Shown here in pieces: positions 1-64,000 of a stretch of DNA of 64,000 nt; position 1 is the first letter of the stretch; each line of letters starts with the position of its first letter. Both the position numbers and the translations under genes were made by a program. The notes below the pieces were generated by a model. The model searched no databases, was not told where the DNA came from, and was given only the letters and a program-made list of their open reading frames with translations. The stretch lies in contig NZ_CP042997.1 in NCBI RefSeq assembly GCF_008087625.1, positions 496,001 to 560,000 on the forward strand, read 5' to 3'. This DNA is from Aquisphaera giovannonii. GTDB taxonomy: Bacteria > Planctomycetota > Planctomycetia > Isosphaerales > Isosphaeraceae.

Positions 1-124
1 CCCCGACCACGACGAGGCCCACCTGGCCCTCGCCCTGATCGCCGAGCGCCGCGGCGAGAAGGCGGAGGCGGCCGCCCATCGCCGGCGGGCGGAGCGGGCC
101 AGGCTGAAGAAGGGAGGGGCGTGA
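1..124 (+). CDS. C-terminal end of an upstream gene, possibly CheR-TPR (partial)
   Basis: The first 124 bases read open and end at a TGA (122-124), one base before the ATG of the next gene. The visible 40 residues are charged, Ala/Arg/Glu/Lys-rich and helical, as at the end of a TPR domain. In Wsp-type chemosensory operons, a CheR methyltransferase with a C-terminal TPR (WspC) precedes the WspD CheW, so CheR-TPR is a reasonable guess from context. The catalytic part lies outside the window, so the identity cannot be confirmed here. Confidence 0.5.
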   Translation, partial: PDHDEAHLALALIAERRGEKAEAAAHRRRAERARLKKGGA

Positions 125-125
125 G

Positions 126-920
126 ATGCCCGACCGCGACGACGACCGCGATCAGCCGGGGGCCCCCTCGCCGTCCCCGCCCGCCCCCTCGCCCGCGCCG
201 CGCATCGTCCCGCTGCCGGGCGCCGACTGCTGGAACGTGATCGGCACCGGCGGCGACAAGAGCTGCCCGGAGCTGGAGCCGCACGTCCACTGCCGCAACT
301 GCCCGGTGTACGCCTCCGCCGCGAGGCGGTTCTTCGACCGCCCCGCGCCGGAGGGGTACCTCGCCGAGTGGACGCGATGGCTGGGCGGCTCGGCGTCGGC
401 CGAGGGCGGGGGCGGCCAGGGCGGCGTCGAGGCGGAGGACGACGCGGCGTTCACGGCCGGCGAGCGGGACCGGCTCAGCGTCCTGATCTTCCGCCTGGGC
501 CCGGAGTGGCTGGCCTTCCGGACGACCGCGGTGGCCGAGGTCACGACCCCGCGCCCGGTGCACCGGATCCCGCACCGGTCCGACGACATCCTCATGGGGC
601 TGGTGAACCTCCGCGGGCAGCTCCAGCTCTGCGTCTCGCTCCACGGCCTGCTCGGCGTCTCGACCCCGGAGGACCCGGCCGCGTCGCGGTCGCGCCTGGT
701 GGTCCTCCGCGACCGCGCGCGGTCCGAGGCGTGGGTCTTCGCCGCCGACGAGGTGCTGGGCGTGCATCGGCTGGCGAAGGCCCAGGTGCTGGGCGTCTCG
801 TCCAGCCTGGCCAACCCCGAGGTCAGCTTCAGCCAGGCGATCCTCTCCTGGCAGGGCCGCAGCGTCAGCTTCCTGGACGAGCAGCGGGTCTTCGCCGCGC
901 TCGGGAGTCTCGGCGAATGA
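126..920 (+). CDS. cheW: CheW-type coupling protein, WspD-like
   Basis: A 264-residue chemotaxis scaffold that should link a receptor to the CheA kinase encoded next. Residues 1-30 are a Pro/Asp-rich disordered leader. Then comes a cysteine-containing block (C35, C47, C56, C59; including CWNVIGTGG and HCRNCPVY) of the kind found at the N terminus of WspD proteins. A CheW beta-barrel domain follows from about residue 115 (LIFRLGPEWLAF, then VHRIPHRSDDILMGLVNLRG), with the usual hydrophobic core and the NLRG turn. The stop codon overlaps the cheA start in an ATGA, so the two are translationally coupled. The cysteine cluster may bind a metal or be redox-active; this is inference. The CheW assignment is firm and the WspD sub-type is likely. 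Confidence 0.9.
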   Translation: MPDRDDDRDQPGAPSPSPPAPSPAPRIVPLPGADCWNVIGTGGDKSCPELEPHVHCRNCPVYASAARRFFDRPAPEGYLAEWTRWLGGSASAEGGGGQGGVEAEDDAAFTAGERDRLSVLIFRLGPEWLAFRTTAVAEVTTPRPVHRIPHRSDDILMGLVNLRGQLQLCVSLHGLLGVSTPEDPAASRSRLVVLRDRARSEAWVFAADEVLGVHRLAKAQVLGVSSSLANPEVSFSQAILSWQGRSVSFLDEQRVFAALGSLGE

Positions 921-3316
921 GCGACGACCTCAGCGGCTTCTCGATGATGGACCTGTTCCGCATGGAGGCGGAGGAGCGCCTGGCCGTCCTCTCCGAGGGC
1001 CTCGTCGCCCTGGAGGGCGGCGGCGCCTCGGCGGCGACGATCGAGCCCCTGATGCGCGCCGCGCACTCGCTCAAGGGCGCCGCGCGGATCGTCAACATGG
1101 ACGCCGCCGTCCGCGTCGCCCACGCGATGGAGGACTGCCTCGTCGCCGCCCAGAAGGGGGCCATCACGCTCTCCCCGCCGGACATCGACGTCCTCCTCCG
1201 CGGCGTCGACTTCCTCACCCAGATCTCCAAGGTCGCCGAGCCCGAAATCGAGGCCTGGCAGGCCGCACGCGCCGGCGACGTCGAGGCGCTCGCCGCCGAG
1301 CTCTCGAAGATCGAGCAGGGCATGACCGCGGAGCCCAGCCCGCCCCCCGCGCGGCCGGCGCCGGCCCCCGAGGCACCTCCGGCCCCGCCCCCTGCACCGC
1401 CTCCGGCCGAATCCCCGGCCCCGCCGCCTCCGGCCGAGCCCCCTGCCCGGCCGCCCGTCGTCGAGGCCGCCCCGGCGGCGAAGTCGGCACCCGCGCCCAC
1501 GCCGCCGGCCCCGGCCCCGTCTCCCTCGCCCGCCCCCGCGGCCGCCGCGGCGGAGCCCGCCGACCGGGTGGTCCGGGTGACGGCGGAGAGCCTGACGCGG
1601 CTGATGGGGCTGGCGGGCGAGTCGCTCGTGCAGACGAGGCGGATCCGGCCGTTCGTCGATTCCTTGCTGGACCTCCGGGGGCGTCAGTCGAGGCTGCTGG
1701 AGACCTTGCAGCGGCTGGAGGACCGGCTCTCGGGCGTCGGCGACGCCCTGCCCGCGGCCGACCGCGAATTGCTCGCCACGGCGCGGGGGCAGGCGGCGCG
1801 TTGCCTGGAGGGGCTGGGGACGACGGTGGAGACGATCGAGGAGTTCGCGCGCGGCAGCGAGGACCTCTCGGGCCGGCTCCATCACGAGGTGCTGGCCAGC
1901 CGGATGCGGCCCTTCGCCGACGGCACCCGCGGGTTCGCGAGGCTCGTCCGCGACGTGGCCAAGCAGCTCGGCAAGCGGGCGAAGCTTGAGGTCGTCGGCG
2001 AGACCACGGGCGTGGACCGCGACATCCTGGACGGCCTGGAGGCGCCGCTGAACCACCTGATCCGCAACGCGCTGGACCACGGCTTGGAGATGCCCGACGC
2101 CCGCCGCGCCGCGGGAAAGGACCCGGCCGGGACGATCCGCCTGGAGGCACGGCACCGGGCGGGCATGCTCCAGATCCTCGTCGCGGACGACGGCCGCGGG
2201 ATCGACCTGGACCGGCTCCGCGCGAAGGTCGTCGAGAGGGGGCTGACGACGGCCTCGGTCGCGGCCCGGCTGAGCGACGCGGAGCTGCTCGACTTCCTCT
2301 TCCTGCCGGGCTTCTCCACCAAGGAGGCGGTGACGGAGCTCTCGGGCCGGGGCGTGGGCCTGGACGTCGTGCAGAGCATGGTCCAGGCCGTCCGCGGCTC
2401 GGTCCGCGTCTCCACCCAGCTCGGCGCCGGGACCCGGTTCATCCTCCAGCTCCCGCTGACGGTCTCGGTGATCCGGGCCCTGCTCGTGGAGATCGCCGGC
2501 GAGCCGTACGCCTTCCCGCTGAACCGGATCGACCGCATTTTGATGCTCGACCGCGGCGAGGTCCGCGAGCTCGAGGGCAAGCCGCACACGCTGATCGACG
2601 GCCAGCCCGTGGGCCTGATCGAGGCCGCCCAGGTCCTGGAGCTCCCCGCCACGCCCCGCGAGAAGGGGAGCCTGCCCGTCGTCGTCGCCAGCGACCGCAG
2701 CCACCGCTTCGCCGTCGTCGTGGACAAGTTCCTGGGCGAGCGCGACCTCCGCGTGGCGCCGCTGGACCCGCGGCTCGGCAAGGTGCCCAACCTGAACAGC
2801 TCGTCGGTGCTGGAGGACGGCTGGCCGGTCCTGATCATCGACGTGGAGGACCTCGTCCGGTCGATCGACAACCTCCTGACCGGCCGCCGGATCAAGCGCC
2901 TCAGCGTCGAGGCCGCCCCCGCCGCCGAGGCCCGCGGCCCGAAGCGCGTCCTCGTCGTGGACGACTCGATCACCGTCCGCGAGCTCGAGCGCCAGCTGTT
3001 GGAAAACCGCGGCTACGACGTGGACGTCGCCGTGGACGGCGTGGACGGCTGGAACGCCGTGCGGTCCCACCGCTACGACCTCGTCGTCAGCGACATCGAC
3101 ATGCCCCGCATGGACGGCATCCAGTTCGTCTCCCACATCAAGGAAGACGCCCGCCTCCGCGCCATCCCCGTGATCATCGTCTCCTACAAGGACCGCGAGG
3201 AGGACCGCATCCGCGGCCTCGACGTCGGCGCGAACGTCTACCTCACCAAGAGCAGCTTCCACGACCAGACGTTCCTGAACACCGTCGTGGACCTCATCGG
3301 CGAGGCGGAGGGGTGA
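917..3316 (+). CDS. cheA: Hybrid chemotaxis histidine kinase CheA with C-terminal receiver (WspE-like)
   Basis: A 799-residue kinase. The order is an HPt domain (phosphorylatable H50 in RAAHSLKGAAR); a long Pro/Ala linker (about 138-215) in place of P1-P2 structure; dimerisation helices; an HATPase domain (N box HLIRNALDHG near residue 379, then VADDGRGIDL and GRGVGLDVV); a CheW-like domain (VIRALLVEIAGEPYAFPL); and a receiver domain from about 675 with phospho-acceptor D726 in VVSDIDMPRMDG. The CheA-REC architecture is that of WspE/FrzE, used in non-flagellar 'alternative' chemosensory pathways. The ATG start at 917 overlaps the cheW stop and gives a canonical HPt N terminus; a longer reading frame upstream overlaps cheW and is not real. 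No flagellar or receptor genes are nearby. Its probable CheB and output partner lie at 45.1-47.4 kb. Confidence 0.93.
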   Translation: MSDDLSGFSMMDLFRMEAEERLAVLSEGLVALEGGGASAATIEPLMRAAHSLKGAARIVNMDAAVRVAHAMEDCLVAAQKGAITLSPPDIDVLLRGVDFLTQISKVAEPEIEAWQAARAGDVEALAAELSKIEQGMTAEPSPPPARPAPAPEAPPAPPPAPPPAESPAPPPPAEPPARPPVVEAAPAAKSAPAPTPPAPAPSPSPAPAAAAAEPADRVVRVTAESLTRLMGLAGESLVQTRRIRPFVDSLLDLRGRQSRLLETLQRLEDRLSGVGDALPAADRELLATARGQAARCLEGLGTTVETIEEFARGSEDLSGRLHHEVLASRMRPFADGTRGFARLVRDVAKQLGKRAKLEVVGETTGVDRDILDGLEAPLNHLIRNALDHGLEMPDARRAAGKDPAGTIRLEARHRAGMLQILVADDGRGIDLDRLRAKVVERGLTTASVAARLSDAELLDFLFLPGFSTKEAVTELSGRGVGLDVVQSMVQAVRGSVRVSTQLGAGTRFILQLPLTVSVIRALLVEIAGEPYAFPLNRIDRILMLDRGEVRELEGKPHTLIDGQPVGLIEAAQVLELPATPREKGSLPVVVASDRSHRFAVVVDKFLGERDLRVAPLDPRLGKVPNLNSSSVLEDGWPVLIIDVEDLVRSIDNLLTGRRIKRLSVEAAPAAEARGPKRVLVVDDSITVRELERQLLENRGYDVDVAVDGVDGWNAVRSHRYDLVVSDIDMPRMDGIQFVSHIKEDARLRAIPVIIVSYKDREEDRIRGLDVGANVYLTKSSFHDQTFLNTVVDLIGEAEG

Positions 3317-3721
3317 GGCGGAGCGGAGCGAGCGGCGGCCGAGGTTCCCTCGCCCAATCGCGGACTCGTCGTCACCCATCAGTGAGGCCGCAACCTTCTG
3401 TCCCCTCCCCCCTGGTGGGGGAGGGTTAGGGAGAGGGGGCGACCGCCTCGGTCAGGCGAGGAGGACTTCCGGCAGTACGTCGGGGCCCGCCCAGGCTCGT
3501 CAGCTCGCCCGGCGATCGGAGGCCCGTCAGACCCCCTCTCCCTAACCCTCCCCCACCAGGGGGGAGGGGATAAGAGGGCCCCCTCGGTCCCGGGTGTGGG
3601 TGACGATAAGCCCACGGTGGGGGGGAGGAAAAAGAGTGTCGCGGCCCCGCTCGTGGGTGAGGCGTGGCTTCCGGAGAGGAACGGGCCGCGGCGTACAGGC
3701 TGCGGCCCGGCCCGCTACCTT
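3317..3721. repeat. Intergenic region with a perfect 39-bp inverted repeat
   Basis: This 405-bp non-coding stretch separates cheA from the convergent ferritin-like gene. Bases 3401-3439 (containing CCTGGTGGGGGAGGG) are repeated as an exact reverse complement at 3532-3570, with a 92-bp spacer. Both arms have an internal C-rich/G-rich alternation, so each could also fold locally. It lies between convergent genes, so a terminator role is possible, but no T-run follows. Related CCCTCxCCC-type paired arms occur at 63.7-63.9 kb. Confidence 0.8.
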
Positions 3722-4300
3722 TCACGTCGCCGGCGCGGGGGTCGGGGCCGGGGCTGGGATCGCCTCGATGGCCGGCTCGGCCTTGGGGGCCTCCTCCTTC
3801 GCGGGCTCCTCGACTTCGGTGCATCGCCGCAGCAGGAGGCGGTCGAAGGCGTCCTGGAGGGCGTCGCGGTGGGCCTGCTCCTCGGCGAGGACGGCGGAAA
3901 TCTCGCGGGCGCCGTCGGCGTCGCCGAGGGCGGCGAGCGCCTTGGACCAGGCGACCAGGCGGTGGATGGCGTGGGCCTTGCCGTCGAGGTCGGCGGCGAG
4001 CTGGTCGAGCGGGCCGGCGGCGAGCTTGCCCACCTTGTCCTTGATCTGGTCCCAGACCTTGCCGACCTTGCCGCTGGGGGCGCGGCCGGGGGTGTGGCCG
4101 TACCGCGTGGCGACGGTCTCGATCGCCCGGGCGTGCCGCTCGTCGGCCTCCGCGATCTCGTGGTAGAGGACGCTCAGGCCCTCCTCCGGCGGAGACTCCG
4201 CGCGGCCCTCGGCGCTGGCCGCGAGCGACTTCTCGACGTCCAGGCTCTTGACGAGCTCGGCGGCAACCCACTCGCGATCGATCGGAATGGTCCCTGGCAT
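3722..4300 (-). CDS. Ferritin-like helical bundle protein
   Basis: A 192-residue soluble protein, almost entirely helical. It carries Glu/His combinations of ferritin-like four-helix bundles: EIAEADERHARAIE near residue 65 and AEEQAHRDALQDAF near residue 145. The last 30 residues are a Pro/Ala/Glu-rich tail (PAKEEAPKAEPAIEAIPAP). It resembles stress-associated ferritin-like (DUF892/YciE-type) proteins, but the match is by pattern only. The ATG at 4298-4300 is preceded by a purine-rich AAGGGAGAG ribosome site. It lies 68 bp downstream of the permease gene on the same strand. Metal binding and any storage or oxidase activity are inferred, not shown. Confidence 0.65.
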   Translation of the reverse strand: MPGTIPIDREWVAAELVKSLDVEKSLAASAEGRAESPPEEGLSVLYHEIAEADERHARAIETVATRYGHTPGRAPSGKVGKVWDQIKDKVGKLAAGPLDQLAADLDGKAHAIHRLVAWSKALAALGDADGAREISAVLAEEQAHRDALQDAFDRLLLRRCTEVEEPAKEEAPKAEPAIEAIPAPAPTPAPAT

Positions 4301-4368
4301 GGCGGCTCTCCCTTTCCTTCCCGTCCCGCTCGAGGACGGCCGGCTGACGTGACTCGGTTGACTCGGGC

Positions 4369-6267
4369 TCACGCGGGCAGCGGGGCCGCGGCGGCCTTCT
4401 CCTTCAACTCCGGCTTGACCATCCCGAGGATCCGCTCCCGGGCGTCGGCCAGAGTGTCGACGACCTTCGTGGCCCCCAGCTCCGCCAGCCGCTCCCGGCT
4501 GGGGCCCGGGCCGTTGCCCGTCTCCTCGGCGTGCCCCCAACGGCCCAGGACGATCGGCAGCTCGGGGAACCTCGCGCGGAGCTGGCGGACCAGGTAGCGG
4601 CCCAGCGCCAGCCCCTCCTTCGGCAGCACCGAGGCGACCACCAGCCGCGGCGACTCGTTCGCCACGCGCTCGGCCACCTGCAGCGACGAGTCGGTGCACG
4701 CGAGGATGTCCAGCCGGCAGCCGCCCGCCTTCAGGAGCTGGCCGAGCATCCGCAGGGCCAGGGCGTCCGACGTGTTCTCCACCGCCAGGCCGACCACCGA
4801 CGGCGACTCCTCGCCGTCCGCGCCGTTGGCGACGATCCCCCGGGCGCTCAGGCTGTAGTCGGGCCGGCCCTCCAGCGAGTCGAGGACCTCGCCGACGACC
4901 GACCAGATGAACTCGCGCTCGGTGTCGCTCAGTTCCTCGCGGGCCGCGTCCCGCTCCGCCCTCGCGAGCGCCGGGATCAGCACCTCGTCGAAGACCTCGG
5001 CCCGCGCACGCCTCTTGAGTGCCTCCTCCACCACGCCGATCGCGCGCTCGCGGTCCAGCGCCACCAGGCGCTGGTAGAAGCGGACGTCCGGCTCCAGCTC
5101 CGCCTCCTCGCCGAGCATCGTGGAGAAGAACGAGAGCGCCGGCACGTACTTGCCGATCACCGCCAGGCAGACCGTCAGGGGGGTCGAGAGCAGGAGCCCC
5201 ATGGTCCCCCACAGCCACGTCCAGAACATCGCCGCGACGAGCAGCCCGAGCGCCGAGACGCCCGTCGTCTTGCCGTAGATGATCGGCTCCAGGAAGCTGT
5301 TGAGCGCCGTCTCCGCGACGAGGAACAGCCCGACCACCTCCAGGGCCTGCTTCCAGCCCGGGAAGTAGGCGAACGAGAAGACCACCGGCATCACGAACGC
5401 CGCGGCCGGCCCGACGTACGGGATGAACCGCAGCAGCGCCGCGAGCGAGCCCCAGAGCACCGCGTAGGGCACGCCGATCGCCCAGAGGCCCAGTCCGACC
5501 ACCAAGCCGAAGCCGGCGTTCATCAGGGAGAACATGCCCAGGTACTTGCTGATCCGCTGGCCGATCTCCTGCATCGTCCGCGTGGTCAGCGTGACGTGGT
5601 AGTGGCCGAAGAGGGCGACGATGCGGTCGGACAGCTCCTCGCGGCCGATGAGCATGAAGAGGACGAGGATGAGCACGAAGCTGCCGACGCCGAGGAACTC
5701 CAGGTAGGGCCCTACGGCCGACGAGAGCCGCTCCTGGAACGACGGGTGCGAGATGACCTCCACCCGCTGGATCGGCCTGAGGCCCCGCTCGTCGGTCGCG
5801 GCGGGCGCCTCCATCCGGGCCGTCACCTCGTTGGCCATCCGCTCCAGCTTCTCCGCCGTCGATTCCTGGCCGGGCTCCCGGTAGACGCCGATCCCGCTGA
5901 GCTTCGCCTCGATGTTCTCCCGGTACTTGGGCAGGTCCGCGGCCAGCGCCGTCAACTGCTGGCCGACGACGTACCCGACCCCGCCGAGCAGCCCCAAGCT
6001 CAGAAGCACCATGAACACCACCGACGCCGCCCGCGGCACCCCGGCCTTCTCCAGCAGCCGGACGCCTGGCGTCAGCGCGAAGCTGAACAGGATGGACAGC
6101 GCCAGGGGTTTGAGGACCTCGCCCGCGAAATACATGAAGGCAATCGATGAGAAGAGGATGATCGTGAGCTTGAACGGGTCGGCGTACCGACTTGCTTCGG
6201 GCTCGGCCACCGGGGGCTCCTTCGCACGACGGACGTGGGCATGGATGCGATTAAAGGAAAGCAACAT
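4369..6267 (-). CDS. AI-2E family (PerM-type) permease with C-terminal B12-binding-like domain
   Basis: 632 residues. The N-terminal ~350 residues are an AI-2E/PerM permease with about eight membrane segments (e.g. LTIILFSSIAFMYFAGEVL, FVLILVLFMLIGREELS) and the family-typical stretch PYAVLWGSLAALLRFIPYVG. After the membrane domain comes a helical block (about 400-470; RERAIGVVEEALKRR, FDEVLIPALARAE) resembling the cap domain that precedes cobalamin-binding domains. Then follows a Rossmann-like domain (from about 490; VVGLAVENTSDALALRML, LDILACTDSSLQVAERV). The cobalamin DxHxxG motif is absent. The substrate is unknown; family members move small organic molecules or ions and only some relate to AI-2. 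The ATG at 6267 has AAGGGAAG upstream. Confidence 0.85.
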   Translation of the reverse strand: MLLSFNRIHAHVRRAKEPPVAEPEASRYADPFKLTIILFSSIAFMYFAGEVLKPLALSILFSFALTPGVRLLEKAGVPRAASVVFMVLLSLGLLGGVGYVVGQQLTALAADLPKYRENIEAKLSGIGVYREPGQESTAEKLERMANEVTARMEAPAATDERGLRPIQRVEVISHPSFQERLSSAVGPYLEFLGVGSFVLILVLFMLIGREELSDRIVALFGHYHVTLTTRTMQEIGQRISKYLGMFSLMNAGFGLVVGLGLWAIGVPYAVLWGSLAALLRFIPYVGPAAAFVMPVVFSFAYFPGWKQALEVVGLFLVAETALNSFLEPIIYGKTTGVSALGLLVAAMFWTWLWGTMGLLLSTPLTVCLAVIGKYVPALSFFSTMLGEEAELEPDVRFYQRLVALDRERAIGVVEEALKRRARAEVFDEVLIPALARAERDAAREELSDTEREFIWSVVGEVLDSLEGRPDYSLSARGIVANGADGEESPSVVGLAVENTSDALALRMLGQLLKAGGCRLDILACTDSSLQVAERVANESPRLVVASVLPKEGLALGRYLVRQLRARFPELPIVLGRWGHAEETGNGPGPSRERLAELGATKVVDTLADARERILGMVKPELKEKAAAAPLPA

Positions 6268-6514
6268 GCACTTCCCTTGCCAATTGTCTGGGGCGGGAGC
6301 CGCCGACGCCCGGCGACCGGCCCCGGCTCGGGAGCGAGGGTCCGTCGGAACGGGGGCATGAAGGCGCGGCGTGAACCTTGGGGGTTCCCGGAACCCCTTG
6401 TCGCCGGCTATCTTCGGCGGATGATGGGCGTGCGGTCGGGTCACAGCCCCGGCCACCTCGGCGTAAGATGGCCAGGCCGATCGGCCGCGTCGGCCGCCAG
6501 GATTCCTCGCGGGA

Positions 6515-8788
6515 ATGCGGGACATGGACAGGACGACCCACCAGAGCCCGGGGACGGATTCGCCCACGGTGGCCCGCGCGGATGCCGGGACGACCGAGGT
6601 CGGCGAGACCGTGGTCTTCGCCGCCGAAGGGGCCGGCCCGGGCGGTGCGGCCGAGGGGCCGTCGCTCGGGCGCTACGAGAACCTCGGCGAGATCGCCCGG
6701 GGCGGGATGGGGATCGTCTACCGCGTCCGTGACGGCGCGTTCGACCGCGAGCTGGCCCTCAAGGTGGTGCTCTCCCGCGACCCCGGGCCCGTGATGCGGA
6801 GCCGGTTCGTCGAGGAGGCGCGGGTGACCGGGCGGTTGCAGCACCCGGGCATTCCGCCGGTCCACGAGATCGGCGAGCTGGACGACGGCCGGCCGTACTA
6901 CACGATGAAGCTGATCGACGGCCGGACCCTGGAGGACCTGCTCGCCGCCCGCCCCGACCCGCGGCACGACCCGGCCCACTTCCTCTCGATCTTCGAGGCG
7001 ATCTGCCAGACGCTCGGCTACGCGCACGCCCGCGGCGTGGTGCACCGGGACATGAAGCCGTCCAACATCATGGTGGGCGCCTTCGGCGAGGTGCAGGTCA
7101 TGGACTGGGGGCTCGCCAAGGTGCTCGCGCGGCCGGGCCATCCGCCCGGGCCATCGGACGCGTCGGCGGGCTACACCGAGGGCGCGGGCAAGGGGGACGG
7201 CGACGATGCGGCCGGCGGACGGTCGCTGGCCGGCGACGTGCTGGGCACCCCGGCCTACATGCCGCCCGAGCAGGCGCTCGGGCAGGTCGATCGCGTCGAT
7301 GAGAGGTCGGACGTCTTCGCCCTGGGTGCGATCCTCTGCGAGATCCTGACCGGGGCCCCCCCCTACGTCGACCGGCCCGGATATTTCGCCCACCGCCAGG
7401 CCGCGCGGGCGGACCTCGGCGCGGCGATGTCGCGGCTGGCGGGCTGCGGCGCCGAGGACGAGCTCGTGGACCTGGCCCGCCGCTGCCTCGCGGCCGACCC
7501 CTCCGCGCGGCCTCGGGATGCGGAGGCCGTGGCCGAGGCGGTGGCGTCGCACCAGGAATCGATGCAGGACCGGCTGCGGGCGGCCGAGCTCGCCCGGGTC
7601 GAGGCGGTCGCGCGGGCGGAGCACGAGCGGAAGCGCCGGAGGCTGGCCGTCGCGCTGCTGTCCACGGTCGCGGCGATGATCGGCCTGGGCGGGGCCGGGC
7701 TGACCTACCTCGTGCACCTCTCGCACCAGGGGGCGGTCCACCAGGCGGAGGTGGCGCGCTCCGCCGAGGACCTCCTCGCCCGCGCGGAGGCCCTGGGCCG
7801 GCGGGCGGAGGCCGCCGCCGGGGACGACGAGGCCGCCTGGGCCGACGCCGTGGCCTCGGCCCGCGGGGCCCGCGCGATGCTCGCCGACGAGCCGGGCCTG
7901 GAGGGCCTCCGGCGCTCGGCCGTGGCGGCCGTCGCCGAGATCGAGCGTCGCCGCGAGGGCTGCCGGTCGCTCGTGCCGGGGTGCCTCGCCGCGTCGAACC
8001 GCTACCGGGCCGACGGCCCGGTGCCGCCCCAGGCCGTCGACCACGATGACCCGGGCCCCGGCACGCCGCCCGACTATTCGGGCGTCTCGATCCTGCGGCG
8101 GAGCATCTTCTTCGACCTCTCCGGCTGGAGGCGCCTGCCGCCGGGCGTCGACCCCGCGGCCGCCGGGCGCGTCGAGCCGACGAATTACACCCAGGTGCTG
8201 GACCTCGTCCGGAAGCAGAACGTCACCGCGGACAACCGCCGGCTCATCTTCCCCTTCCGCACCGAGGGCTACGAGGTGGACCTCCGCTGCGCCAACCTCC
8301 CGTACACGGTCCGCGGCCCGGCCGCCCGCGAGCCGCTCGGCGGGGGGACCCGCCCGGTGCTCCGCCGCGACCTGGTGATCGACATCTCCGGGTGCCAGCC
8401 CGGCAAGGAGTCGCGGGTCGTCATCCAGGCGACCATCTGGAACGGCTTCCAGCCCGACGCCGACGGCCGGACCTGGGCCGGCATGCTCGCGGCCGACGAC
8501 CTCTCCGAGGCCGAGATCGCCGTGAAGTTCGCCGACGGCCGCAAGCCGAAGGCCCCGCCCACGCTCTACGTCTTCCAGCGCGGCTCCGACAGGAAGGAGG
8601 CGCCCCACATCACCCAGGACTTCCGCAACCCCCTGGACCGCGACTGGTGGCTCTGGCGCCCGCGCGACATCCTCAAGGACAGCGTCTATCAGGTCGCCTG
8701 GAGCTGGCCCGGGCCGAAGGACGGTGCGGCCGCGATGCCGCGGACGCCGGACCTCGCAAGATCCGATCGTGCCGTCGTGCGACGCTGA
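6515..8788 (+). CDS. Membrane-anchored Ser/Thr protein kinase (PknB type) with novel C-terminal region
   Basis: 757 residues. The kinase domain spans about 50-330: glycine loop GEIARGGMGIVYRV, ATP-binding K83, catalytic loop HRDMKPSN (H177, D179), and DWG in place of DFG (D197), as in many planctomycete kinases. APE is replaced by PPEQ. A coiled region (about 330-375) leads to one transmembrane helix near 377-400 (LAVALLSTVAAMIGLGGAGL). The outer ~350 residues start with a helical linker, then a beta-rich domain (RRSIFFDLSGWRRLPPG ... WWLWRPRDILKD) that I do not recognise; it could sense an extracytoplasmic signal. The start is at 6515, or at 6524 nine bases later. The gene ends 4 bp from the convergent zinc-ribbon gene. 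Confidence 0.9.
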   Translation: MRDMDRTTHQSPGTDSPTVARADAGTTEVGETVVFAAEGAGPGGAAEGPSLGRYENLGEIARGGMGIVYRVRDGAFDRELALKVVLSRDPGPVMRSRFVEEARVTGRLQHPGIPPVHEIGELDDGRPYYTMKLIDGRTLEDLLAARPDPRHDPAHFLSIFEAICQTLGYAHARGVVHRDMKPSNIMVGAFGEVQVMDWGLAKVLARPGHPPGPSDASAGYTEGAGKGDGDDAAGGRSLAGDVLGTPAYMPPEQALGQVDRVDERSDVFALGAILCEILTGAPPYVDRPGYFAHRQAARADLGAAMSRLAGCGAEDELVDLARRCLAADPSARPRDAEAVAEAVASHQESMQDRLRAAELARVEAVARAEHERKRRRLAVALLSTVAAMIGLGGAGLTYLVHLSHQGAVHQAEVARSAEDLLARAEALGRRAEAAAGDDEAAWADAVASARGARAMLADEPGLEGLRRSAVAAVAEIERRREGCRSLVPGCLAASNRYRADGPVPPQAVDHDDPGPGTPPDYSGVSILRRSIFFDLSGWRRLPPGVDPAAAGRVEPTNYTQVLDLVRKQNVTADNRRLIFPFRTEGYEVDLRCANLPYTVRGPAAREPLGGGTRPVLRRDLVIDISGCQPGKESRVVIQATIWNGFQPDADGRTWAGMLAADDLSEAEIAVKFADGRKPKAPPTLYVFQRGSDRKEAPHITQDFRNPLDRDWWLWRPRDILKDSVYQVAWSWPGPKDGAAAMPRTPDLARSDRAVVRR

Positions 8789-8792
8789 GGTG

Positions 8793-9245
8793 TCAGGCGT
8801 CCAGACGGTGCTGCGACTCCGGCGGAACGAGCTCCCTCAGGAGTCGCTCATATTTCGGGAGGTGCTCCATCTCGAGCCGCTCCTGCTCTCCGCGAATCAT
8901 GGCGAGCCGCGTGAGGTCTTCCTCCTGCAATCCCTCGCGTAACGCCTCGATCGTCGAGGAGGAGGCCCGGAGTTCCAGACTCGCCAGCCGACTCAGGTCG
9001 CTCCACTGCGGGGAGCAATCGACGCAGACCCATGACGGGAGTTCGGATCTCTTGACGACGAGGCGGCCGACGACCAGAGTCGGGTCGACGGAGGTGAAAT
9101 AACGGTGGCTCAGCCCGAGGAGCGCTTCCCCAGCGTCGAGCGCCCTGGCGTCCTCCGGATACAATTCGAAGTAGCCCCAGATTACCCGCACGAGACGGTT
9201 GCCGCGGCATCTCTCGCAGCATCCGGGCTTCGGTTGGCCTCTCAT
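8793..9245 (-). CDS. Zinc-ribbon hypothetical protein
   Basis: 150 residues, with no known function. Cysteines C9/C10/C13 (GCCERCRG) and C74/C77 (WVCVDC) form a likely zinc ribbon around a small beta domain. The C-terminal half is helical and charged (EALREGLQEEDLTRLAMIRG, EQERLEMEHLPKYERLLREL), probably a coiled coil. The ATG at 9245 was chosen because the reading frame further upstream is low-complexity and runs into intergenic repeat DNA. It could bind nucleic acid or a protein partner, but nothing in the sequence decides this. Confidence 0.6.
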   Translation of the reverse strand: MRGQPKPGCCERCRGNRLVRVIWGYFELYPEDARALDAGEALLGLSHRYFTSVDPTLVVGRLVVKRSELPSWVCVDCSPQWSDLSRLASLELRASSSTIEALREGLQEEDLTRLAMIRGEQERLEMEHLPKYERLLRELVPPESQHRLDA

Positions 9246-9660
9246 TGGCTGGGCCTCCACGAGTCGACGCGGTTCACTCGCCGTCCGCTCGCCGGCTCCC
9301 GGCACGGCGGCCGCGCTGGCTCCTTCACTCGCTTCCGCTGGGATCCCGGCGGCCATCATACCGTCGCACGGTCCGTTCGCGCACCACTCCGCGGACGGGA
9401 TCAGACCGCCACGTCCTTCGGCGCGGGTAGTCCGGCCCGTCCGCGATGACGATCCGATCCCGTGCATCCGCGCTCCGCTTGACGCACCCTGCAAGAGACG
9501 GATCCGTCCGTGGCCTGGGGGGCGGCTCCGGGGCCGCGGGGCTCGCGGAGATCCTTCGAGTGCCGCTGTGGGAGTCCCCTCGGCACGCGAATCCCGGCGT
9601 CGGTGACGGTCGTTCCGCCCGGGCGGAGTGCGGCCGGGCGGGACGGGCCGGGGGCGTGGC
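9246..9660. other. Non-coding stretch with one REP-like palindrome
   Basis: 415 bp between two minus-strand genes. No credible gene was seen. It holds the isolated REP-like copy described at 9462-9497. The rest is ordinary high-GC sequence that should include the promoter of the zinc-ribbon gene. Confidence 0.5.
9462..9497. repeat. REP-like element (isolated copy)
   Basis: This 36-bp element (contains CCGCGCTCCGCTTGACGC, ending in CCCTGCAAGAG) is the reverse complement, with three mismatches, of the repeat at 14891-14926 next to the tyrosine transposase gene. It shares the TTGACGCACCCT core and lies 5 kb away in a different intergenic region. That suggests dispersal of the repeat family rather than local duplication. 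Confidence 0.75.
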
Positions 9661-10359
9661 TCAGCGGGAGGGCTTCGCGGTCGCGGGCTTGACGGGGATC
9701 TGGACCTCCCAGAGCCGCTCCTTCTCGGGGGTCATGGGGCCATGGTAGCCGAGCTGGCGGGGGGGGCCGGCCTCGACCCACTCGGCCTTGTGGTCGGCCA
9801 GCCAGCGGCGGAGCGTCGCGAGTTCGTCGCGGAGGCGCTCGGGGTCGCTGCGTCCCTGGTAGCCGAGGCAGGCGTACGTCGCCGACGGGTGGTCCTCCAC
9901 CTTCACCGCGCCGACGCCGGCGCCGGGCTCCCCCTGGGTGGGCTTGCGGTAGAGGAACTCCATCGTCATCTCGCCGGTCGAGCCGGGGCTCTCCGCCATG
10001 CCGGGCGTCCGGTACGTGCTGACCACCGGGGCGGTCATCGCGATCTCGCGCCGGCTGATGTGGTTGAACAGCGGCCAGAAGAGCGTGTTGCCGGCCCCGG
10101 CCGACGCGTCCTTCGCCCGGGCGACGGCCGATCGGTAGGCCGGGTAGGCCTTCACCTCGATCGCCCCGGGCTTCGTCGCGTCGGGCCAGCCCTCCGGCAG
10201 GGGCGCGTCGCTGTCCGCCTTGCGCGGGGCCGGCGCGGGCTTCGATCCCGGCGCGGGCTGCCCCGCCTTCGAACCATGTGCGGGTTCGTCGCCGCGCGAG
10301 GCGGGGACTACCAGGCCGGCGACGGCCAACGAGGCGAGCACGAGGCGAGTGCGCATCAT
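9661..10359 (-). CDS. Secreted SOUL-family haem-binding protein
   Basis: 232 residues. A signal peptide (about 1-23, hydrophobic TRLVLASLAVAGLVVPAS) is followed by a Pro/Lys/Ser-rich linker and a SOUL/HBP domain from about residue 60. Recognisable family blocks are IEVKAYPAYRSAV, NTLFWPLFNHISRREIAMTA (the 'I.MT.PV' core) and EMTMEFLYRKP. SOUL proteins bind haem or related tetrapyrroles; the planctomycete members are exported. Two possible ATGs lie next to each other (10359 and 10356). It is a monocistronic minus-strand gene as far as can be seen. Confidence 0.85.
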   Translation of the reverse strand: MMRTRLVLASLAVAGLVVPASRGDEPAHGSKAGQPAPGSKPAPAPRKADSDAPLPEGWPDATKPGAIEVKAYPAYRSAVARAKDASAGAGNTLFWPLFNHISRREIAMTAPVVSTYRTPGMAESPGSTGEMTMEFLYRKPTQGEPGAGVGAVKVEDHPSATYACLGYQGRSDPERLRDELATLRRWLADHKAEWVEAGPPRQLGYHGPMTPEKERLWEVQIPVKPATAKPSR

Positions 10360-10531
10360 CGATTCTCCCCGGGCGACGGCCCGTCGCGGGCCGACACGCG
10401 GGCCCGGACGGCGGGCACAACCCGCCTTGATATAGGCCCGCCGCCGCGTTCGTCAAGCGGGCGTGAAGACGCCCGGGGCGCCTCGAGGATCGCGGCGGGC
10501 CCCCGCGCGTCGGGCGTGGCCGCCGTCCGCC

Positions 10532-11116
10532 TCAGCCCGATGACTTCCTCGACGTGAACTGGGGGAGCCTCTCCGCCCGGGCCGAGTGGGCGATCAGGGC
10601 GTCCAGCCGCCGCCGGCGGGTGTCGTCCTTCTTGGCGCTGATGACCCACCAGACGGCCACCTTCCGATAGGACGCCGGCTGCCGCTCGAAGAACTCCCAC
10701 GCCGCCGCATCGCCGCGGAAGATATCTTGATACGCCTCGGGCAGCTCCACGTCCGCCTGCTCGAAGGAGTAGATGCCCGACCGGTCCTCCTTCCGGGCCC
10801 GGAACGCGGCGAGCCCGGCGGGCTGCATGCGCCCGAGTTCGGTCAGGGCCTGGACCCGCTGAACGTTCACGTTGCTCCACACGCTGCTCGCCTTCCGGGG
10901 CGAGAAGCGGATCATGTAGCTCTCGGCGCCGAGGCTCTTGCGGACGCCGTCGATCCACCCGTAGCAGAGGGCCTCGTCCACCGACTCGGGCCAGGTGAGG
11001 CTCGGCCGGCCGGTGCCCTTCTTGTGGAAGCCCACCCACAGGAAGTCGGCCTCGGCGTGGTGCTCGGCGAGCCACGCCCGGAAGTCGGCCGGCGTTGCGA
11101 AGAAGATCGGGTCCAT
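10532..11116 (-). CDS. YdeI/OmpD-associated family protein
   Basis: 194 residues. The N-terminal motif DPIFFATPADFRAWLAEHH, then FLWVGFHKKGTGRPSLTW and CYGWIDGVRKSL, are hallmarks of the YdeI-like family. The C-terminal helix-rich part (FERQPASYRKVAVWWVISAK, ETRxRRL-like DDTRRRRLDALIAHSARAER) matches the region that ends most family members. The biochemical role is not settled; relatives are described in connection with bacteriocin or antimicrobial-peptide resistance. I chose the ATG at 11116 because the family normally starts with this DPIFF segment; a longer frame begins 27 codons upstream. Confidence 0.85.
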   Translation of the reverse strand: MDPIFFATPADFRAWLAEHHAEADFLWVGFHKKGTGRPSLTWPESVDEALCYGWIDGVRKSLGAESYMIRFSPRKASSVWSNVNVQRVQALTELGRMQPAGLAAFRARKEDRSGIYSFEQADVELPEAYQDIFRGDAAAWEFFERQPASYRKVAVWWVISAKKDDTRRRRLDALIAHSARAERLPQFTSRKSSG

Positions 11117-11245
11117 GGCGCCCTCGGGATCGGCTCGGCTGGGTCCGGAGGCGGACATCGTAGCCGCGGGCCCGGGGCGCGCGAAGCGCAGGAGCACGCC
11201 GCGCCCGGGGAGGCCCCGGGGAGGGACGGAGCCGGCCGCCGGATC

Positions 11246-12331
11246 TCAGCCGCCCCGCTCCTCCGCCTCCCGGGAGGCCCGGACGCGGGCCAGGTAGAAG
11301 GTGTGGCCCTTGAAGACGCGGAACATGTAGAGGATCGACGGCAGGAGCACGACCGAGCCGGCGGACAGCGCGACGAGCAGCACCTTCTGCACGATGGGGG
11401 GCGACGCGGCCTCCGCGATGGTGAGGTTGGGCGGCAGGATGTAGGGGTATTCGGCCAGGGCGCAGCCCCAGAGGATGAGCGCGACCTGGACCATGGCCGA
11501 GACCCGCGCGACGTGGTAGTGGCGGGACCACAGCGCGGCGATCGTCGCGACGGCGAATCCCCCGGTCGCCATCCGCACCGGCGTCCCCCAGGGGGAGGCG
11601 TCCAGGCCCCGGAAGACGATCGGCGCCTCGGCGCGGGCGAGCAGGTAGACGACCCAGGCGACGGCCCCGAGCGCGACGGCGGCGGCGAGCGCCCGGCGGC
11701 GGAAGTCCTCGCGGAGGCCGCGGTCGTCGGTCTCCAGCGTCAGGTAGACGGCCGCCAGGAAGGCGAAGATGTTCAGCGTGAACACGCCGACGACGATCGG
11801 GAACGGCCGCAGCCACGTCGCGAACAGCGGGACGGCCCGGCCGGACTCGAGGGCGTCGGCCGCCGCGCGGCCAGGTTCCCCGGTGGCGATCGCGCCCACG
11901 ACGATCCCCAGGAGCACCGGCGTGACCACGCTCGGGATCGAGAAGAGCCGGTTCCAGCGGTGCTTTCCCACCTCCGTGTTGTCGTAACTCCGGAACGTGA
12001 ACGCGGAGCCCCGCAGCACGACGCCGATCAGCATCAGGGAGAGCGGCACGTGCAGCGTCGTCATGATCGCGGAGAACGCCAGCGGGAACGCGCTGAACAG
12101 GAGCGTGACCACGATGATCAGCCAGACGTGGTTCGCCTCCCAGACCGGGCCGATGGCGTGCGCGATCACCTCGCGCTGCGCCTCGGCGCGGGGGCCGCGG
12201 GCCAGCAGGTCCCAGACCCCGGCGCCGTAGTCGGCCCCGCCGAGCAGGGCGTAGGCCACCAGGCCCAGCAGCATCACGATCGCCAGCACCTCGGCCGGGC
12301 TCACCGCCTGCACGCTCGACAGCCAGCTCAT
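11246..12331 (-). CDS. cydB: Cytochrome bd ubiquinol oxidase subunit II
   Basis: 361 residues with about eight membrane helices. Family features include the N-terminal VMLLGLVAYALLGGADYGAG, the segment IGPVWEANHVWLIIVVTLLF, and the late helix CALAEYPYILPP. CydB pairs with CydA to form the quinol:O2 reductase, a high-affinity terminal oxidase that does not pump protons, used at low oxygen or under respiratory stress. The ATG overlaps the cydA stop by 4 bp (12328-12331), so the two are translationally coupled. No cydX or cydCD gene is visible nearby. Confidence 0.95.
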   Translation of the reverse strand: MSWLSSVQAVSPAEVLAIVMLLGLVAYALLGGADYGAGVWDLLARGPRAEAQREVIAHAIGPVWEANHVWLIIVVTLLFSAFPLAFSAIMTTLHVPLSLMLIGVVLRGSAFTFRSYDNTEVGKHRWNRLFSIPSVVTPVLLGIVVGAIATGEPGRAAADALESGRAVPLFATWLRPFPIVVGVFTLNIFAFLAAVYLTLETDDRGLREDFRRRALAAAVALGAVAWVVYLLARAEAPIVFRGLDASPWGTPVRMATGGFAVATIAALWSRHYHVARVSAMVQVALILWGCALAEYPYILPPNLTIAEAASPPIVQKVLLVALSAGSVVLLPSILYMFRVFKGHTFYLARVRASREAEERGG

Positions 12332-13707
12332 GGGCGCACCCCCTCTCGGTTCGACTCCGCCCCCGAGGCCGCCGCCCCCTCGATCGAGGCGATCTCCGAC
12401 GCGAGCGGGCTCGCCCGGAATTGCAGGCCGAGCAGGAACGCCACCACGACGCCGAGCGCGACGTACAGCGCCGTGTAGGAGACGAGGGACACCCAGAGCC
12501 CCGCCACGGGCGTCACCGCGTCGGCGGTGCGCATCACCCCCTGGATGATCCAGGGCTGGCGGCCGACCTCCGTGACCGTCCAGCCGGCCTCGATGGCGAT
12601 CATCCCGAGCGGCGCGGCCGCGATCGCGGCGCGCAGGAACCACGGGCCGTCCGGGAGGGCCCGGGCCCGCCAGGCCGAGACCCCGGCCCAGGCGGCGAGC
12701 GCGGCCATCGCCATCCCGCAGGCGACCATGACCTGGAACGCGAGGTGGACGACGCGGACCGGCGGGCGGACGTCGGCCGGGAAGTCCTCGAGCCCGACGA
12801 CCTCGGCCCGCGGGTCGTTGTAGGAGAGCAGGCTCAGGCCCCCGGGGATCTCCAGGGCGTACCGCGTCTCGCCGGCCTCCGGGTCGGGCAGCCCGCCGAT
12901 CCGGAGCGGAGCCCAGGTCTGGGTGCGGAACTGGCCCTCCATCGCCGCGAGCTTCGGCTTCTGCGTCGTCGCGACGACGTGGGCCGCGTAGTGGCCGGAC
13001 GCCGGCTGGAGCAGCGCGGCGGCCCCCCCCACGACGAGCGAGATCGCCATCGCCCTGCGGTGGAAGAGGTTCGACCGGTCCCGGCCCAGGAGCGCGGCGT
13101 GAATCCCCGCGACGAGCAGCCCCGTCGCCGCGTAGGCGGCGAGCGTCATGTGCAGCGTCTCGGCGAGCATCGCCGGCGCGAGGAACGTCGCCAGCGGGTG
13201 GATCGACTCGGCCGGCGCCGACGTGCCGCCGGCACCGATGACGAATCCCGCCGGCGTGTTCATCCAGGCGTTGACCGACACGACCAGGATGCCCGACAGC
13301 GCCCCGCTGGCCGCCACGATCGCCCCGGCCAGCCAGTGGGCGAAGGCCGGTATGCGGTCCCATCCGTAGATGTAAATGCCCAGGAAGATGGCCTCGGTGA
13401 AGAACGCGAATCCCTCCAGCGCGAACCCGACGCCGACGATCGGCCCGGCGAACTTCATGAAGTGCGGCCAGAGCAGGCCGAGCTCGAACGACAGCACCGT
13501 GCCGGAGACCGCGCCCACCGCGAACAGGATCGCCGCCCCGCGTGCCCAGCGTTGGGCGAGGACCCGGTAGAGCGGATCCTTCGTCCGCATCCAGAGGGCC
13601 TCGGCCACGACCATCAGGAACGGGAGCGCGATCCCGACCACGGCGAAGAGGATGTGGAAGCCGAGCGAGACCGCCATCTGCCAGCGCGCGGCGAGGAGAT
13701 TGGACAT
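12328..13707 (-). CDS. cydA: Cytochrome bd ubiquinol oxidase subunit I
   Basis: 459 residues, polytopic. H18 in SLGFHILFAVVG corresponds to the high-spin haem ligand. GFALEGFAFFTEAIFLGIYI carries the conserved glutamates of the proton/haem pocket. The segment MLAETLHMTLAAYAATG contains the H186-type haem b558 ligand, and GWTVTEVGRQPW is the family signature. The region between helices 6 and 7 is short, so this looks like the short-Q-loop (CIO-like) class. It is the first gene of a cydAB operon; a 248-bp gap separates it from the divergent esterase gene and should hold both promoters. Confidence 0.95.
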   Translation of the reverse strand: MSNLLAARWQMAVSLGFHILFAVVGIALPFLMVVAEALWMRTKDPLYRVLAQRWARGAAILFAVGAVSGTVLSFELGLLWPHFMKFAGPIVGVGFALEGFAFFTEAIFLGIYIYGWDRIPAFAHWLAGAIVAASGALSGILVVSVNAWMNTPAGFVIGAGGTSAPAESIHPLATFLAPAMLAETLHMTLAAYAATGLLVAGIHAALLGRDRSNLFHRRAMAISLVVGGAAALLQPASGHYAAHVVATTQKPKLAAMEGQFRTQTWAPLRIGGLPDPEAGETRYALEIPGGLSLLSYNDPRAEVVGLEDFPADVRPPVRVVHLAFQVMVACGMAMAALAAWAGVSAWRARALPDGPWFLRAAIAAAPLGMIAIEAGWTVTEVGRQPWIIQGVMRTADAVTPVAGLWVSLVSYTALYVALGVVVAFLLGLQFRASPLASEIASIEGAAASGAESNREGVRP

Positions 13708-13955
13708 CGCGATCGGTCACCTCGGCTGCTCATGGGAGGCTGCCGGCGACGCCCCGACGCGGGGCGATGGGGCCGGTCTTTCGGTCCTTTCAGTTCATAC
13801 TAGCGGCCTCGACAAGGGCTCGCCCACCCCAAACCTCGCATGCCCCGTGCATCCTCGACTTTCCCCGGGATCGGTCCCATAATCCTTCAGAGGGAGCCGC
13901 ACCCGCGCCGCGGCCAATCCGCCCCGTAGAGAGACCCGCCCGATCGGGATTCGCG

Positions 13956-14864
13956 ATGATCGCCGCCTCCGCCGTCGTCTGCCTCGGCCTCTCCCTCGCA
14001 TCGGCCGCGCCGCTCAAGGCCGGCGACCATTTCCTGGAGCTGACGGCGGGCGGACGCCCGCGGTCGTACCTCGTGCACGTGCCCCCGGGCTACGACGCGA
14101 GCCGGCCGACGCCGCTGGTGCTCGTCTTCCATTCGGCGATGATGAACGCGCCGATGATGGCCCGTTATTGCGGGCTCAATCGCAAGGCGGACGAGGCGGG
14201 GTTCCTCGTCGCCTACGGGAACGGCACCGGCACGACGCCGCTTTTGCTCTACTGGGATGCCGGCGGCGTGCGCGGGCAGGCGTCCGACGACGTCGGCTAC
14301 ACGGCGGCCCTGCTGGACGACCTGGCGACGCGAGCCAACGTGGACCCGAGGCGGGTCTACGCCGCGGGGATGTCCAACGGCGCGATGATGTGCTACCGGC
14401 TCGCCGCGGAGCTCTCCGGCCGGATCGCCGCGATCGCCACGGTGTCGGGCACGATGGCCATCGACGAATGCCGCCCGAAGCGTCCCGTCCCGGTGATCCA
14501 CTTCCACGGCACGAGGGACAGCATCGTGCCGACGGCCGGCGCCGACGCGAAGCTGATCGGCCCCACGAGGTTCCTCTCCCTGGAGGACACGGTGGCCGCC
14601 TGGCTCCGCGCCAACGGCTGCCCGCCCGTCCCGGCCGAATCGAGCCTCCTCCCCGACGCAGTCCCCGCCGACGGCACGCGCGTCCGCCGCAGGGCCTTCG
14701 GCCCCGGCAGGGACGGCTCCGAGGTGGTCCTCTACCTGATCGAGAACGGCGGCCACACCTGGCCCGGCGCCGACGTCCGCAACAAGTTCCTGGGCCTCAC
14801 GACAAGGGACATCTCGGCCAACGACCTGATCTGGGAGTTCTTCCAGAAGCACCCGATGAAGTGA
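13956..14864 (+). CDS. Secreted LpqC/PHB-depolymerase-type esterase
   Basis: 302 residues. A signal peptide (about 1-20, IAASAVVCLGLSLASAAP) is followed by an alpha/beta-hydrolase of the polyhydroxybutyrate depolymerase/feruloyl esterase (CE1, LpqC) family. Seen in the sequence are YLVHVPPGYD near residue 40, the nucleophile elbow GMSNGAMM, the acid region HFHGTRDSIVP, and a C-terminal histidine in ENGGHTWPG. Substrates of this family include feruloylated arabinoxylan and short polyesters. The ATG at 13956 gives a normal signal peptide. The gene is followed by a cluster of REP-like repeats. Confidence 0.85.
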   Translation: MIAASAVVCLGLSLASAAPLKAGDHFLELTAGGRPRSYLVHVPPGYDASRPTPLVLVFHSAMMNAPMMARYCGLNRKADEAGFLVAYGNGTGTTPLLLYWDAGGVRGQASDDVGYTAALLDDLATRANVDPRRVYAAGMSNGAMMCYRLAAELSGRIAAIATVSGTMAIDECRPKRPVPVIHFHGTRDSIVPTAGADAKLIGPTRFLSLEDTVAAWLRANGCPPVPAESSLLPDAVPADGTRVRRRAFGPGRDGSEVVLYLIENGGHTWPGADVRNKFLGLTTRDISANDLIWEFFQKHPMK

Positions 14865-14890
14865 GCGCAATGCCGCGATGGAATGATCAT

Positions 14891-15072
14891 CTTTTGTAGG
14901 GTGCGTCAAGCGGAGCGCGGACGCACCGGACCGCCGTTGCAGGGGAAACGAAGCTTGTAGGGGGCGTCTCGACGCGCCGCGACCGGCGAGGCGGGCGGAT
15001 TTGTGAGGGGAGCTGGGGCCTGCTCGCACGACGGGCCGGTCGCGGTGCGTCGAGACGCACCCTACAAAAGAG
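14891..15072. repeat. REP-like palindrome cluster upstream of the transposase gene
   Basis: There are three related palindromic elements. 14891-14926 starts CTTTTGTAGGGTGCGTC. 14954-14986 (CTTGTAGGGGGCGTCTCGAC) and 15036-15072 are mutually inverted and read as one near-perfect hairpin. The last copy contains the palindrome TGCGTCGAGACGCA followed by CCCTACAAAAGAG. Head-to-head pairs of this type resemble the BIME arrangement of REP sequences. Confidence 0.8.
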
Positions 15073-15122
15073 TCTGTCCGCATCTCTTCACGGTCGGGCT
15101 GGTCCCTGGTACTCTCGGACGC

Positions 15123-15692
15123 ATGCCGAATTACAGGCGGTTCCGCGTCCCCGGAGCGACGGTCTTCTTCACCCTCGTGACGCACGAGCGTCGGGGTTTC
15201 CTCGCGGACGAACTCGCCCGGCGGTGCCTCCGCGAGGCGATCCGCGAAGTGCAGAAGCGGCATCCTTTCGAGGTCTTCGCGATCGTCCTGCTGCCCGACC
15301 ACGTGCACGCGATCTGGATCCTGCCTCCCGGGGAATCGGACTTCTCCGCACGGTGGAGATACGTCAAGGGGCAGTTCTCGAGGAGCTACCTGGCCGATGG
15401 CGGCGAGGAGGGCACGCTCTCGCCGTCTCGCGTCAAGCGGAATGAGCGCGGAGTCTGGCAGCGCCGCTTCTTCGAGCACACGATCCTCGATGAACGCGAC
15501 CTCGAGGCCCACGCGGATTACGTACACTATAACCCGGTGAAGCACGGTTGCGTCGCCCGCCCCGCCGACTGGCCCTACTCCTCCTTCCACCGCTGGGTAG
15601 ACCAGGGCCATTACGACCCGGAATGGGGACGCACCGAGGCCGGCCCGCTCGCCTTCCCCGGGATCGACGCAACCGAGTACGAGTGCGAGTGA
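15123..15692 (+). CDS. REP-associated tyrosine transposase (RAYT, Y1/HUH family)
   Basis: 189 residues. The HUH motif is H60-V-H62 in LPDHVHAIWIL. The catalytic tyrosine lies in YVHYNPVKHG (about 133-142). The N-terminal block YRRFRVPGATVFFTLVTHER and WQRRFFEHTI are typical of the Transposase_17/IS200-like family. RAYTs are single-copy domesticated relatives of IS200/IS605 transposases that are thought to mobilise REP palindromes. Here an exact 27-bp repeat lies 50 bp upstream of the start and 12 bp downstream of the stop. The ATG at 15123 was chosen because the family starts just before YRRFR. Confidence 0.92.
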   Translation: MPNYRRFRVPGATVFFTLVTHERRGFLADELARRCLREAIREVQKRHPFEVFAIVLLPDHVHAIWILPPGESDFSARWRYVKGQFSRSYLADGGEEGTLSPSRVKRNERGVWQRRFFEHTILDERDLEAHADYVHYNPVKHGCVARPADWPYSSFHRWVDQGHYDPEWGRTEAGPLAFPGIDATEYECE

Positions 15693-15704
15693 CGCCCGGT
15701 CCCA

Positions 15705-15731
15705 TGCGTCGAGACGCACCCTACAAAAGAG
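15705..15731. repeat. REP-like element, downstream copy
   Basis: This 27-bp element is identical base for base to 15046-15072 and in the same orientation. It holds the palindrome TGCGTCGAGACGCA and the tail CCCTACAAAAGAG. Together the two copies bracket the transposase gene as direct repeats. Confidence 0.9.
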
Positions 15732-15826
15732 CGTGTTTCGGTCGCGCGAAGGTCGCGGGCCACGTCGGATCGCTATAATCGATCCGACGTGGCGGGGACC
15801 GACGAATTCGGAGGAGCCTCTCGTTC

Positions 15827-17716
15827 ATGGAATATTCGACCTGGTCGCGGCGGGTGGCCGACCTGGCCGGGGCGGCCTCGCGGCTGGAGGCGCGGGCCAC
15901 GCCGCTGGGGATCGCGTCGCCGGCGGCGTCGGCCTGGCACGCGAACCTGTTCCAGAAGCTGCGGCCGCAGCTCACCGAGGCGCCCTACCTCGTGGTAGCC
16001 GTGGCGGGCGGGACGAACATCGGCAAGAGCACGGTGTTCAACCACCTCGCCGGCTTCCCCGCCAGCCGAGTCCACCCCGACGCCACCCAGACGAAGCACC
16101 CGGTCTGCCTGCTGCCGAGGGGCTTCGCCGCGGGGCATGACCTGGCGAAGGTCTTTCCGTCGTTCGAGCTCGCCGCGTGGTCCTCGGAGGACGACGCCAT
16201 CGCCGACGGGCCGGCCGACCGCCTGATCTACCGCGAGGACCCGAGCGGCCAGCAGCCGGCGAACCTCGTCATCCTGGACACGCCCGACGTGGACGGGGCG
16301 ATGCCCGTGAACTGGGACCGCGCCCGGCTGATCGCCCACGCCTCGGACGTGCTCGTCGCCGTGCTCACCCAGCAGAAGTTCAACGACGCCGCGGTCCGCC
16401 GCTTCTTCCGCGAGGCGGCCGAGGCGGACAAGACGATCCTCGCCGTCTTCAACATGGTCGAATGGCCCGAGGACCGCGAGCACTGCGGGCGGTGGCTCCA
16501 GACCTTCTGCAAGGGCACCGGCGCGTCTCCCGCGTACGTCTACGCCGTGCCCCGCGACCGCGCCGCGGTCCGCGAGAACCGCCTGGCGTTCCACGGGCTC
16601 ACCGAGGGCTCGACCGACCCGCGCAAGGACCTCGCCGAGCTCCGCTTCGCCGAGATCAAGATCCGGTCCGTCCGCGGGGCGCTCCGCCAGATGCTCGACG
16701 CCCGCGAGGGCCTGCCCGATTACCTCCGGACGATCCACGCCCGCGCCGAGGAGAACCGCGAGGCCCGGCAGATCATCCACGACACCGTCCGGGTGAAGCT
16801 GGAGGCCCCGGTGCTCCCGGGCCACATCGTCACCGGCGAAATCTGGCGGTGGCTCGAGCCCCGGCGGACGGCCTTCGACCGCGCCGTGCACAGGTTCTAC
16901 GGCAAGATCGGCGGCGCCGTGATGAAGCTGGTCCCCGGCCGCCGCGACCCGGCCCAGCAGGAGGCGGACTACGTCCAGGCCGAGCAGGCGCTGCTGACTC
17001 GGGCCCTGGAGGAGATCTACGCCAAGCTCGACCTGGTCCAGCGCGCGGCCCGCCCGGTGCTCCGCGACGAGCTGGCGCCGGTGCTCTCCGGCGAGGAGCG
17101 GCGTCGGGCGTTCGACGAGCTCCGCGAGCGGCTCGCCGCCACGCCGCTGCTGACCGACGCCTACCGCGCGGCGATCGCCGGGGACCTCGAGCGGTTCGAG
17201 GCCGAGCACCCGCAGATGATGCGGGCGATCGAATGGGGCCTGATCGCCACGGCCGTGATCCGGCCGGCCATCTCCATCGGCATGTTCGGCGGCGCCGAGA
17301 TCCTCACCCACGCGGCGCTGCACGTCGGCTCGCACTCCGTCGTCCAGGTCGCGATCGACGTCGCCGCCGGGGCCGCGGGCGCCGCCGGGGGCGAGGGCGC
17401 CATCGCCGGCCTCTCCGCGCCGGCCCGCAAGCTGATCGCCGACCTCTTCGCCGAGTTCTACAAGGAGCGCGCCGAGCTGCTCGCCCGGGTCATCCACGAC
17501 TGCGTCCTGGGCCGCCACCTGGAGCGGATCGACAAGCTCGCGGAGCTCGCCGAGGGCGACGACTACCGCGTCGCCTTCCGGACCGCCGCGGACCTCTCCC
17601 GCGAGCTGGCGGCGCTCGACGCCGACGGCATGGGGACGGGCGGCGATGACCGAGCGAACGGACACATGACCGCGAAGGACCCGAAGAACGCCGGGAAGAT
17701 CCTCGAGATGCATTAG
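15827..17716 (+). CDS. Dynamin-like/TrmE-type GTPase, first of a pair
   Basis: 629 residues. The GTPase domain is N-terminal: P-loop GGTNIGKST (about 60-68), a switch I threonine in QTKHP, G3 DTPDVDG near 152, and a degenerate NKxD region (FNMVEW). The rest is long and helical, with a hydrophobic stretch near 470-530 (TAVIRPAISIGMFGG, VDVAAGAAGAAGGEGAIAG) that could insert in or touch membranes, as in DUF697/DUF3482 proteins. It is followed 152 bp later by a second, different GTPase gene, so the two probably act together. The start is ATG, with GAGG at 15810-15813. Membrane remodelling or surveillance is inference. Confidence 0.8.
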   Translation: MEYSTWSRRVADLAGAASRLEARATPLGIASPAASAWHANLFQKLRPQLTEAPYLVVAVAGGTNIGKSTVFNHLAGFPASRVHPDATQTKHPVCLLPRGFAAGHDLAKVFPSFELAAWSSEDDAIADGPADRLIYREDPSGQQPANLVILDTPDVDGAMPVNWDRARLIAHASDVLVAVLTQQKFNDAAVRRFFREAAEADKTILAVFNMVEWPEDREHCGRWLQTFCKGTGASPAYVYAVPRDRAAVRENRLAFHGLTEGSTDPRKDLAELRFAEIKIRSVRGALRQMLDAREGLPDYLRTIHARAEENREARQIIHDTVRVKLEAPVLPGHIVTGEIWRWLEPRRTAFDRAVHRFYGKIGGAVMKLVPGRRDPAQQEADYVQAEQALLTRALEEIYAKLDLVQRAARPVLRDELAPVLSGEERRRAFDELRERLAATPLLTDAYRAAIAGDLERFEAEHPQMMRAIEWGLIATAVIRPAISIGMFGGAEILTHAALHVGSHSVVQVAIDVAAGAAGAAGGEGAIAGLSAPARKLIADLFAEFYKERAELLARVIHDCVLGRHLERIDKLAELAEGDDYRVAFRTAADLSRELAALDADGMGTGGDDRANGHMTAKDPKNAGKILEMH

Positions 17717-17746
17717 GTCGGGTTACGAGCGATCCTCCGCGTTCGT

Positions 17747-17826
17747 CCCCGTGGGAGCCGGCTCCGTCCGGCGGCCGCGCAGGCCGAGGCTCCCCCGGTC
17801 GCCGGACGGAGCCGGCTCCCACGGGG
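17747..17826. repeat. Perfect 27-bp inverted repeat between the two GTPase genes
   Basis: The arms at 17747-17773 and 17800-17826 are exact reverse complements (core GGGAGCCGGCTCCGTCCGG), separated by 26 bp. They would form a very stable hairpin in the intercistronic region. The element belongs to the same family as 48707-48833, which has the same length and layout but a slightly different sequence. Confidence 0.9.
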
Positions 17827-17868
17827 GTAACCCTTCGGCATTGGACACGCAGACGAAAGGGCCATCCC

Positions 17869-19863
17869 TTGCCTGAGAACACCAACCCGACCGCCCCGGA
17901 TTGGGAGAAGGAGCACCTGCTCGCGGGCTTCGACCGGCTGCATGCCAGGCTCGTCGCGTGGGCCCGCAATGCGCCAGCGTGGCCGCCGTTCGAGGCGGCG
18001 GCCGGGCTCGTCGCACGCCTGGAGCCGAGGCTGAAGGCGCCGGAGATCGACCTCGACCGCGCGCTCGTCGTCGGCTTCCTGGGCGGGTCGGGGACGGGCA
18101 AGAGCACGCTCTTCAACGCGCTGCTGGGCCGGCCGGTCAGCCGGGCGGGGAAGGAGTACCGGCCGATGACGCGGCGCGCCGTGGTCGCGTGCCACCCGTC
18201 GGTCGACCCGGGATTCCTGGGCCTGGACGCGATCGACATGGAGATCCACAGGCTCAACATCCCGATGCTCCAGCAGATGATCCTGGTGGACTGCCCCGAC
18301 CCGGACACCCAGGATCCGGAGGACGGGGCGGGCGGGGTCAAGCACCTGGACATCCTCCGCACGGTGCTGCCGCACTGCGACGTCCTGGTCCACACGGTGA
18401 CGTCGCAGAAGTACAAGTCGCACGTCGTCGGCCAGGAGCTGGTCAAGAACGCGCCGGGGCGGCAGATCCTCTACGTCCAGACCCACGCCCGGATCGACGA
18501 GGACAACCGCCGCGACCTGCGGGCCTACCTGGACGGCCTGGGCCTGGACGTCCCGGAGGTCTTCCGCGTGGACGCGGCCGAGGCCCTCTCCCACCAGGAG
18601 CGCGGCGAGCCCGTGGACGCGGAGTTCGCCCGCCTCCGCGACCTGCTGGAGCACGAGCTGGCCAGCCGGGCGCGGCACCGGATCCGCCGGGCGAACCTGC
18701 TGGGGCTCTACGACTGGCTGCTCGCGACGATCCGGGGGCCGATCGACGCCGGCCTCGCCGCCGTCGGCCGGCTCGAGTCGTCGATGGACGCGGACCGCGC
18801 CGCGCTGCTGGCGAAGGTCCGCACGCGGATGACGGAGCGCGTGGACGCCAACCGGCGGCTCTGGCGGTCGCGGGTGCTCCGGGCGCTCACCCAGTCCTGG
18901 GGCTCCGGGCCGCTCGCGGGGCTGCTTGGGCTCTGGTCGGCGGGCGGGGCCCTGGTCCGCTCCCTGATCCTGCTGCGGGCCAGGACGCCGGTCCAGGCGC
19001 TCATGGCGGGTGGTTTCGCGCTCTCGCAGCTCGCGGGCGAGAAGTGGCGGGAGCGTCAGGCGGCCGGCGCCTGGGCGGCGGAGGCGGACCTGGGCCTGAC
19101 CGAGGCGGACGTCGCCCGCGTCCGCAGCATCCTCCGCGGCCACCTCGCCGACGCCGGGATCGAGCCGCCGGGCGAGGGCAAGGGCGGGGCCGTCGCGTCG
19201 CCCGCCGCGTCCCCCCGCGACCTCTCGGCGCAGCAGCTCGCCGAGGTGGCCCTGGCCGCCTACCAGAAGCTCGACGCCGAGGCCGGGGCGATCGTCGAGC
19301 GCCGGGTGGCGACCCGGGCGAGCCGGCCGGTGCACGCGCTGTTCGAGCTGGCCTTCTGCCTCCTGCCTGCGTACCTGGCCTTCCACATGGCCCGGAATTT
19401 CTTCTATGAGCACCTGTGGAACAAGGCGCCGCTGCTGGGCTTCGACTTCCTCTTCCAGGCCGCGATGTGGTGCCTGATCTGGGGCGTGCTCCTCGGTTTC
19501 CTGCTCCTCTACCTGCTCAACCAGGGGCTGGCCCGCGAGCTGAAGGAGGCGGTGGTCCGGCTCTCGCCGGCCGACCTGTTCGAGCCGCTCTACGCCGACA
19601 GCGCGGCCGCCTGCGCGTCCATCCGGGGCCATGCCGCCGGGCTCGACTCGATCGCCCGCGACCTGGGCCAGCTCCGGGCCGCGGTCGGCGGCGCGGGCGT
19701 GCTCGACCTGGGCCTCGGCGGCCTGCGCGCGAGGGCCGCGGAGGGCACGAAGGCGGCCGGCGTCGGGGCCCCCCTGCCCCCGCCGGCGGTCGTGCCGGAG
19801 GCCGTGGTCCCGGCCCCCCCGTCCCACGAGCGGGTCCACGCCAGGCGCGAGATCACGGCCTGA
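17869..19863 (+). CDS. Membrane-associated dynamin-like GTPase, second of a pair
   Basis: 664 residues. The P-loop is GGSGTGKST (about 73-81) and G3 is DCPDPD near 143. The G4-like position reads QTHARIDED, not NKxD, so base specificity is uncertain. Two hydrophobic zones follow: one near 350-390 (PLAGLLGLWSAGGALVRSLI) and a hairpin near 490-560 (FELAFCLLPAYLAFHM, MWCLIWGVLLGFLLLYLL), so the protein should sit in the membrane. The start is TTG at 17869, with AAAGG upstream, because no ATG or GTG fits before the conserved helical N terminus. It is paired with the preceding GTPase and lies 122 bp before the ion-channel gene. Confidence 0.8.
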   Translation: MPENTNPTAPDWEKEHLLAGFDRLHARLVAWARNAPAWPPFEAAAGLVARLEPRLKAPEIDLDRALVVGFLGGSGTGKSTLFNALLGRPVSRAGKEYRPMTRRAVVACHPSVDPGFLGLDAIDMEIHRLNIPMLQQMILVDCPDPDTQDPEDGAGGVKHLDILRTVLPHCDVLVHTVTSQKYKSHVVGQELVKNAPGRQILYVQTHARIDEDNRRDLRAYLDGLGLDVPEVFRVDAAEALSHQERGEPVDAEFARLRDLLEHELASRARHRIRRANLLGLYDWLLATIRGPIDAGLAAVGRLESSMDADRAALLAKVRTRMTERVDANRRLWRSRVLRALTQSWGSGPLAGLLGLWSAGGALVRSLILLRARTPVQALMAGGFALSQLAGEKWRERQAAGAWAAEADLGLTEADVARVRSILRGHLADAGIEPPGEGKGGAVASPAASPRDLSAQQLAEVALAAYQKLDAEAGAIVERRVATRASRPVHALFELAFCLLPAYLAFHMARNFFYEHLWNKAPLLGFDFLFQAAMWCLIWGVLLGFLLLYLLNQGLARELKEAVVRLSPADLFEPLYADSAAACASIRGHAAGLDSIARDLGQLRAAVGGAGVLDLGLGGLRARAAEGTKAAGVGAPLPPPAVVPEAVVPAPPSHERVHARREITA

Positions 19864-19985
19864 TCGAGGCCGGGATTCCGACGACGATGCCGGGCGACGC
19901 CTGCCCGCCGGCATCCCCTCTGCAAACGACGCCCCGAGTCGCGAGGCGGGCAACGGGGCGACCGCAGGGCCGGAGGACGCGAGCC

Positions 19986-21122
19986 ATGGGATCGCAGCAG
20001 TCGGACACGCCGGGCGGTGGCCTCCATCCGGCCCGGATGCCGACCGGCGACGGCCGGAGGAAGGGCGTCGGGGGGGCGAATCCGGCCCGGCTTGCGATCC
20101 TGATCGCCTCGGTCGCGGCCGCCGGCACCTCCGCGATGGCGGCGGACGTCGCGCCGATGTCGGAGTCGCTGCGCAAGGAGGGCATCCGCTGGCCGGGCGA
20201 GGGGGGGAAGCGGCTCAAGGTCTCGCTGGGCGTCTACCTGATCGACTTCGCGCGAATCAACCTCCGCGAGGAGTCGTTCGACATGGCCGGCTACCTGGAC
20301 GTGAGCTGGACCGACCCGGGCCTCGCCCTCAAGGAAGGGGAACGCCGGGGCCAGCCCCGACGGTTCCGGCCGGGGCAGGTGTGGACGCCCGCGCTGGAGT
20401 TCGTCAACGCCGTCGAGCAGGTGCTGGCGGAGCGGGAGGGGGACGTCTACGTCGACGACCAGGGGCACGCCACCCAGCGCGTGCGGTTCAGCCACAAGTT
20501 CCAGTCGCAGCTCGACCTCAGGAGGTTCCCGTTCGACCGCCAGACGCTCACCGTCGTGGTGGCGCCGTTCGACCCGTTCGCGAAGGACCTGGACCTCCAG
20601 GTCGACGGCGAGCGGGTCGGCAAGCTGTCCGACGCCTCGGTGACCGACTGGGAGGTCGGCCAGGTGGCCGCCCGGGTCGAGCAGAGCCCCCGCGAGGATC
20701 GCGGGAACGAGAGGCTCCTCTTCGAGGTGAACATCGCGCGCCGGTCGACGTTCTACGTCTGGCGCGTGCTCCTGCCGATGACGCTGCTGGTGATCTCCAC
20801 CTGGCTGGTCTTCTGGTTCGACGTCACCAACCTCCAGCCCCAGGTCAGCACGGGGCTGGCGATCCTGCTCTCCCTGGTGACCTTCACGTACGCCGTGGAC
20901 TTCTCCCTCCCGAAAGTCGCCTATCTCACGTTCATCGACCGCTACACCCTGACGGCGTTCTCCTTCGTCCTGGCGGTCATCTTCGCCGTGTCGGCGATCC
21001 ACGTGATACTGAAGCGACGGGGCCCGGAGGCCGCGCAGCGGATCCAGGACCGGGCCCGCTACGCGTTCCCGCTGGCCTTCCTCGCGGCGATCGTCCTGGT
21101 CGCGGCCCTCTCGCTCCGCTGA
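19986..21122 (+). CDS. Pentameric ligand-gated ion channel (Cys-loop receptor superfamily)
   Basis: 378 residues. A signal or anchor segment lies near 35-52. The extracellular beta-sandwich (about 70-250) shows family hallmarks: DMAGYLDVSWTDP, WTPALEFVNA, and the Pro-loop LRRFPFDRQTL without the flanking cysteines of eukaryotic receptors. Four membrane helices follow: M1 VLLPMTLLVISTWLVFW, pore-lining M2 STGLAILLSLVTFTYAVDF, M3 AFSFVLAVIFAVSAI, and a C-terminal M4 FPLAFLAAIVLVAAL. Bacterial homologues (GLIC, ELIC) are cation channels opened by protons or amines. The selectivity and ligand of this one cannot be told from sequence. The ATG at 19986 follows GGAGG at 19970-19974. Confidence 0.92.
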   Translation: MGSQQSDTPGGGLHPARMPTGDGRRKGVGGANPARLAILIASVAAAGTSAMAADVAPMSESLRKEGIRWPGEGGKRLKVSLGVYLIDFARINLREESFDMAGYLDVSWTDPGLALKEGERRGQPRRFRPGQVWTPALEFVNAVEQVLAEREGDVYVDDQGHATQRVRFSHKFQSQLDLRRFPFDRQTLTVVVAPFDPFAKDLDLQVDGERVGKLSDASVTDWEVGQVAARVEQSPREDRGNERLLFEVNIARRSTFYVWRVLLPMTLLVISTWLVFWFDVTNLQPQVSTGLAILLSLVTFTYAVDFSLPKVAYLTFIDRYTLTAFSFVLAVIFAVSAIHVILKRRGPEAAQRIQDRARYAFPLAFLAAIVLVAALSLR

Positions 21123-21278
21123 GCCGACGGCCGGCGCCCTCGGGGCCCGCCCCCTTGCCCCCCGCGAAGGCGCCCGCTAGGGTGGGCGATGGCGGCCCGC
21201 CCCGACCGGACCCGCACCCCGGGCCGCACCCGCCGAAGCGTCGCGGCCCACCGCGTCATCCCTCCCAGGAGTCAGCCC

Positions 21279-23096
21279 ATGCGACGGAACTTCACCCCCG
21301 TGCGCGCGGCGATCGGCCTCGTCGCCCTCGCCTGGATTCCCGCCATCGCCCCGACGCCGGCCCGCGCCGGGGTCACGCCGGCGACGCTCGCGACCTGGCC
21401 CATCGTGGTCCCCACGAAGGCCTCGCCCGCGGAGCGCCACGCGGCCGAGGAATTCCGCGAGTTCGCCTCGAAGGTCGCCGGAGCGAAGTCGCCGATGGAG
21501 ATCATCTCCACCGACGCCCCGCCCGCGCACGCGATCCTGCTCGGCAAGGCCGCCTCGCTGAAGACGGACGACCTCGGCGAGGAGGGCTACCGGATCCGCG
21601 TGGACGACGGCCGCGTGGAGATCGCCGGCGGCGGCCCCCGGGGGACGCTGTACGGCGTCTATGCGTTCCTGGAGGACGACCTGGGCGTCCGGTTCCTCTG
21701 GCACGACGCAACCTTCGTCCCGGCCGATCGGGCGACCCGCGCGATCGCGGCCGGGGAGCGCGCGTTCCGCCCGCGGTTCGCCTGGCGGTACTCGTACTTC
21801 GGCGTGATCAACGCGCACCCGGCGTTCGCGGCCCGGATGCGGAACAACGCGACGACCTCCGCGCCGGAGCTCGGCGGGAACTCGCCCTGGACCCTGATCT
21901 CGCACAGCGTCCCGGAATGGGTGCCCGTGGCGACGCTCGGCAAGGAGCATCCCGAGTATTTCAGCCTGGTCGACGGCAAGCGCCGGGCATTCATGAAGGA
22001 GGACAACGCCGAGGACGGCGGCACGCAGCCTTGCTTCAGCAACCCCGAGGTGAAGCGGCGGATCATCGACGGCGTGCTCGCGAAGATCAAGCGGGAGGGC
22101 AAGGCCTCCGGCAACGTCTCGATCTCCCAGAACGACAATACGCAGTACTGCCGCTGCGACGCCTGCCGCGCGATCGACGAGCGCGAGGACTCCCACATGG
22201 GGGCGCTCCTGACCCTCCTGAACGAGGCGGCCGACGCCGTCGCGAAGGAGCACCCGGGGGTCTTCGTCGGCACCCTGGCCTACCAGTTCTCGCGGAAGCC
22301 GCCGAAGCACCTGAGGCCGCGGCCGAACGTCGCGATCCAGCTCTGCAGCATCGAGGCCTGCCAGCTCCACCCGCTCGACGACCCGGAGTGCCCGCTGAAC
22401 GTGGCGTTCTGCAAGGACCTGGAGGGCTGGTGCAGGATCACGCCCAATGTCTACGTGTGGAACTACAACACGAACTTCGCGTCGTACAACTCACCCTGCC
22501 CGAACCTCGACGTGATCGGCCCGAACGTGAAGTACCTGGCCGCGCACGGCGTGAAGGGCGTCTTCATGCAGGCGCCGGGCAATGCCCAGAACACCGAGCT
22601 CTGCGAGCTCCGCAACGACCTGATCTCGCGGATGCTCTGGGACCCCAGCCACGATGACCGCAGGATCAGGGAGACCTTCATCGACGCCTTCTACGGCAGG
22701 GCCGCCGGCAAGGTGAAGGAATATCTCGCGCTCATCCAGGACGCGGCCCGGAAATCCGGCGTCCACCAGGGCTGCTTCGGCCCGGCGGCGAGCTACGGCA
22801 TCACCGCCGACGTCGCCCGCAAGGGGCTGGCGATCCTCCAGCAGGCCATGGCCGATGCCGAGAATCCCACGATCCGGGACCGCGTCGAGAAGATGACGAT
22901 CTCCCCCCGCACCGTCCTGCTGGACGACCTCGCCCGCTGGATCCAGCACCACGGCGGCGCCACGACTCAGCCCCCGGCCGACCTCATCGGCCGCACCCGC
23001 GACGATTTCCGCGAGCTGCTCCGCCTCTACGACCGCCACGGCGTGGACCGCTTCTCCGAAGGGATCTCCACGGACCAGATCCGCGGGATCCACTGA
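21279..23096 (+). CDS. Secreted DUF4838 protein (GH20-like N-terminal fold)
   Basis: 605 residues. A signal peptide (about 1-30) ends near TPARAG. An N-terminal alpha/beta domain (WPIVVPTKASPAERHAAEEF, RGTLYGVYAFLEDDLGVRF) resembles the GH20-type carbohydrate domain 2 seen in hexosaminidases and alpha-glucuronidases. The central DUF4838 part contains SISQNDNTQYCRCDACRAID, with a clustered Cys pair, and LAYQFSRKPPKHLRPRPNV. The C-terminal part is helical. Such proteins are common in planctomycete and Bacteroidetes polysaccharide loci and are presumed glycosidases, but no catalytic activity is assigned. The ATG at 21279 gives the signal peptide. Confidence 0.85.
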   Translation: MRRNFTPVRAAIGLVALAWIPAIAPTPARAGVTPATLATWPIVVPTKASPAERHAAEEFREFASKVAGAKSPMEIISTDAPPAHAILLGKAASLKTDDLGEEGYRIRVDDGRVEIAGGGPRGTLYGVYAFLEDDLGVRFLWHDATFVPADRATRAIAAGERAFRPRFAWRYSYFGVINAHPAFAARMRNNATTSAPELGGNSPWTLISHSVPEWVPVATLGKEHPEYFSLVDGKRRAFMKEDNAEDGGTQPCFSNPEVKRRIIDGVLAKIKREGKASGNVSISQNDNTQYCRCDACRAIDEREDSHMGALLTLLNEAADAVAKEHPGVFVGTLAYQFSRKPPKHLRPRPNVAIQLCSIEACQLHPLDDPECPLNVAFCKDLEGWCRITPNVYVWNYNTNFASYNSPCPNLDVIGPNVKYLAAHGVKGVFMQAPGNAQNTELCELRNDLISRMLWDPSHDDRRIRETFIDAFYGRAAGKVKEYLALIQDAARKSGVHQGCFGPAASYGITADVARKGLAILQQAMADAENPTIRDRVEKMTISPRTVLLDDLARWIQHHGGATTQPPADLIGRTRDDFRELLRLYDRHGVDRFSEGISTDQIRGIH

Positions 23097-23435
23097 AACG
23101 GAAAACGAGTTCAGAATACAAAATACATTTAACCACGGAATGCACGGAAAAGCACGGAAGGAAATCCAATACGGTAGGGAATGGGGGAGGTCATGGGAGG
23201 GGTCAGGGCGGTCGCCTGAGGCGACGCCGAAGCAGCAGGCCAGCCCGTTGGAGTTCGTACCGTCAGATCCGCGTGAACTCCCAACTTCGGGCACGCCGCA
23301 TCAACTCAACCACCCTCGGCGCAGCCCAAACCCAACCTCTATTCTCTCCCTCCCCTTCCGTGCTTTCCGTGTTTTCCGTGGTTAAATGTATTTGTATTTT
23401 GTTTGTTTATGTGGGCTTCTCTTCCGTGGATCCCG
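23097..23435. repeat. AT-rich inverted-repeat element between convergent genes
   Basis: A 339-bp intergenic stretch. The left arm 23118-23161 (AATACATTTAACCACGGAA then CACGGAAAAGCACGGAAGG) is matched by an imperfect inverted right arm at 23354-23400 (CCTTCCGTGCTTTCCGTG ... GTGGTTAAATGTATTT). The arms are far more AT-rich than the surroundings and contain a repeating CACGGAA unit. The ~190 bp between them looks non-coding. The structure resembles a MITE-like element or a bidirectional terminator; I cannot tell which. Confidence 0.75.
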
Positions 23436-24257
23436 TCAGTTGGAGTCGTGGTCCTTCAGGGGCCGCACCCAGATGTTGCGGAACTTGACGGGGTTGCCGT
23501 GGTCCTGGAGGAGGATGGGGCCGGCGGGGCCGTGCTTGCGGTAGTGGGGGAGGGCGCGGAAGGCCATCGGGCCGAGGAGCTCGGCGTGGTTCTGGACGGC
23601 GACGCCGTTGTGGAGGACCGTGGCGTAGGCGGGCGTGAGGACCGAGCCGTCCTCCTTGAACCGCGGGGCGGTGAAGAGGATGTCGTAGGTCTGCCACTCG
23701 CCGGGCCTCCGCGAGGCGTTCACCAGCGGCGGGTGCTGGCCGTAGATGGCCGCGGCGTGGCCGTCGGCGTAGGTCTTGTTGTCGTAGCAGTCCAGGACCT
23801 GGATCTCGTACCGGCCGAAGAGCATCACGCCGCTATTGCCTCGCCCCTGGTCGGAGCCCTTCGGCGGGACGGGCGAGGCGAACTCCAGGTGGAGCTGGCA
23901 GTCGCCGAACTCGTCGCGGCTGAGGATGGCCCCCGCGCCGGGGTGGATGACGAGGGCCCCGTCGCGGACGTCCCACTTCGCGTCGCCCCCGCGCTCGCCC
24001 CGCCAGTGCGACAGGTCCTTGCCGTCGAACAGGACCACCGCGTCGGACGGGGCCGTGCCGGGCGTCTCCTGGGTGCTGGCCGTCCCGGGCGTGATCACCG
24101 GGGGGAGCGGCCGGTCGCCGTCGTGGACGTGCCACTTCCCGCCGGGGAGCATGGGCGTGTCCTTGTACCCATACTTCGCCTTATCCTGGGCCCACGCGCC
24201 CGAGGCCACCGCCAACCCGCCGACCGCCGCACCAACGAGCCACACGCGCCGCGACAT
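23436..24257 (-). CDS. Secreted DUF1080 (3-keto-disaccharide hydrolase-like) protein
   Basis: 273 residues. A signal peptide (RRVWLVGAAVGGLAVASGAWA, cleaved near residue 23) precedes a concanavalin-like DUF1080 domain from about 70: VVLFDGKDLSHWRG, WDVRDGALVIHPGAG, DCQLHLEFASP, GNSGVMLFGRYEIQVLDCYD, HNGVAVQNHAEL, and FRNIWVRPL at the end. The family is abundant in planctomycetes, and some members hydrolyse 3-keto-glycosides. The Pro-rich insert (PPVITPGTASTQETPGTAPS) separates the leader from the domain. The ATG at 24257 is the only start that gives an export signal. Confidence 0.9.
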   Translation of the reverse strand: MSRRVWLVGAAVGGLAVASGAWAQDKAKYGYKDTPMLPGGKWHVHDGDRPLPPVITPGTASTQETPGTAPSDAVVLFDGKDLSHWRGERGGDAKWDVRDGALVIHPGAGAILSRDEFGDCQLHLEFASPVPPKGSDQGRGNSGVMLFGRYEIQVLDCYDNKTYADGHAAAIYGQHPPLVNASRRPGEWQTYDILFTAPRFKEDGSVLTPAYATVLHNGVAVQNHAELLGPMAFRALPHYRKHGPAGPILLQDHGNPVKFRNIWVRPLKDHDSN

Positions 24258-24396
24258 GATGCCTTCGCCCTCGCTACCGATCCGGGGAGGAAAAAACGGG
24301 CCCCCGCCGACGCCGCCCGGCTCGCGGGTCGGCATCGGCGGAGGCCCTCATTCTAGCGCGAGGCGGAGGCGGATGGCAGGGACCGGAGGAGGCGGG

Positions 24397-26310
24397 TCAA
24401 TGCGAGTCGGCGGCCTGCCCACCGGAAAGGGCGTCGAAAGGAGTCTCGACGGGGTAGACGAAGCTGTTGTCGTGCACGAGCGCCCCGCGCCCGCCGACGA
24501 AGAAGTCCGCGTTCCCTTCCACCTCGAGGTTATAGACCGGCTGGACGGCGTCGGGCGTGATCGACTCCACCGCCGCGCTGGTGCCGATCTGGCGGACGCG
24601 GTCGCCGGGCTTCAGCTCGCGAGCCATGATCCAACCCGCGCCGGCCTTCCAGAAACGGTGGATGCCGGTGGCCACGATCTCCTCGCCTCCGAGCCTGAGG
24701 CGCAACGTCGCGGCCGGCGCGTTGTGGTGGACGGCCGTGACGGGGCGGGACGAGATGGTACCCGTCGCGGTGTCCTGCGAGAGGACCATGTCGCCGACCG
24801 CGATCGCCTCGATCGGACGCGAGCCATCGATCGTGCGCACCGGCGTCCCGGCGGCGAAGCAGGAATGGTGCATCAAGGGGGCGAGGGTCGGCGTGAGGAG
24901 GGCGACGGGGACGTCGGGGACCCCCGCGGAATCGGAGTATATCGGCTTGGCCGGAGTCGAATCCGGCGAGGCATAGCCGAGCTGGTCCGTCCACCACCTC
25001 CGCCAGGCGCCGGGGTCGGCGCCGAAGTCCTGGCTGGTGAAGCTCCGCAGGATTGGCAGCGTACGCGCGTCGATTTGCTCGATCCGGACGTTGGCCTCCT
25101 CGATGGCATGGATATCGTCGTCCAGGCTCCTCTGGACGACCACGGATCGCCGAAGCGTTTCCGCTCGTGCGGCCTCGAAGGCCAGGGCGTTCTGGAAGGC
25201 GGCCAATCGCGACTCGGTCTCGAACTTCGCCAGCGCCTGGAGAAGGGTGTGGCGGTCGGGGCCGAGCACGTTGCCGCGAGCATCCTGGGTCGCTTCCATG
25301 GTGATCGGGACGGGAGACAGTCGGACATCCAGGGTGGGGAAGACGTAGAGCTTCTGGACATCGAACCGCTCCCCGTCGACGAGGAGCTGGGCCGTCGTCC
25401 CCGGCCCGTTGTCCGGGATGACCTTGTATTTGAACGGCCGGCGGATCATGCCGATGAGCCGGCCCACCACGTCGCGAGGGTCGCGGGTCAGGAGCATCGA
25501 CGAGGCGGCCTGCCGCACGGCGGCCGATTCGCTGAGGATCGCGAGGTCCGCTAGCTCGGTCGACGCCGACGGCCCTTCGACCTGGCCGAGCGCCCGCAAG
25601 GCCGCGAGCTGGAGCCGCTCCCCGCCGAATGCCAGGGTCGCCAGGATCGTCGGCACCGCCCGCGGGTCGCGGATCGCCGCCAGCTCGGCCTCCGCCTTCT
25701 CGCGGCGTATCGGGTCCTTGCCCAGGAGGCCGGCGCGGATCTTCTCCAGCCGGGGCCGCCATTCCTTATCTGCCTTCCTCTGCGCCTCCGCCTCGGCCTT
25801 CTCCGCAGCCAGGTCCTCCGGGCGCGCCCAGCGGCCGCCCTGCTTCCTGTACCCGAGCCGCCGCCAGGCCAGTTCCTTGGACGGATCCTGACGCAAGGCC
25901 GCGCGGTAGTGGGCCTGGGCCTGGTCCTTCAGGCCGTTCTGCTCGCACCATTCCGCCAGGTGAATCTGGGCGCCGGCCTTCGTGGAGGTTTTAGCCCGCC
26001 TCGCCAGGTACTCGCGGAGCCGTTCGGCCTGGGCCGGATCCTCCTGGAGCGAGGCGCCGACGGCCTCGGGGCGCTTCCAGCGGCCCTGGTACTCGACCAG
26101 GCCCATCAGGCCGCGGGCCAATGCGTTGCCCGGGTCCAGGGCGATGGCCCTGGCCAGGTGCGCCAGCCGCTCCGCGTCCAGGCCCCTCGTTTCAGACTGA
26201 AGTGCCTGGCTGACTTCGCGTTCCGACTCCGCCTGGTGCGGCCGGGCGGGCGGCTGTGTGTCGGGGCCGGATGCGACGCAGCAGGTGCACAGGATCCACG
26301 CGGCGATCAT
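24397..26310 (-). CDS. Secreted TPR/HEAT protein with C-terminal Hint domain (paralogue 1)
   Basis: 637 residues. A short signal peptide is followed by TPR-like helices (LARAIALDPGNALARGLMGL, LAEWCEQNGLKDQAQAHYRAAL), a HEAT-like block (LAAIRDPRAVPTILATL, LQLAALRALGQVEGP), and a long mixed region. The last ~140 residues form a Hint (intein/hedgehog-type) domain: nucleophile-like Cys in HSCFAAGTPVRTIDG, VGDMVLSQDTATG, VTAVHHN, ATGIHRFWKAGAGW, LKPGDRV, and terminal LVHDNS. The Hint fold normally drives self-cleavage at its N-terminal Cys and at the C-terminal Asn. Only a short tail (about 20 residues, VYPVETPFDAL) follows, with no toxin domain. It is tandem with a full-length paralogue 174 bp upstream. 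Confidence 0.85.
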   Translation of the reverse strand: MIAAWILCTCCVASGPDTQPPARPHQAESEREVSQALQSETRGLDAERLAHLARAIALDPGNALARGLMGLVEYQGRWKRPEAVGASLQEDPAQAERLREYLARRAKTSTKAGAQIHLAEWCEQNGLKDQAQAHYRAALRQDPSKELAWRRLGYRKQGGRWARPEDLAAEKAEAEAQRKADKEWRPRLEKIRAGLLGKDPIRREKAEAELAAIRDPRAVPTILATLAFGGERLQLAALRALGQVEGPSASTELADLAILSESAAVRQAASSMLLTRDPRDVVGRLIGMIRRPFKYKVIPDNGPGTTAQLLVDGERFDVQKLYVFPTLDVRLSPVPITMEATQDARGNVLGPDRHTLLQALAKFETESRLAAFQNALAFEAARAETLRRSVVVQRSLDDDIHAIEEANVRIEQIDARTLPILRSFTSQDFGADPGAWRRWWTDQLGYASPDSTPAKPIYSDSAGVPDVPVALLTPTLAPLMHHSCFAAGTPVRTIDGSRPIEAIAVGDMVLSQDTATGTISSRPVTAVHHNAPAATLRLRLGGEEIVATGIHRFWKAGAGWIMARELKPGDRVRQIGTSAAVESITPDAVQPVYNLEVEGNADFFVGGRGALVHDNSFVYPVETPFDALSGGQAADSH

Positions 26311-26484
26311 GACGTTGCCCCTCCGGATCGTCCAAGGCGGGTACGCCCGTTCGGACGGCCTCACACTTGGCCATGGGGCAATCAACACCGGAGCGTCGCG
26401 AAAGTATCGAGGGCCGCCGCGGATCCCCGTCCATGGAGGATTCGCGGCGGCCCCCGCGAATTCAACCTCGCGGACGCGAGGCGT

Positions 26485-28443
26485 TCAGCGGGCCGCGGCG
26501 AGGCCGTCGAAGGGGGCCTCGACGGGGCGCACGATGCTGTTGTCGTGCACCAACGCCCCGTGCTCGCCGACGAAGAAGTCGCGGCTGCCCTCGACCTCCA
26601 GGTTGTACACCGGCTGCACCGGCCCGGGCGTGACCGACTCCACCGCGGCGCTAGTGCCCAGCATCCGGACGCGGTCGCCGGGCTTCAGGTCGCGGGCCAT
26701 CGTCCAGCCGCGGCCGGCCTTCCAGAACCGGTGGATGCCCGTGGCCACGATCTCCTCGCCGCCGATCCGCAGGTGGAGCGTCGCGGCGGGCTCGTTGTGG
26801 TGGACGGCGGTCACCGGGCGGAACGAGATGACGCCCGTGGCCGTGTCCTGGGCCAGGACGAGGTCGCCGACCGCGACCGACTCGATGGCCCGCGGCCCGT
26901 CCATCGTCCGCACCGGCGTGCCCCCCGCGAAGCAGGAATGCCGCGTGTGGATGCCCGTCGCCGCGGCCGTCAGGACGGGGACCTGCTGGGCGAGCGACAC
27001 GTCGCCGGTGTCCACGACGTCGGTGTACGTCGGCCGGGACGGCGGCGAGCTCGGCGAGGCGTAGCCGAGCTCGTTGACCCACCAGCGGCCCCAGGCGTCC
27101 GGGTCGTTGCCGAGGTCCCGCCCGGAGAGCGTCCGGAGCAAGGGCACGGCCCGGGCATCGACCTCCTCGATCCGGGCGTTGAGGACCTCGAGCGCCTGGA
27201 CGTCCATCTCCAGGCTCTGCTGCACGGCGGCGTTCCTGCGCAGGGTCTCCGCCCGGGCGGCCTGGCGGTTCACCTCGTTCCAGTAGAGCGCGAGCGCGGC
27301 CTGGTAGGCGGTGATCCGGTTGTGAACCTCGGCGGCCACCATCCCGTCGCGGATGCGGCCCTCGGCCCCCTTCCGCTCCTCGGCGGACGCGTTGGCGGGG
27401 AGGTCATCGATGACGTACGGGACCTCCAGCTCGGCGGCGTAGTACTGCGGGGGCAGCTCGACGAGCGTCGGGAAGCGGTAGATCCGCTCGATGTTGAACT
27501 CCTGGCCGTCGACCACGAGCTGGGCGACGCTCCCCGGCCCGTCGCCCTTCGCGAGCTTGTATCGGAAGGGGCGCCGGACGAGCGTCACCAGCCGGCCGAT
27601 CACCTCCCGCGGGTCGCGGAGCATGACGCCCTGCGCGGCGGCGTCCCGCACCGCCGGGTACGGGCTGAAGACCGCGAGGTCGGCGAGGACGGCCGAGGCC
27701 GGGGCCCCCTCGATCTGCCCGAGCGCCCGCACGGCCGCGAGCTGGAGCCGCTCGTTGCCGGCGGCCAGCACGGCGAGGATCATCGGCACGGCGCGGGGGT
27801 CGTGGATCGTCGCGAGGTCCTTCTCCGCCTTCTCGCGGCGGGCCGGGTCCCGGGCGAGCAGGCCGTCGCGGATCCGATCGAGGCGCGGCCGCCACTCGCG
27901 GTCCGCCTTCCGCTGGGCCTCGGCCTCCGCCTTGGCCGCGGCCGCCTCCTCGGGCTTCATCCAGCGGCCGCCCTGCTTCCGGTAGCCGAGCCTCCTCCAG
28001 GCCGCGTCCCGGGACGGGTCGAGCCGGACCGCGGCGAGGTAGTGGGCCTGGGCCTGCTCCTTGAGGCCGTTCTGCTCGCACCACTCCGCCAGCTTCACCT
28101 GCGCGTCGGCCCTCATGGGCGTCGCGGCCCGCTTCGAGAGGTAGTCGCGGACCCGCGCCGCCCGCGCGGCGTCCTCGCGGAGCGTGTCGCCGACGGCCTC
28201 GGGGCGCTTCCAGTGGCCCTGGTACTCGACCAGCCCCATGAGGCCCTTCGCCAACGCGTTGCCCGGATCCAGGGCGATAGCCCTGGCCAGGTGCGCCAGC
28301 CGCTCCGCATCCAGGCCCTTTGATTCGCTGTCGAGGGCCATCTTTACCTGGGCCTCCGACTCCGCTTGCCTGGGCCGAGCGGGGGCCGGATTATCCGCCG
28401 CGAGAGCGACGCAGTACAGCGACAGTACGATGGAGGCAGCCAT
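26485..28443 (-). CDS. Secreted TPR/HEAT protein with C-terminal Hint domain (paralogue 2)
   Basis: 652 residues, homologous to the downstream gene over its whole length. Signal peptide AASIVLSLYCVALAAD; TPR-like helices (LARAIALDPGNALAKGLMGL); HEAT-like block (ATIHDPRAVPMILAVL). A middle part is slightly longer than in paralogue 1, with an extra segment near residue 370 (ELPPQYYAAELEVPYVIDDL). The Hint domain runs from HSCFAGGTPVRTMDG to LVHDNS, and the tail is about 17 residues (IVRPVEAPFDGL). Both paralogues keep the Cys, the TxxH-like histidine of GIHRFWKAG, and the HDN end, so the Hint domain is probably active. The start ATG at 28443 is chosen for the signal peptide. Confidence 0.85.
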   Translation of the reverse strand: MAASIVLSLYCVALAADNPAPARPRQAESEAQVKMALDSESKGLDAERLAHLARAIALDPGNALAKGLMGLVEYQGHWKRPEAVGDTLREDAARAARVRDYLSKRAATPMRADAQVKLAEWCEQNGLKEQAQAHYLAAVRLDPSRDAAWRRLGYRKQGGRWMKPEEAAAAKAEAEAQRKADREWRPRLDRIRDGLLARDPARREKAEKDLATIHDPRAVPMILAVLAAGNERLQLAAVRALGQIEGAPASAVLADLAVFSPYPAVRDAAAQGVMLRDPREVIGRLVTLVRRPFRYKLAKGDGPGSVAQLVVDGQEFNIERIYRFPTLVELPPQYYAAELEVPYVIDDLPANASAEERKGAEGRIRDGMVAAEVHNRITAYQAALALYWNEVNRQAARAETLRRNAAVQQSLEMDVQALEVLNARIEEVDARAVPLLRTLSGRDLGNDPDAWGRWWVNELGYASPSSPPSRPTYTDVVDTGDVSLAQQVPVLTAAATGIHTRHSCFAGGTPVRTMDGPRAIESVAVGDLVLAQDTATGVISFRPVTAVHHNEPAATLHLRIGGEEIVATGIHRFWKAGRGWTMARDLKPGDRVRMLGTSAAVESVTPGPVQPVYNLEVEGSRDFFVGEHGALVHDNSIVRPVEAPFDGLAAAR

Positions 28444-29119
28444 GATCGAAGTCTCCGAGAGTCCCCCGTAGCGGGCCCCGCGCCCGCCCCTCGCGATCCG
28501 GGACCGGTGCGACCCACACCCGGATCCCTTAAGCAAGCATCACCGAACGAGGCCGAGCCGGACACGGAAATCTCGGAATTCCTTCGTGGGCCGCGTGCCC
28601 TATCAAATTGCCGCCATGACTGGCGGCCGCGGTCGGTCCTTACCGGGGCGGGCGGGCCGCGGAACGCGGACGGGCCGGCGGGCGGTCCTTGTCGGACGGC
28701 CTGCCGGCCCGGATGACCTCACGCCGAGGACGCCGGCTCATCCCGGCGATCCGCCAGGGCCGTCGCTTTGCTTCGCGGCGAGGTTGTAGGAGCCGCGTGG
28801 ATGCGGGGGCCTGGGGGCTCGTGCGCCGGCCGGCCCGACCTCCCCACCTTCCGAGGAGTGGCGCATCCCCTCGGGCTCCGGCAGCCGGCGTCGGAGGATG
28901 GAACGCAGGCGGCTGGGCGTGCGCCGGGCTCGGGGAGGTGCGCCCCTTCGGCTGCGGGCGCCGCCTCCTACGGCGCCCAAGCCCCATCCGGCGCGCACCG
29001 TAGGCGTCCCAGGGGACCGGCGGCGGAGGGCCGATTGCGGGGTGAGGTGGGACGACTCCGGGAGCGAAGGCGTCACCGGGCCCGCATGGACGTCGCGGGG
29101 CGACGAGGCTCGCCGGCCG
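28444..29119. other. Non-coding stretch, 676 bp
   Basis: It lies upstream of the second Hint gene and downstream of the CDF gene. No gene was recognised; the open frames are low-complexity Arg/Pro/Gly shadows. A degenerate pair, TTGTAGGAGCCGCGTGG near 28784 and GCCGCCTCCTACGG near 28960, may be a decayed copy of the 27-bp inverted-repeat family seen at 17.7 and 48.7 kb. The promoter of the Hint genes should lie at its left end. Confidence 0.4.
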
Positions 29120-30073
29120 TCAGGAGAGGCCGACCCTCGCGGCGGCCGGAGGGGCCGGCTCCGCGTCGGGCTCGAAGGGTTCCATGTGGACCAGCACCCC
29201 CGCGACCGCGGGGACGGCGGCGCGGATGGCCCCCTTCACCTTGCCGCTGAGGATGTGGGCCTCGCGGAGCGGGAGCGCCGGGTCGGCCTGGGCGTGGAGG
29301 TCGACGTAGTAGGCCGTGCCGACCTTCCGGACGATCAGGGTCTCGACGTCGAGCACGCCGGCGACGCCCCGCGCAGCCGACCCGATCTCATCCACCACGG
29401 GCGTCTCCGGCATGCGGTCCATGAGCTCTCTCGCGGCACCCCGCAGCAGCAGGCCGCCGTTGATCGCGATGATCCCGGCGGCGACCAGCGCCGCCCAGTC
29501 GTCGGCGGACTCCCAACCCTCTCCCCCCCAGAGGGCCACGGCGATGCCGACGAACGCCGCCGCCGAGGTGAGCGCGTCGCTGCGATGGTGCCAGGCGTCG
29601 GCCTTCACCGCCGTGCTGCCGGTCTCCTCGCCCACCCGGAGCACGCTGCGGGAGAGGGCCTCCTTGATGACGACGACCGCGGCGAGGACCGCCAGCGTGA
29701 ACGGCGCGGGGACGTGGTGGGGCGTGGCGATCTCGTGGACGGCGGCCGCGGCGATGCCGGCCGCGGCCCCGAACAGCATGAGCGAGACGACTGCGGCGGC
29801 GAGGGTCTCCGCCTTGCCGTATCCGTACGGGTAGGACTCGTCCGCGGGCCGCTCGGTGACCCGGAGCCCGGCCCAGACGATGAGCGAGGAGAAGAGGTCG
29901 GTCGAGGATTCGATCGCGTCGGCGACCAGGGCGTAGGAATGCCCCAGGATGCCGGCCATGAGCTTGACCACGACCAGCACGCCGTTCACGACCAGGCCGA
30001 GGATCGCGGCCCGCATCCCGCGGCCGACCACGCCCCGCGGCCCTCCCCCCTGCTCCTCGGTCTGTGGTCCCAT
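29120..30073 (-). CDS. Cation diffusion facilitator (CDF) family metal transporter
   Basis: 317 residues with about six membrane helices and a cytoplasmic C-terminal domain. TM2 carries VADAIESSTDLFSSLIVW and TM5 the DAWHHRSDALTSA motif, the two His/Asp sites that bind the transported divalent metal in CDF exporters. The C-terminal ferredoxin-like domain (GVAGVLDVETLIVRKVGTAYYVDLHAQAD, then VLVHMEPFEPD) is the metal-sensing dimer domain. The metal (Zn, Mn, Co or Fe) cannot be decided from sequence. The ATG at 30073 was chosen over an upstream in-frame ATG because the N terminus is then typical and short. Confidence 0.92.
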   Translation of the reverse strand: MGPQTEEQGGGPRGVVGRGMRAAILGLVVNGVLVVVKLMAGILGHSYALVADAIESSTDLFSSLIVWAGLRVTERPADESYPYGYGKAETLAAAVVSLMLFGAAAGIAAAAVHEIATPHHVPAPFTLAVLAAVVVIKEALSRSVLRVGEETGSTAVKADAWHHRSDALTSAAAFVGIAVALWGGEGWESADDWAALVAAGIIAINGGLLLRGAARELMDRMPETPVVDEIGSAARGVAGVLDVETLIVRKVGTAYYVDLHAQADPALPLREAHILSGKVKGAIRAAVPAVAGVLVHMEPFEPDAEPAPPAAARVGLS

Positions 30074-30484
30074 CGCCCCATTGTTCGAGATCGGGCGGGT
30101 GGCATGCAAGGGCACGGGGCCGGAAGAAGGAGGGCTCCCGGCTCTCGGTGGCGTGGACCGACCTCGACCTTGGCCCGATCCTCCAGCAGCCGGCCTTCGA
30201 AGGGCGGCTGCGCGCGGCCGATGTCGTCCTCCGGGCGGGACGCGGAGGAGGACGTGAGCGATCTCCGGGCATCCCGCACCGCTCCGGCGGCCGAGCCCAG
30301 GCGCCGCGGGGCGAGCTCGCGGTGCCCCCCCCGCAAACCCTGCGGGGGCGGGAAGGCCGCACGCGGGACCGCGGGCGACGACGTGCAGCGGACGACCGAC
30401 GGGGCCCGGGGGCGGCGGCTCGTCGTCCGGGGAACGACACGGAAGATGGCCGGGGGACGTGCCCCGCCCGGCGCGGGGGATTGC
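30074..30484. other. Non-coding stretch with one copy of a duplicated segment
   Basis: 411 bp with no credible gene. Bases 30133-30247 resemble 32095-32210 (same orientation), including GGCCCGATCCT(C/T)CAGCAGCC and the end CCGGGCGGG(A/C)CGCGG. The remainder is plain high-GC sequence. Confidence 0.5.
30133..30247. repeat. Duplicated ~115-bp segment, left copy
   Basis: A direct repeat of 32095-32210. The two copies flank the small two-gene module at 30485-31478. Read on the plus strand both keep the peptide-like stretch GPILQQPAF followed by RAGRGG; read on the minus strand both keep KAGCWRIGP. It may be a relic of a coding sequence. Confidence 0.55.
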
Positions 30485-30838
30485 TCAGGTGCAGTCGCCG
30501 CAGAGCTGGCAGCACGGTTCGTTGCAACGGGGGCGGCGGGCCTGCTCCTGGACCGGGACGCGGGCCTGCCCATCGGGCCTGGTGTCGGGCACGTACGGGG
30601 AGCCGTCAGGGTCGACCCGCCGCCACAGCTCGGCCTTCCGGCGGCCCAGCTCCGCCTCCAGGTCCCCGGCGCGGGACTCCGCGGCGGCGCGGCGGCGACG
30701 CTCGCCGGCGAGCTCGTCCCGGAGAGCCCGGACCTCATCCGGGAGCCGGTCGGCAGGGCCGAACGGGCGGGAGGTCGTCTCGTGCATCGGCTCGTCGTCG
30801 ATCACGGCAGGTCTCCGGTGAGGAGCGGGTTGGGACAT
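30485..30838 (-). CDS. Small coiled-coil protein with Cys-rich C terminus
   Basis: 117 residues, of unknown family. The middle is a charged coiled coil (LPDEVRALRDELAGERRRRA, AAESRAGDLEAELGRRKAEL). The C terminus ends with five cysteines in about 15 residues (RRPRCNEPCCQLCGDCT), suggesting metal binding. An alternative ATG is at 30787, giving 100 residues. It follows the membrane-protein gene by 25 bp on the same strand, so the two may be co-transcribed. There is no direct support from a known family; the composition is unlike a shadow frame because the coiled coil is clean. Confidence 0.45.
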   Translation of the reverse strand: MSQPAPHRRPAVIDDEPMHETTSRPFGPADRLPDEVRALRDELAGERRRRAAAESRAGDLEAELGRRKAELWRRVDPDGSPYVPDTRPDGQARVPVQEQARRPRCNEPCCQLCGDCT

Positions 30839-30863
30839 CCCAGGGCGTCGACCGGGCGACCGG

Positions 30864-31478
30864 TCAGGGGGCGCAGAGTGAGGGGCCCGGCGATGGCGGC
30901 TCGGGCGGCGACTTCGGCGGCTCGGTGAATGCCGCATCCTCGGCCTCCTGGCGCGATTCGGACTGGTGCTTCTTGATCGCGCGGAGGAGTTCATTCAGCT
31001 CATTGTCACGCAGGGCCTGAGCCAGGTCGCGGACCGCCTGACGTTCCTCCCTTCGCAGTTCGTTCAACTGGCGGGAGAGTTCGGTCCGCCTGCTGAGCCA
31101 CCAGTTGGTGACCGTGGCGATCGCCGAGCCGGCGAATCCGAGGAACGAGAACCAGTCGACCTTGCGAATGAACTCGCCCAGGGTGAAACCGCTCAGGCCC
31201 GTGCTCGTTCCGAAGAGGGCGGAGTGACGTTGGGCATGGAGCCATTGAAGCATCGGCCGCCTCGGTGATATTTCGGGGGAGATGCCCTTGCCAGAAGCGG
31301 CGTCGCCGCTCGAGACGAGGGCCTGGGCTGGGGGGGGGATCGAGAAGAGGTACAAGCCCATGGCCGCGGCGAAGGCCGCCAGGGCAGTCCTGACGAGGGG
31401 AGTATACGCCGGGCCGACTTCCCCCATCGGAGCGAGGTAGGCCGAGAGGAATAGGGCGAGCGGGAGCCATCTGCGCAT
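30864..31478 (-). CDS. Hypothetical membrane protein with coiled-coil tail
   Basis: 204 residues. There are three hydrophobic segments: LPLALFLSAYLAPMGEVG, LAAFAAAMGLYLFSI, and WFSFLGFAGSAIATVTNWWL. A strongly charged helical region follows (ELSRQLNELRREERQAVRDL, NELNELLRAIKKHQSE) and then a Pro/Ser tail. The ATG at 31478 has GAGGG nine bases upstream. I do not recognise the family. The arrangement (membrane anchor plus cytoplasmic coiled coil) and the co-oriented small Cys-rich gene suggest a two-protein unit. Confidence 0.5.
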   Translation of the reverse strand: MRRWLPLALFLSAYLAPMGEVGPAYTPLVRTALAAFAAAMGLYLFSIPPPAQALVSSGDAASGKGISPEISPRRPMLQWLHAQRHSALFGTSTGLSGFTLGEFIRKVDWFSFLGFAGSAIATVTNWWLSRRTELSRQLNELRREERQAVRDLAQALRDNELNELLRAIKKHQSESRQEAEDAAFTEPPKSPPEPPSPGPSLCAP

Positions 31479-32799
31479 AGAGGGACCCTCGTCGTCGAGG
31501 TCGGTGGGCGTATTGACCGGGCATGGAATTCGCGGGCTACGTCGTCCGCGACAGACCGGGATGCGGGCGGGGGCCGGCTGCACGGACGGAAATAGCTGGG
31601 CCGCGGCCCTTCCATCCCCGGGCGAACGCGAGCGGCCACTCCTTAGACGGCGAGGATTCAGGCCGATCGGCCGCCTCGCTGGCGGCGTCTCGCCGGGCTC
31701 GGGCACGACTCGGCGGCCACCAGCCCGGCCGCTTCGGGCGGGCCGGCCGGCCGGCTTGAGCGGCACGCCGAGATCCATCGGTCGGGGAACGGGGGAGCTC
31801 GGCCCTGTGGCCCGCGCGATCGCGGCCGCCGGGGCAAGCCGGGAGCCTCGTCGGTGAGTCGTCGGCGGCGGCTCGGCCCCGAACACCTATGTATACATTG
31901 CGCGACATTCTCTCAAATTGATCAACGTTGATGCGATAATCGTGGCGTAACACTGATTCCTGCAACGCTTTGAAAAATCTTCCGGCCCTGAGCGTTGCGT
32001 GGCGGTTCGGGAGATAGGCGCCCCATCTCGACGCGAGTGCCCGGCGACCGCACGGAGGCCCTCCGACACGTCGCCGAGAGGATTCGCAAGGACGGCTCGT
32101 GGCCCTCGGTGGCGCGGGCCGCCCCCGGCCCGATCCTTCAGCAGCCCGCCTTCGGGGAGCTGATGCACGTCGCCAACGTCGTCATCCGGGCGGGCCGCGG
32201 TGGAAGAGGCGGACGACCCCGATGCGACCCCAGGGATCGATGCCCGTCACCCGTCCGGCGGGCTCACGACAACCGGAGTCAGGACCGGACCCCGAGGCCC
32301 TTCCGAAGATCGCCCAATGCCCGCGACTCGGGGGCTCGTGGCCATCGACGCCCGGACTCCGGCGGAGGGGGCGTTGAAGTCGCCCCGGGTCTCCACTGGA
32401 GCCATCATGGGCCTCGTTGCGATCGTCGCGCCGGCGACTTTCAGCGCCGAGATCATCCGGCGACGGGCCGAGTACTCGAAAGGGCTGAGCGACACCGCCT
32501 CCGGTCGCTGGGAGACGCCCTCGAGGCCAGGACGGCTACCTCCTCCGCGTTCGATCGTCGCCGGAATCCCACTCCGCAGGAGGAACCCGAACGATGGACT
32601 GCCCCGTTCGCCCGACTCCGTTCGCCGGCCCCGTTCATCGCTGCGGCCCGCCCTCCCTTCGCAGGTCCGGCGAGGACAGGAAATTCGCCCAAAGGGCGGC
32701 CGCGGGTGAATCCAGCTCGTCGTCGCCTGCGAATGCCATGGAGGACCCGGCCGGGCATCCTGGGGTTTCAGCCCGGCGACTCTTTCGCGAGGACGGACG
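31479..32799. other. Gene-poor stretch, 1.3 kb
   Basis: No convincing gene. An AT-rich island (31886-31985) interrupts the high-GC sequence and contains the palindrome TCAACGTTGA (31922-31931). The right copy of the duplicated segment lies at 32095-32210. The right end should carry the promoter of the fasciclin operon. Open frames here are Arg/Pro-rich and look like shadows. It reads as decayed or transferred DNA. Confidence 0.5.
32095..32210. repeat. Duplicated ~115-bp segment, right copy
   Basis: A direct repeat of 30133-30247, with several mismatches and a short gap near the middle. See the left copy for the shared features. Confidence 0.55.
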
Positions 32800-33726
32800 A
32801 TGCGGAACGGACGAATTGCGGCGAGCCTGTTCTTGGTCTTTGCGGCGGCCCACGGCGGAGCGCTTCGCGCGGACCCGCCGACGGACGCGCACGACGATCC
32901 CTTCGCGGGGAAGAGCGTCCTCTACCGGGCCGCGGCCACGGGGAAGGCGGGGACGTTCCTCTCGGCGGTCTGGGTGGCCGGGCTGGCCGATGCGCTCCGC
33001 GGCGGCGAGGCGTGCACAATCTTCGTCCCCACCGATGAGGCGTTCGCCAGGCTCCCCGAGGGGACGCTGAAGGCCCTCCTCCGGCCCGAGGGGGAGAAGA
33101 AGCTGGCCGAGCTCCTGAAGTATCACGTGATCCGGGGGAAAGTCCTGGCCCGCGAGATCACCGGCGACCCGCGGCCGAGGACCCTCGCCGGCCCGCCCCT
33201 GACGATCGCCGCGAATGCGCACGGGATCGCGGTGAACGAGGCGACCGTGCTCCAGGCCGACCTCGAGGGCCGCAACGGCGTCGTCCACCTCATCGACCGC
33301 GTGCTCATGCCGCCGAAGGACGGCGTGCTCGCGGTCGCCGAGAAGGCCGGCGGCTTCCGCGTCCTGCTCAAGGCGGTCGAGGCGGCCGGGCTCTCGGACG
33401 CCCTGGCCGGCGACGGGCCGTTCACGATCCTGGCGCCCACCGACGAGGCATTCGCCAAGCTCGGCAGGTCCACGACCTCCGAACTCCTGAAAGACAAGAA
33501 GAAACTCGCCCGGGTCCTCAGCTATCATGTCATCCCGGGCAAGCTGACGGCGCGCGAGCTGGTGGCCAGGGGGGCCGCCCCGACGTTGCTGAAGAGCGAC
33601 GTGCGGGCGGACGTGAAGGCCGGCCGGGTGGTCGTCAACAAGTCGAACGTGATCGCGAGCGACCTGGAGGCGTCGAACGGCATCGTGCACGCGATCGACG
33701 CCGTGCTCATCCCGGTCGAGCGGTGA
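32800..33726 (+). CDS. Secreted protein with two fasciclin (FAS1) domains
   Basis: 308 residues. A signal peptide (about 1-24) is followed by two FAS1 domains, at about 35-170 and 180-305. Each has the H1 motif (CTIFVPTDEAFARLPEGTL; FTILAPTDEAFAKL), a YHVI segment (LLKYHVIRGK; LSYHVIPGKL) and the NGVVHLIDRVLMP / NGIVHAIDAVLIP H2 motif. FAS1 domains mediate adhesion at cell surfaces. The gene is followed 19 bp later by an ECF sigma factor and its anti-sigma factor, the same combination as the SigK/RskA/MPT70-MPT83 genes of mycobacteria, so the operon is probably autoregulated. Confidence 0.93.
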   Translation: MRNGRIAASLFLVFAAAHGGALRADPPTDAHDDPFAGKSVLYRAAATGKAGTFLSAVWVAGLADALRGGEACTIFVPTDEAFARLPEGTLKALLRPEGEKKLAELLKYHVIRGKVLAREITGDPRPRTLAGPPLTIAANAHGIAVNEATVLQADLEGRNGVVHLIDRVLMPPKDGVLAVAEKAGGFRVLLKAVEAAGLSDALAGDGPFTILAPTDEAFAKLGRSTTSELLKDKKKLARVLSYHVIPGKLTARELVARGAAPTLLKSDVRADVKAGRVVVNKSNVIASDLEASNGIVHAIDAVLIPVER

Positions 33727-33745
33727 GGCCGGCGGGAGCACCCGA

Positions 33746-34321
33746 GTGGCACGGACCCTGCTGCAGAGGATCGCGGGCGGCGACCAGTCCGCCGTGCCGG
33801 AATGCCTGGCCCGGTACGGCGGGCTGGTCTGGTCGCTCGCGATCCGGTCCTGCGGCGGCGATCGGGCCGAGGCGGAGGACGCCACGCAGGAGATCTTCCT
33901 GGACCTGTGGACCCACTGCGGCCGCTTCGACCCGGGCCGCGGGGGCGAGGAGACGTTCGTCGCGCTGATCGCCAGGCGCCGGTTGACCGATCGGATGAGG
34001 CGGGCCTCGCGTCGGCCGACGGCGCAGGAGCTGCCGGCCGACCTGGCCGGCCCCTGGCGGCCCGACGAGGTCGAGGTCCGAGACGAGGTGGGCAGGGTGA
34101 TGCGGGCCCTCGCGGGGATGCCGGACGACAAGCGGCGGGTGCTGATCCTGGCGATCCACCTGGGCATGACCCACGAGGAGATCGCCCGGGAGACCGGCAT
34201 GCCCCTCGGCACGGTGAAGACGCACGCGCGCCGGGGCCTGGCGGCCCTCCGCACGCTGCTGGCGGCGGAGGAGGGCGAGCCGTCCCGAGCGGGCGAGCCG
34301 TCGAAAGGGGGCGGGTCATGA
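33746..34321 (+). CDS. ECF-type RNA polymerase sigma factor (SigK-like)
   Basis: 191 residues with a GTG start; GGGAG lies about 9 bp upstream. Region 2 reads EDATQEIFLDLWTHCGRFDPG. Region 4 is the helix-turn-helix MTHEEIARETGMPLGTVKTHARRGLAAL. Regions 2 and 4 are joined by a short linker and there is no region 3, as in ECF sigma factors. Its stop overlaps the anti-sigma start (ATGA at 34318-34321), so the pair is translationally coupled. Likely targets include its own operon, by analogy with mycobacterial SigK. Confidence 0.92.
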   Translation: MARTLLQRIAGGDQSAVPECLARYGGLVWSLAIRSCGGDRAEAEDATQEIFLDLWTHCGRFDPGRGGEETFVALIARRRLTDRMRRASRRPTAQELPADLAGPWRPDEVEVRDEVGRVMRALAGMPDDKRRVLILAIHLGMTHEEIARETGMPLGTVKTHARRGLAALRTLLAAEEGEPSRAGEPSKGGGS

Positions 34322-35067
34322 TCCGCGACCCGGACGGCCCCCTCGATCCGGCCCCGGCCGACGACGGCCCTCCCGGCGACTCGTTCGCGGACGGCCTGGA
34401 GTACGCGGAGGCCGCGCTCGCGGTGGGCCTGGCCCGCCTCGCCGGCATCGAGCCCCTCCCCGAGGAACTCGCGGCGCGGATCGCCGCGGCGGCGGGCGTC
34501 CCGTCCGCCGCGGGGCCGACGGCCCCGGCGGACCGGCCGGCTCGCGACGCCATGGCGGGCCGGCCATCCGGGACGGCGACCCGCGCCTGGAAGCTGGCGG
34601 CCGGCGTGGGATGGCTGGCGGCCGCCTGCCTGGCCTTCCTGCCCTCCCGCCCGGTCGACCGGAAGCCGCCCCCCGCCCCGCCGGATGAGCTCATGGCGGC
34701 GATGGGGCGGGATGCCATGGTCGCGATGACCGCCACGGACCACCCGCTGGCGGGATCCGCGAGCGGCGAGCTGGCCTGGTCCGGCGAACGATCGGCGGGC
34801 TTCATGAGGATCAAGGGCCTCCCGCCGGTGGACCCGGCCCGCGGCGTCTATCAGCTCTGGATCTTCGACCGGCGACGCGACGAGCGATACCCGGTCGACG
34901 GCGGGATCTTCTCGGTGCGCGACGAGGGGGTGACCGTCGTGGTGCCGTTCCACGCCGCGCTGCCGGTGCAACAGCCGACCCTGTTCGCCGTCACGCTCGA
35001 GCCCCCCGGCGGCGTGGTCGTCTCGGACCGGAAGCGCATCCTGCTGACGGCATCCTGGAATCGTTGA
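34318..35067 (+). CDS. Anti-sigma factor, RskA-type C-terminal domain
   Basis: 249 residues. The cytoplasmic N terminus (about 1-80) is acidic and helical (DGLEYAEAALAVGLARLAGI) and should bind the sigma factor; no HxxxCxxC zinc motif is seen. One transmembrane helix lies near 95-110 (VGWLAAACLAFLPS). The extracytoplasmic domain (about 140-249) matches the RskA C-terminal domain: ARGVYQLWIFDRRRDERYPV, GGIFSV, FAVTLEPPGGVVVSDRKRIL. RskA proteins are released by regulated proteolysis on an external signal. Here the pairing with a fasciclin gene supports the same role. Confidence 0.9.
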   Translation: MIRDPDGPLDPAPADDGPPGDSFADGLEYAEAALAVGLARLAGIEPLPEELAARIAAAAGVPSAAGPTAPADRPARDAMAGRPSGTATRAWKLAAGVGWLAAACLAFLPSRPVDRKPPPAPPDELMAAMGRDAMVAMTATDHPLAGSASGELAWSGERSAGFMRIKGLPPVDPARGVYQLWIFDRRRDERYPVDGGIFSVRDEGVTVVVPFHAALPVQQPTLFAVTLEPPGGVVVSDRKRILLTASWNR

Positions 35068-35857
35068 TGCCGACGCCAAGCGGCCTCCGGCTCGGCCGGG
35101 GTTGAGGCCCGGATCGAACGCGGAGGGAGGGGCGGGCTGCCCCCGGCAGGCCGGGCAAGCCGACGCTCGCGATCGGCGGGCGCCCGCGACGTCCGGCATG
35201 GGCCGGAGGGGGCCGCGGCCTCGCGAGCGGATGCGGGAGGCGACTGCCCCTCGAGGCGTGATGCCCCGAGGGGACGGTGGAGCGAAGTCACCCGCCCGGT
35301 CCCCGCGCGGCCGGAACGCTGGGCCCCGGCGCGACTGACGTGGCCGAAGCGCTCGCCGGCCGTGCCGTCCCGTCACGGGACTCGGCTCGGACTCGCTGCG
35401 GGACCGGCTGCCGCGCCGCCGTGACCGCGCCCCCGGGCGGCGGCTGCTGGACCGCCCATCCCCGCAGATCCAGCCCCGCGCCGCAGTCCTCGGCGGCCGC
35501 CACGGTCGCTCGCCCGGAGGCGCATCGACGCCGATCACGCCGTCGCGGGCGTAACACGGGCGCCCGCGATGGCGGCGGGGCGGCGGCGACGGACGGCCCG
35601 CGGGTCCGGCCCCGGCCCTGTCGCGGAAGCCAGCTCGCAACGCCCCGGCCTGGCGCTGTCGGCATGCATCGCACACCGGTCGTCGTGGCAGAATGAGGTC
35701 ATTAACCAATTCTAATTCATTGGCGGTTTCTTATGCGTGATGAATAATCGAGGGATGACACGCGGCGACTCGCTCTTCTTATTCGGCTCTAGGGGCCAAA
35801 CATAGCATCTAATCCCTTCTCGCTCGTGGCGAACGGGACATCACCGCCTCAGCAATT
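35068..35857. other. Non-coding stretch, 790 bp
   Basis: No credible gene. The first ~630 bp is high-GC. The last ~150 bp (from about 35700) turns AT-rich, with the short palindrome CCAATTCTAATTCATTGG near 35706-35723. The composition shift marks the edge of the IS630 insertion region. Confidence 0.5.
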
Positions 35858-36752
35858 CCGCGGAACTTTTTTGACAGCCCGCCCCGAGCCAGAGATCCTC
35901 GGAGAGGACGGCCGAGGCCTGCGGCGCCTTGCGACCCGGCACGCTGTCGAGAAGGAGGCCGTCACTCGGCGGCCCGCATCGACGCTTCGGCGGGATGGCT
36001 CGGATCTCCGCCGGCGGACATGGGCCGGGAATGCCGGATCGTCGGCCGGCCCGCCGCTCGGGCCAGGGCGGCGTCATCCGATGTCCGGTCGCGGGGTTCA
36101 TCACCCCGAGCCACCCTCCGGGTGTCCCGGCCGCCGATCGGGAACCCCGCCGGTCCCCCCTCGGTGCGCGGCCCCCGCGCCGTCGGGGGATCTCATCCGG
36201 TCGGCCTCATCCGGGTCGGCAGGGCGCCCCGGGCCGGGGGCGAGCACGTACCGAGACCGCTTCCAGACGTAGCCGAGCCTCCGGAGACTCCGCCGGAGCG
36301 TGTCATCGGAAGGCCCTAGCCCGAGCTCCTTCTCGAATTGCCGCCGGAGCAGCGGGATCGTCCATTCCGGGCGGGGATAGCCCAGGGCCTGCGGCGACCT
36401 GCCCATGAGGGAGGGCAGCAGGCTGGCGGTCCGCTCGGCCCACAGGGCCGGCCGCCCGCTCCGGTCCGCATCGCGGAGCGTCGAGGGATCCGGATCGCGG
36501 GCGAAGGCCGCCGCCCAGTTATGGACGCTCTGCCGACTCACGCCGAGCATGGCCGCGATCTCCGCGGCGGACCGACCGCGGTCGAGCTCGAGCACGGCGA
36601 GCGTCCTGCGGTAGATGCGGGCGTCCCGCGTGGACCTGAGTTGCCGATGGAGACGATCCCGTTGACCGCGCGAGAGTTTCCATCGACTCATCTCGACGCC
36701 TCCGTCTCGCTGTGCACGCATGACTGCTGATTGTGTCAAAAAACTTCTGCGG
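35858..36752 (-). mobile_element. Degenerate IS630-family insertion element
   Basis: The 19-bp terminal inverted repeats are CCGCGGAACTTTTTTGACA (35858-35876) and TGTCAAAAAACTTCTGCGG (36734-36752), matching at 17 of 19 positions. The ~895-bp element encloses a broken transposase read on the minus strand. The outer boundaries (target TA) could not be fixed. The AT-rich flanks are unlike the rest of the window. Confidence 0.8.
36101..36691 (-). pseudogene. IS630 transposase, intact N-terminal part and decayed DDE part
   Basis: The first ~165 residues are normal for IS630: an HTH domain (LDRGRSAAEIAAMLGVSRQS), a Pro/Arg linker, and the block LRRSLRRLGYVWKRSRYVLA. The frame then loses homology and stops at 36101. 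Downstream remnants appear in another frame: ATGHRMTPPW after a GxMN-like start, and LLLDSVPGRKAPQ, resembling the second DDE aspartate region. So the catalytic domain is broken by frameshift and deletion, and the element cannot encode its own active transposase. Confidence 0.75.
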
Positions 36753-37076
36753 CCCGGCGGAGATTATGCCAAGAATATGATATGGGCTTTCTAAACATGC
36801 AGTGATGATTCCCGGTGTGACGTACGCATTGTTAGGTCGTGCCGTGATCTCGATGATTCGTCGTGCAAGGCACTGGCATACTGATTTTTGATAGTTTAAA
36901 ACAGGACCAAGAAACTGTCACTCGTCGAAGTCCAGGCGTCGGCGAGCGACTTCGGGATGAGGAAGGCCATCATCGTCGCCCACCAACCACTCGCCGCGGA
37001 GCCGTCGCCCGGGGCGTCGGGACGCGTCGCGGTGTCGAGGCGTGCCTCGCCGCTGCGGTAGCGAAAGGAGCGGGAC
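36753..37076. other. Intergenic stretch, 324 bp, partly AT-rich
   Basis: It lies between the IS630 relic and the methyltransferase gene. The first ~150 bp is AT-rich (TTTTTGATAGTTTAAAACAGG near 36890), then GC-rich. No gene is seen. It should hold the promoter of the methyltransferase gene; AGGAG at 37066-37070 is that gene's ribosome site. Confidence 0.4.
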
Positions 37077-37859
37077 TTGCGGGAAGCTCCCAGATACGGC
37101 AAGGAATTCTACCGGGACCGCGCCGAGGCCAGCCGGAGGAGCGGAGAGATCATCCTCTCGCTCCTCATGGAGGCCATCCCCGGAATCCGTTCGGCCGTGG
37201 ACCTGGGGTGCGGCACGGGGGATTGGCTCTCGGTCCTCAGGGACAAGGGCGTGGAGACGATCCAGGGCTACGACGGCCCGTGGGTCCTCGAGACCGACGC
37301 CCTGGCCATCCCGCGGGAATGCTTCCGGCCGATCGACCTGAACCAGCCCGGCGATCTATCGGACCGGAGATACGACCTGGCGATCTCGGTCGAGGTCGGC
37401 GAGCACGTGCAACCGGCCAACTCCCCCGCCCTGGTCCGCAGCTTGACGCAGCTCTCGGACGTCGTCCTGTTCTCCGCGGCCGTCCCCGGGCAGGGGGGCA
37501 CCGGCCACGTGAACGAACGCTGGCCTTCCGACTGGGCCGACCTGTTCGACCGGGAGGGCTACGAGACGATCGACGTGCTGCGGGGGATGATCTGGGACGA
37601 CGACAGGCTCTGCTTCTGGTATCGCCAGAACGTCCTCCTGTTCCTGAACCGAGAGACGAAGGCCGGCCTCATCGAATCGCTGGGCCGTCGGGCCAGGCCC
37701 CCACTCTCCGTGATCCATCCCGACCTGTACCTCCTGAAGAATAAGAACGCCATCCCGAGTGTTCTGCATGCCGACGTCTCCGCCCGCGACGCCCTGAAGT
37801 TATTCCTGCGCTGCACCGGGAACGCCTTCCGGCGAAGGCTCCCGGCCTCGAAATCGTAA
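37077..37859 (+). CDS. Class I SAM-dependent methyltransferase
   Basis: 260 residues. The SAM-binding motif I is AVDLGCGTGDWLSVL (about 39-53), followed by an acidic residue in QGYDG and the motif IV-like YDLAISVEVGEHV. The frame begins with TTG at 37077; AGGAG lies six bases before it and no better start fits. The substrate is not evident. The neighbour is a family 2 glycosyltransferase (146 bp downstream), so methylation of a sugar or glycan is a fair guess. It resembles methyltransferases of polysaccharide or O-antigen clusters. Confidence 0.85.
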   Translation: MREAPRYGKEFYRDRAEASRRSGEIILSLLMEAIPGIRSAVDLGCGTGDWLSVLRDKGVETIQGYDGPWVLETDALAIPRECFRPIDLNQPGDLSDRRYDLAISVEVGEHVQPANSPALVRSLTQLSDVVLFSAAVPGQGGTGHVNERWPSDWADLFDREGYETIDVLRGMIWDDDRLCFWYRQNVLLFLNRETKAGLIESLGRRARPPLSVIHPDLYLLKNKNAIPSVLHADVSARDALKLFLRCTGNAFRRRLPASKS

Positions 37860-38006
37860 CGGCCCGGTCGGCCCTCTGGCCGTTGGACGAGCCGGCCCGG
37901 CGATCCGCGATCGCGGTGCGCGCGGTCGGCCGTGCCCGGCCCAAGGGGGGGCGCCGCCACACCGTCCCGATGAACTTTCACTGCGTATGAAACCGGAGAA
38001 CCTTTG

Positions 38007-38918
38007 ATGAGCCATATGCCCAGGATCTCCGTCTGCATGTCGGTCTACAACGGGGAGAGGTACCTCGACGAGGCGATCGATAGCATCCTCGCCCAGACCT
38101 GCGGGGACTTCGAATTCCTGATCATCGACGACGGCTCCACCGACGGCTCGCGGGCGATCCTGGAACGGTACGCCGCCCGGGACGTGCGGATCCGGCTGAA
38201 CAGCCGCCCCAACACCGGGCTCGCCGTGGCCCTCAACGAGATGATCGCGATGGCCAGGGGCGAGTACATCGCGCGGATGGACGCCGACGACTTCTCGCTG
38301 CCGGAGCGGTTCGAGAAGCAGCTCGCCTTCCTCGACGAGAACCCCGAGTACGACCTGGTGGGCAGCCGGGTCACGATCATCGACCCGAACGGCTCCCCCC
38401 TGGGGGTGATGGGCGACTGCCTGACCCACGAGGAGATCGACGCCGCCCTGATCGGGGCGAAGGGGCAGATGATCTACCACCCGGCGGTGATGATGCGGAA
38501 GCGGGCCGTCGAGGAGGCCGGGGGCTACCGCGCCGAGTACAAGGTGGCCCAGGACCTCGACCTGTTCCTCCGGATGGCGGAGAGGGGGCGGCTCGCCAAC
38601 CTGGCCGAGCCCCTGCTCCGGTACCGTGAGCACCTGGACAAGGTGGGGCACACGCGGACCGCCGAGCAGAACAACGTCATCATCCGCGCGCTCAGCGACG
38701 CCCATCGCCGCCGCGGCCTCGGCCCCTTCGCCCTCCCGCCGGACGCACCCGTGCACCAGCCGGTCTCGGTCGCCAAGAGGCGGAGGATCTGGGCGTGGTG
38801 GGCCCTCAGTTCGGGCTACGTGGCGACGGCGCGGAAGCATGCGCTGGCGAGCGTCGCTCGCGACCCGCTGGGCCTCGAATCGTGGCGGGTCCTCTATTGC
38901 ACCCTGCGAGGCCATTGA
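38007..38918 (+). CDS. Glycosyltransferase family 2
   Basis: 303 residues. GT-A fold: ISVCMSVYNGERYLDEAIDS at the start, EFLIIDDGSTDGS, and the metal/nucleotide-binding DxD in ARMDADDFSLPERF (about 92-97). A later VAQDLDLFLRMAERG holds the acidic residues of the acceptor site. Such enzymes transfer a sugar from a nucleotide donor during exopolysaccharide or O-antigen synthesis. The ATG at 38007 (GGAGA upstream) is preferred to a TTG at 38004. There is no membrane segment. It probably works with the preceding methyltransferase and perhaps the polytopic protein that follows on the other strand. Confidence 0.92.
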   Translation: MSHMPRISVCMSVYNGERYLDEAIDSILAQTCGDFEFLIIDDGSTDGSRAILERYAARDVRIRLNSRPNTGLAVALNEMIAMARGEYIARMDADDFSLPERFEKQLAFLDENPEYDLVGSRVTIIDPNGSPLGVMGDCLTHEEIDAALIGAKGQMIYHPAVMMRKRAVEEAGGYRAEYKVAQDLDLFLRMAERGRLANLAEPLLRYREHLDKVGHTRTAEQNNVIIRALSDAHRRRGLGPFALPPDAPVHQPVSVAKRRRIWAWWALSSGYVATARKHALASVARDPLGLESWRVLYCTLRGH

Positions 38919-39094
38919 GCGAGCCGCAGTCTCGTGCGGATCTCCGCGGGGGCCGCAGCCATCGTCGCGGGCCGCGCATCCCCCCCTCCGCGACCCGACC
39001 CTGACGAGGCCGGGCCGCCTCGGATGGGGCCGGGGATTCGGATGTCCCCCTCACGCCCGCCCCGGGCGGCGACCGATCGGGCCAGGCCGAGTTC

Positions 39095-40846
39095 CTATCC
39101 GGTCGGCCCGGGCGCCTCCGCCTCGGCCCCGGTCCTCAGCGGATCGGCGCGGCGACCATCGGCCCACTTCGCCGGCAGGCCGGTCTTCAGGAGGCTGATG
39201 GCCGCCGCCAGCGCGAAGAAGATCAGGCCCGAAGCGATCCAATCGAGTCCGACGACGATCCGCCGCAGGTCGCGGTAGGTCCTCCAGCCGGCGCCCGCCA
39301 GCCAGCCCGTCAGCCCCACGAGGGCGACCGCCAGGAACGAAGGACAGCGGATCCCGTAGCCGAGCAGGGCGGAGGCGACGATCACCAGCAACGGGTACGC
39401 CCGGAGCAGGTCCTCCGGCACGCCATCGCCCAGGCCCGGGCCACCGCGGATCGCGACCAGGCAGGACAGCCCGAGGCAGGCCGCGGCGAGATGCTGAAGG
39501 AACCGCCCGAGCCGGTCCCGGAAGCACGCGCCGATCCCGATCGCGGCGATCACCGCCAGGTGGAAGGCGGCGAGGCCTCGGTGATGCCCCAACCCGAGCC
39601 GGTCGAGCCCGATCGTGATCGTCGCGACCAGGCACGCCGATCCGACCACGCTCCTCCAGGACTCCCGACGCCGGACGGCCAGCCCCAGCTCCAGGATGGC
39701 GACCGCCAGCAGGGGGAACGGCCGCGGGGCAACCAGGCCGTTCAGGTGATACGTGTCGGGACCGACGACCGCCAGCGCGAGCAGCGACGACGTCAGCCCC
39801 GCCAGGCCCAGCGGCACGCGGCGCGAGGCGGCATGGGCGTATAGCCCCGTCACCGCAACCAGGGACAGGTAGAGGGGCGAGCCGCCCAGCCCCTTCCGGA
39901 AGAGGTCCAGGAACCCCCGGAAGACGGGATCGGGGCGATGGCCGGCCATGGCCAGCACGAGGACGCCCGGCAGGACGGCCATCGCCAGTCGCTGCATGGG
40001 GCGGCTTCGAGAGGCGATCGCCGCCTCGACCAGCAGGACGTCCAGGGCCAGCAGGAACGGGACCAGGAAGTAGGGCCCGAAGATGCTGTCCGACCTCCCC
40101 ACGGATCGCGACATTTCCACGAAATGGAACGACGTGCACAGGTAGGCGGCCCGGCCGCAGACCGCGGCGGCGAGCAGGCCGAAGAGGGTCCAGGGGAAGA
40201 GCGGATAGGGCCAGGGACTGCCGTTCTTCGCCACGTAGCCGCGACCCCGGCGGATCGCCGGGATCAGCGAGAGGAACGCCAGACTCGCCAGGGGCGAGAA
40301 GCCGAAGAGCAGCCATCGCAGCGCGGGACCCTCGGGATCGCGCAGGAACGGCGTCAGGGCCAGCGGATAGAGGAAGAACAGGCACAGGATGAGGAGGTAG
40401 GGGGCGTGGTATAGCGGGCCGAGCCGGAGGCGAATCCCCCGGAGCAATCCCTCGCCGACGAGGATCGCGAAGAGGAGCCCGCCCAGGAAGCAGGCCCGGC
40501 CCAGCCTGGGATTGCCGGCGAGCGCCTCGTCGAAGGTCACCGAGATCGCCAGGAACATCGCGACGACGAGCAGGAGCAGGGTCCGCGCGTCGTCCCAGAC
40601 GCGGCCGACGCGGATCAGGAGGCATGCCGTCGTCGCCAGCAGGAGCGTGTACCCGAGCAGGGCGATCATCAGTGCGCCTGTCCCGATCGTCCTGCCGCTG
40701 GTGTCGAACGACATCCGCAGGCCGATGAAGACGAGATCGGCACTGAGGACATAGAAGGGGTTGTTGGTGTAGAGCCAGCCGACGGGTCCCCTCGGCCTGT
40801 CCAGCTTCCGCCCGAGCGTGGTGAGAGTCTGCGTAAGGTGGGACAT
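39095..40846 (-). CDS. Polytopic membrane protein of unknown function
   Basis: 583 residues with roughly 12-14 hydrophobic helices (for example GALMIALLGYTLLLATTACL, TLLLLVVAMFLAISVTF, FLVPFLLALDVLLVEAAIAS). There is no soluble catalytic domain. The polar N terminus (LTTLGRKLDRPRGPVGWLYT) and C terminus are short. The size and helix count are reminiscent of O-antigen ligases or polymerases, but no diagnostic motif was seen. It is convergent with the glycosyltransferase gene, so a glycan role is only a contextual guess. Confidence 0.7.
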   Translation of the reverse strand: MSHLTQTLTTLGRKLDRPRGPVGWLYTNNPFYVLSADLVFIGLRMSFDTSGRTIGTGALMIALLGYTLLLATTACLLIRVGRVWDDARTLLLLVVAMFLAISVTFDEALAGNPRLGRACFLGGLLFAILVGEGLLRGIRLRLGPLYHAPYLLILCLFFLYPLALTPFLRDPEGPALRWLLFGFSPLASLAFLSLIPAIRRGRGYVAKNGSPWPYPLFPWTLFGLLAAAVCGRAAYLCTSFHFVEMSRSVGRSDSIFGPYFLVPFLLALDVLLVEAAIASRSRPMQRLAMAVLPGVLVLAMAGHRPDPVFRGFLDLFRKGLGGSPLYLSLVAVTGLYAHAASRRVPLGLAGLTSSLLALAVVGPDTYHLNGLVAPRPFPLLAVAILELGLAVRRRESWRSVVGSACLVATITIGLDRLGLGHHRGLAAFHLAVIAAIGIGACFRDRLGRFLQHLAAACLGLSCLVAIRGGPGLGDGVPEDLLRAYPLLVIVASALLGYGIRCPSFLAVALVGLTGWLAGAGWRTYRDLRRIVVGLDWIASGLIFFALAAAISLLKTGLPAKWADGRRADPLRTGAEAEAPGPTG

Positions 40847-41166
40847 GTCCGGCCCCTCCGTCTATGCGACGACGTGAGCGCGCGAGTCTCGAGACGTGCT
40901 CGATGTCTACGTCGACCCCCTGGGCCTGTGACGCCTGTAAAACGTCCGCCGATCCGACGAGCTGCTGGCACGGAGCCGGGGCCTGGCGCCGAGGCCGACG
41001 GTCCCGTCTCGGGACATCGCCGGGGCGGGGCGTCCCAGGCGTGGGCCGTCAACGCCTCCCGGCCGTGGCTCTTCGCCCGGCGGTGAATCGAAGTCGCCGC
41101 GAGGGGGAGTCGGCGGCCGGCCGCGGCCGGCGCGTCCCGACCGCGGCATGGAGTCCTGGAGCGACG
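40847..41166. other. Intergenic stretch, 320 bp
   Basis: It lies upstream of the polytopic membrane protein gene and downstream of the ClC channel gene. No gene is seen. GAGTCTCGAGAC near 40880 contains the perfect palindrome GTCTCGAGAC. Otherwise it is ordinary high-GC sequence. Confidence 0.4.
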
Positions 41167-43089
41167 TCAGCCCGGCCCGGCCTCACGCCCCGCGGGAGCC
41201 GTCGCGGGCGCCCGGAGCGACTCGATCATCGCGGTGTACGCGGAGGTCAGCTGGCGGCGGCTGAGCAGGCCGATCAGGCGGGCGGGGTCGGCCGGGGAGA
41301 CGACGGGGATCTCGTCCACGTTCAGCTCGGTCATCCGCCGCAGGGCCGTGTGCAGGGAGTCGTCGGCGGTCACGGCGAGCACCGGACGGGTGGCCAGGTC
41401 GTCGGCGAGGACGAGCGGGCCCCAGTCGGAGCCGACGAGCGCCAGGCGGACGTCGCGGAGGGAGAAGATGCCGGAGAGCCGGCCGTCGCCGTCGAGGACC
41501 GGGAAGAGGGTCTGGTTCGACCGCGCCACGCGCTGGATCAGCTCCTTGAAGGGCATCGCCGCGGGGATCGGGTCGATCCCCTCGGTCCGCACGGGCACCT
41601 CGCTGACCCGGATGCGGTCCAGCACGTCCACGACGAAGTCCCCCTGGTGCGCCGGGCTGTCGATCGGGCTGGCGACCTGCTCCTCGTAGATCGTCCAGCG
41701 GCGCGAGAGCGCCATGTTCAGCCCGCAGGCCAGCATCAGCGGGACGAGCAGGCTGTACGAGCCGGTCATCTCGCTGACCATGACGATGGAGGTCAGCGGC
41801 GTCTTCGACACGCCCGCGAAGAACCCGCCCATGCCCACGAGGACGAACGCGGCCGGGTTGATGTGGGCGATGGGCAGGAGCCCGGCGACGAGCTGCCCGT
41901 AGAAGCCGCCGATCATCCCGCCGATGAGCATCGACGGCCCGAAGACGCCGCCGCTGCCGCCCGAGCTGATCGTGAAGCCCGTGGCGACGATCTTCAGGAC
42001 GCAGAGGGCCAGGAGCAGGGCCGGGCCCATGTGGGGCTCGAAGATCCCATCGCCGGGCATCGCCAGCCTCGGGGGCATGCCGATGGCCCCCCACTGCACC
42101 CAGCCGTAGCCGCCGGTCATGATCTGGGGGAATTTCAGGGCGATCAGGCCCAGCAGGAGCCCTCCGACGGCCGGCTTGAGTTGCCGGGGGATCGGCATCG
42201 GGTTGAAGACCCGGTCCCTCATCCCGTAGAAGACCCGCACGTAGAGCCAGCCGAAGGCCGCGCAGACGACCGTCAGGCCGGCGTAGAGCGGCAGGTCGCG
42301 GAGCCCCTGGAAGCTGAGCGGGGGGAGGCTGAAGATCGGCTCCGGCGTGATGAACAGCGCGAACGTGGAGTAGGCGACGATCGAGCTCGCCAGGCACGGC
42401 AGGAGCGCCGTGGACTCGAACGCGGTGGACGAGTAGAGCACCTCGCCGGCGAAGAGCGCCCCGCCCAGCGGGGCCCGGAAGATGGCCCCCACGCCGGCCG
42501 CCGCGCCGGCGAGCATGAGCGTCCGCCGCTCGTCGGAGTGGAGCCGGAGCACCCGCGCCAGGTAGGAGCCGAAGCCGGAGCCGATCTGGGCGATCGGGCC
42601 CTCCTGGCCGGCCGAGCCGCCGGTGCCGATCGTGATGATCGAGGCGATCGACTTGATGAACGGCACCCGCGTGCGGATCACCCCGCCGCCGCGGTGGAAC
42701 GCCCGGATCATCGCGTCGGTCCCGTGCCCCTCGGCCTCGGGCGCCCAGGTGAACACGAGGATGCCGGAAATCAGGCCGCCGACCGCCGGGCAGAGCAGCA
42801 CCAGCCACCAGGGCCACGGGTACGAGACGGCGTGCCGCGTCCCCTCGAGCGTGGGGGGCATCTGGTAGTGCAGCAGGCCCCCCAGCACGTAGTGATACAT
42901 CGCCTGCAGGCAGAGCAGGAAGGCCACCGCGCCGAGCCCTCCGATCACGCCGACCAGCGGGCTGCAGAGGGCCACCCGCCCCACCCCGGGCGTCGCCCAG
43001 AGCGCGGCCATCCTCTCGAACGCCCTGCTCACCGGCACCTGCCACCACGCCGATCGCCTTACGCCGGCCGACCCTTCGGATCCCGCCAT
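41167..43089 (-). CDS. ClC-family chloride channel/antiporter with CBS domains
   Basis: 640 residues. The membrane part (about 45-470) carries the selectivity-filter motifs GTGGSAGQEGP (normally GxEGP) and SSGGSGGVFGPS (GxFxP). The cytoplasmic C terminus (about 490-625) has two CBS-type repeats (PAAMPFKELIQRVARSNQTL; RPVLAVTADDSLHTALRRM, ending IPVVSPADPARLIGLLSR), which sense nucleotides or ionic strength in relatives. The start is the ATG at 43089; a TTG 21 bp upstream in frame is less likely. It lies 67 bp from the secreted protein gene on the same strand. Confidence 0.93.
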   Translation of the reverse strand: MAGSEGSAGVRRSAWWQVPVSRAFERMAALWATPGVGRVALCSPLVGVIGGLGAVAFLLCLQAMYHYVLGGLLHYQMPPTLEGTRHAVSYPWPWWLVLLCPAVGGLISGILVFTWAPEAEGHGTDAMIRAFHRGGGVIRTRVPFIKSIASIITIGTGGSAGQEGPIAQIGSGFGSYLARVLRLHSDERRTLMLAGAAAGVGAIFRAPLGGALFAGEVLYSSTAFESTALLPCLASSIVAYSTFALFITPEPIFSLPPLSFQGLRDLPLYAGLTVVCAAFGWLYVRVFYGMRDRVFNPMPIPRQLKPAVGGLLLGLIALKFPQIMTGGYGWVQWGAIGMPPRLAMPGDGIFEPHMGPALLLALCVLKIVATGFTISSGGSGGVFGPSMLIGGMIGGFYGQLVAGLLPIAHINPAAFVLVGMGGFFAGVSKTPLTSIVMVSEMTGSYSLLVPLMLACGLNMALSRRWTIYEEQVASPIDSPAHQGDFVVDVLDRIRVSEVPVRTEGIDPIPAAMPFKELIQRVARSNQTLFPVLDGDGRLSGIFSLRDVRLALVGSDWGPLVLADDLATRPVLAVTADDSLHTALRRMTELNVDEIPVVSPADPARLIGLLSRRQLTSAYTAMIESLRAPATAPAGREAGPG

Positions 43090-43156
43090 CAATTCAAGCT
43101 CCGGGCTCAACGCCGCCGGCCGCGCGGGGCGACTCCCCGCGCGGCGGCGGCCTACC

Positions 43157-44902
43157 TCAGTTGTTCGCCGGCGGCTGCAGGGCCCGGAAGAGGGGCACCA
43201 GGCCCTTCTCGAAGACCGGGCCCACCGCGGCGGGGACGACGATGCGGAACGAGACGCCCCGCGGCGCCTGCGGCGCGACCGCGAAGCCGAGGAGCGCGGG
43301 CTCCGCGGGCAGCTCGCCGGCCTTCAGGTCGGGCCGGTTCGCCGCCGCCCCGATCGAGGTGGCGGCCAGGTTGACGATCCCCTGCGCGCTGATGAGCGCG
43401 GAGACCGTCGCCGCCTCCGGCAGCGCGGCGCGGACCTCCTTGAACGAGGCGGCCTCGCCGATGCTGGACTTGCCGTCGAGGAACGCCGAGAGGGCGGCCC
43501 TGGCCTCATCCCAGCTCCGGGCCGTGACCTGATACACGAGCTTGCCGTCGGTGCCGGACCAGGCGCTCATCTCGCCGCCGGGGAACATCGCCTTCATCGT
43601 CGCCGCGGCGGCCGGGTTCTTGGAGTTCTGCTCCGCGAACTTGTCGAGGTCGATCCGGGTGACGACGTGCGCGAAGCGGATGCCCCGGAACGGCTCGGCC
43701 ACCGGCTCGGTGATGACCTCCTTGATCAGGCCCCCCACGCCGCCGCCCTTGAAGGACTTCTGGACCTCCTGCGAGGCCGCGAGGTACTCCGCGGGGTCGG
43801 TGGCGGTGACCTTCGTCACGTTCAGCACGCTCAGGCCGCCGGCCAGCTTCGCGCTGCCGAGGGCCTCCACCCGGCCGAACGACGCGAGCTTCGCCATCGC
43901 CGCCTCCTGCTCCGGCGCGGCCTTCTTGTCCCCGTTGATCATCCTCAGGTTCGAGTTCAACAGGCGGTTGACCGTCGAGAAGTCGATGTTCATGTAGACG
44001 AAGTAGGCGGCGTCGGACGGCAGCTTCGCCAGGTCCTCGCCCGCGCCGGCCGCGAGCTTCGCGAAGGCGCCCGCGGCCGTCGACCCCGCCTTCGCGGTGA
44101 TCGCGCCGCCGATCGCCAGCCCCTTGCCGGAGGCGTCCGCGTTCAGGACGAAGGCGTCGGCGTCCTTCAGCGCGTCGAACATCGCGTTGTAGATGTCCTT
44201 CGCCGCCTCCATGTTCGCCGCGTTCCCGGCCTGCTGCCCGGCCTGGTCGAGGGCCGCCATCAGCGCGCCGCGGGCGCCCTCGATCTGGTCCCCGTAACGC
44301 TTCACCAGCGGGCCGGCGTTCACGTAGACGCCGACGTCGCCCTTGACGAGCTCCGGCACCAGCGTGAGGTCCAGGGACGCGGGGGCGTCCGCCTTCGCGA
44401 CCGCGGCCATCAGCTCCTTGTCGGGCCCGAACGCCACGTAGCCTTGCCCCTTGGCGGTGTACCAGGTCTTCTGGTCCGCCGCCCTCTCGAACGACGAGAG
44501 GCCCCCCTCCTCCTTCAGCTCGGGGGCCTTGCCGCCGTTGACGGAGGCGAGGACGCCCTGCTGGTCGCCGTCCAGGACGAGGATCGCGAAGGACCGCTCG
44601 CCCCCCTCCCCCATCTTCAGCAGGCCGACCCAGGGGGCCTTCGTGGACCCTTCGCCGAAGGACTGCCGGAACCCGGCCATCCCCTGCGCGAGGGCCGGCT
44701 CGGCCCGCTCCGCCAGCGTGGGGCTGAATGCCTTGAGCATGGCGGAGACCTCCGCCTGCGTGGCCTCCATCGGGCGGACGTGCACGACGACGTCGACGTC
44801 CGCCGGCACGGCGGCCACCCAGGCCGGCGGCGCGGGCGGCGCCTCGGCCCCCGTGAGGCCGGCCGACGCGGCCAGGATCCAGAGCGTGAACGAGGTCAGC
44901 AT
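43157..44902 (-). CDS. Large secreted protein, DUF3352-like
   Basis: 581 residues with a signal peptide (about 1-20, LTSFTLWILAASAGLTGAEA). The rest is Ala/Lys-rich alpha/beta sequence without a catalytic motif I recognise: VAAVPADVDVVVHVRPMEAT near 30, FAILVLDGDQQGVLASVNGG near 105, AYFVYMNIDFSTVNRLL near 300. The layout (a secreted protein that reports on its own 'score', followed by repeated alpha/beta units) resembles the DUF3352 proteins common in planctomycetes, but I am not certain. It is co-oriented with the ClC gene (67 bp) and lies 154 bp downstream of the PP2C gene. Confidence 0.7.
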   Translation of the reverse strand: MLTSFTLWILAASAGLTGAEAPPAPPAWVAAVPADVDVVVHVRPMEATQAEVSAMLKAFSPTLAERAEPALAQGMAGFRQSFGEGSTKAPWVGLLKMGEGGERSFAILVLDGDQQGVLASVNGGKAPELKEEGGLSSFERAADQKTWYTAKGQGYVAFGPDKELMAAVAKADAPASLDLTLVPELVKGDVGVYVNAGPLVKRYGDQIEGARGALMAALDQAGQQAGNAANMEAAKDIYNAMFDALKDADAFVLNADASGKGLAIGGAITAKAGSTAAGAFAKLAAGAGEDLAKLPSDAAYFVYMNIDFSTVNRLLNSNLRMINGDKKAAPEQEAAMAKLASFGRVEALGSAKLAGGLSVLNVTKVTATDPAEYLAASQEVQKSFKGGGVGGLIKEVITEPVAEPFRGIRFAHVVTRIDLDKFAEQNSKNPAAAATMKAMFPGGEMSAWSGTDGKLVYQVTARSWDEARAALSAFLDGKSSIGEAASFKEVRAALPEAATVSALISAQGIVNLAATSIGAAANRPDLKAGELPAEPALLGFAVAPQAPRGVSFRIVVPAAVGPVFEKGLVPLFRALQPPANN

Positions 44903-45056
44903 CTCTCGGGTTCTCCGGTCAATCGGGGCGGCCCGCCGGGGCCGCCCGCGGCGCCGGGGACGTCCCGGGCGCCCTCGCGGGCAGGGGCCGGCGTCGCCCC
45001 GTCCCCATGCATTCGCCGCGCCGGGCGATTCCTTGGAGGCCCGGGCGGCCGCCTCC

Positions 45057-46253
45057 TCAGAAGATCAGCTCGACGATCGACAGGTCGTCGGCGAAGTCGT
45101 CCCGGCCCATGATCTGGCGGTCGTGCGCGATCAGGCGGTCCATCTTGGAGCCCTCGAGCCCCTCGTGGGGGCCCCGGCCCATGTAGTCCAGGAACTCGCT
45201 GAACGGCCACATCGACTTGTCGGCCTTCTCGAGCTCGTAGGCGCCGTCGCTGAAGACGTAGATCGTGGCGAACCGGTCCAGGGTGGTGGTCCCGGACTCG
45301 TATTCCATGTCGGTCATGACGCCGATCATCGGGCCCTTGGAGTCGAGCACCTCCAGCTTCGCCTCCGCGGCCGACGGCCCGCCGATGAGCAGGGCCGGCG
45401 GGTGGCCGCCGCCCGAGTAGTCGACCCGCCGGGTCGGCTTGTGGAAGACCCCGTACCAGATCGTGAAATACAGGCCGTTCTGCTGGTCCATCTGGAACGC
45501 GTTGTTGAGCGCGAAGAGGACCTGGCTGGGCTTGCGGAAGTCGGTGTTCGGCAGCGCCTGGGAGCGCAAGGCGTTCATCGCGGAGACCGACAGCAACGCC
45601 GCGCCGACGCCGTGGCCGCTGACGTCCAGGAGGTAGAAGGCGAAGTGGTCGTCGTCCAGCCAGTGGTAGCCGAAGGAGTCGCCGCCGAGCTCCGCGGAGG
45701 GGACGAACCGCCAGTCGGTCCGGATCTCGCCCTTCTTCAGCTTGTCCGGCAGCAGCGAGAGCACGTAGCGCTCGGCCTGCTTGACCTCGTCGGCCAGGCG
45801 CTTCTGGCTCTCCATCAGGGCCTGGTAGGCCTCGTTGCGCTGGAGCTGGGCGATGTAGCCCTTGGAGTGGTACCGGATCCGGGCCAGCAGCTCCAGGCGG
45901 TCGGGGAGCTTGACGACGTAGTCGTTGGCCCCCAGGGCGAAGGCCTCCGCCTTGACCGCCGGCTCCTCCTTGGTGGAGAGGACGATCATGGGGGTCTCCT
46001 TCGTCGCCTCGTTGGCCCGGAAGTTCTTCACCAGGGTCAGGCCGTCGATGTCCGGCATGACGAGGTCCTGGAGGATCACGGTGGGCCCGATCCGGCCGGC
46101 CTCCTCGAGCGCCTTCGAGGCGTCGCGGCAGTAGTGGAAGTCGACGTCGGGCTCGCCGGCCAGCATCCGCCGCACGACCTCGCCTATCATCGGCTGGTCG
46201 TCGATCAGGAGGACGGTCACCTTGTGCTGAGTCAGCAGCGGCTCGTTGCTCAT
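45057..46253 (-). CDS. WspR-type response regulator with PP2C (SpoIIE/RsbU-like) phosphatase output
   Basis: 398 residues. Residues 10-130 are a receiver domain very similar in motif order to that of WspR: LLIDDQPMIGEVVRRMLAG, phospho-acceptor D63 in VILQDLVMPDIDGLTLV, VLSTKEEP, GANDYVVKLPDRLELLARIR. A helical linker (about 130-170) leads to a PP2C domain instead of GGDEF. Its metal-binding motifs are GGDSFGYHWLDDDHFAFYLL, DVSGHGVGAALL, GGGHPPALL, FSDGAYE and the C-terminal DDLSIV. Such phosphatases usually dephosphorylate anti-anti-sigma (STAS) proteins in partner-switching cascades. The WspF-like CheB gene is 45 bp upstream. Activation by CheA-REC phosphorylation is inferred. Confidence 0.92.
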   Translation of the reverse strand: MSNEPLLTQHKVTVLLIDDQPMIGEVVRRMLAGEPDVDFHYCRDASKALEEAGRIGPTVILQDLVMPDIDGLTLVKNFRANEATKETPMIVLSTKEEPAVKAEAFALGANDYVVKLPDRLELLARIRYHSKGYIAQLQRNEAYQALMESQKRLADEVKQAERYVLSLLPDKLKKGEIRTDWRFVPSAELGGDSFGYHWLDDDHFAFYLLDVSGHGVGAALLSVSAMNALRSQALPNTDFRKPSQVLFALNNAFQMDQQNGLYFTIWYGVFHKPTRRVDYSGGGHPPALLIGGPSAAEAKLEVLDSKGPMIGVMTDMEYESGTTTLDRFATIYVFSDGAYELEKADKSMWPFSEFLDYMGRGPHEGLEGSKMDRLIAHDRQIMGRDDFADDLSIVELIF

Positions 46254-46298
46254 GCGATGCGTCCCGTCGAGGATGGATCGATGCTTCGGCCTATTGTT

Positions 46299-47363
46299 TC
46301 ACCGCGGGGCGGGGCGCGTCTGCGCCCGACCGGGGGACTGCACCTGGATCAGGTTGGAGATGACCGGCCCGATCCGCGGCAGGGGGAGGACGAATTCGGC
46401 CCCGTCGAGCTCCACGGCGGCGCGGGGCATCCCCCAGACGACGCTCGTCTCCTCGTCCTGGGCGATGGTCCGCCAGCCGAGCCGGCGGAGGCCCGCCAGC
46501 CCCTCGGCGCCGTCGCGGCCCATGCCGGTCAGCAGGGCGGCGACGCCGGGCCGGGGCCAGTGCCGCGCCACGCTCTTGAAGAAGACGTCCACCGAGGGCC
46601 GGTAGTTGAGCAGGCGGGGCTCGGCCGAGTAATAGAGCCGGCGGTCGGACTGCATGACGAGGTGGTCGCCCGTGGCCGAGAGGAGGATCTTCCCCGGGGC
46701 CGGCGCGTCGCCGCCGACGGCCAGGTCCACCTTGCGCCCGGCGAACTCGCCCAGCCACTGGGCCAGCCCCGGCGCGAACGCGGCGTCCACGTGCTGGACG
46801 ATGACGACGGACGCCTCCGGCCCCGGGGGCAGGAGCGGGAGGATCTCCGCCAGGGCGAACGGGCCGCCGGTGGACGACCCGAGCACGATCAGGGGGTGGT
46901 CCGCGGGCGCGGCGACCGGCCGGACGGCCATCGCCGGGACCGTCGAATCCTCCCCCCGCGCGGGGGCCTTGCCGACCAGCCGGGCGATGACGTCGATCTT
47001 CCTGAGCAGGGGCGAGGCCTCGGCCACCTGGCCGCCCGGCCCGATGATCGGCGTGTCCACCGCGTCCAGCGCCCCGTAGCCCATCGCCTGGTAGACCTTC
47101 TGGATGTGCCCGCTGACGGTGGCCGTCACCACGAGGATGGCGCAGGGGGCCTCCGCCATGATCCTCCGGGTGGCCTCCACGCCGTCCATCCGGGGCATGA
47201 ACAGGTCCATCAGGACGATGTCCGGCACGTCCGCCTTCGCCATCGCGACGGCCTCCTCGCCGTCCCTCGCCACCCAGGCGACCTCCTGCCCCGGCACGGA
47301 CGCCACCACCCGCCGCAGCACCTCGCAGGCCATCACCGAGTCGTTGACGATGCCCACTCTCAT
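46299..47363 (-). CDS. cheB: Chemotaxis protein-glutamate methylesterase CheB (WspF-like)
   Basis: 354 residues. The N-terminal receiver is RVGIVNDSVMACEVLRR with phospho-acceptor Asp in DIVLMDLFMPRMDGVEATRR. The linker region CAILVVTATVSGHIQKVYQA and AMGYGALDAVDTP match WspF. The methylesterase domain starts near 160 with the catalytic triad: GSSTGGPFALAE (Ser), VQHVDAAF (His), and LTGMGRDGAEGL (Asp). It should remove methyl groups from a receptor, setting adaptation of the Wsp-like pathway. The ATG at 47363 gives a normal receiver start; a 13-residue longer frame exists upstream. The gene is 45 bp upstream of the PP2C regulator. Confidence 0.93.
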   Translation of the reverse strand: MRVGIVNDSVMACEVLRRVVASVPGQEVAWVARDGEEAVAMAKADVPDIVLMDLFMPRMDGVEATRRIMAEAPCAILVVTATVSGHIQKVYQAMGYGALDAVDTPIIGPGGQVAEASPLLRKIDVIARLVGKAPARGEDSTVPAMAVRPVAAPADHPLIVLGSSTGGPFALAEILPLLPPGPEASVVIVQHVDAAFAPGLAQWLGEFAGRKVDLAVGGDAPAPGKILLSATGDHLVMQSDRRLYYSAEPRLLNYRPSVDVFFKSVARHWPRPGVAALLTGMGRDGAEGLAGLRRLGWRTIAQDEETSVVWGMPRAAVELDGAEFVLPLPRIGPVISNLIQVQSPGRAQTRPAPR

Positions 47364-47529
47364 GAGATGCCCCGGCGCGCGGATGGGAGTCTCCCCGGAC
47401 ACCTTACCACAAGCCGGGCCCCCAATGCTCGCCCCGATGCGGCCTCATCGCCGGTCTTCTGGTTTCAAGTCGGGAGGCTCCCGGCATGGGAATGAGGCCC
47501 GATTCGGCTCACGGCCGGACCATCATCAT

Positions 47530-47930
47530 TCATTCGAAGGGCAGTTCGCCCATTTCCGGCCCGAGATCGACCGTGCCGACGGTCGGGATCCGGATGCGGC
47601 GTTCGTCCGCAATCCAAGGCTTGCCGAAGATCGGGGCCGAATCCAGATGCGGCACGACGCGACGCATGAGGGCCAGGACGCCCCGAGAGCCCGGCCTGCG
47701 GGGGCGAAGGACGATCAGCCCGGCATAATCCTCCGGCGGGTACACCAGGATATTCGAGGAGTCGAGATCGAGCGAAACCGGGATCCTCCCCCGCCCTGGC
47801 AAGCCGTCAGGATCGCGGGATCGGTGCAGGCCTGGAGCCCCTGGTCGTACACCGTCGACACATCATGACCGAGGCCGCGGAGGAGATCCGCCGCCGTAGG
47901 AGGCAGGTCCTCGTCGATCTTGAACCGCAT
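47530..47930 (-). pseudogene. DUF5615 PIN-like toxin, frameshifted
   Basis: The N-terminal half (RFKIDEDLPPTAADLLRGLG, HDVSTVYDQGLQACTDPAIL) is in one frame and the C-terminal half (RIPVSLDLDSSNILVYPPED, YAGLIVLRPRRPG, then IWIADERRIRI-like PWIADERRIRIPTVG) is in another. The break is within a run of five C on the plus strand (47788-47792); adding one base restores one continuous DUF5615 protein of about 130 residues. DUF5615 is a PIN-like (RNase) toxin, partner of DUF433 antitoxins. It may be a true mutation or a homopolymer sequencing error. The ATG at 47930 overlaps the DUF433 stop. Confidence 0.8.
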
Positions 47931-48163
47931 CAGACGGCCTCTTGCTCGAGGGGCAGGAAGTAGTCCTCCGCCATGTCGGCCGCGAAGGCGATCGCCGCCT
48001 GGATGTCCGCCGACTCCAGGTGATAGTTCGCCATGGCCGTCTCCGGCGGGTCCCCCTCGGCCAGGCTCGCGAGGATCACGCTCACCATGACCCTGCGGCC
48101 CTTGATGCACGGCTTGCCGTGGCAGACGTCCGGGCGGATGCTGATCCGATCTTGCCACTCCAT
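47930..48163 (-). CDS. DUF433 antitoxin
   Basis: 77 residues. The family signature is clear: WQDRISIRPDVCHGKPCIKG, RVMVSVILASLAEGDPPETA, and a short helical C terminus. DUF433 proteins are small DNA-binding antitoxins. The stop overlaps the start of the DUF5615 gene (ATGA at 47929-47932), the usual antitoxin-first operon. With the toxin frameshifted, the antitoxin may be an orphan. Confidence 0.88.
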   Translation of the reverse strand: MEWQDRISIRPDVCHGKPCIKGRRVMVSVILASLAEGDPPETAMANYHLESADIQAAIAFAADMAEDYFLPLEQEAV

Positions 48164-48403
48164 GACCCGGCCCCCTTCGTCTCGGATGCGACCCGAGGCC
48201 CGCGGACGGCGTCGCCGATCGTCGCGGTCCGGCGAAGGCTCCTATCCCTCATCGATCATACCAGAGCTGGCCACCCTGCCGACGCCCCGGAGGCGGCATG
48301 GCCCGTCCGACGCCGCCGCGGTGCCCGACGACGGGGCCCGCATAATCTCCGGCCCGGTCCGGCGAATACCTGGCGCCCCAATCCCGATCACGGAGATCCG
48401 ACG

Positions 48404-48667
48404 ATGCTGGACCTGTTCACCGGCGGCCGGGAGTTCACCGCGGACGACGCCGCCCGCCTGCGACGCGTGGAGCGGAAGCTCGACCTGATCATGGAGAAGC
48501 TCGCGATCGACTACGACGAGGGCGACTTCCCCGAGCCGGCTCGGTCGCTCGCCGCCTCGGGCGAGAAGATCGCCGCGATCAAGGCGTACCGGGCGGCGAC
48601 CGGGGCCGGCCTGGCGGAGGCCAAGCGGGCCGTCGAGGAATTCATGGGCCGCCGCCCGAACGGCTAG
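48404..48667 (+). CDS. Small protein with ribosomal L7/L12 C-terminal-like domain
   Basis: 87 residues. The N terminus is a helix with a conserved-looking run (DAARLRRVERKLDLIMEKLA). The C-terminal part KIAAIKAYRAATGAGLAEAK, then RAVEEF, matches the bL12 C-terminal fold (K-[IV]-x-A-I-K-x-x-R-x-x-T-G-x-G-L-x-E-A-K). It is not a ribosomal stalk protein: it lacks the usual N-terminal dimerisation domain and hinge, and no ribosomal genes are nearby. GGAG (48392-48395) precedes the ATG. Standalone L12-like proteins of this type are known in actinobacteria and planctomycetes; their function is unknown. Confidence 0.75.
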   Translation: MLDLFTGGREFTADDAARLRRVERKLDLIMEKLAIDYDEGDFPEPARSLAASGEKIAAIKAYRAATGAGLAEAKRAVEEFMGRRPNG

Positions 48668-48706
48668 GGCATGCCCGGCGACGAGGTGAGCTCCGGCCAC
48701 GGGCAT

Positions 48707-48833
48707 CCCCGTAGGAGCCGCCTCCGTGCGGCGACCGGGTGAGCCTCGGCCGCGCCCATACGACCCGGCACCGCCCGGTGACCGCGGGGATCGGAGGCCC
48801 GCCCGTCGCCGCACGGAGGCGGCTCCTACGGGG
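48707..48833. repeat. Perfect 27-bp inverted repeat
   Basis: The arms at 48707-48733 and 48807-48833 are exact reverse complements (core GTAGGAGCCGCCTCCGTGCGG), with a 73-bp spacer. They lie between convergent genes. The arms differ from those at 17747-17826 at three positions, each change mirrored in the other arm, so both elements remain perfectly paired. Confidence 0.9.
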
Positions 48834-48914
48834 GAGCCGGATGAGCCCCGCCCGGCGCGGTCGCCGAGCGGGGCAGGCTACCAAAGGGCTGCCGCCCCGC
48901 GGCGGCTCGAGGCC

Positions 48915-49973
48915 TCACCCGGCCAGATCGCGGGCGAGCGCGGGCTCCCGCGGCTCCGTCGCGGCGAATCGCGCGCCGGCGGCCTGGGGGGCCAGCGAGA
49001 GCGTCAGGGCCGCCGGGCGGAAGGCCGGGCGCTCGGGGGCGAGCCATGCCGCGAGGTCCCTCACCGCGGACCGGGGCAGGAACGAGGCGCAGCCGACGAG
49101 CATGATCAGGGCGAAGGTCCACATGCCCAGGCAGATTCCGATGCCCGCGTGCAGGAGCACCGCGCCGGCCAGCATCAGCGGGCGGAGCCGCGGCCGCCAG
49201 ACCAGCATGCAGAACGAGACCTCCCAGATCACGCAGGTGTGCGTCATCAGGTTCACCAGCCAGGGATGCCAGGCCAGCCACGTCATGTCGGCCGTCTGGT
49301 ACTCCATGTTGGCGAGCGCCCGCCACATCGCCTCGCCCGTCCACCACGACTCCCCTTGCAGCTTCGAGAGGCCCGCGAAGAGGTAGATGATGCACATGTG
49401 GACGTTGATCAGGCGGAGGGCCAGGTTGGCCCCGGCGGAGGGCTCCGGCGGCGAGGCGTGGCCGGCCCGGCGGGCCGCCAGCAGCCGGTCGAGCGACAGG
49501 GCGTCGCCGCTGGGCCCGATCGCCAGGTAGAGCGTCAGCATCGCGTTGATCTGGTCGAGGCCGAACATCGCCTCGGGGGCCCGATGGGCGAACGAGATCA
49601 CCACGGCCAGCGACAGGACCGAGGTCAGCCGGGTCCACAGGCCCGCGGTGAACAGGGCTAGGATCGCCATGGATGCGACGTAGGTCGGCCAGGTGCCCCC
49701 CGCCGGCACGAGCCACCAGAAGCTGTAGGCGTGCTGGTCCTGCTGGATCGCGTGCACCAGCTCCGGGCTCAGCCAGCCCGCCGGCCCGAAGAAGTCGACC
49801 AGCACCGGCGCCCAGGCGGCGTGGGTGTACAGGAGCATCAGGCCGGTCAGGATGCGCAGGAGGCCGAGCAGCGACGGGTCGGCCGGCGTGAACCAGAAGG
49901 CGTCCCAGTCGCGGGCGGACGACCGCACCAGGTCCGCCGCGTAATCGACCGCCGGGCGGATCAGTCGTCGCAT
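48915..49973 (-). CDS. HTTM-domain membrane protein (gamma-carboxylase-like)
   Basis: 352 residues with about seven hydrophobic helices. The N-terminal WFTPADPSLLGLLRILTGLM and LYTHAAW, then INVHMCIIYLFAGLSKLQGE (the His/Lys-containing membrane motif) and WWTGEAMWRALANMEY, are hallmarks of the HTTM family (horizontally transferred transmembrane, related to vitamin-K-dependent gamma-carboxylase). The C-terminal FALIMLVGCASFLP completes the membrane part. The start ATG at 49973 lies inside the end of the preceding gene (13-bp overlap). The bacterial substrate is unknown. Confidence 0.85.
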   Translation of the reverse strand: MRRLIRPAVDYAADLVRSSARDWDAFWFTPADPSLLGLLRILTGLMLLYTHAAWAPVLVDFFGPAGWLSPELVHAIQQDQHAYSFWWLVPAGGTWPTYVASMAILALFTAGLWTRLTSVLSLAVVISFAHRAPEAMFGLDQINAMLTLYLAIGPSGDALSLDRLLAARRAGHASPPEPSAGANLALRLINVHMCIIYLFAGLSKLQGESWWTGEAMWRALANMEYQTADMTWLAWHPWLVNLMTHTCVIWEVSFCMLVWRPRLRPLMLAGAVLLHAGIGICLGMWTFALIMLVGCASFLPRSAVRDLAAWLAPERPAFRPAALTLSLAPQAAGARFAATEPREPALARDLAG

Positions 49974-50539
49974 CGGAAGTCTCCCAGGGGATGGTCCTCG
50001 TAGCTCTCCGGGTCGGACAGCCGCCCGCCCTCGCGGATCCGCTGGGCGCTCGGCAGCAGGTGCGTCTGGCGGGTCAGGCTGACGCGGCGGGCGCCATGCC
50101 GGCGGCCGATCTGCTCCGCATAGGACCGATACCACAGATCCTGCAGCTCCTCCGGCGCGTCGCGCATGTGCTCGGTGAGCATGAAGTAGCGGTGGTAGAG
50201 CAGCCGGGGGCGGACCTCGGGGTCGGGCATGCGGCCCCGGATCGTGGTGCCGTCGGGCCGCTCCGCCTTATAGGACACGAGCGTGCTCTCCTCCGGCTCC
50301 GGGGCGAAGAAGTGGTACCCGTGGTTGAGGTACAGGGCCTCCAGGTAGGGCCCGCAGACGCCCCACGCGGCGTGGACGACGTCCGAGGAGGGGCCCACCG
50401 CGGCCGGCGCGAGGATGATGGCCGCCAGGTGGAAGACGAGCCAGGCGCTCACGGCCAGGCGCAACGATCGGCGGAACGTTCGGCCGCCCGACGGCGGCGG
50501 CCCGGCCGCCCCGTCGCCATCGAAATCAGGGTGGCTCAC
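49961..50539 (-). CDS. HTTM-associated membrane-anchored protein
   Basis: 192 residues with a GTG start at 50539. One N-terminal membrane helix (LAVSAWLVFHLAAIILAPAA) is followed by a periplasmic or cytoplasmic domain with many aromatic and charged residues (YLNHGYHFFAPEPEESTLVS, YKAERPDGTTIRGRMPDP, LYHRYFMLTEHM). I recognise it only as the small partner that often precedes HTTM genes in planctomycetes. It overlaps the HTTM start by 13 bp, so the two are coupled and probably act together. Confidence 0.7.
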   Translation of the reverse strand: MSHPDFDGDGAAGPPPSGGRTFRRSLRLAVSAWLVFHLAAIILAPAAVGPSSDVVHAAWGVCGPYLEALYLNHGYHFFAPEPEESTLVSYKAERPDGTTIRGRMPDPEVRPRLLYHRYFMLTEHMRDAPEELQDLWYRSYAEQIGRRHGARRVSLTRQTHLLPSAQRIREGGRLSDPESYEDHPLGDFRCDD

Positions 50540-50676
50540 GGACCGCCCTCCCGGGACAGGATCAGGGACTCGGGGGCCAGCACACGGCAGTACTTCGCGG
50601 CGCGTCCCGCGACAACAGGCCTGCACGCCGGCCGCCCGGGGGCCCCGGTGCGGCCGACGGCCGGGAGGAGAGGAGA

Positions 50677-51063
50677 TCAGTACGAGCCGCCGCTCGAGCC
50701 GCCGGACGGGATCATGCCGCCGCTGGAGCCGCCGCTGGAGCCGCCGCCGTGGTGCTTCTTCAGGAACCCGCCGCCGCTGGAGCCGCCGCCATGGTGGAGG
50801 AACCCGCCGCCGCCGCTGGAACCGCCGCTGGAGCCGCCGCCATGGTGGAGGAACCCGCCGGTCGGGAGCAGCCCGCCGCCGCTGGAGCCGCCGCCGTGGT
50901 GCTTCTTCAGGAACCCGCCGCCGCTGGAGCCGCCGTGATGCTTGTGGCCGCCGCCGCTGGAGCCGCCGCTCGAACCCCCGTCGGCAAACGCCGGCGAGCC
51001 GATCGATAGCGCCAGGACGCTCAGGGAAACGACCGCGCGGAACGAACGCCGAGATTTCGCCAT
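50677..51063 (-). CDS. Secreted Gly/Ser/His-rich repeat protein
   Basis: 128 residues. A signal peptide (about 1-27, RRSFRAVVSLSVLALSIGSP) is followed entirely by low-complexity repeats: SSGG units separated by FLKKHHGG or FLHHGG (e.g. HKHHGGSSGGGFLKKHH). At DNA level this is an imperfect minisatellite of GCCGCCGCTGGAGCC-like units. The His/Lys/Gly composition suggests a flexible surface or matrix protein that could bind metal, but no family is recognised. A promoter-like sequence lies about 165 bp upstream. Confidence 0.75.
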   Translation of the reverse strand: MAKSRRSFRAVVSLSVLALSIGSPAFADGGSSGGSSGGGHKHHGGSSGGGFLKKHHGGGSSGGGLLPTGGFLHHGGGSSGGSSGGGGFLHHGGGSSGGGFLKKHHGGGSSGGSSGGMIPSGGSSGGSY

Positions 51064-51423
51064 GGATGCTCCTCAATGTGATGGGAAGGCTTCGGGTGTC
51101 CTGGCCAGCCGACCTCACGGGGAGGCCGCACGCGCTTGCCATCGCAGACTCTCGACCGACCCGCCGATGGGACAAGGGCAGGCAAGCCAAGTAGGCAATA
51201 TGGATGGTCCAGGCAATTTGGTGTGAGCAAGAATAATAGGAAGTCTGGGTAAAGTCAACGGCCAATTTGGCCGTTTCGGGACGCCTGCTCGCAGGCCTTC
51301 CCGCGGACGAGCGATATGGCGGCGTCCGCGGAAGGACAAGCCGGCGATCCGCAGTTGTGAGCATGCGATAATCAAAACCCGGGGCGGGCTCCCGGCCGAT
51401 GCCGGCCTCACGATCGGCCGCCC
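51064..51423. other. Intergenic stretch, 360 bp
   Basis: It lies upstream of the Gly/Ser-rich gene and just downstream of the pectate lyase gene. It holds the promoter candidate at 51230-51258 and the palindrome GGCCAATTTGGCC (51260-51272), with a related half-site GGCAATTTGG near 51212. The middle is more AT-rich than its surroundings. No gene is seen. Confidence 0.5.
51230..51258 (-). promoter_or_regulatory. Candidate sigma70-type promoter for the Gly/Ser-rich gene
   Basis: On the minus strand, a -35-like TTGACT (51253-51258) and a -10-like TATTCT (51230-51235) are 17 bp apart. The implied start site leaves a leader of about 160 nt. The score is moderate (TTGACT and TATTCT each differ from consensus) and it is not proven. 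Confidence 0.4.
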
Positions 51424-52473
51424 TCAGTCCCGGCGAGGTGCTCCATCCCACCTCGCGCACCATCGCCGATACCGCGAGGCCTCGTCCTCGCCCCAGCGGC
51501 CGTACCAGGCGTAGCCGGCCCGGCGCTCGCGCTCGATCTCGGCGAGCTTGCCGCGGATGACGCCGTCCCGGCCGCTGAAGATCGGCCGGTCGGTGCCGAT
51601 CTCGTAGAAGCGGGCCCACAGGGGGGGCGCGCCCGGGTCGGCGACCACCGCGGCGTCGCCGTCGCGCCGCTCGACGCGAATGCCCGTGATCCGCACGCGG
51701 TCGAACCAGCGGGAGCCGGCGTGGACGGCGCGTCGGACCCGGGGGCTCGGGTCGTCAAGGCTCATCAGCAGGGCCAGGATGCCCGCGCTCTCGGCGCCGC
51801 TGAGCGACGGGTGCTCGTAGGCTCGCCCCTTCGCGGGCATGAGGGTGACCTCGTCATGCTGGGCGCACCAGGCGGTCGGCACGCCATCGACGATGACCTG
51901 GCAGTCCAGGATGCACCGGATGCCCGCGTCGAAGGCCCGCCCGGCGGCCCGCCGACGCATCGCATCGACGAAGTCGTATTCGCCGTCTCTCGCCACCTCG
52001 CGGAGGAACTCCATGAGGTGCACCATCGCGCCGTCGTTGAACGTGATGTGCCGGTGGTAGCCCTCGCCGGGCGGGTAGGACTGCGGCCATCCCCCGTTCG
52101 GATACTGCGCGGCCAGGATGTGGTCCAGGCCCTTGAGGAACGCGCCCCGGTGACGCGGCCGGCCGGTCGCGCGATCGACCCGCGCCAGGAACCGCAGCTC
52201 GCCGGTCGTCGCCCCGTTGTCGAAGGTCCCCCGGATCTTCGATCGATCGCCGTCGTAAGGCGCCGCGGACGTGTCGATGTTCTTCGGCCAGCTCCCCCGA
52301 TCGGACTGGTGGCTCAGGATGTTCTCCGCCTTCCGGGCCGCCTCGGGCCCGGCGAACCACGAATCGGGCCGGCCGGCGTAGTCCCGCCACCGGAACGAGT
52401 CGCCGCGAGCCGCGACTCCGATCAGGGCGAGGGCCCCGATGACCGCGAGGCGCCGAGGCAGACGCAAGCTCAT
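51424..52473 (-). CDS. Secreted pectate lyase (polysaccharide lyase family 10-like)
   Basis: 349 residues. Signal peptide LRLPRRLAVIGALALIGVAA, cleaved near 25. The catalytic module is all-helical: WPKNIDTSAAPY, GTFDNGATTGELRFLARV, YPNGGWPQSYPPGEGYHRHI (with the TFNDGAM segment), YDFVDAMRRRAAGRAFDAGI, and TAWCAQHDEVTLMPAKGRAY. The pattern N-G-A-T plus GGWPQ-YP and CAQHDE fits PL10-type pectate lyases (PelA). It should cleave pectate by calcium-assisted beta-elimination outside the cell. The start is at 52473; a further ATG 42 bp upstream is possible. Confidence 0.85.
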   Translation of the reverse strand: MSLRLPRRLAVIGALALIGVAARGDSFRWRDYAGRPDSWFAGPEAARKAENILSHQSDRGSWPKNIDTSAAPYDGDRSKIRGTFDNGATTGELRFLARVDRATGRPRHRGAFLKGLDHILAAQYPNGGWPQSYPPGEGYHRHITFNDGAMVHLMEFLREVARDGEYDFVDAMRRRAAGRAFDAGIRCILDCQVIVDGVPTAWCAQHDEVTLMPAKGRAYEHPSLSGAESAGILALLMSLDDPSPRVRRAVHAGSRWFDRVRITGIRVERRDGDAAVVADPGAPPLWARFYEIGTDRPIFSGRDGVIRGKLAEIERERRAGYAWYGRWGEDEASRYRRWCARWDGAPRRD

Positions 52474-52523
52474 GTCCACGCCCCCCGCCGCAAAGGTGAT
52501 TCCGCGCGCTTTCATTTTGGTGA

Positions 52524-52552
52524 TTGAATGTTCGCCAGCAATTCGATAAAAG
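52524..52552 (+). promoter_or_regulatory. Candidate promoter for the Wzz-like gene
   Basis: TTGAAT (52524-52529) and TAAAAG (52547-52552) are 17 bp apart in an AT-rich divergent region between the pectate lyase and Wzz-like genes. Both boxes match consensus at four of six positions, so this is only a candidate. Confidence 0.3.
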
Positions 52553-52626
52553 CAGATCGATTGCAAACATGGCAAGTCTGCACTTCGAAACCGGCTCGAT
52601 GGCCCTGGCCCTTGGGTGGAATAGCC

Positions 52627-53920
52627 ATGACTGACGCAAACGACCCGGATCGCAGTCCCTCGGCGGAATCGCAGGCGATGCACGGCGACGCCGACGAATC
52701 GGGCCGGCCTCCCGAGGCGCCCTCCTCGCGTCGCGACGGCAGCGGCCTCGCCGGATTCGCCCGGCGGATACTCATCCCCTGGCAGCTCCTGTCCGCCCCG
52801 CTGGTCTGCCTGGCCTATCTGCTCGTCGAGCCGACCTACTGGTCCCAGAGCCTCGTCCTCGTCGAGCGCGATGAGGTTAACCCGTTCGGCCCCGGGGGCG
52901 ACGCTCGCGCGACGGCCGACGCGCAACCGGAATTCCTCCGCAGCCAGCTGGTCTCGCTCATCAGCGATCCCGTGCTCGAGGCCGCCTTCGTGGTCGATCC
53001 GGGGATCGCGAAGCTCCCGATGTTCAAGGGGATCGGCGATCCGGTCGGCGCGCTTCGCAGGCGTCTCGACGTGGGGATCGTCCCGAACACCAACTTCATC
53101 CGGATCGGGCTCGAATCCGCGTCGCCCGACGAGTCGGCCCGGGTCGTCAACGCGGTAACTCGGGCCTACAAGCTCGCCACCCAGCCGGACGAACACCAGG
53201 TCGTCCCGCCCGAGATCGTCGGCGTGCGCAAGGACACGGCGAGTGCCGAGGTCGCCGCCCTTGAGGAATACAAGGAGAGGGAGATCGACCCGAGGATCCG
53301 GAAAAAGCAGGAGCAGTTGCTGGCGCTGGCGGGCAAGGGGAGCGTCCGGCTTCGCGAGCCCGATACCGGCGCGAAGGACGCGGGCCGGGGCGTCCCCGAA
53401 TGGGCCTCCGACATGGACGCCGAGGAGCTGTACCGACGGACGCGGGACGACCTCATGCAGGTCCAGTTCCAGCTTATCGAGCTGGAGACGAAGCTGGAGG
53501 CCAGGCAGGAGGACAAGGCGCAGGCCGCGATCGACGGGCGGGACGGACAACCGGACGCGCAGGCCCGGGAGCTCGGGCAGCAGATCCGCGCGGCCTCACT
53601 GAGGAGGGACAGGCTCAAGGCGCTCCTCGATCGGTTCGAGGTCAGGATGGCGGACTCGCACGCGGGCGCGGTTCGTGCAGGTCGAGTTGACCAACCTCCA
53701 GGCCGTCGCCCAGCAGATCGACCGGAGGTTGTTGCAACTGAAATTCGAGGCGGACAGGGCCTCCTTGAGGATCCCGCGCATCGACATGGCCAAGGCCCCA
53801 AAGGCCCCGATCCGAAATCGTCGCCTGGTCTTCATGACGCTCGCCCCCGTCGCGGTTCTGGCGGCCCTACTGGCGCTCTCGATGGGCTTGCGTTTCGTCT
53901 CTCCCCGAGAACGGCCGTAG
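52627..53920 (+). pseudogene. Wzz/chain-length-determinant-like protein, frameshifted
   Basis: The first ~350 codons encode an N-terminal membrane helix (ILIPWQLLSAPLVCLAYLLV), a Wzz-type alpha/beta domain (YWSQSLVLVERDEVNPFGPG; PNTNFIRIGLESASPDESAR) and coiled coils (LEEYKEREIDPRIRKKQEQL; LIELETKLEARQEDKAQAAI). Around 53650-53672 the coding signal moves to the next frame, which continues VQVELTNLQAVAQQIDRRLL, LKFEADRASLRIPRI, and the C-terminal membrane helix FMTLAPVAVLAALLALSMGL. Removing one base near there restores a ~430-residue two-helix Wzz protein. It would control polysaccharide chain length. No slippery-site motif is obvious. Confidence 0.75.
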
Positions 53921-54104
53921 CACGTGCCCCGGGCGGGCCGGGGACCGGCTCACGTGGGGGAGCCGCGGCGAGGGATCGTCGCGCCTCTTCGTTGACGCGG
54001 GCGAACCGCGGGGCTAGCCTGAACTCCGGTGCCAAGGCCTGGGCGGCGGCCCTGCGCGGGACGTCGGGGCCCGGCACGGATCTTTCTCCCACGGAGTCGG
54101 ATCG

Positions 54105-55148
54105 ATGGCGGACGACGCGAGGCGGTCGGAAGTGCCCGATGACGGTTGCTGCGAGCGATGGTCCCGCCGCGACTTCGTGCGGAGCCTCGGGGCCGGGCTC
54201 CTCGGCGCCTCCGTGCCCGGCCTGGGCCTCCCCGGCGCGGCCTGGGCGGGGTCGGGCAAGGATGAGAGCACGCCCGGCCGCTCGGCCGCTGCGGAGACGG
54301 CCGTCGCGCGCTTCTATAAGAGCCTGACGAAGCCCCAGCGCGAGGCGATCTGCTTCCCGTTCGACCACAAGCTGCGGTCGGTGGTGAAGAACAACTGGAG
54401 CATCGTCAAGCCCGCGATCCGCGACATGGACAAGGAGCAGAAGGCCCTCTGCCGCGAGATCATGAAGGGCCTCACGAGCGAGGAGGGCCACGAGCGGTTC
54501 ATGAGGCAGATGAAGGACGACTCGCCGGGGGGCTTCGAAGCCTACCACGTCGCGGTCTTCGGCGAGCCGGAGAGCGAGAAGCCCTTCGAGTGGGTCCTCA
54601 CCGGCCGCCACGACACCCTCCGCGTGGACGGCAACAGCGTCGCCGGCGCGGCCTTCGGCGGGCCCATCTTCTACGGCCACGCCGCGGACGGCCACGACAC
54701 CGAGGACCCCAAGCACACCAACAACGTCTGGTGGCCCCAGGCCGAGGCCGCCAACATGATTTTCTCCACCCTCGACGACAAGCAGCGCAAGCAGGCGTTG
54801 ATGGAAGACGCCGAGGCCGACGACGCCGACACGATCCGCCTCAAGGGGGGCTCGCTCCCCTCCACCGGGCTCTCGATCGCCACCCTCGACGGGCAGCAGA
54901 AGCAGATGACGCGCAAGCTCATCGACACGATGCTCGCCATCTTCCGCGAGGGCGACGCCGAGGAGGTCCGCCAGTGCCTGGACGCGAGCGGCGGGGTGGA
55001 CTCGCTCCGCCTCACGTTCTTCAAGGAGGACGACCTCGGCGACGACGGCATCTGGGACATCTGGAAGCTCGAGGGCCCCGCCTTCTCCTGGTACTTCCGC
55101 GGCGCCCCGCACGTCCACGCCTGGCTGAACGTCGCGCGCCGGGCCTGA
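54105..55148 (+). CDS. Tat-exported DUF3500 protein
   Basis: 347 residues. A Tat signal (SRRDFVRSLGAGLLGASVPG, near residues 20-40) is followed by the DUF3500 domain: LTKPQREAICFPFDHKLRS, FEWVLTGRHDTLRVDGNSV, GGPIFYGHAADGHD, and the closing GPAFSWYFRGAPHVHAWLNV. The function of the family is not established; its members are frequent in planctomycetes and often carry Tat leaders, so they may bind a cofactor folded in the cytoplasm. The start ATG at 54105 gives the twin arginines near residue 20. Confidence 0.88.
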   Translation: MADDARRSEVPDDGCCERWSRRDFVRSLGAGLLGASVPGLGLPGAAWAGSGKDESTPGRSAAAETAVARFYKSLTKPQREAICFPFDHKLRSVVKNNWSIVKPAIRDMDKEQKALCREIMKGLTSEEGHERFMRQMKDDSPGGFEAYHVAVFGEPESEKPFEWVLTGRHDTLRVDGNSVAGAAFGGPIFYGHAADGHDTEDPKHTNNVWWPQAEAANMIFSTLDDKQRKQALMEDAEADDADTIRLKGGSLPSTGLSIATLDGQQKQMTRKLIDTMLAIFREGDAEEVRQCLDASGGVDSLRLTFFKEDDLGDDGIWDIWKLEGPAFSWYFRGAPHVHAWLNVARRA

Positions 55149-55406
55149 CGCGAGGCCCCCTCGGCCCCACCCCGGGCGTCCCGACGGCGATCCGTCGCCG
55201 GGACGCCCCTCGACGGCAGATAGGACGCCGGCCCTCCCCATCTCACGACCGCACGCGGGCCCGGCCCCCGCGGCTCGCCCGGAAACCCGACGACGGCCCT
55301 AAGATCCTCGTCGCCCGGACGTGGATGTCGGTGGAGGTCGCGGGCCGAAGGACGGCCGTCGTACGGCAGGCGGCCCGACGACCCGAGTGCGGGAGGAGTT
55401 TCGCCG

Positions 55407-55961
55407 ATGGACAGGCTTTCTCGACGGGGCGCGATCGGCCTCGGCTTCATGTCCGGCCCGGCATCGATGGCCGCGCTCGCGGGCGCGGGGGATGCCGCCG
55501 GGCCCGCGGCGCCGGAGGTCTCGATCGCGGTCCCCCTCTACAACGACGAGCGGGCGATCGCCATCGGGCCCGGCCGCCGGTTCCACGTCGTCCTTGCCAA
55601 TCGCTCGGAGCGGCCGCTCCGGTTGTGGTCGGACCGCTGCTCGGACGGCGAGGACAACCTCCGCTTCGAGCTCTTCGAAGGCCGCGGGGTCGAGGTCGTC
55701 CGGCGGAGCCCGCGGGACTGGGACAAGAACTTCCCCATGGCCGTGACGCTGGAGACCGGCGACCAGGACGTGCGGGAGGTCAGCTTCGATCCGGGCGAAT
55801 GGGGCCTGCCCTGGCCGCAGTCGGAGATCGGGACGCGGCGGGTACGCATGCGCGCCGTCTACGAGATCCGGGCCACGCAGGCCGCCGGGGAGAAGGGCGT
55901 CTGGGTCGGCAAGGTCGCGTCCAGGTACGCCGACTACACCGTGCGCGACTACCGCCGCTGA
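55407..55961 (+). CDS. Small secreted hypothetical protein with beta-sandwich-like domain
   Basis: 184 residues. The N terminus MDRLSRRGAIGLGF resembles a Tat or Sec leader (Arg pair plus a hydrophobic stretch to about 30). The rest looks like a beta-sandwich: VSIAVPLYNDERAIAIGPGR, FHVVLANRSERPLRLWSDRC, LRFELFEGRGVEVVRR, AVTLETGDQDVREVSFDPGE, VRMRAVYEIRAT. It resembles adhesin-like or protease-inhibitor-like folds, but no family is recognised. Confidence 0.6.
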   Translation: MDRLSRRGAIGLGFMSGPASMAALAGAGDAAGPAAPEVSIAVPLYNDERAIAIGPGRRFHVVLANRSERPLRLWSDRCSDGEDNLRFELFEGRGVEVVRRSPRDWDKNFPMAVTLETGDQDVREVSFDPGEWGLPWPQSEIGTRRVRMRAVYEIRATQAAGEKGVWVGKVASRYADYTVRDYRR

Positions 55962-56134
55962 TCCCGTCCCACGCAGGCGACGGGTTGGGCATGCCCCGAG
56001 TCGCCCGCCCCGGGTACCGGCCGCCGGATCGCCTCGGCCCGCTCAAACGGGCCCTCCTCGCGGGCCGGGCACGCCGGTTGCTGAGGGATACGGTCGGATT
56101 TCCCGGCCCGACAGCAACCGCGCGGAGCTCCCCG

Positions 56135-56926
56135 ATGCTCGTCCACGTCATCGCCGATTACGGTGAGGGCGACCTCGCCTTCGCCGAGGTGGCACAACGC
56201 TTGATCGCCCTGATCCCCGACGCCCGGCTGGTCTACACGCCGGTCGCGCCGTTCGCCACGCTGGCCGCCGGGTTCTGCATCGGCCAACTCGGCCTCAATG
56301 CCCCGCCCGAGGGGACGGTGATCTACCACAACGTTGCCCCGCGCGAGGACGACGACGCGAAGCGGGAGGAGAACGCCGGGGAGCGGCTCGCCTTCGCCCG
56401 GCTGAAGACCGGCGCCCTGGTCGTGGGCGTGAACGCCGGGCACGTCTACTCGTTCGTGCGGGATGCCGCCGAGGAACTCGGGTGGGCCGCGGCCGCCGAC
56501 TCCGGCTCGCAGTTCCGCTCGCGCGATATCTTCCCCCGGGCGGCCGCGGACCTCCTCTCCGGGAAGGGCGGGAAGGCCGCGCCGCTGGACCGGAAGGACA
56601 TCCCCGACGTGCCGGCCGGCAAGGTGGCCTACACCGACGGCTACGGCAACCTCAAGCTGACCCTGAGGCGCGAGGACGTCCCCGGGAAGGAGGGCCAGAA
56701 GGTCCGCGTCACCATCGGGAAGAAGGAGATGGACGCCATCCTGAGTGACGGCTCATTCGGCGTGGATCCGGGCCAGATGGCCCTGGCCCCCGGCAGCAGC
56801 GGCTGGCCCCTGCCCGGCGGCGGCAAGGTCGAATGGCTCGAGCTCTTCCTCCGGAGCGGCAACGCGTCGGAGGCCTTCGGCCGCCCGGAGAGCGGGGCCG
56901 ACGTGCGGATCGCGGGGAGGGCATGA
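56135..56926 (+). CDS. SAM hydroxide adenosyltransferase (DUF62 family)
   Basis: 263 residues. The N-terminal domain (LVHVIADYGEGDLAFAEVAQ, VIYHNVAPREDDDAKREENA, LVVGVNAGHVYSFV) and C-terminal domain (KVAYTDGYGNLKLTLRR, IGKKEMDAILSDGSFGVDPG) match the SAM-hydroxide adenosyltransferase/fluorinase superfamily. The superfamily uses S-adenosylmethionine and water or halide; most bacterial members release adenosine and L-methionine. The halogenase-specific loop is not visible, so hydrolysis is most likely. It ends 13 bp before the stop of the convergent regulator. Confidence 0.82.
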   Translation: MLVHVIADYGEGDLAFAEVAQRLIALIPDARLVYTPVAPFATLAAGFCIGQLGLNAPPEGTVIYHNVAPREDDDAKREENAGERLAFARLKTGALVVGVNAGHVYSFVRDAAEELGWAAAADSGSQFRSRDIFPRAAADLLSGKGGKAAPLDRKDIPDVPAGKVAYTDGYGNLKLTLRREDVPGKEGQKVRVTIGKKEMDAILSDGSFGVDPGQMALAPGSSGWPLPGGGKVEWLELFLRSGNASEAFGRPESGADVRIAGRA

Positions 56927-56939
56927 CCCCGGGCCGCGA

Positions 56940-58106
56940 TCAGCTCCGCACCTGCCGCCGGTAGGCCCCGGGGCTCTGGCCGGTCAGGCGCTTGAAGACG
57001 ACGCTCAGGTACTCGACGTGCTCGAACCCGGAGAGGGCGGCGACCTCCGCCAGCGGGAGGTCGGTCTCGGCGAGGAGCTGCTTGATCCGCTTGACCTGGA
57101 CGAGGCGGATCTCCGCCTGGGGCGAGCGGCCCAGGAACTTGCGGAACCGGCGCTCCAGCAGGCTCCGCGAGAGCGGCACGCGGCGGAGCACATCCGAGAC
57201 GCGCAGGCCCTCGCAGGCGCGCCGGCGGATGAGGCGGAGCGCCGCGGCGACGTCGGCGTCCGGGATCGCCAGGATGTCCGTCGATTGCCGCGTCACCACG
57301 CCCAGCGGCTCGATCCGCCGGTCCAGCTCCGGGGAACGGCGATCATCCTCGTCGCCGGCCATCAGCCGGTCGAGGAGCTCGGCGGCCTCGTGGCCGATCC
57401 GCTCGGCGCCGGGGACGACGGAGGACAGCGGCGGGTCGCACATCTCGCAGAGGAGCTCCTCGTCGTCCACGCCGATGACCGCGACCTCCTCCGGGACGGC
57501 GAGCCCGGCCCTGGCGCAGGCATCCAGGACGTGGTGCCCGCGGAGGTCGTTGCACGCGACGATCCCGAGCGGGCGGGGGAGCCCCGCCACCCATCGCGCG
57601 ATCCGGTCCTGCTCGCGGTCCCACCCCCGGGCGAGCGGGCCGCGCCAGTACGACTCGTGCACGTCGCACGCGCAGCCGGCCTCGGCCAGGGCGGCGAGGC
57701 ACCCCTCGCGGCGGCCGTCGGACCATCGCTCGCCGGTGAACCCGCAGAAAGCGAAGTGGCGGAACCCGCGCTCCAGGAGGTGCCCCGCGGCGAGGCGGCC
57801 GATCGCCGCGTCGTCGGAATGGACCCGGGGCAGGCCCAGGTCGTCGTGCAGGTCGTTGAGGTCCACCACCGGCACGCGCATCGCGCGGAACATCGCCGCG
57901 AGCTTCCGGTCGGTGGGCCGGCTGATGATGCCGTCCCAGCGATGCCGCCGCAGCCACGTCGGCGGCCCCGCCCCGAGCTCGCGCTGGTCCAGGAACATCG
58001 ACCACGGCCGATGCGACCGCACGTACCGCGCGATCCCCCGGTGGATCTGCCGCCCGTACACCACGGACGTCTCCACGATGACGGCCACGCGAGGGCGCTC
58101 GTGCAT
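56940..58106 (-). CDS. XylR-type transcriptional regulator (LacI-like sensor + AraC HTH)
   Basis: 388 residues. The N-terminal two-thirds is a periplasmic-binding-protein-like sensor (RVAVIVETSVVYGRQIHRGI; WDGIISRPTDRKLAAMFRAM; VHSDDAAIGRLAAGHLLERG; LGIVACNDLRGHHVLDACAR; VAVIGVDDEELLCEMCDPPL). From about 290 there is a double AraC helix-turn-helix (DVLRRVPLSRSLLERRFRKF; LPLAEVAALSGFEHVEYLSV). This fold is that of XylR, a D-xylose activator. It is divergent from the SDR and arabinofuranosidase genes, so the effector is probably L-arabinose or a pentose. The start ATG at 58106 is chosen because the sensor begins there. Confidence 0.9.
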   Translation of the reverse strand: MHERPRVAVIVETSVVYGRQIHRGIARYVRSHRPWSMFLDQRELGAGPPTWLRRHRWDGIISRPTDRKLAAMFRAMRVPVVDLNDLHDDLGLPRVHSDDAAIGRLAAGHLLERGFRHFAFCGFTGERWSDGRREGCLAALAEAGCACDVHESYWRGPLARGWDREQDRIARWVAGLPRPLGIVACNDLRGHHVLDACARAGLAVPEEVAVIGVDDEELLCEMCDPPLSSVVPGAERIGHEAAELLDRLMAGDEDDRRSPELDRRIEPLGVVTRQSTDILAIPDADVAAALRLIRRRACEGLRVSDVLRRVPLSRSLLERRFRKFLGRSPQAEIRLVQVKRIKQLLAETDLPLAEVAALSGFEHVEYLSVVFKRLTGQSPGAYRRQVRS

Positions 58107-58155
58107 CGCCTGCTCCCCGACCAGCCCCCGCCGACGGGCCCGCCGGCAGGCCGCA

Positions 58156-58222
58156 AAGGATCTCAATCGGAAAATCAAGGATCTCATGGCATCGGCGGTT
58201 TTCCCACCGTATCGTGAAAACC
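58156..58222 (+). promoter_or_regulatory. Candidate operators for the XylR-type regulator
   Basis: In the 196-bp divergent region between the regulator and SDR starts, the decamer AAGGATCTCA occurs twice as a direct repeat (58156-58165 and 58177-58186), 21 bp apart (two helical turns). Just downstream is an inverted repeat GGTTTTC ... GAAAACC (58197-58203/58216-58222). Direct repeats at about 21 bp are characteristic of AraC-family sites. No binding has been shown. Confidence 0.5.
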
Positions 58223-58302
58223 AGCCCGCGGCGAAGGTCAGCCCGGACGCCCCCCGCCCGGCCCGCCGCGAGGCCCCGTTCCTCCCTCTCCACGATGCTG
58301 CC

Positions 58303-59073
58303 ATGAACGCAACGCTCGCCGGCAAGACGGCCATCATCACCGGCGCGGGATCCGGGATCGGCCGCGCAACGGTTCTCAGGTTCCTGGAGGCGGGGGCTTC
58401 GGTCGTCGCCGTCGATCGCCGCGCCGACCTGGCGGAGTCGCTGGCGGCGGACGTCCCGGCCGGGGCGGGAGACCGGCTCGCCGCGGTCGTCGGGGACGTG
58501 TCCACCGAGCAGCCGGCCGAGGAGGCCGCCCGGGTCGCGCTCGACCGCTTCGGCGGCCCGGACATCCTGATCAACAACGCGGGCGTCAGCGTCGTCAAGC
58601 CGCTCCACGAGCACACCTCGGAGGAGTGGGACTCGGTGATGGACATCAACGTCAAGAGCATCTACTGGGCGGCGAAGCACGTCGTCCCGGCGATGATCGC
58701 CGGGGGCGGCGGCGTGATCCTGAACACCGGCTCCATCTCCGGCGAGGTCGGCATCCCCGGCCAGGGGGCCTACGCCGCGAGCAAAGGCGCGATCCACGAG
58801 ATGACCCGGCAGATGGCCGTCGAGTACGCCCACCACAAGATCCGCGTCAACGCCGTCGGCTGCGGCACGGTGGACACGCCCCTCGTCCGCTGGTCGGCCG
58901 AGAAGTCCGGCAACCCGGACGCCTTCTGGAAGATGCTCCGCGAGGGTCACCCCATCGGCCGCATCGCCGCCCCGGAGGAAGTCGCGGACTTCTACGTCTT
59001 CCTCGCCAGCGACAAGGCCACGTTCTTCACGGGGGCCATCCTCATGCTGGACGGGGGATACACGGCGCGGTGA
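58303..59073 (+). CDS. Short-chain dehydrogenase/reductase (SDR)
   Basis: 256 residues. A classical SDR: the NAD(P)-binding TGAGSGIGRA (about 13-22), the NNAGV segment (INNAGVSVVKPL), the catalytic Ser in NTGSISGEVG, YxxxK as Y-A-A-S-K (AYAASKGAI), and a C-terminal FFTGAILMLDGGYTAR. The glycine motif TGxGxGIG is normal for NAD(P)H-dependent enzymes. The substrate is not given by sequence; the neighbours suggest a sugar or sugar-acid dehydrogenase in arabinose/pentose catabolism. It is divergent from the XylR-type regulator, and the fused arabinofuranosidase gene starts 232 bp after its stop. Confidence 0.92.
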   Translation: MNATLAGKTAIITGAGSGIGRATVLRFLEAGASVVAVDRRADLAESLAADVPAGAGDRLAAVVGDVSTEQPAEEAARVALDRFGGPDILINNAGVSVVKPLHEHTSEEWDSVMDINVKSIYWAAKHVVPAMIAGGGGVILNTGSISGEVGIPGQGAYAASKGAIHEMTRQMAVEYAHHKIRVNAVGCGTVDTPLVRWSAEKSGNPDAFWKMLREGHPIGRIAAPEEVADFYVFLASDKATFFTGAILMLDGGYTAR

Positions 59074-59125
59074 GGGTGGCTCCGGTTATGGCTCTTGGTA
59101 TGAGGCGAGCCCAGGTACACTTCCC

Positions 59126-59213
59126 GCCTTACCAGAGGGGGGATACAGGGGGGTGAATCCGACCGCCTCGGCTTGCACGATCCACCCCCTCCAACTCCCC
59201 CTTGGTAAGGGGG
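59126..59213. repeat. Imperfect inverted repeat upstream of the GH51-GH127 gene
   Basis: 59126-59159 (CCTTACCAGAGGGGGGATAC ... GTGAATC) pairs imperfectly with 59179-59213 (GATCCACCCCCTCC ... CCTTGGTAAGG). The ends pair well (CCTTACCA/TGGTAAGG and the GAT/ATC flank); the centre has several mismatches. It belongs to the C-rich/G-rich palindrome class also seen at 3.4-3.6 kb and 63.7-63.9 kb. Confidence 0.6.
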
Positions 59214-59305
59214 AGAGCCGGACGTAGCCTCCCCTTGTGCGGGAGGCTACCGACGCCCCCGTTGGACAGGATCGACACACGGACCGAACCGATCAGGACT
59301 CCGCG

Positions 59306-62300
59306 ATGAAAGCCAGCTGGCCCCTCTCCCTCTCGTGCGCCCTGACCGCCTGCCTCGCCCTCGACTCCGCGCACGCTGAAGACGCCGCGATCGTCGTCCG
59401 GGCCGATAAGACGATCGCCCGCGTCTCCCGCCACATGACGGGAGTCTGCATCGAGGACGTGAACCACGAGCTGTACGGCGGCATCTACAGCCAGATGGTC
59501 TTCGGCGAGAGCTTCCAGGAGCCGCCGTCCACGTCGATCGAGGGCTTCCACGCCTACGGCAAGGGCTGGGCCCTCCGGGGCGACGCCCTCCGTGCCCCGG
59601 AAGGCGACGGCCCGAAGCTCGTGGCCGACCGGGCCCCGTTCGCGGCGGGCGAGGCCCGCGTCCAGGTCCGGTTCGCGCCGGATCACGGCGGGCTCGCGGG
59701 GTTGATCCTGAAGGTCTCCCGAGCCGGCGACGGCGCGGACAACTTCGTCGGCTACGAGGTCTCGCTCGACCCGAGCCGGCAGGTCCTGCTCCTGGGCCGC
59801 CACCGCAACAACTGGGAGCCCATCAGGGAGGTCCCCTGCCCCGTGCCCGTGGACCGCTGGATCGACCTGGCGGTCGCGATGACCGAGACCGGGCTGAAAA
59901 TCCGCGTGGACGGCAAGCCGGTCTTCGAGTACGAGGACCGCGAACATCCCCTCAGGTCCGGCACCGTCGGCATCCGCTCGTGGCAGCGAGAGACGGATTT
60001 CCGCAACCTCGCGATCGAGACCGGCGGCAAGGCGGAAGCCCTGGCCTTCCGGATGGCCCATCCGGACGAGACCGCCGGCGTCAGCGGCATGTGGCGGGGC
60101 GTCCGCCGCGGGGGAGCGACCGGCACGCTCGCGATCGAGTCCGATCGCCCGTTCGTCGGCCGGCAGGCCCAGCGGATCGCGTTCGAGTCCGGCGAGGGGG
60201 CCCTCGGCTTGGAGAACCGCGGGCTCAACCGCCGCGGCATGGCCTTCGCCGCGAACGAGCCCTACGAGGGCATCCTCTGGGCCCGCGCCGACGCCCCGGC
60301 CCGGCTGTACGTCGCCGCGGAAGGCTCGGACGGCCGGAGCATGGCCGAGACGATCGTCGCCGTCGAGGGCTCGGAGTGGAAGCGGTACGACTTCGCCCTC
60401 ACTCCGACCGCGTCGGTCGATTCCGGCCGGCTCTCCATCACGCTGAAGGCCCCCGGCTCCGTGGTCCTGGGCTACGTCTCCCTCCAGCCCGGCCCGTGGG
60501 GGCGGTGCAAGGACCAGCCCACGCGGAAGGACGTGGCCGAGGGGATCATCAAGGCCGGCGTCACCGTGATGCGGCTGGGCGGCTCGATGATCAACGCGGA
60601 CACCTACCGATGGAAGAACATGATCGGCCCGCGGGACCGCCGCCAGCCGCACAAGGGGACGTGGTATCCGTACTCGTCCAACGGCTGGGGGATCTTCGAG
60701 TTCCTCGGCTTCTGCGGGGCGGCCGGGATCCTTCCCATCGTCGATTTGAACATCGACGAGACCCCGCAGGACATCCTCGACTTCCTCGCCTACACGAACG
60801 GCCCGGCTGACGGCGAGTGGGGCCGCCGGCGCGCCGAGGACGGCCACCCGGAGCCGTACGGCCTGACGCACCTGGAGCTCGGCAACGAGGAGGCCGTCGA
60901 TGAGGCCTACTGGAACAAGTTCCGGGCCCTGGCCGAGGCGATCTGGGCCGCCGACCCGAAGATGACCCTGATCGTCGGCGACTTCGAGTACAGGAACCCG
61001 ATCGTCGACCCGTTGCACTTCGACGGGGCCCCGCGGATTACCAGCCTCGCCGCCCACAAGAAGATCCTGGACCTGGCAAAGGCCCGCGGCCGGCAGGTCT
61101 GGTTCGACGTCCACATCTGGAACGACCGGCCGCGCGAGGCCCGAGGCCGGCTCCACGCGCTGGCGACCTTGGACGCGGCGCTCGCGAAGCTCAGCCCCGG
61201 CGCCGACTACCGGATCGCCGTCTTCGAGGAGAACGCCAACAATCACACGATCCGGCGTGCCGTGGCGCACGGCGAGACCGTCAACGCCCTGATGCGGATG
61301 GGCGACCGCGTCCCGGTCGTCTGCGCGGCGAACGCCCTCCAGCCCGACGGCCAGAACGACAACGGCTGGGACCAGGGCTTCGTCTTCCTGGACCAGTCGA
61401 AGGTGTGGCTCCAGCCGCAGGCGTACGTGACGGAGATGATCTCGCGGAACTACCTGCCGCAGGTTGTCGAGGCCGTGGCGACCGGCGCCGGCGACGACCT
61501 GGACGTCGCCGCGACGCGGAGCGAGGACGGGGGAGAGCTGGTCGTCCAGGTGACCAACGTGAGCGACAAGGCCCACCCCGCCGCCATCCGCCTGGCGGGC
61601 TTCACGCCGACCGGCACGGCGGTTGATCTGGAGGAACTGACCGGCCCGCTCGACGGCCGGAACTCCGCCGCGGATCCCACGCGGATCCAGGTCCGTCGCG
61701 GCGAGGAGGCGTGGCGCGACGGTCGGGGAACGGCCCACACGTTCCCGCCCTTCTCGTTCACGACGTTGCGGCTCCGCGGGAAGCTTTCGGAGGACCCCTC
61801 GCCCGCGAAGGCCGCCTCGGTCCGCCCCGCCCAGGCGCCGGCCCCGCTGACGCGGGTGGCGATCGACGACCCGTTCTGGTCGCCCCGGCTGGCGCTCTGG
61901 CGGAAGGTGACGCTGCCCGACGTGCTCAACAAGCTCGAGAAGGACGGCGCCTTGCGGAACTTCGAGGCCGTCCGCGACGGCAAGAAGGCCAAGCACGGCG
62001 GGCCGCCTTGGGAGGACGGCCTGCTCTACGAGACGATGCGCGCGGCGTCCGACTTCCTGGCCATCTCCCCCGATCCGGAGCTGGACGCCCGGCTCGACCG
62101 CATCATCGCGCTGGTCGCCGCGGCGCAGGCGAAGGGCGGGGACGGGTATATCAACACCTGGACGCAGCTCGAGGTCCCCGATCAGCGCTGGGGCTTCCAC
62201 GGCGGCAACGACGTCTGGCAGCACGACCTGTACAACGCCGGCGGGCTCATCGAGGCGGCCGTCCACCACGCCCGCGCCACGGGCAAGGCCTCGCTCCTGG

Positions 62301-63703
62301 AGGTCGCCCTCAGGCTGATCGACCGGATGAAGGCCGACATCGGCCCTGCGCCGAAGCACCCGCAAATCCCCGGCCATGCGCTCATCGAGATGGCCCTGGT
62401 GGAGCTGCACGAGCTGCTCCGCGGCGACCCGGCGCTCGCCAGGAAGGTCGGGATGGAGGGCCGCGCCGACGAGCCGTTGAAGCTGGCCGAGATGCTCATC
62501 GACCTCCGGGGCCACCACGAGGGCCGCGTCAATTTCGGAGCCTACGACCAGGACCATGAGCCGGTCGAGCGGCAGTCCACCGCGGAGGGCCACGCGGTCC
62601 GCGCGACGCTCTTCTACGCCGGGCTGACCGAGGCCGCACTCGCGGGGGGCCGGCCGGAGTACCTCGGCGCGGCCGACCGGATCTGGGCCAACATGGACGG
62701 CCGCAAGACGCACGTCACAGGCGGCGTCGGCGCCCACGCGGACCAGGAGAAGTTCGGCCGCGACGACGAGCTGCCGAATACCGCCTACCTGGAGACCTGC
62801 GCGTCGGTCGGCGCCGCGGCCTTCCACCGGGCGATGCTCGAGGCCCACGCCGACGCGAAGTACGCCGACGCCCTCGAGCGGACGCTCTACAACGGCACGC
62901 TCGGCGGCGTCGGATTCGACGGAGACTCGTATTTCTACGTGAACCCGCTCCGCGGCGGCAAGGACGTCCGGCGCTGGGACTGGCACGACTGCCCGTGCTG
63001 CCCGCCGATGTTCCTCAAGCAGATGGCCATGCTGCCCTCGGAGATTTATGCGGCCGACCGCTCGACGCTGTACGTCAACCAGTTCATCGGCAATCGCGGC
63101 AGGCTCGACGGCGCCGGCGGGCCCGTCGAGGTGGACATGATCTCGCGCTACCTCCAGGACGGCACGGTCCGGCTGACGATTCGCCCGGACAGCCCCAGGC
63201 GTTTCACGCTGGCCGTCCGCGTGCCGTCCTGGTCCGTCCCGCCGGCCGCGGATGCGCTCTATCGGGTCGAGGCGAAGGCGGGCACAGGCCCGCGGTTCGC
63301 CCTGAACGGCAAGCCGCTCGAGGCACCCCCGATCGTCCACGGTTACGCCCGGATTGACCGCGACTGGGAGGCCGGAAGCGTGCTGGAGGTCGCCTTCCCG
63401 ATGGGGCCCGCCCGCATCCACGCCAACCCCAGGGTGAAGGACCTGGCCGGCCAGGTGGCCCTGGCCCGCGGGCCGATCCTCTACCTGTTCGAGGGGCTCG
63501 ACAACGGCGGCTCGGTCGGCCCGATCACGCTCCCAGCGGAGGCCGCGATCCGCGAGGCCGCCCGCCCGGACCTCCCCGGCGGCCTGCCCGCGCTCGAGGC
63601 CCGCGTCGGCGACCATATCTACACGGCGATTCCGTTCTACGCCCGCGCCAATCGGGCCCCGACGGATTTCACCGTCTGGGTGCCGGAGTCGGGGCTGCGG
63701 TGA
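59306..63703 (+). CDS. Secreted bifunctional GH51 alpha-L-arabinofuranosidase / GH127 beta-L-arabinofuranosidase
   Basis: 1465 residues. Signal peptide about 1-24 (MKASWPLSLSCALTACLALD). GH51 part (about 30-830): N-terminal beta-domains (IARVSRHMTGVCIEDVNHEL; RVQVRFAPDHGGLAGLILKV), then the (beta/alpha)8 barrel with acid/base Glu in THLELGNEEAVDE near 525 and nucleophile Glu in RIAVFEENANNH near 640. GH127/DUF1680 part (about 845-1460): WSPRLALWRKVTLPDVLNKL, YLETCASVGAAAFHRAMLEA, and the metal-binding cysteine cluster HDCPCCPPMFLK near 1229-1232, followed by a beta-sandwich. Together they should release both alpha- and beta-linked L-arabinofuranose from plant arabinans or glycoproteins. No frame break is visible between the parts. 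Confidence 0.92.
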   Translation: MKASWPLSLSCALTACLALDSAHAEDAAIVVRADKTIARVSRHMTGVCIEDVNHELYGGIYSQMVFGESFQEPPSTSIEGFHAYGKGWALRGDALRAPEGDGPKLVADRAPFAAGEARVQVRFAPDHGGLAGLILKVSRAGDGADNFVGYEVSLDPSRQVLLLGRHRNNWEPIREVPCPVPVDRWIDLAVAMTETGLKIRVDGKPVFEYEDREHPLRSGTVGIRSWQRETDFRNLAIETGGKAEALAFRMAHPDETAGVSGMWRGVRRGGATGTLAIESDRPFVGRQAQRIAFESGEGALGLENRGLNRRGMAFAANEPYEGILWARADAPARLYVAAEGSDGRSMAETIVAVEGSEWKRYDFALTPTASVDSGRLSITLKAPGSVVLGYVSLQPGPWGRCKDQPTRKDVAEGIIKAGVTVMRLGGSMINADTYRWKNMIGPRDRRQPHKGTWYPYSSNGWGIFEFLGFCGAAGILPIVDLNIDETPQDILDFLAYTNGPADGEWGRRRAEDGHPEPYGLTHLELGNEEAVDEAYWNKFRALAEAIWAADPKMTLIVGDFEYRNPIVDPLHFDGAPRITSLAAHKKILDLAKARGRQVWFDVHIWNDRPREARGRLHALATLDAALAKLSPGADYRIAVFEENANNHTIRRAVAHGETVNALMRMGDRVPVVCAANALQPDGQNDNGWDQGFVFLDQSKVWLQPQAYVTEMISRNYLPQVVEAVATGAGDDLDVAATRSEDGGELVVQVTNVSDKAHPAAIRLAGFTPTGTAVDLEELTGPLDGRNSAADPTRIQVRRGEEAWRDGRGTAHTFPPFSFTTLRLRGKLSEDPSPAKAASVRPAQAPAPLTRVAIDDPFWSPRLALWRKVTLPDVLNKLEKDGALRNFEAVRDGKKAKHGGPPWEDGLLYETMRAASDFLAISPDPELDARLDRIIALVAAAQAKGGDGYINTWTQLEVPDQRWGFHGGNDVWQHDLYNAGGLIEAAVHHARATGKASLLEVALRLIDRMKADIGPAPKHPQIPGHALIEMALVELHELLRGDPALARKVGMEGRADEPLKLAEMLIDLRGHHEGRVNFGAYDQDHEPVERQSTAEGHAVRATLFYAGLTEAALAGGRPEYLGAADRIWANMDGRKTHVTGGVGAHADQEKFGRDDELPNTAYLETCASVGAAAFHRAMLEAHADAKYADALERTLYNGTLGGVGFDGDSYFYVNPLRGGKDVRRWDWHDCPCCPPMFLKQMAMLPSEIYAADRSTLYVNQFIGNRGRLDGAGGPVEVDMISRYLQDGTVRLTIRPDSPRRFTLAVRVPSWSVPPAADALYRVEAKAGTGPRFALNGKPLEAPPIVHGYARIDRDWEAGSVLEVAFPMGPARIHANPRVKDLAGQVALARGPILYLFEGLDNGGSVGPITLPAEAAIREAARPDLPGGLPALEARVGDHIYTAIPFYARANRAPTDFTVWVPESGLR

Positions 63704-63738
63704 GTCCCTGTGCCAGTCGCAGTGGCGAGCTCTCCTGT

Positions 63739-63909
63739 CCCTTCTCCCGCCCGGCGGGAGAGGGCTAGGGTGAGGGTCTCCCGGCCAAGGGCCCCCGGCG
63801 CCGCTCGAACTGGGGGACACCCCGCTCCGAACCCTCCGGGCCCTCCGTCATCCGAGGCAGGATCCGCCCTCACCCCGCCCCTCTCCCGCCGAGCGGGAGA
63901 GGGAGAAGG
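63739..63909. repeat. Imperfect inverted repeat downstream of the GH51-GH127 gene
   Basis: The left arm 63739-63776 (CCCTTCTCCCGCCCGGCGGG ... GGTGAGGG) matches, inverted and imperfectly, the right arm 63868-63909 (CCCTCACCCCGCCCCTCTCC ... GGGAGAGGGAGAAGG). Each arm also contains its own small CCCGCC-GGCGGG hairpin. CCCTCACCC...CTCTCCC pairs of this kind are widespread repeats in planctomycete and other bacterial genomes (recollection, not searched). Confidence 0.65.
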
Positions 63910-64000
63910 TTTTTCGCTCCCCGCTCAAGGCCGTGGAGATGTCGACCGGCCGTGGCGTGTGGGTGGAGCATGGGTTACCAAAGGTGGGTCCGGGAGGATC

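Follow-up and report, generated by a model that had tools for sequence, protein, structure and literature searches.

The fusion gene and its receiver

The window analyzed here, a stretch of 64,000 nucleotides from the chromosome of Aquisphaera giovannonii, carries on its minus strand, at 45057–46253, a gene for a 398-residue protein in which a WspR-type receiver is fused to a SpoIIE-type PP2C phosphatase, as assigned from the open reading frame, Pfam, sequence matches to PDB entries and a receiver tree. These boundaries match exactly those given by a first-pass annotation of the same DNA, which named no strand. The N-terminal domain is a Response_reg domain (residues 14–127, positions 45873–46214, minus strand; 69.9 bits against a cut-off of 30.2), and the C-terminal domain belongs to the SpoIIE/PP2C family PF07228 (residues 200–394, positions 45072–45656, minus strand; 122.6 bits against a cut-off of 25), with G191-D192 sitting immediately ahead of the span recognized by Pfam. 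By alignment, the acceptor aspartate is D63, which is unchanged in three alignments; in those of 17 and of 21 relatives, D18, D19, D63, S93 and K115 of the receiver and D192, D210, D336, D389 and D390 of the phosphatase are likewise invariant, and the PP2C motifs D336-G337 and D389-D390 are kept whole among relatives together with D210. Judged from these alignments, the catalytic and receiver residues of the fusion are intact. A structural model of the protein (m7b9833d71444; mean pLDDT 88.0, pTM 0.64) predicts one continuous helix over residues 119–166 (positions 45756–45899, minus strand), which comprises the last receiver helix and a WspR-like stalk and joins the receiver to the PP2C domain without a break. 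Elsewhere in the window, at 50677–51063 on the minus strand, lies a gene for a short protein of Gly/Ser/His-rich repeats (GGSSGGGFLKKHHGGG-like).

The two best sequence matches to the fusion among solved structures are both WspR entries (3bre, 8.4e-56, 192.7 bits; 3i5a, 4.4e-55, 190.3 bits). This match covers residues 11–162, running through the receiver and the helical stalk, and is gap-free in the alignment shown; the third match is RssB of P. aeruginosa (3eq2, 99 bits, residues 12–340). In an IQ-TREE phylogeny of 110 receivers, from which 24 listed loci were left out as near-copies or duplicates, a WspR clade of 67 rows that includes the fusion is split, with support of 98/88, from 43 other receivers, among them Pseudomonas RssB, the second REC-PP2C protein of the A. 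giovannonii genome and other REC-PP2C proteins. A topology constrained to unite 19 Isosphaeraceae receivers with nine non-Wsp REC-PP2C receivers costs 382 log-likelihood units and is rejected (p-AU 9.34e-07). The first-pass annotation had called the receiver WspR-type and had named a grouping with RsbU-type regulators as the result that would tell against it; the phylogeny places the receiver in the WspR clade and rejects the RssB-like grouping, and together with the structure matches it upholds that assignment. Convergence of the receiver on WspR is rejected on the same tree and AU test.

Membership in the clade is not defined by the 150-bit receiver cut-off alone, since two receivers that exceed it (L169 and L173) fall outside the WspR clade, as do those of two full-length matches of 40–42% identity (L022 and L023). 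Among the receiver matches listed for the A. giovannonii genome there is no second receiver of WspR type: no other listed receiver exceeds 37% identity to the fusion (over 142 residues, 58 bits), and the listed runner-up by score to the whole fusion has 30% identity and 109 bits. Ten GGDEF matches occur elsewhere in this genome. Full-length matches to the fusion, at 44–100% identity, are present in 35 of 45 Isosphaeraceae genomes (at least 58% in 32), and an even draw of 392 genomes across the phylum yielded WspR-clade REC-PP2C proteins in 19, at 46–100% identity. The tree also bears on a taxonomic label: the receiver of a MAG listed as Singulisphaera sp. GP187 (L052) groups with the receiver that L051, a Phycisphaerales MAG, encodes and is remote from that of the genuine GP187 (L047), and from its sequence the label is probably wrong.

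The chemosensory array

Upstream of the fusion gene, at a distance of 45 bp, lies a gene for a WspF-like REC-CheB methylesterase (46299–47402, minus strand). In a quick CheB tree (15 listed loci, then L020, L161 and L164, were left out), it groups with Pseudomonas WspF, and the 55 rows formed by the window CheB and 54 other Wsp-linked sequences separate from eight paralogs of the same genome with support of 99. Further array genes stand at the other end of the window on the plus strand: the 3' end of a WspC-like CheR-TPR gene (1–124) whose start lies beyond the window, a WspD-like CheW-domain protein (126–920) and a WspE-like CheA-REC protein with Hpt, HATPase_c, CheW and REC domains (917–3316). 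The TPR part of the CheR scores 25.6 bits for TPR_8, just below the cut-off of 25.7. Beyond the window edge, the same locus (L001) continues upstream with genes for a Peripla_BP_5 binding protein, an MCP and the first of the two CheW proteins. The signaling domain of the MCP scores 281–284 bits against most Pseudomonas WspA proteins versus 75–87 against other Pseudomonas MCPs nearby. A quick tree joins the window CheA to 36 further Wsp-linked CheAs, WspE among them, and separates it from two paralogs of its own genome, which were taken from stretches around CheB genes and form the whole outgroup. The CheA and CheB trees thus agree with an array of Wsp type, and both the WspF-like CheB next to the fusion and the CheA-REC at 917–3316 were correctly recognized in the first-pass annotation.

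The array genes and the cheB–fusion pair of A. giovannonii lie about 42 kb apart on opposite strands, so that the operon is split. Gene order and strands are compatible with a single inversion. However, in two relatives (L034 and L037) pieces from several parts of the 3.3–45 kb stretch adjoin the fusion, so that one inversion is no more than a possible cause of the split. In Aquisphaera insulae, no CheA was found within about 8.9 kb before cheB.

Relatives show an undivided arrangement. MCP, CheW, CheR, CheW, CheA and CheB genes followed by REC-PP2C are contiguous in seven loci (L045, L046 of Singulisphaera acidiphila, L047, L048, L055, L051 and L052), five from Isosphaeraceae and two Phycisphaerales-like, so that REC-PP2C occupies the wspR slot of a wspABCDEF-like order, and the same order ends in REC-GGDEF in the Pseudomonas wsp loci L069–L071 and others. 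The gap between the end of the array and cheB is 3.4 kb in Paludisphaera soli (L037) and 1.9 kb in a Planctomycetales MAG (L043). In 46 of 49 WspR-type REC-PP2C rows, or 45 of 48 distinct loci, since L004 and L043 are one record, the gene immediately before the fusion encodes CheB on the same strand; the three exceptions are L013, L049 and L060, the last with just 536 bp of upstream sequence. The SpoIIE domain of the window protein and the seven whole operons thus bear out the idea of a PP2C output in place of GGDEF, and the synteny of cheB with REC-PP2C to be looked for in other planctomycetes is conserved. At the level of sequence, these comparisons establish a WspR-type receiver with its stalk, an intact PP2C domain, an adjoining WspF-type CheB and a WspE-type CheA, with the array genes lying in two pieces of the chromosome.

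The genome holds a second chemosensory operon (contig C1, locus L186, 7094–17540) with genes for REC, REC-PP2C (7999–9165), STAS_2 (9323–9619), Hpt, CheA, MCP, CheR and CheB. The receiver of its REC-PP2C protein lies outside the WspR clade and the STAS_2 gene directly follows the REC-PP2C gene, an order that points to a plainer form of coupling between array and partner switch within A. giovannonii.

The input of the array appears to differ from that of Pseudomonas. The outer part of the receptor looks Cache-like (dCache_1, 38.7 bits, under the cut-off of 45), unlike that of Pseudomonas WspA, which matches 4HB_MCP_1 at 75.6 bits. Of the seven loci with room to show one, five have a Peripla_BP_5 gene ahead of the receptor (L001, L045, L046, L047 and L055, and not L048 or L052). 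The surface sensing assumed earlier is therefore not supported, and a solute presented by a periplasmic binding protein is the likelier input on these domain assignments.

Proposed mechanism and candidate partners

We consider it likely that the fusion serves as output regulator to a Wsp-type (ACF-class) array, in which PP2C replaces the diguanylate cyclase of WspR and works through a presumed STAS partner switch. The core of this reading, namely that a Wsp-type array has PP2C in the place of GGDEF, was already present in the first-pass annotation, and the receiver, CheA and CheB trees and the wspABCDEF-like synteny argue for it. In such a pathway, the receptor and CheW would control CheA, CheA would phosphorylate D63 of the fusion, and the phosphorylated receivers would pair, changing the dimeric helical stalk and turning on the PP2C domains. 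These would dephosphorylate a serine on a STAS protein, so that a partner would be released from, or handed to, an RsbW-like HATPase_c_2 kinase, and phosphorylation of CheB by the same CheA would provide adaptation. A sigma factor, which the first-pass annotation took as the probable end point, would be a putative target. Published passages describe control of WspR through its coiled-coil stalk (PMC2270323) and control of PPM phosphatases via a dimeric crossing linker on which sensor domains can be exchanged, response receivers being among the regulators (PMC12143880).

The anticipated STAS/anti-sigma pair is found next to the fusion in a few other lineages. A STAS gene and then a HATPase_c_2 gene (an anti-sigma-type kinase), both confirmed by Pfam, come immediately after the fusion gene in L013, a planctomycete from outside the Isosphaeraceae, and in L054, a member of the Lentisphaerae, that is, in 2 of 42 planctomycete and Lentisphaerae rows; the other 40, some of which have less than 1.1 kb of downstream sequence, show no STAS or kinase gene beside the fusion. 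The expected pair is thus adjacent in these two loci, whereas neither gene adjoins the fusion in A. giovannonii itself, where the partners would be encoded away from it; elsewhere this genome has 18 STAS and 34 HATPase_c_2 matches, with many of the HATPase_c_2 scores below the cut-off. A 121-residue STAS protein (C1:6532151–6532513) with weak similarity to the STAS protein of L013 was considered as the missing partner and rejected, as its presence does not track that of the fusion (24 of 35 fusion-bearing genomes, 5 of the 10 others). Among cyanobacteria, a protein of about 197 residues and a STAS-like gene follow the fusion in six of seven rows. The STAS-like genes score 31–43 bits with a profile of our own, the one in L061 having no Pfam match, and the protein of about 197 residues in L061 is a DUF6272 protein, a family to which we take the SiaB-type kinases to belong.

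Two further observations concern these components. In the Lentisphaerae REC-PP2C protein (L054, 9740–11011), about 55 PP2C residues are missing in frame, though STAS and kinase genes come next. In A. giovannonii, a 278-residue protein joins a receiver to an RsbW-type HATPase_c_2 kinase (L099, 1084–1920; C1:5440203–5441009), and two further places, C1:6231307–6232113 and C1:6518837–6519700, combine REC and HATPase_c_2 in a single frame; fusions of this type may place the kinase that opposes the phosphatase in a partner switch under the control of a receiver as well.

The alternative that survives best concerns the substrate. The phosphatase might act on something other than a STAS protein, opposing the Hanks-type Ser/Thr kinases that are numerous in planctomycetes or serving as a protein-binding adaptor in the manner of RssB. 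No STAS gene adjoins the fusion in A. giovannonii, the window contains a putative Hanks-type kinase-like reading frame (6515–8788), and a fold search with the whole model finds RssB nearest and WspR seventh; RssB is described as an adaptor in passages of PMC12143880, according to which the P. aeruginosa protein retains an active phosphatase domain. However, the fusion domain is of the SpoIIE type with all its aspartates retained, and L013 and L054 carry STAS and HATPase_c_2 genes immediately after the fusion, so we regard a substrate of another kind as unlikely, if still worth keeping in mind. Less probable again is an arrangement in which the fusion obeys another kinase and the array at 917–3316 has a different output, their kinship being only historical. 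The distance of about 42 kb between the two gene groups and their opposite strands would allow for this, as would a CheA-REC pathway that terminates in the receiver of CheA itself, but the A. giovannonii genome yielded no other WspR-type receiver for the array, which is contiguous with cheB and the fusion in seven loci and precedes them by only 3.4 and 1.9 kb in Paludisphaera soli and the Planctomycetales MAG, respectively. Finally, it is hardly credible that the fusion is an ordinary RsbU/RssB-type receiver-phosphatase whose receiver merely resembles that of WspR, given that, despite the shared domain order and RssB as the nearest overall fold, the receiver tree, the AU test, the gap-free WspR match through the stalk and the synteny with wsp-type genes all contradict it.

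One receiver module with several outputs

The output regulator of a Wsp-type array, as we read the fusion, belongs to a family with more than one enzymatic output. The output domain is PP2C in 49 of 84 WspR-type rows, a class III nucleotidyl cyclase in 21 and GGDEF in 14; the latter two labels were assigned by short motifs, with a Pfam check on four cyclase rows and one GGDEF row and with phmmer for the Pseudomonas GGDEF rows. The part common to all outputs in alignment extends approximately from residue 12 to residue 155, and beyond it the sequences diverge. PP2C versions occur in Isosphaeraceae, other planctomycetes, a Lentisphaerae MAG and cyanobacteria; cyclase versions in cyanobacteria, Pirellulales-type planctomycetes, Verrucomicrobiales and Desulfobacterales; and GGDEF versions in Pseudomonas, Dyella, Stagnimonas and UASB270. 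The three kinds interleave in the receiver tree, and a single clade of all 44 PP2C-bearing receivers, a group chosen after viewing the tree, is rejected (p-AU 0.00118). In a tree of the PP2C domains (11 loci left out, including L054 with its PP2C cut by the in-frame gap), the cyanobacterial versions form a clade apart from the planctomycete ones. Both results indicate that outputs have been exchanged more than once, and on this phylogenetic evidence the WspR receiver and stalk are a common module that carries at least three kinds of enzyme (GGDEF, class III cyclase and PP2C), repeatedly exchanged.

The order in which these outputs arose is no more than suggested, since PP2C was the query that gathered the receivers. 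When the receiver tree is rooted, Fitch reconstruction assigns PP2C to the base of the WspR clade, both on the best tree and on 397 of the 400 bootstrap trees examined (of 1000), with a sample biased to PP2C and several weak deep forks. The rooted tree, from this biased sample, leans toward PP2C before GGDEF rather than toward a rewiring from GGDEF to PP2C. A tentative extension, which we hold to be possible and somewhat doubtful, is that the WspR receiver and stalk are an old and freely exchanged module that initially drove a PP2C partner switch, which c-di-GMP production in Pseudomonas and the cyclases elsewhere replaced later.

Some members of the family depart from the common pattern. Pirellulales-type MAGs (L087–L092) encode a WspR-type receiver joined to a class III cyclase and show no array genes in the stretch examined; a divergently oriented gene for a PP2C protein of 562–568 residues lies within 0.4 kb of the REC-cyclase gene in L087, L088, L090 and L092 and further away in L089 and L091. 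In bacterium UASB270 (L056, 8499–11500), a Wsp-like operon ends in tandem WspR-type regulators, REC-GGDEF and then REC-cyclase.

Comparison with known systems

REC-PP2C outputs of ACF arrays are, as a class, already on record. A survey of ACF-class clusters with CheR-TPR (PMC3447774) lists REC fused to a protein phosphatase, to GGDEF or to a mononucleotidyl cyclase, a range that the present family resembles; a word search of its text returns no planctomycete, and its passages on these outputs are silent on a WspR-type receiver common to them. No statement of a WspR-type receiver with PP2C or cyclase was found in the literature searched, which mostly excludes subscription papers and was seen partly in excerpt. 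Serine phosphatase and anti-sigma antagonist genes are mentioned for early F7 clusters in passages of PMC7184735, and Wsp genes including WspR have been reported in planctomycetes (PMC6461901). Given the several outputs found on the WspR receiver and stalk, such 'WspR' or 'Wsp' annotations in planctomycetes do not by themselves imply c-di-GMP or surface sensing and cannot be read so unless the output and receptor domains are checked. A study of RsbU (PMC12143880) proposes, in the passages concerned, that sensors, receivers among them, are exchangeable among PPM phosphatases, kinases and diguanylate cyclases, since a dimeric helical linker controls each of these enzymes. A natural series for testing this proposal is the WspR family, in which the same receiver and stalk and a single kind of array occur with three kinds of enzyme.

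Other couplings of chemosensory or receiver input with partner switching provide useful comparisons. The Che1 system of Shewanella oneidensis, as described in passages of PMC9855816, resembles the present one in joining a chemosensory cluster to a partner-switching pair, CrsR/CrsA, with RpoS as the proposed target, but its array is of the F7 class and its regulator has another architecture. RssB/RssC of P. aeruginosa shares the REC-helix-PP2C architecture, RssB being the best whole-model structural match to the fusion, and the RssB gene of a Pseudomonas genome (L166) has a STAS gene after it; the RssB receiver, however, belongs to a clade other than that of the fusion. With RsbU/RssB-type partner switching in general, the fusion shares a SpoIIE-type PP2C domain and its catalytic aspartates.

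In Pseudomonas, the Wsp machinery drives production of a biofilm messenger. The planctomycete system shares with it the receiver, stalk, CheA, CheB and MCP signaling domain and, in relatives, the gene order MCP-CheW-CheR(TPR)-CheW-CheA(REC)-CheB-output. It differs in having a SpoIIE-type PP2C output where Wsp has GGDEF, a Cache-like receptor accompanied by a Peripla_BP_5 gene where WspA is of the 4HB type and, in A. giovannonii, an operon split from cheB and the output gene.
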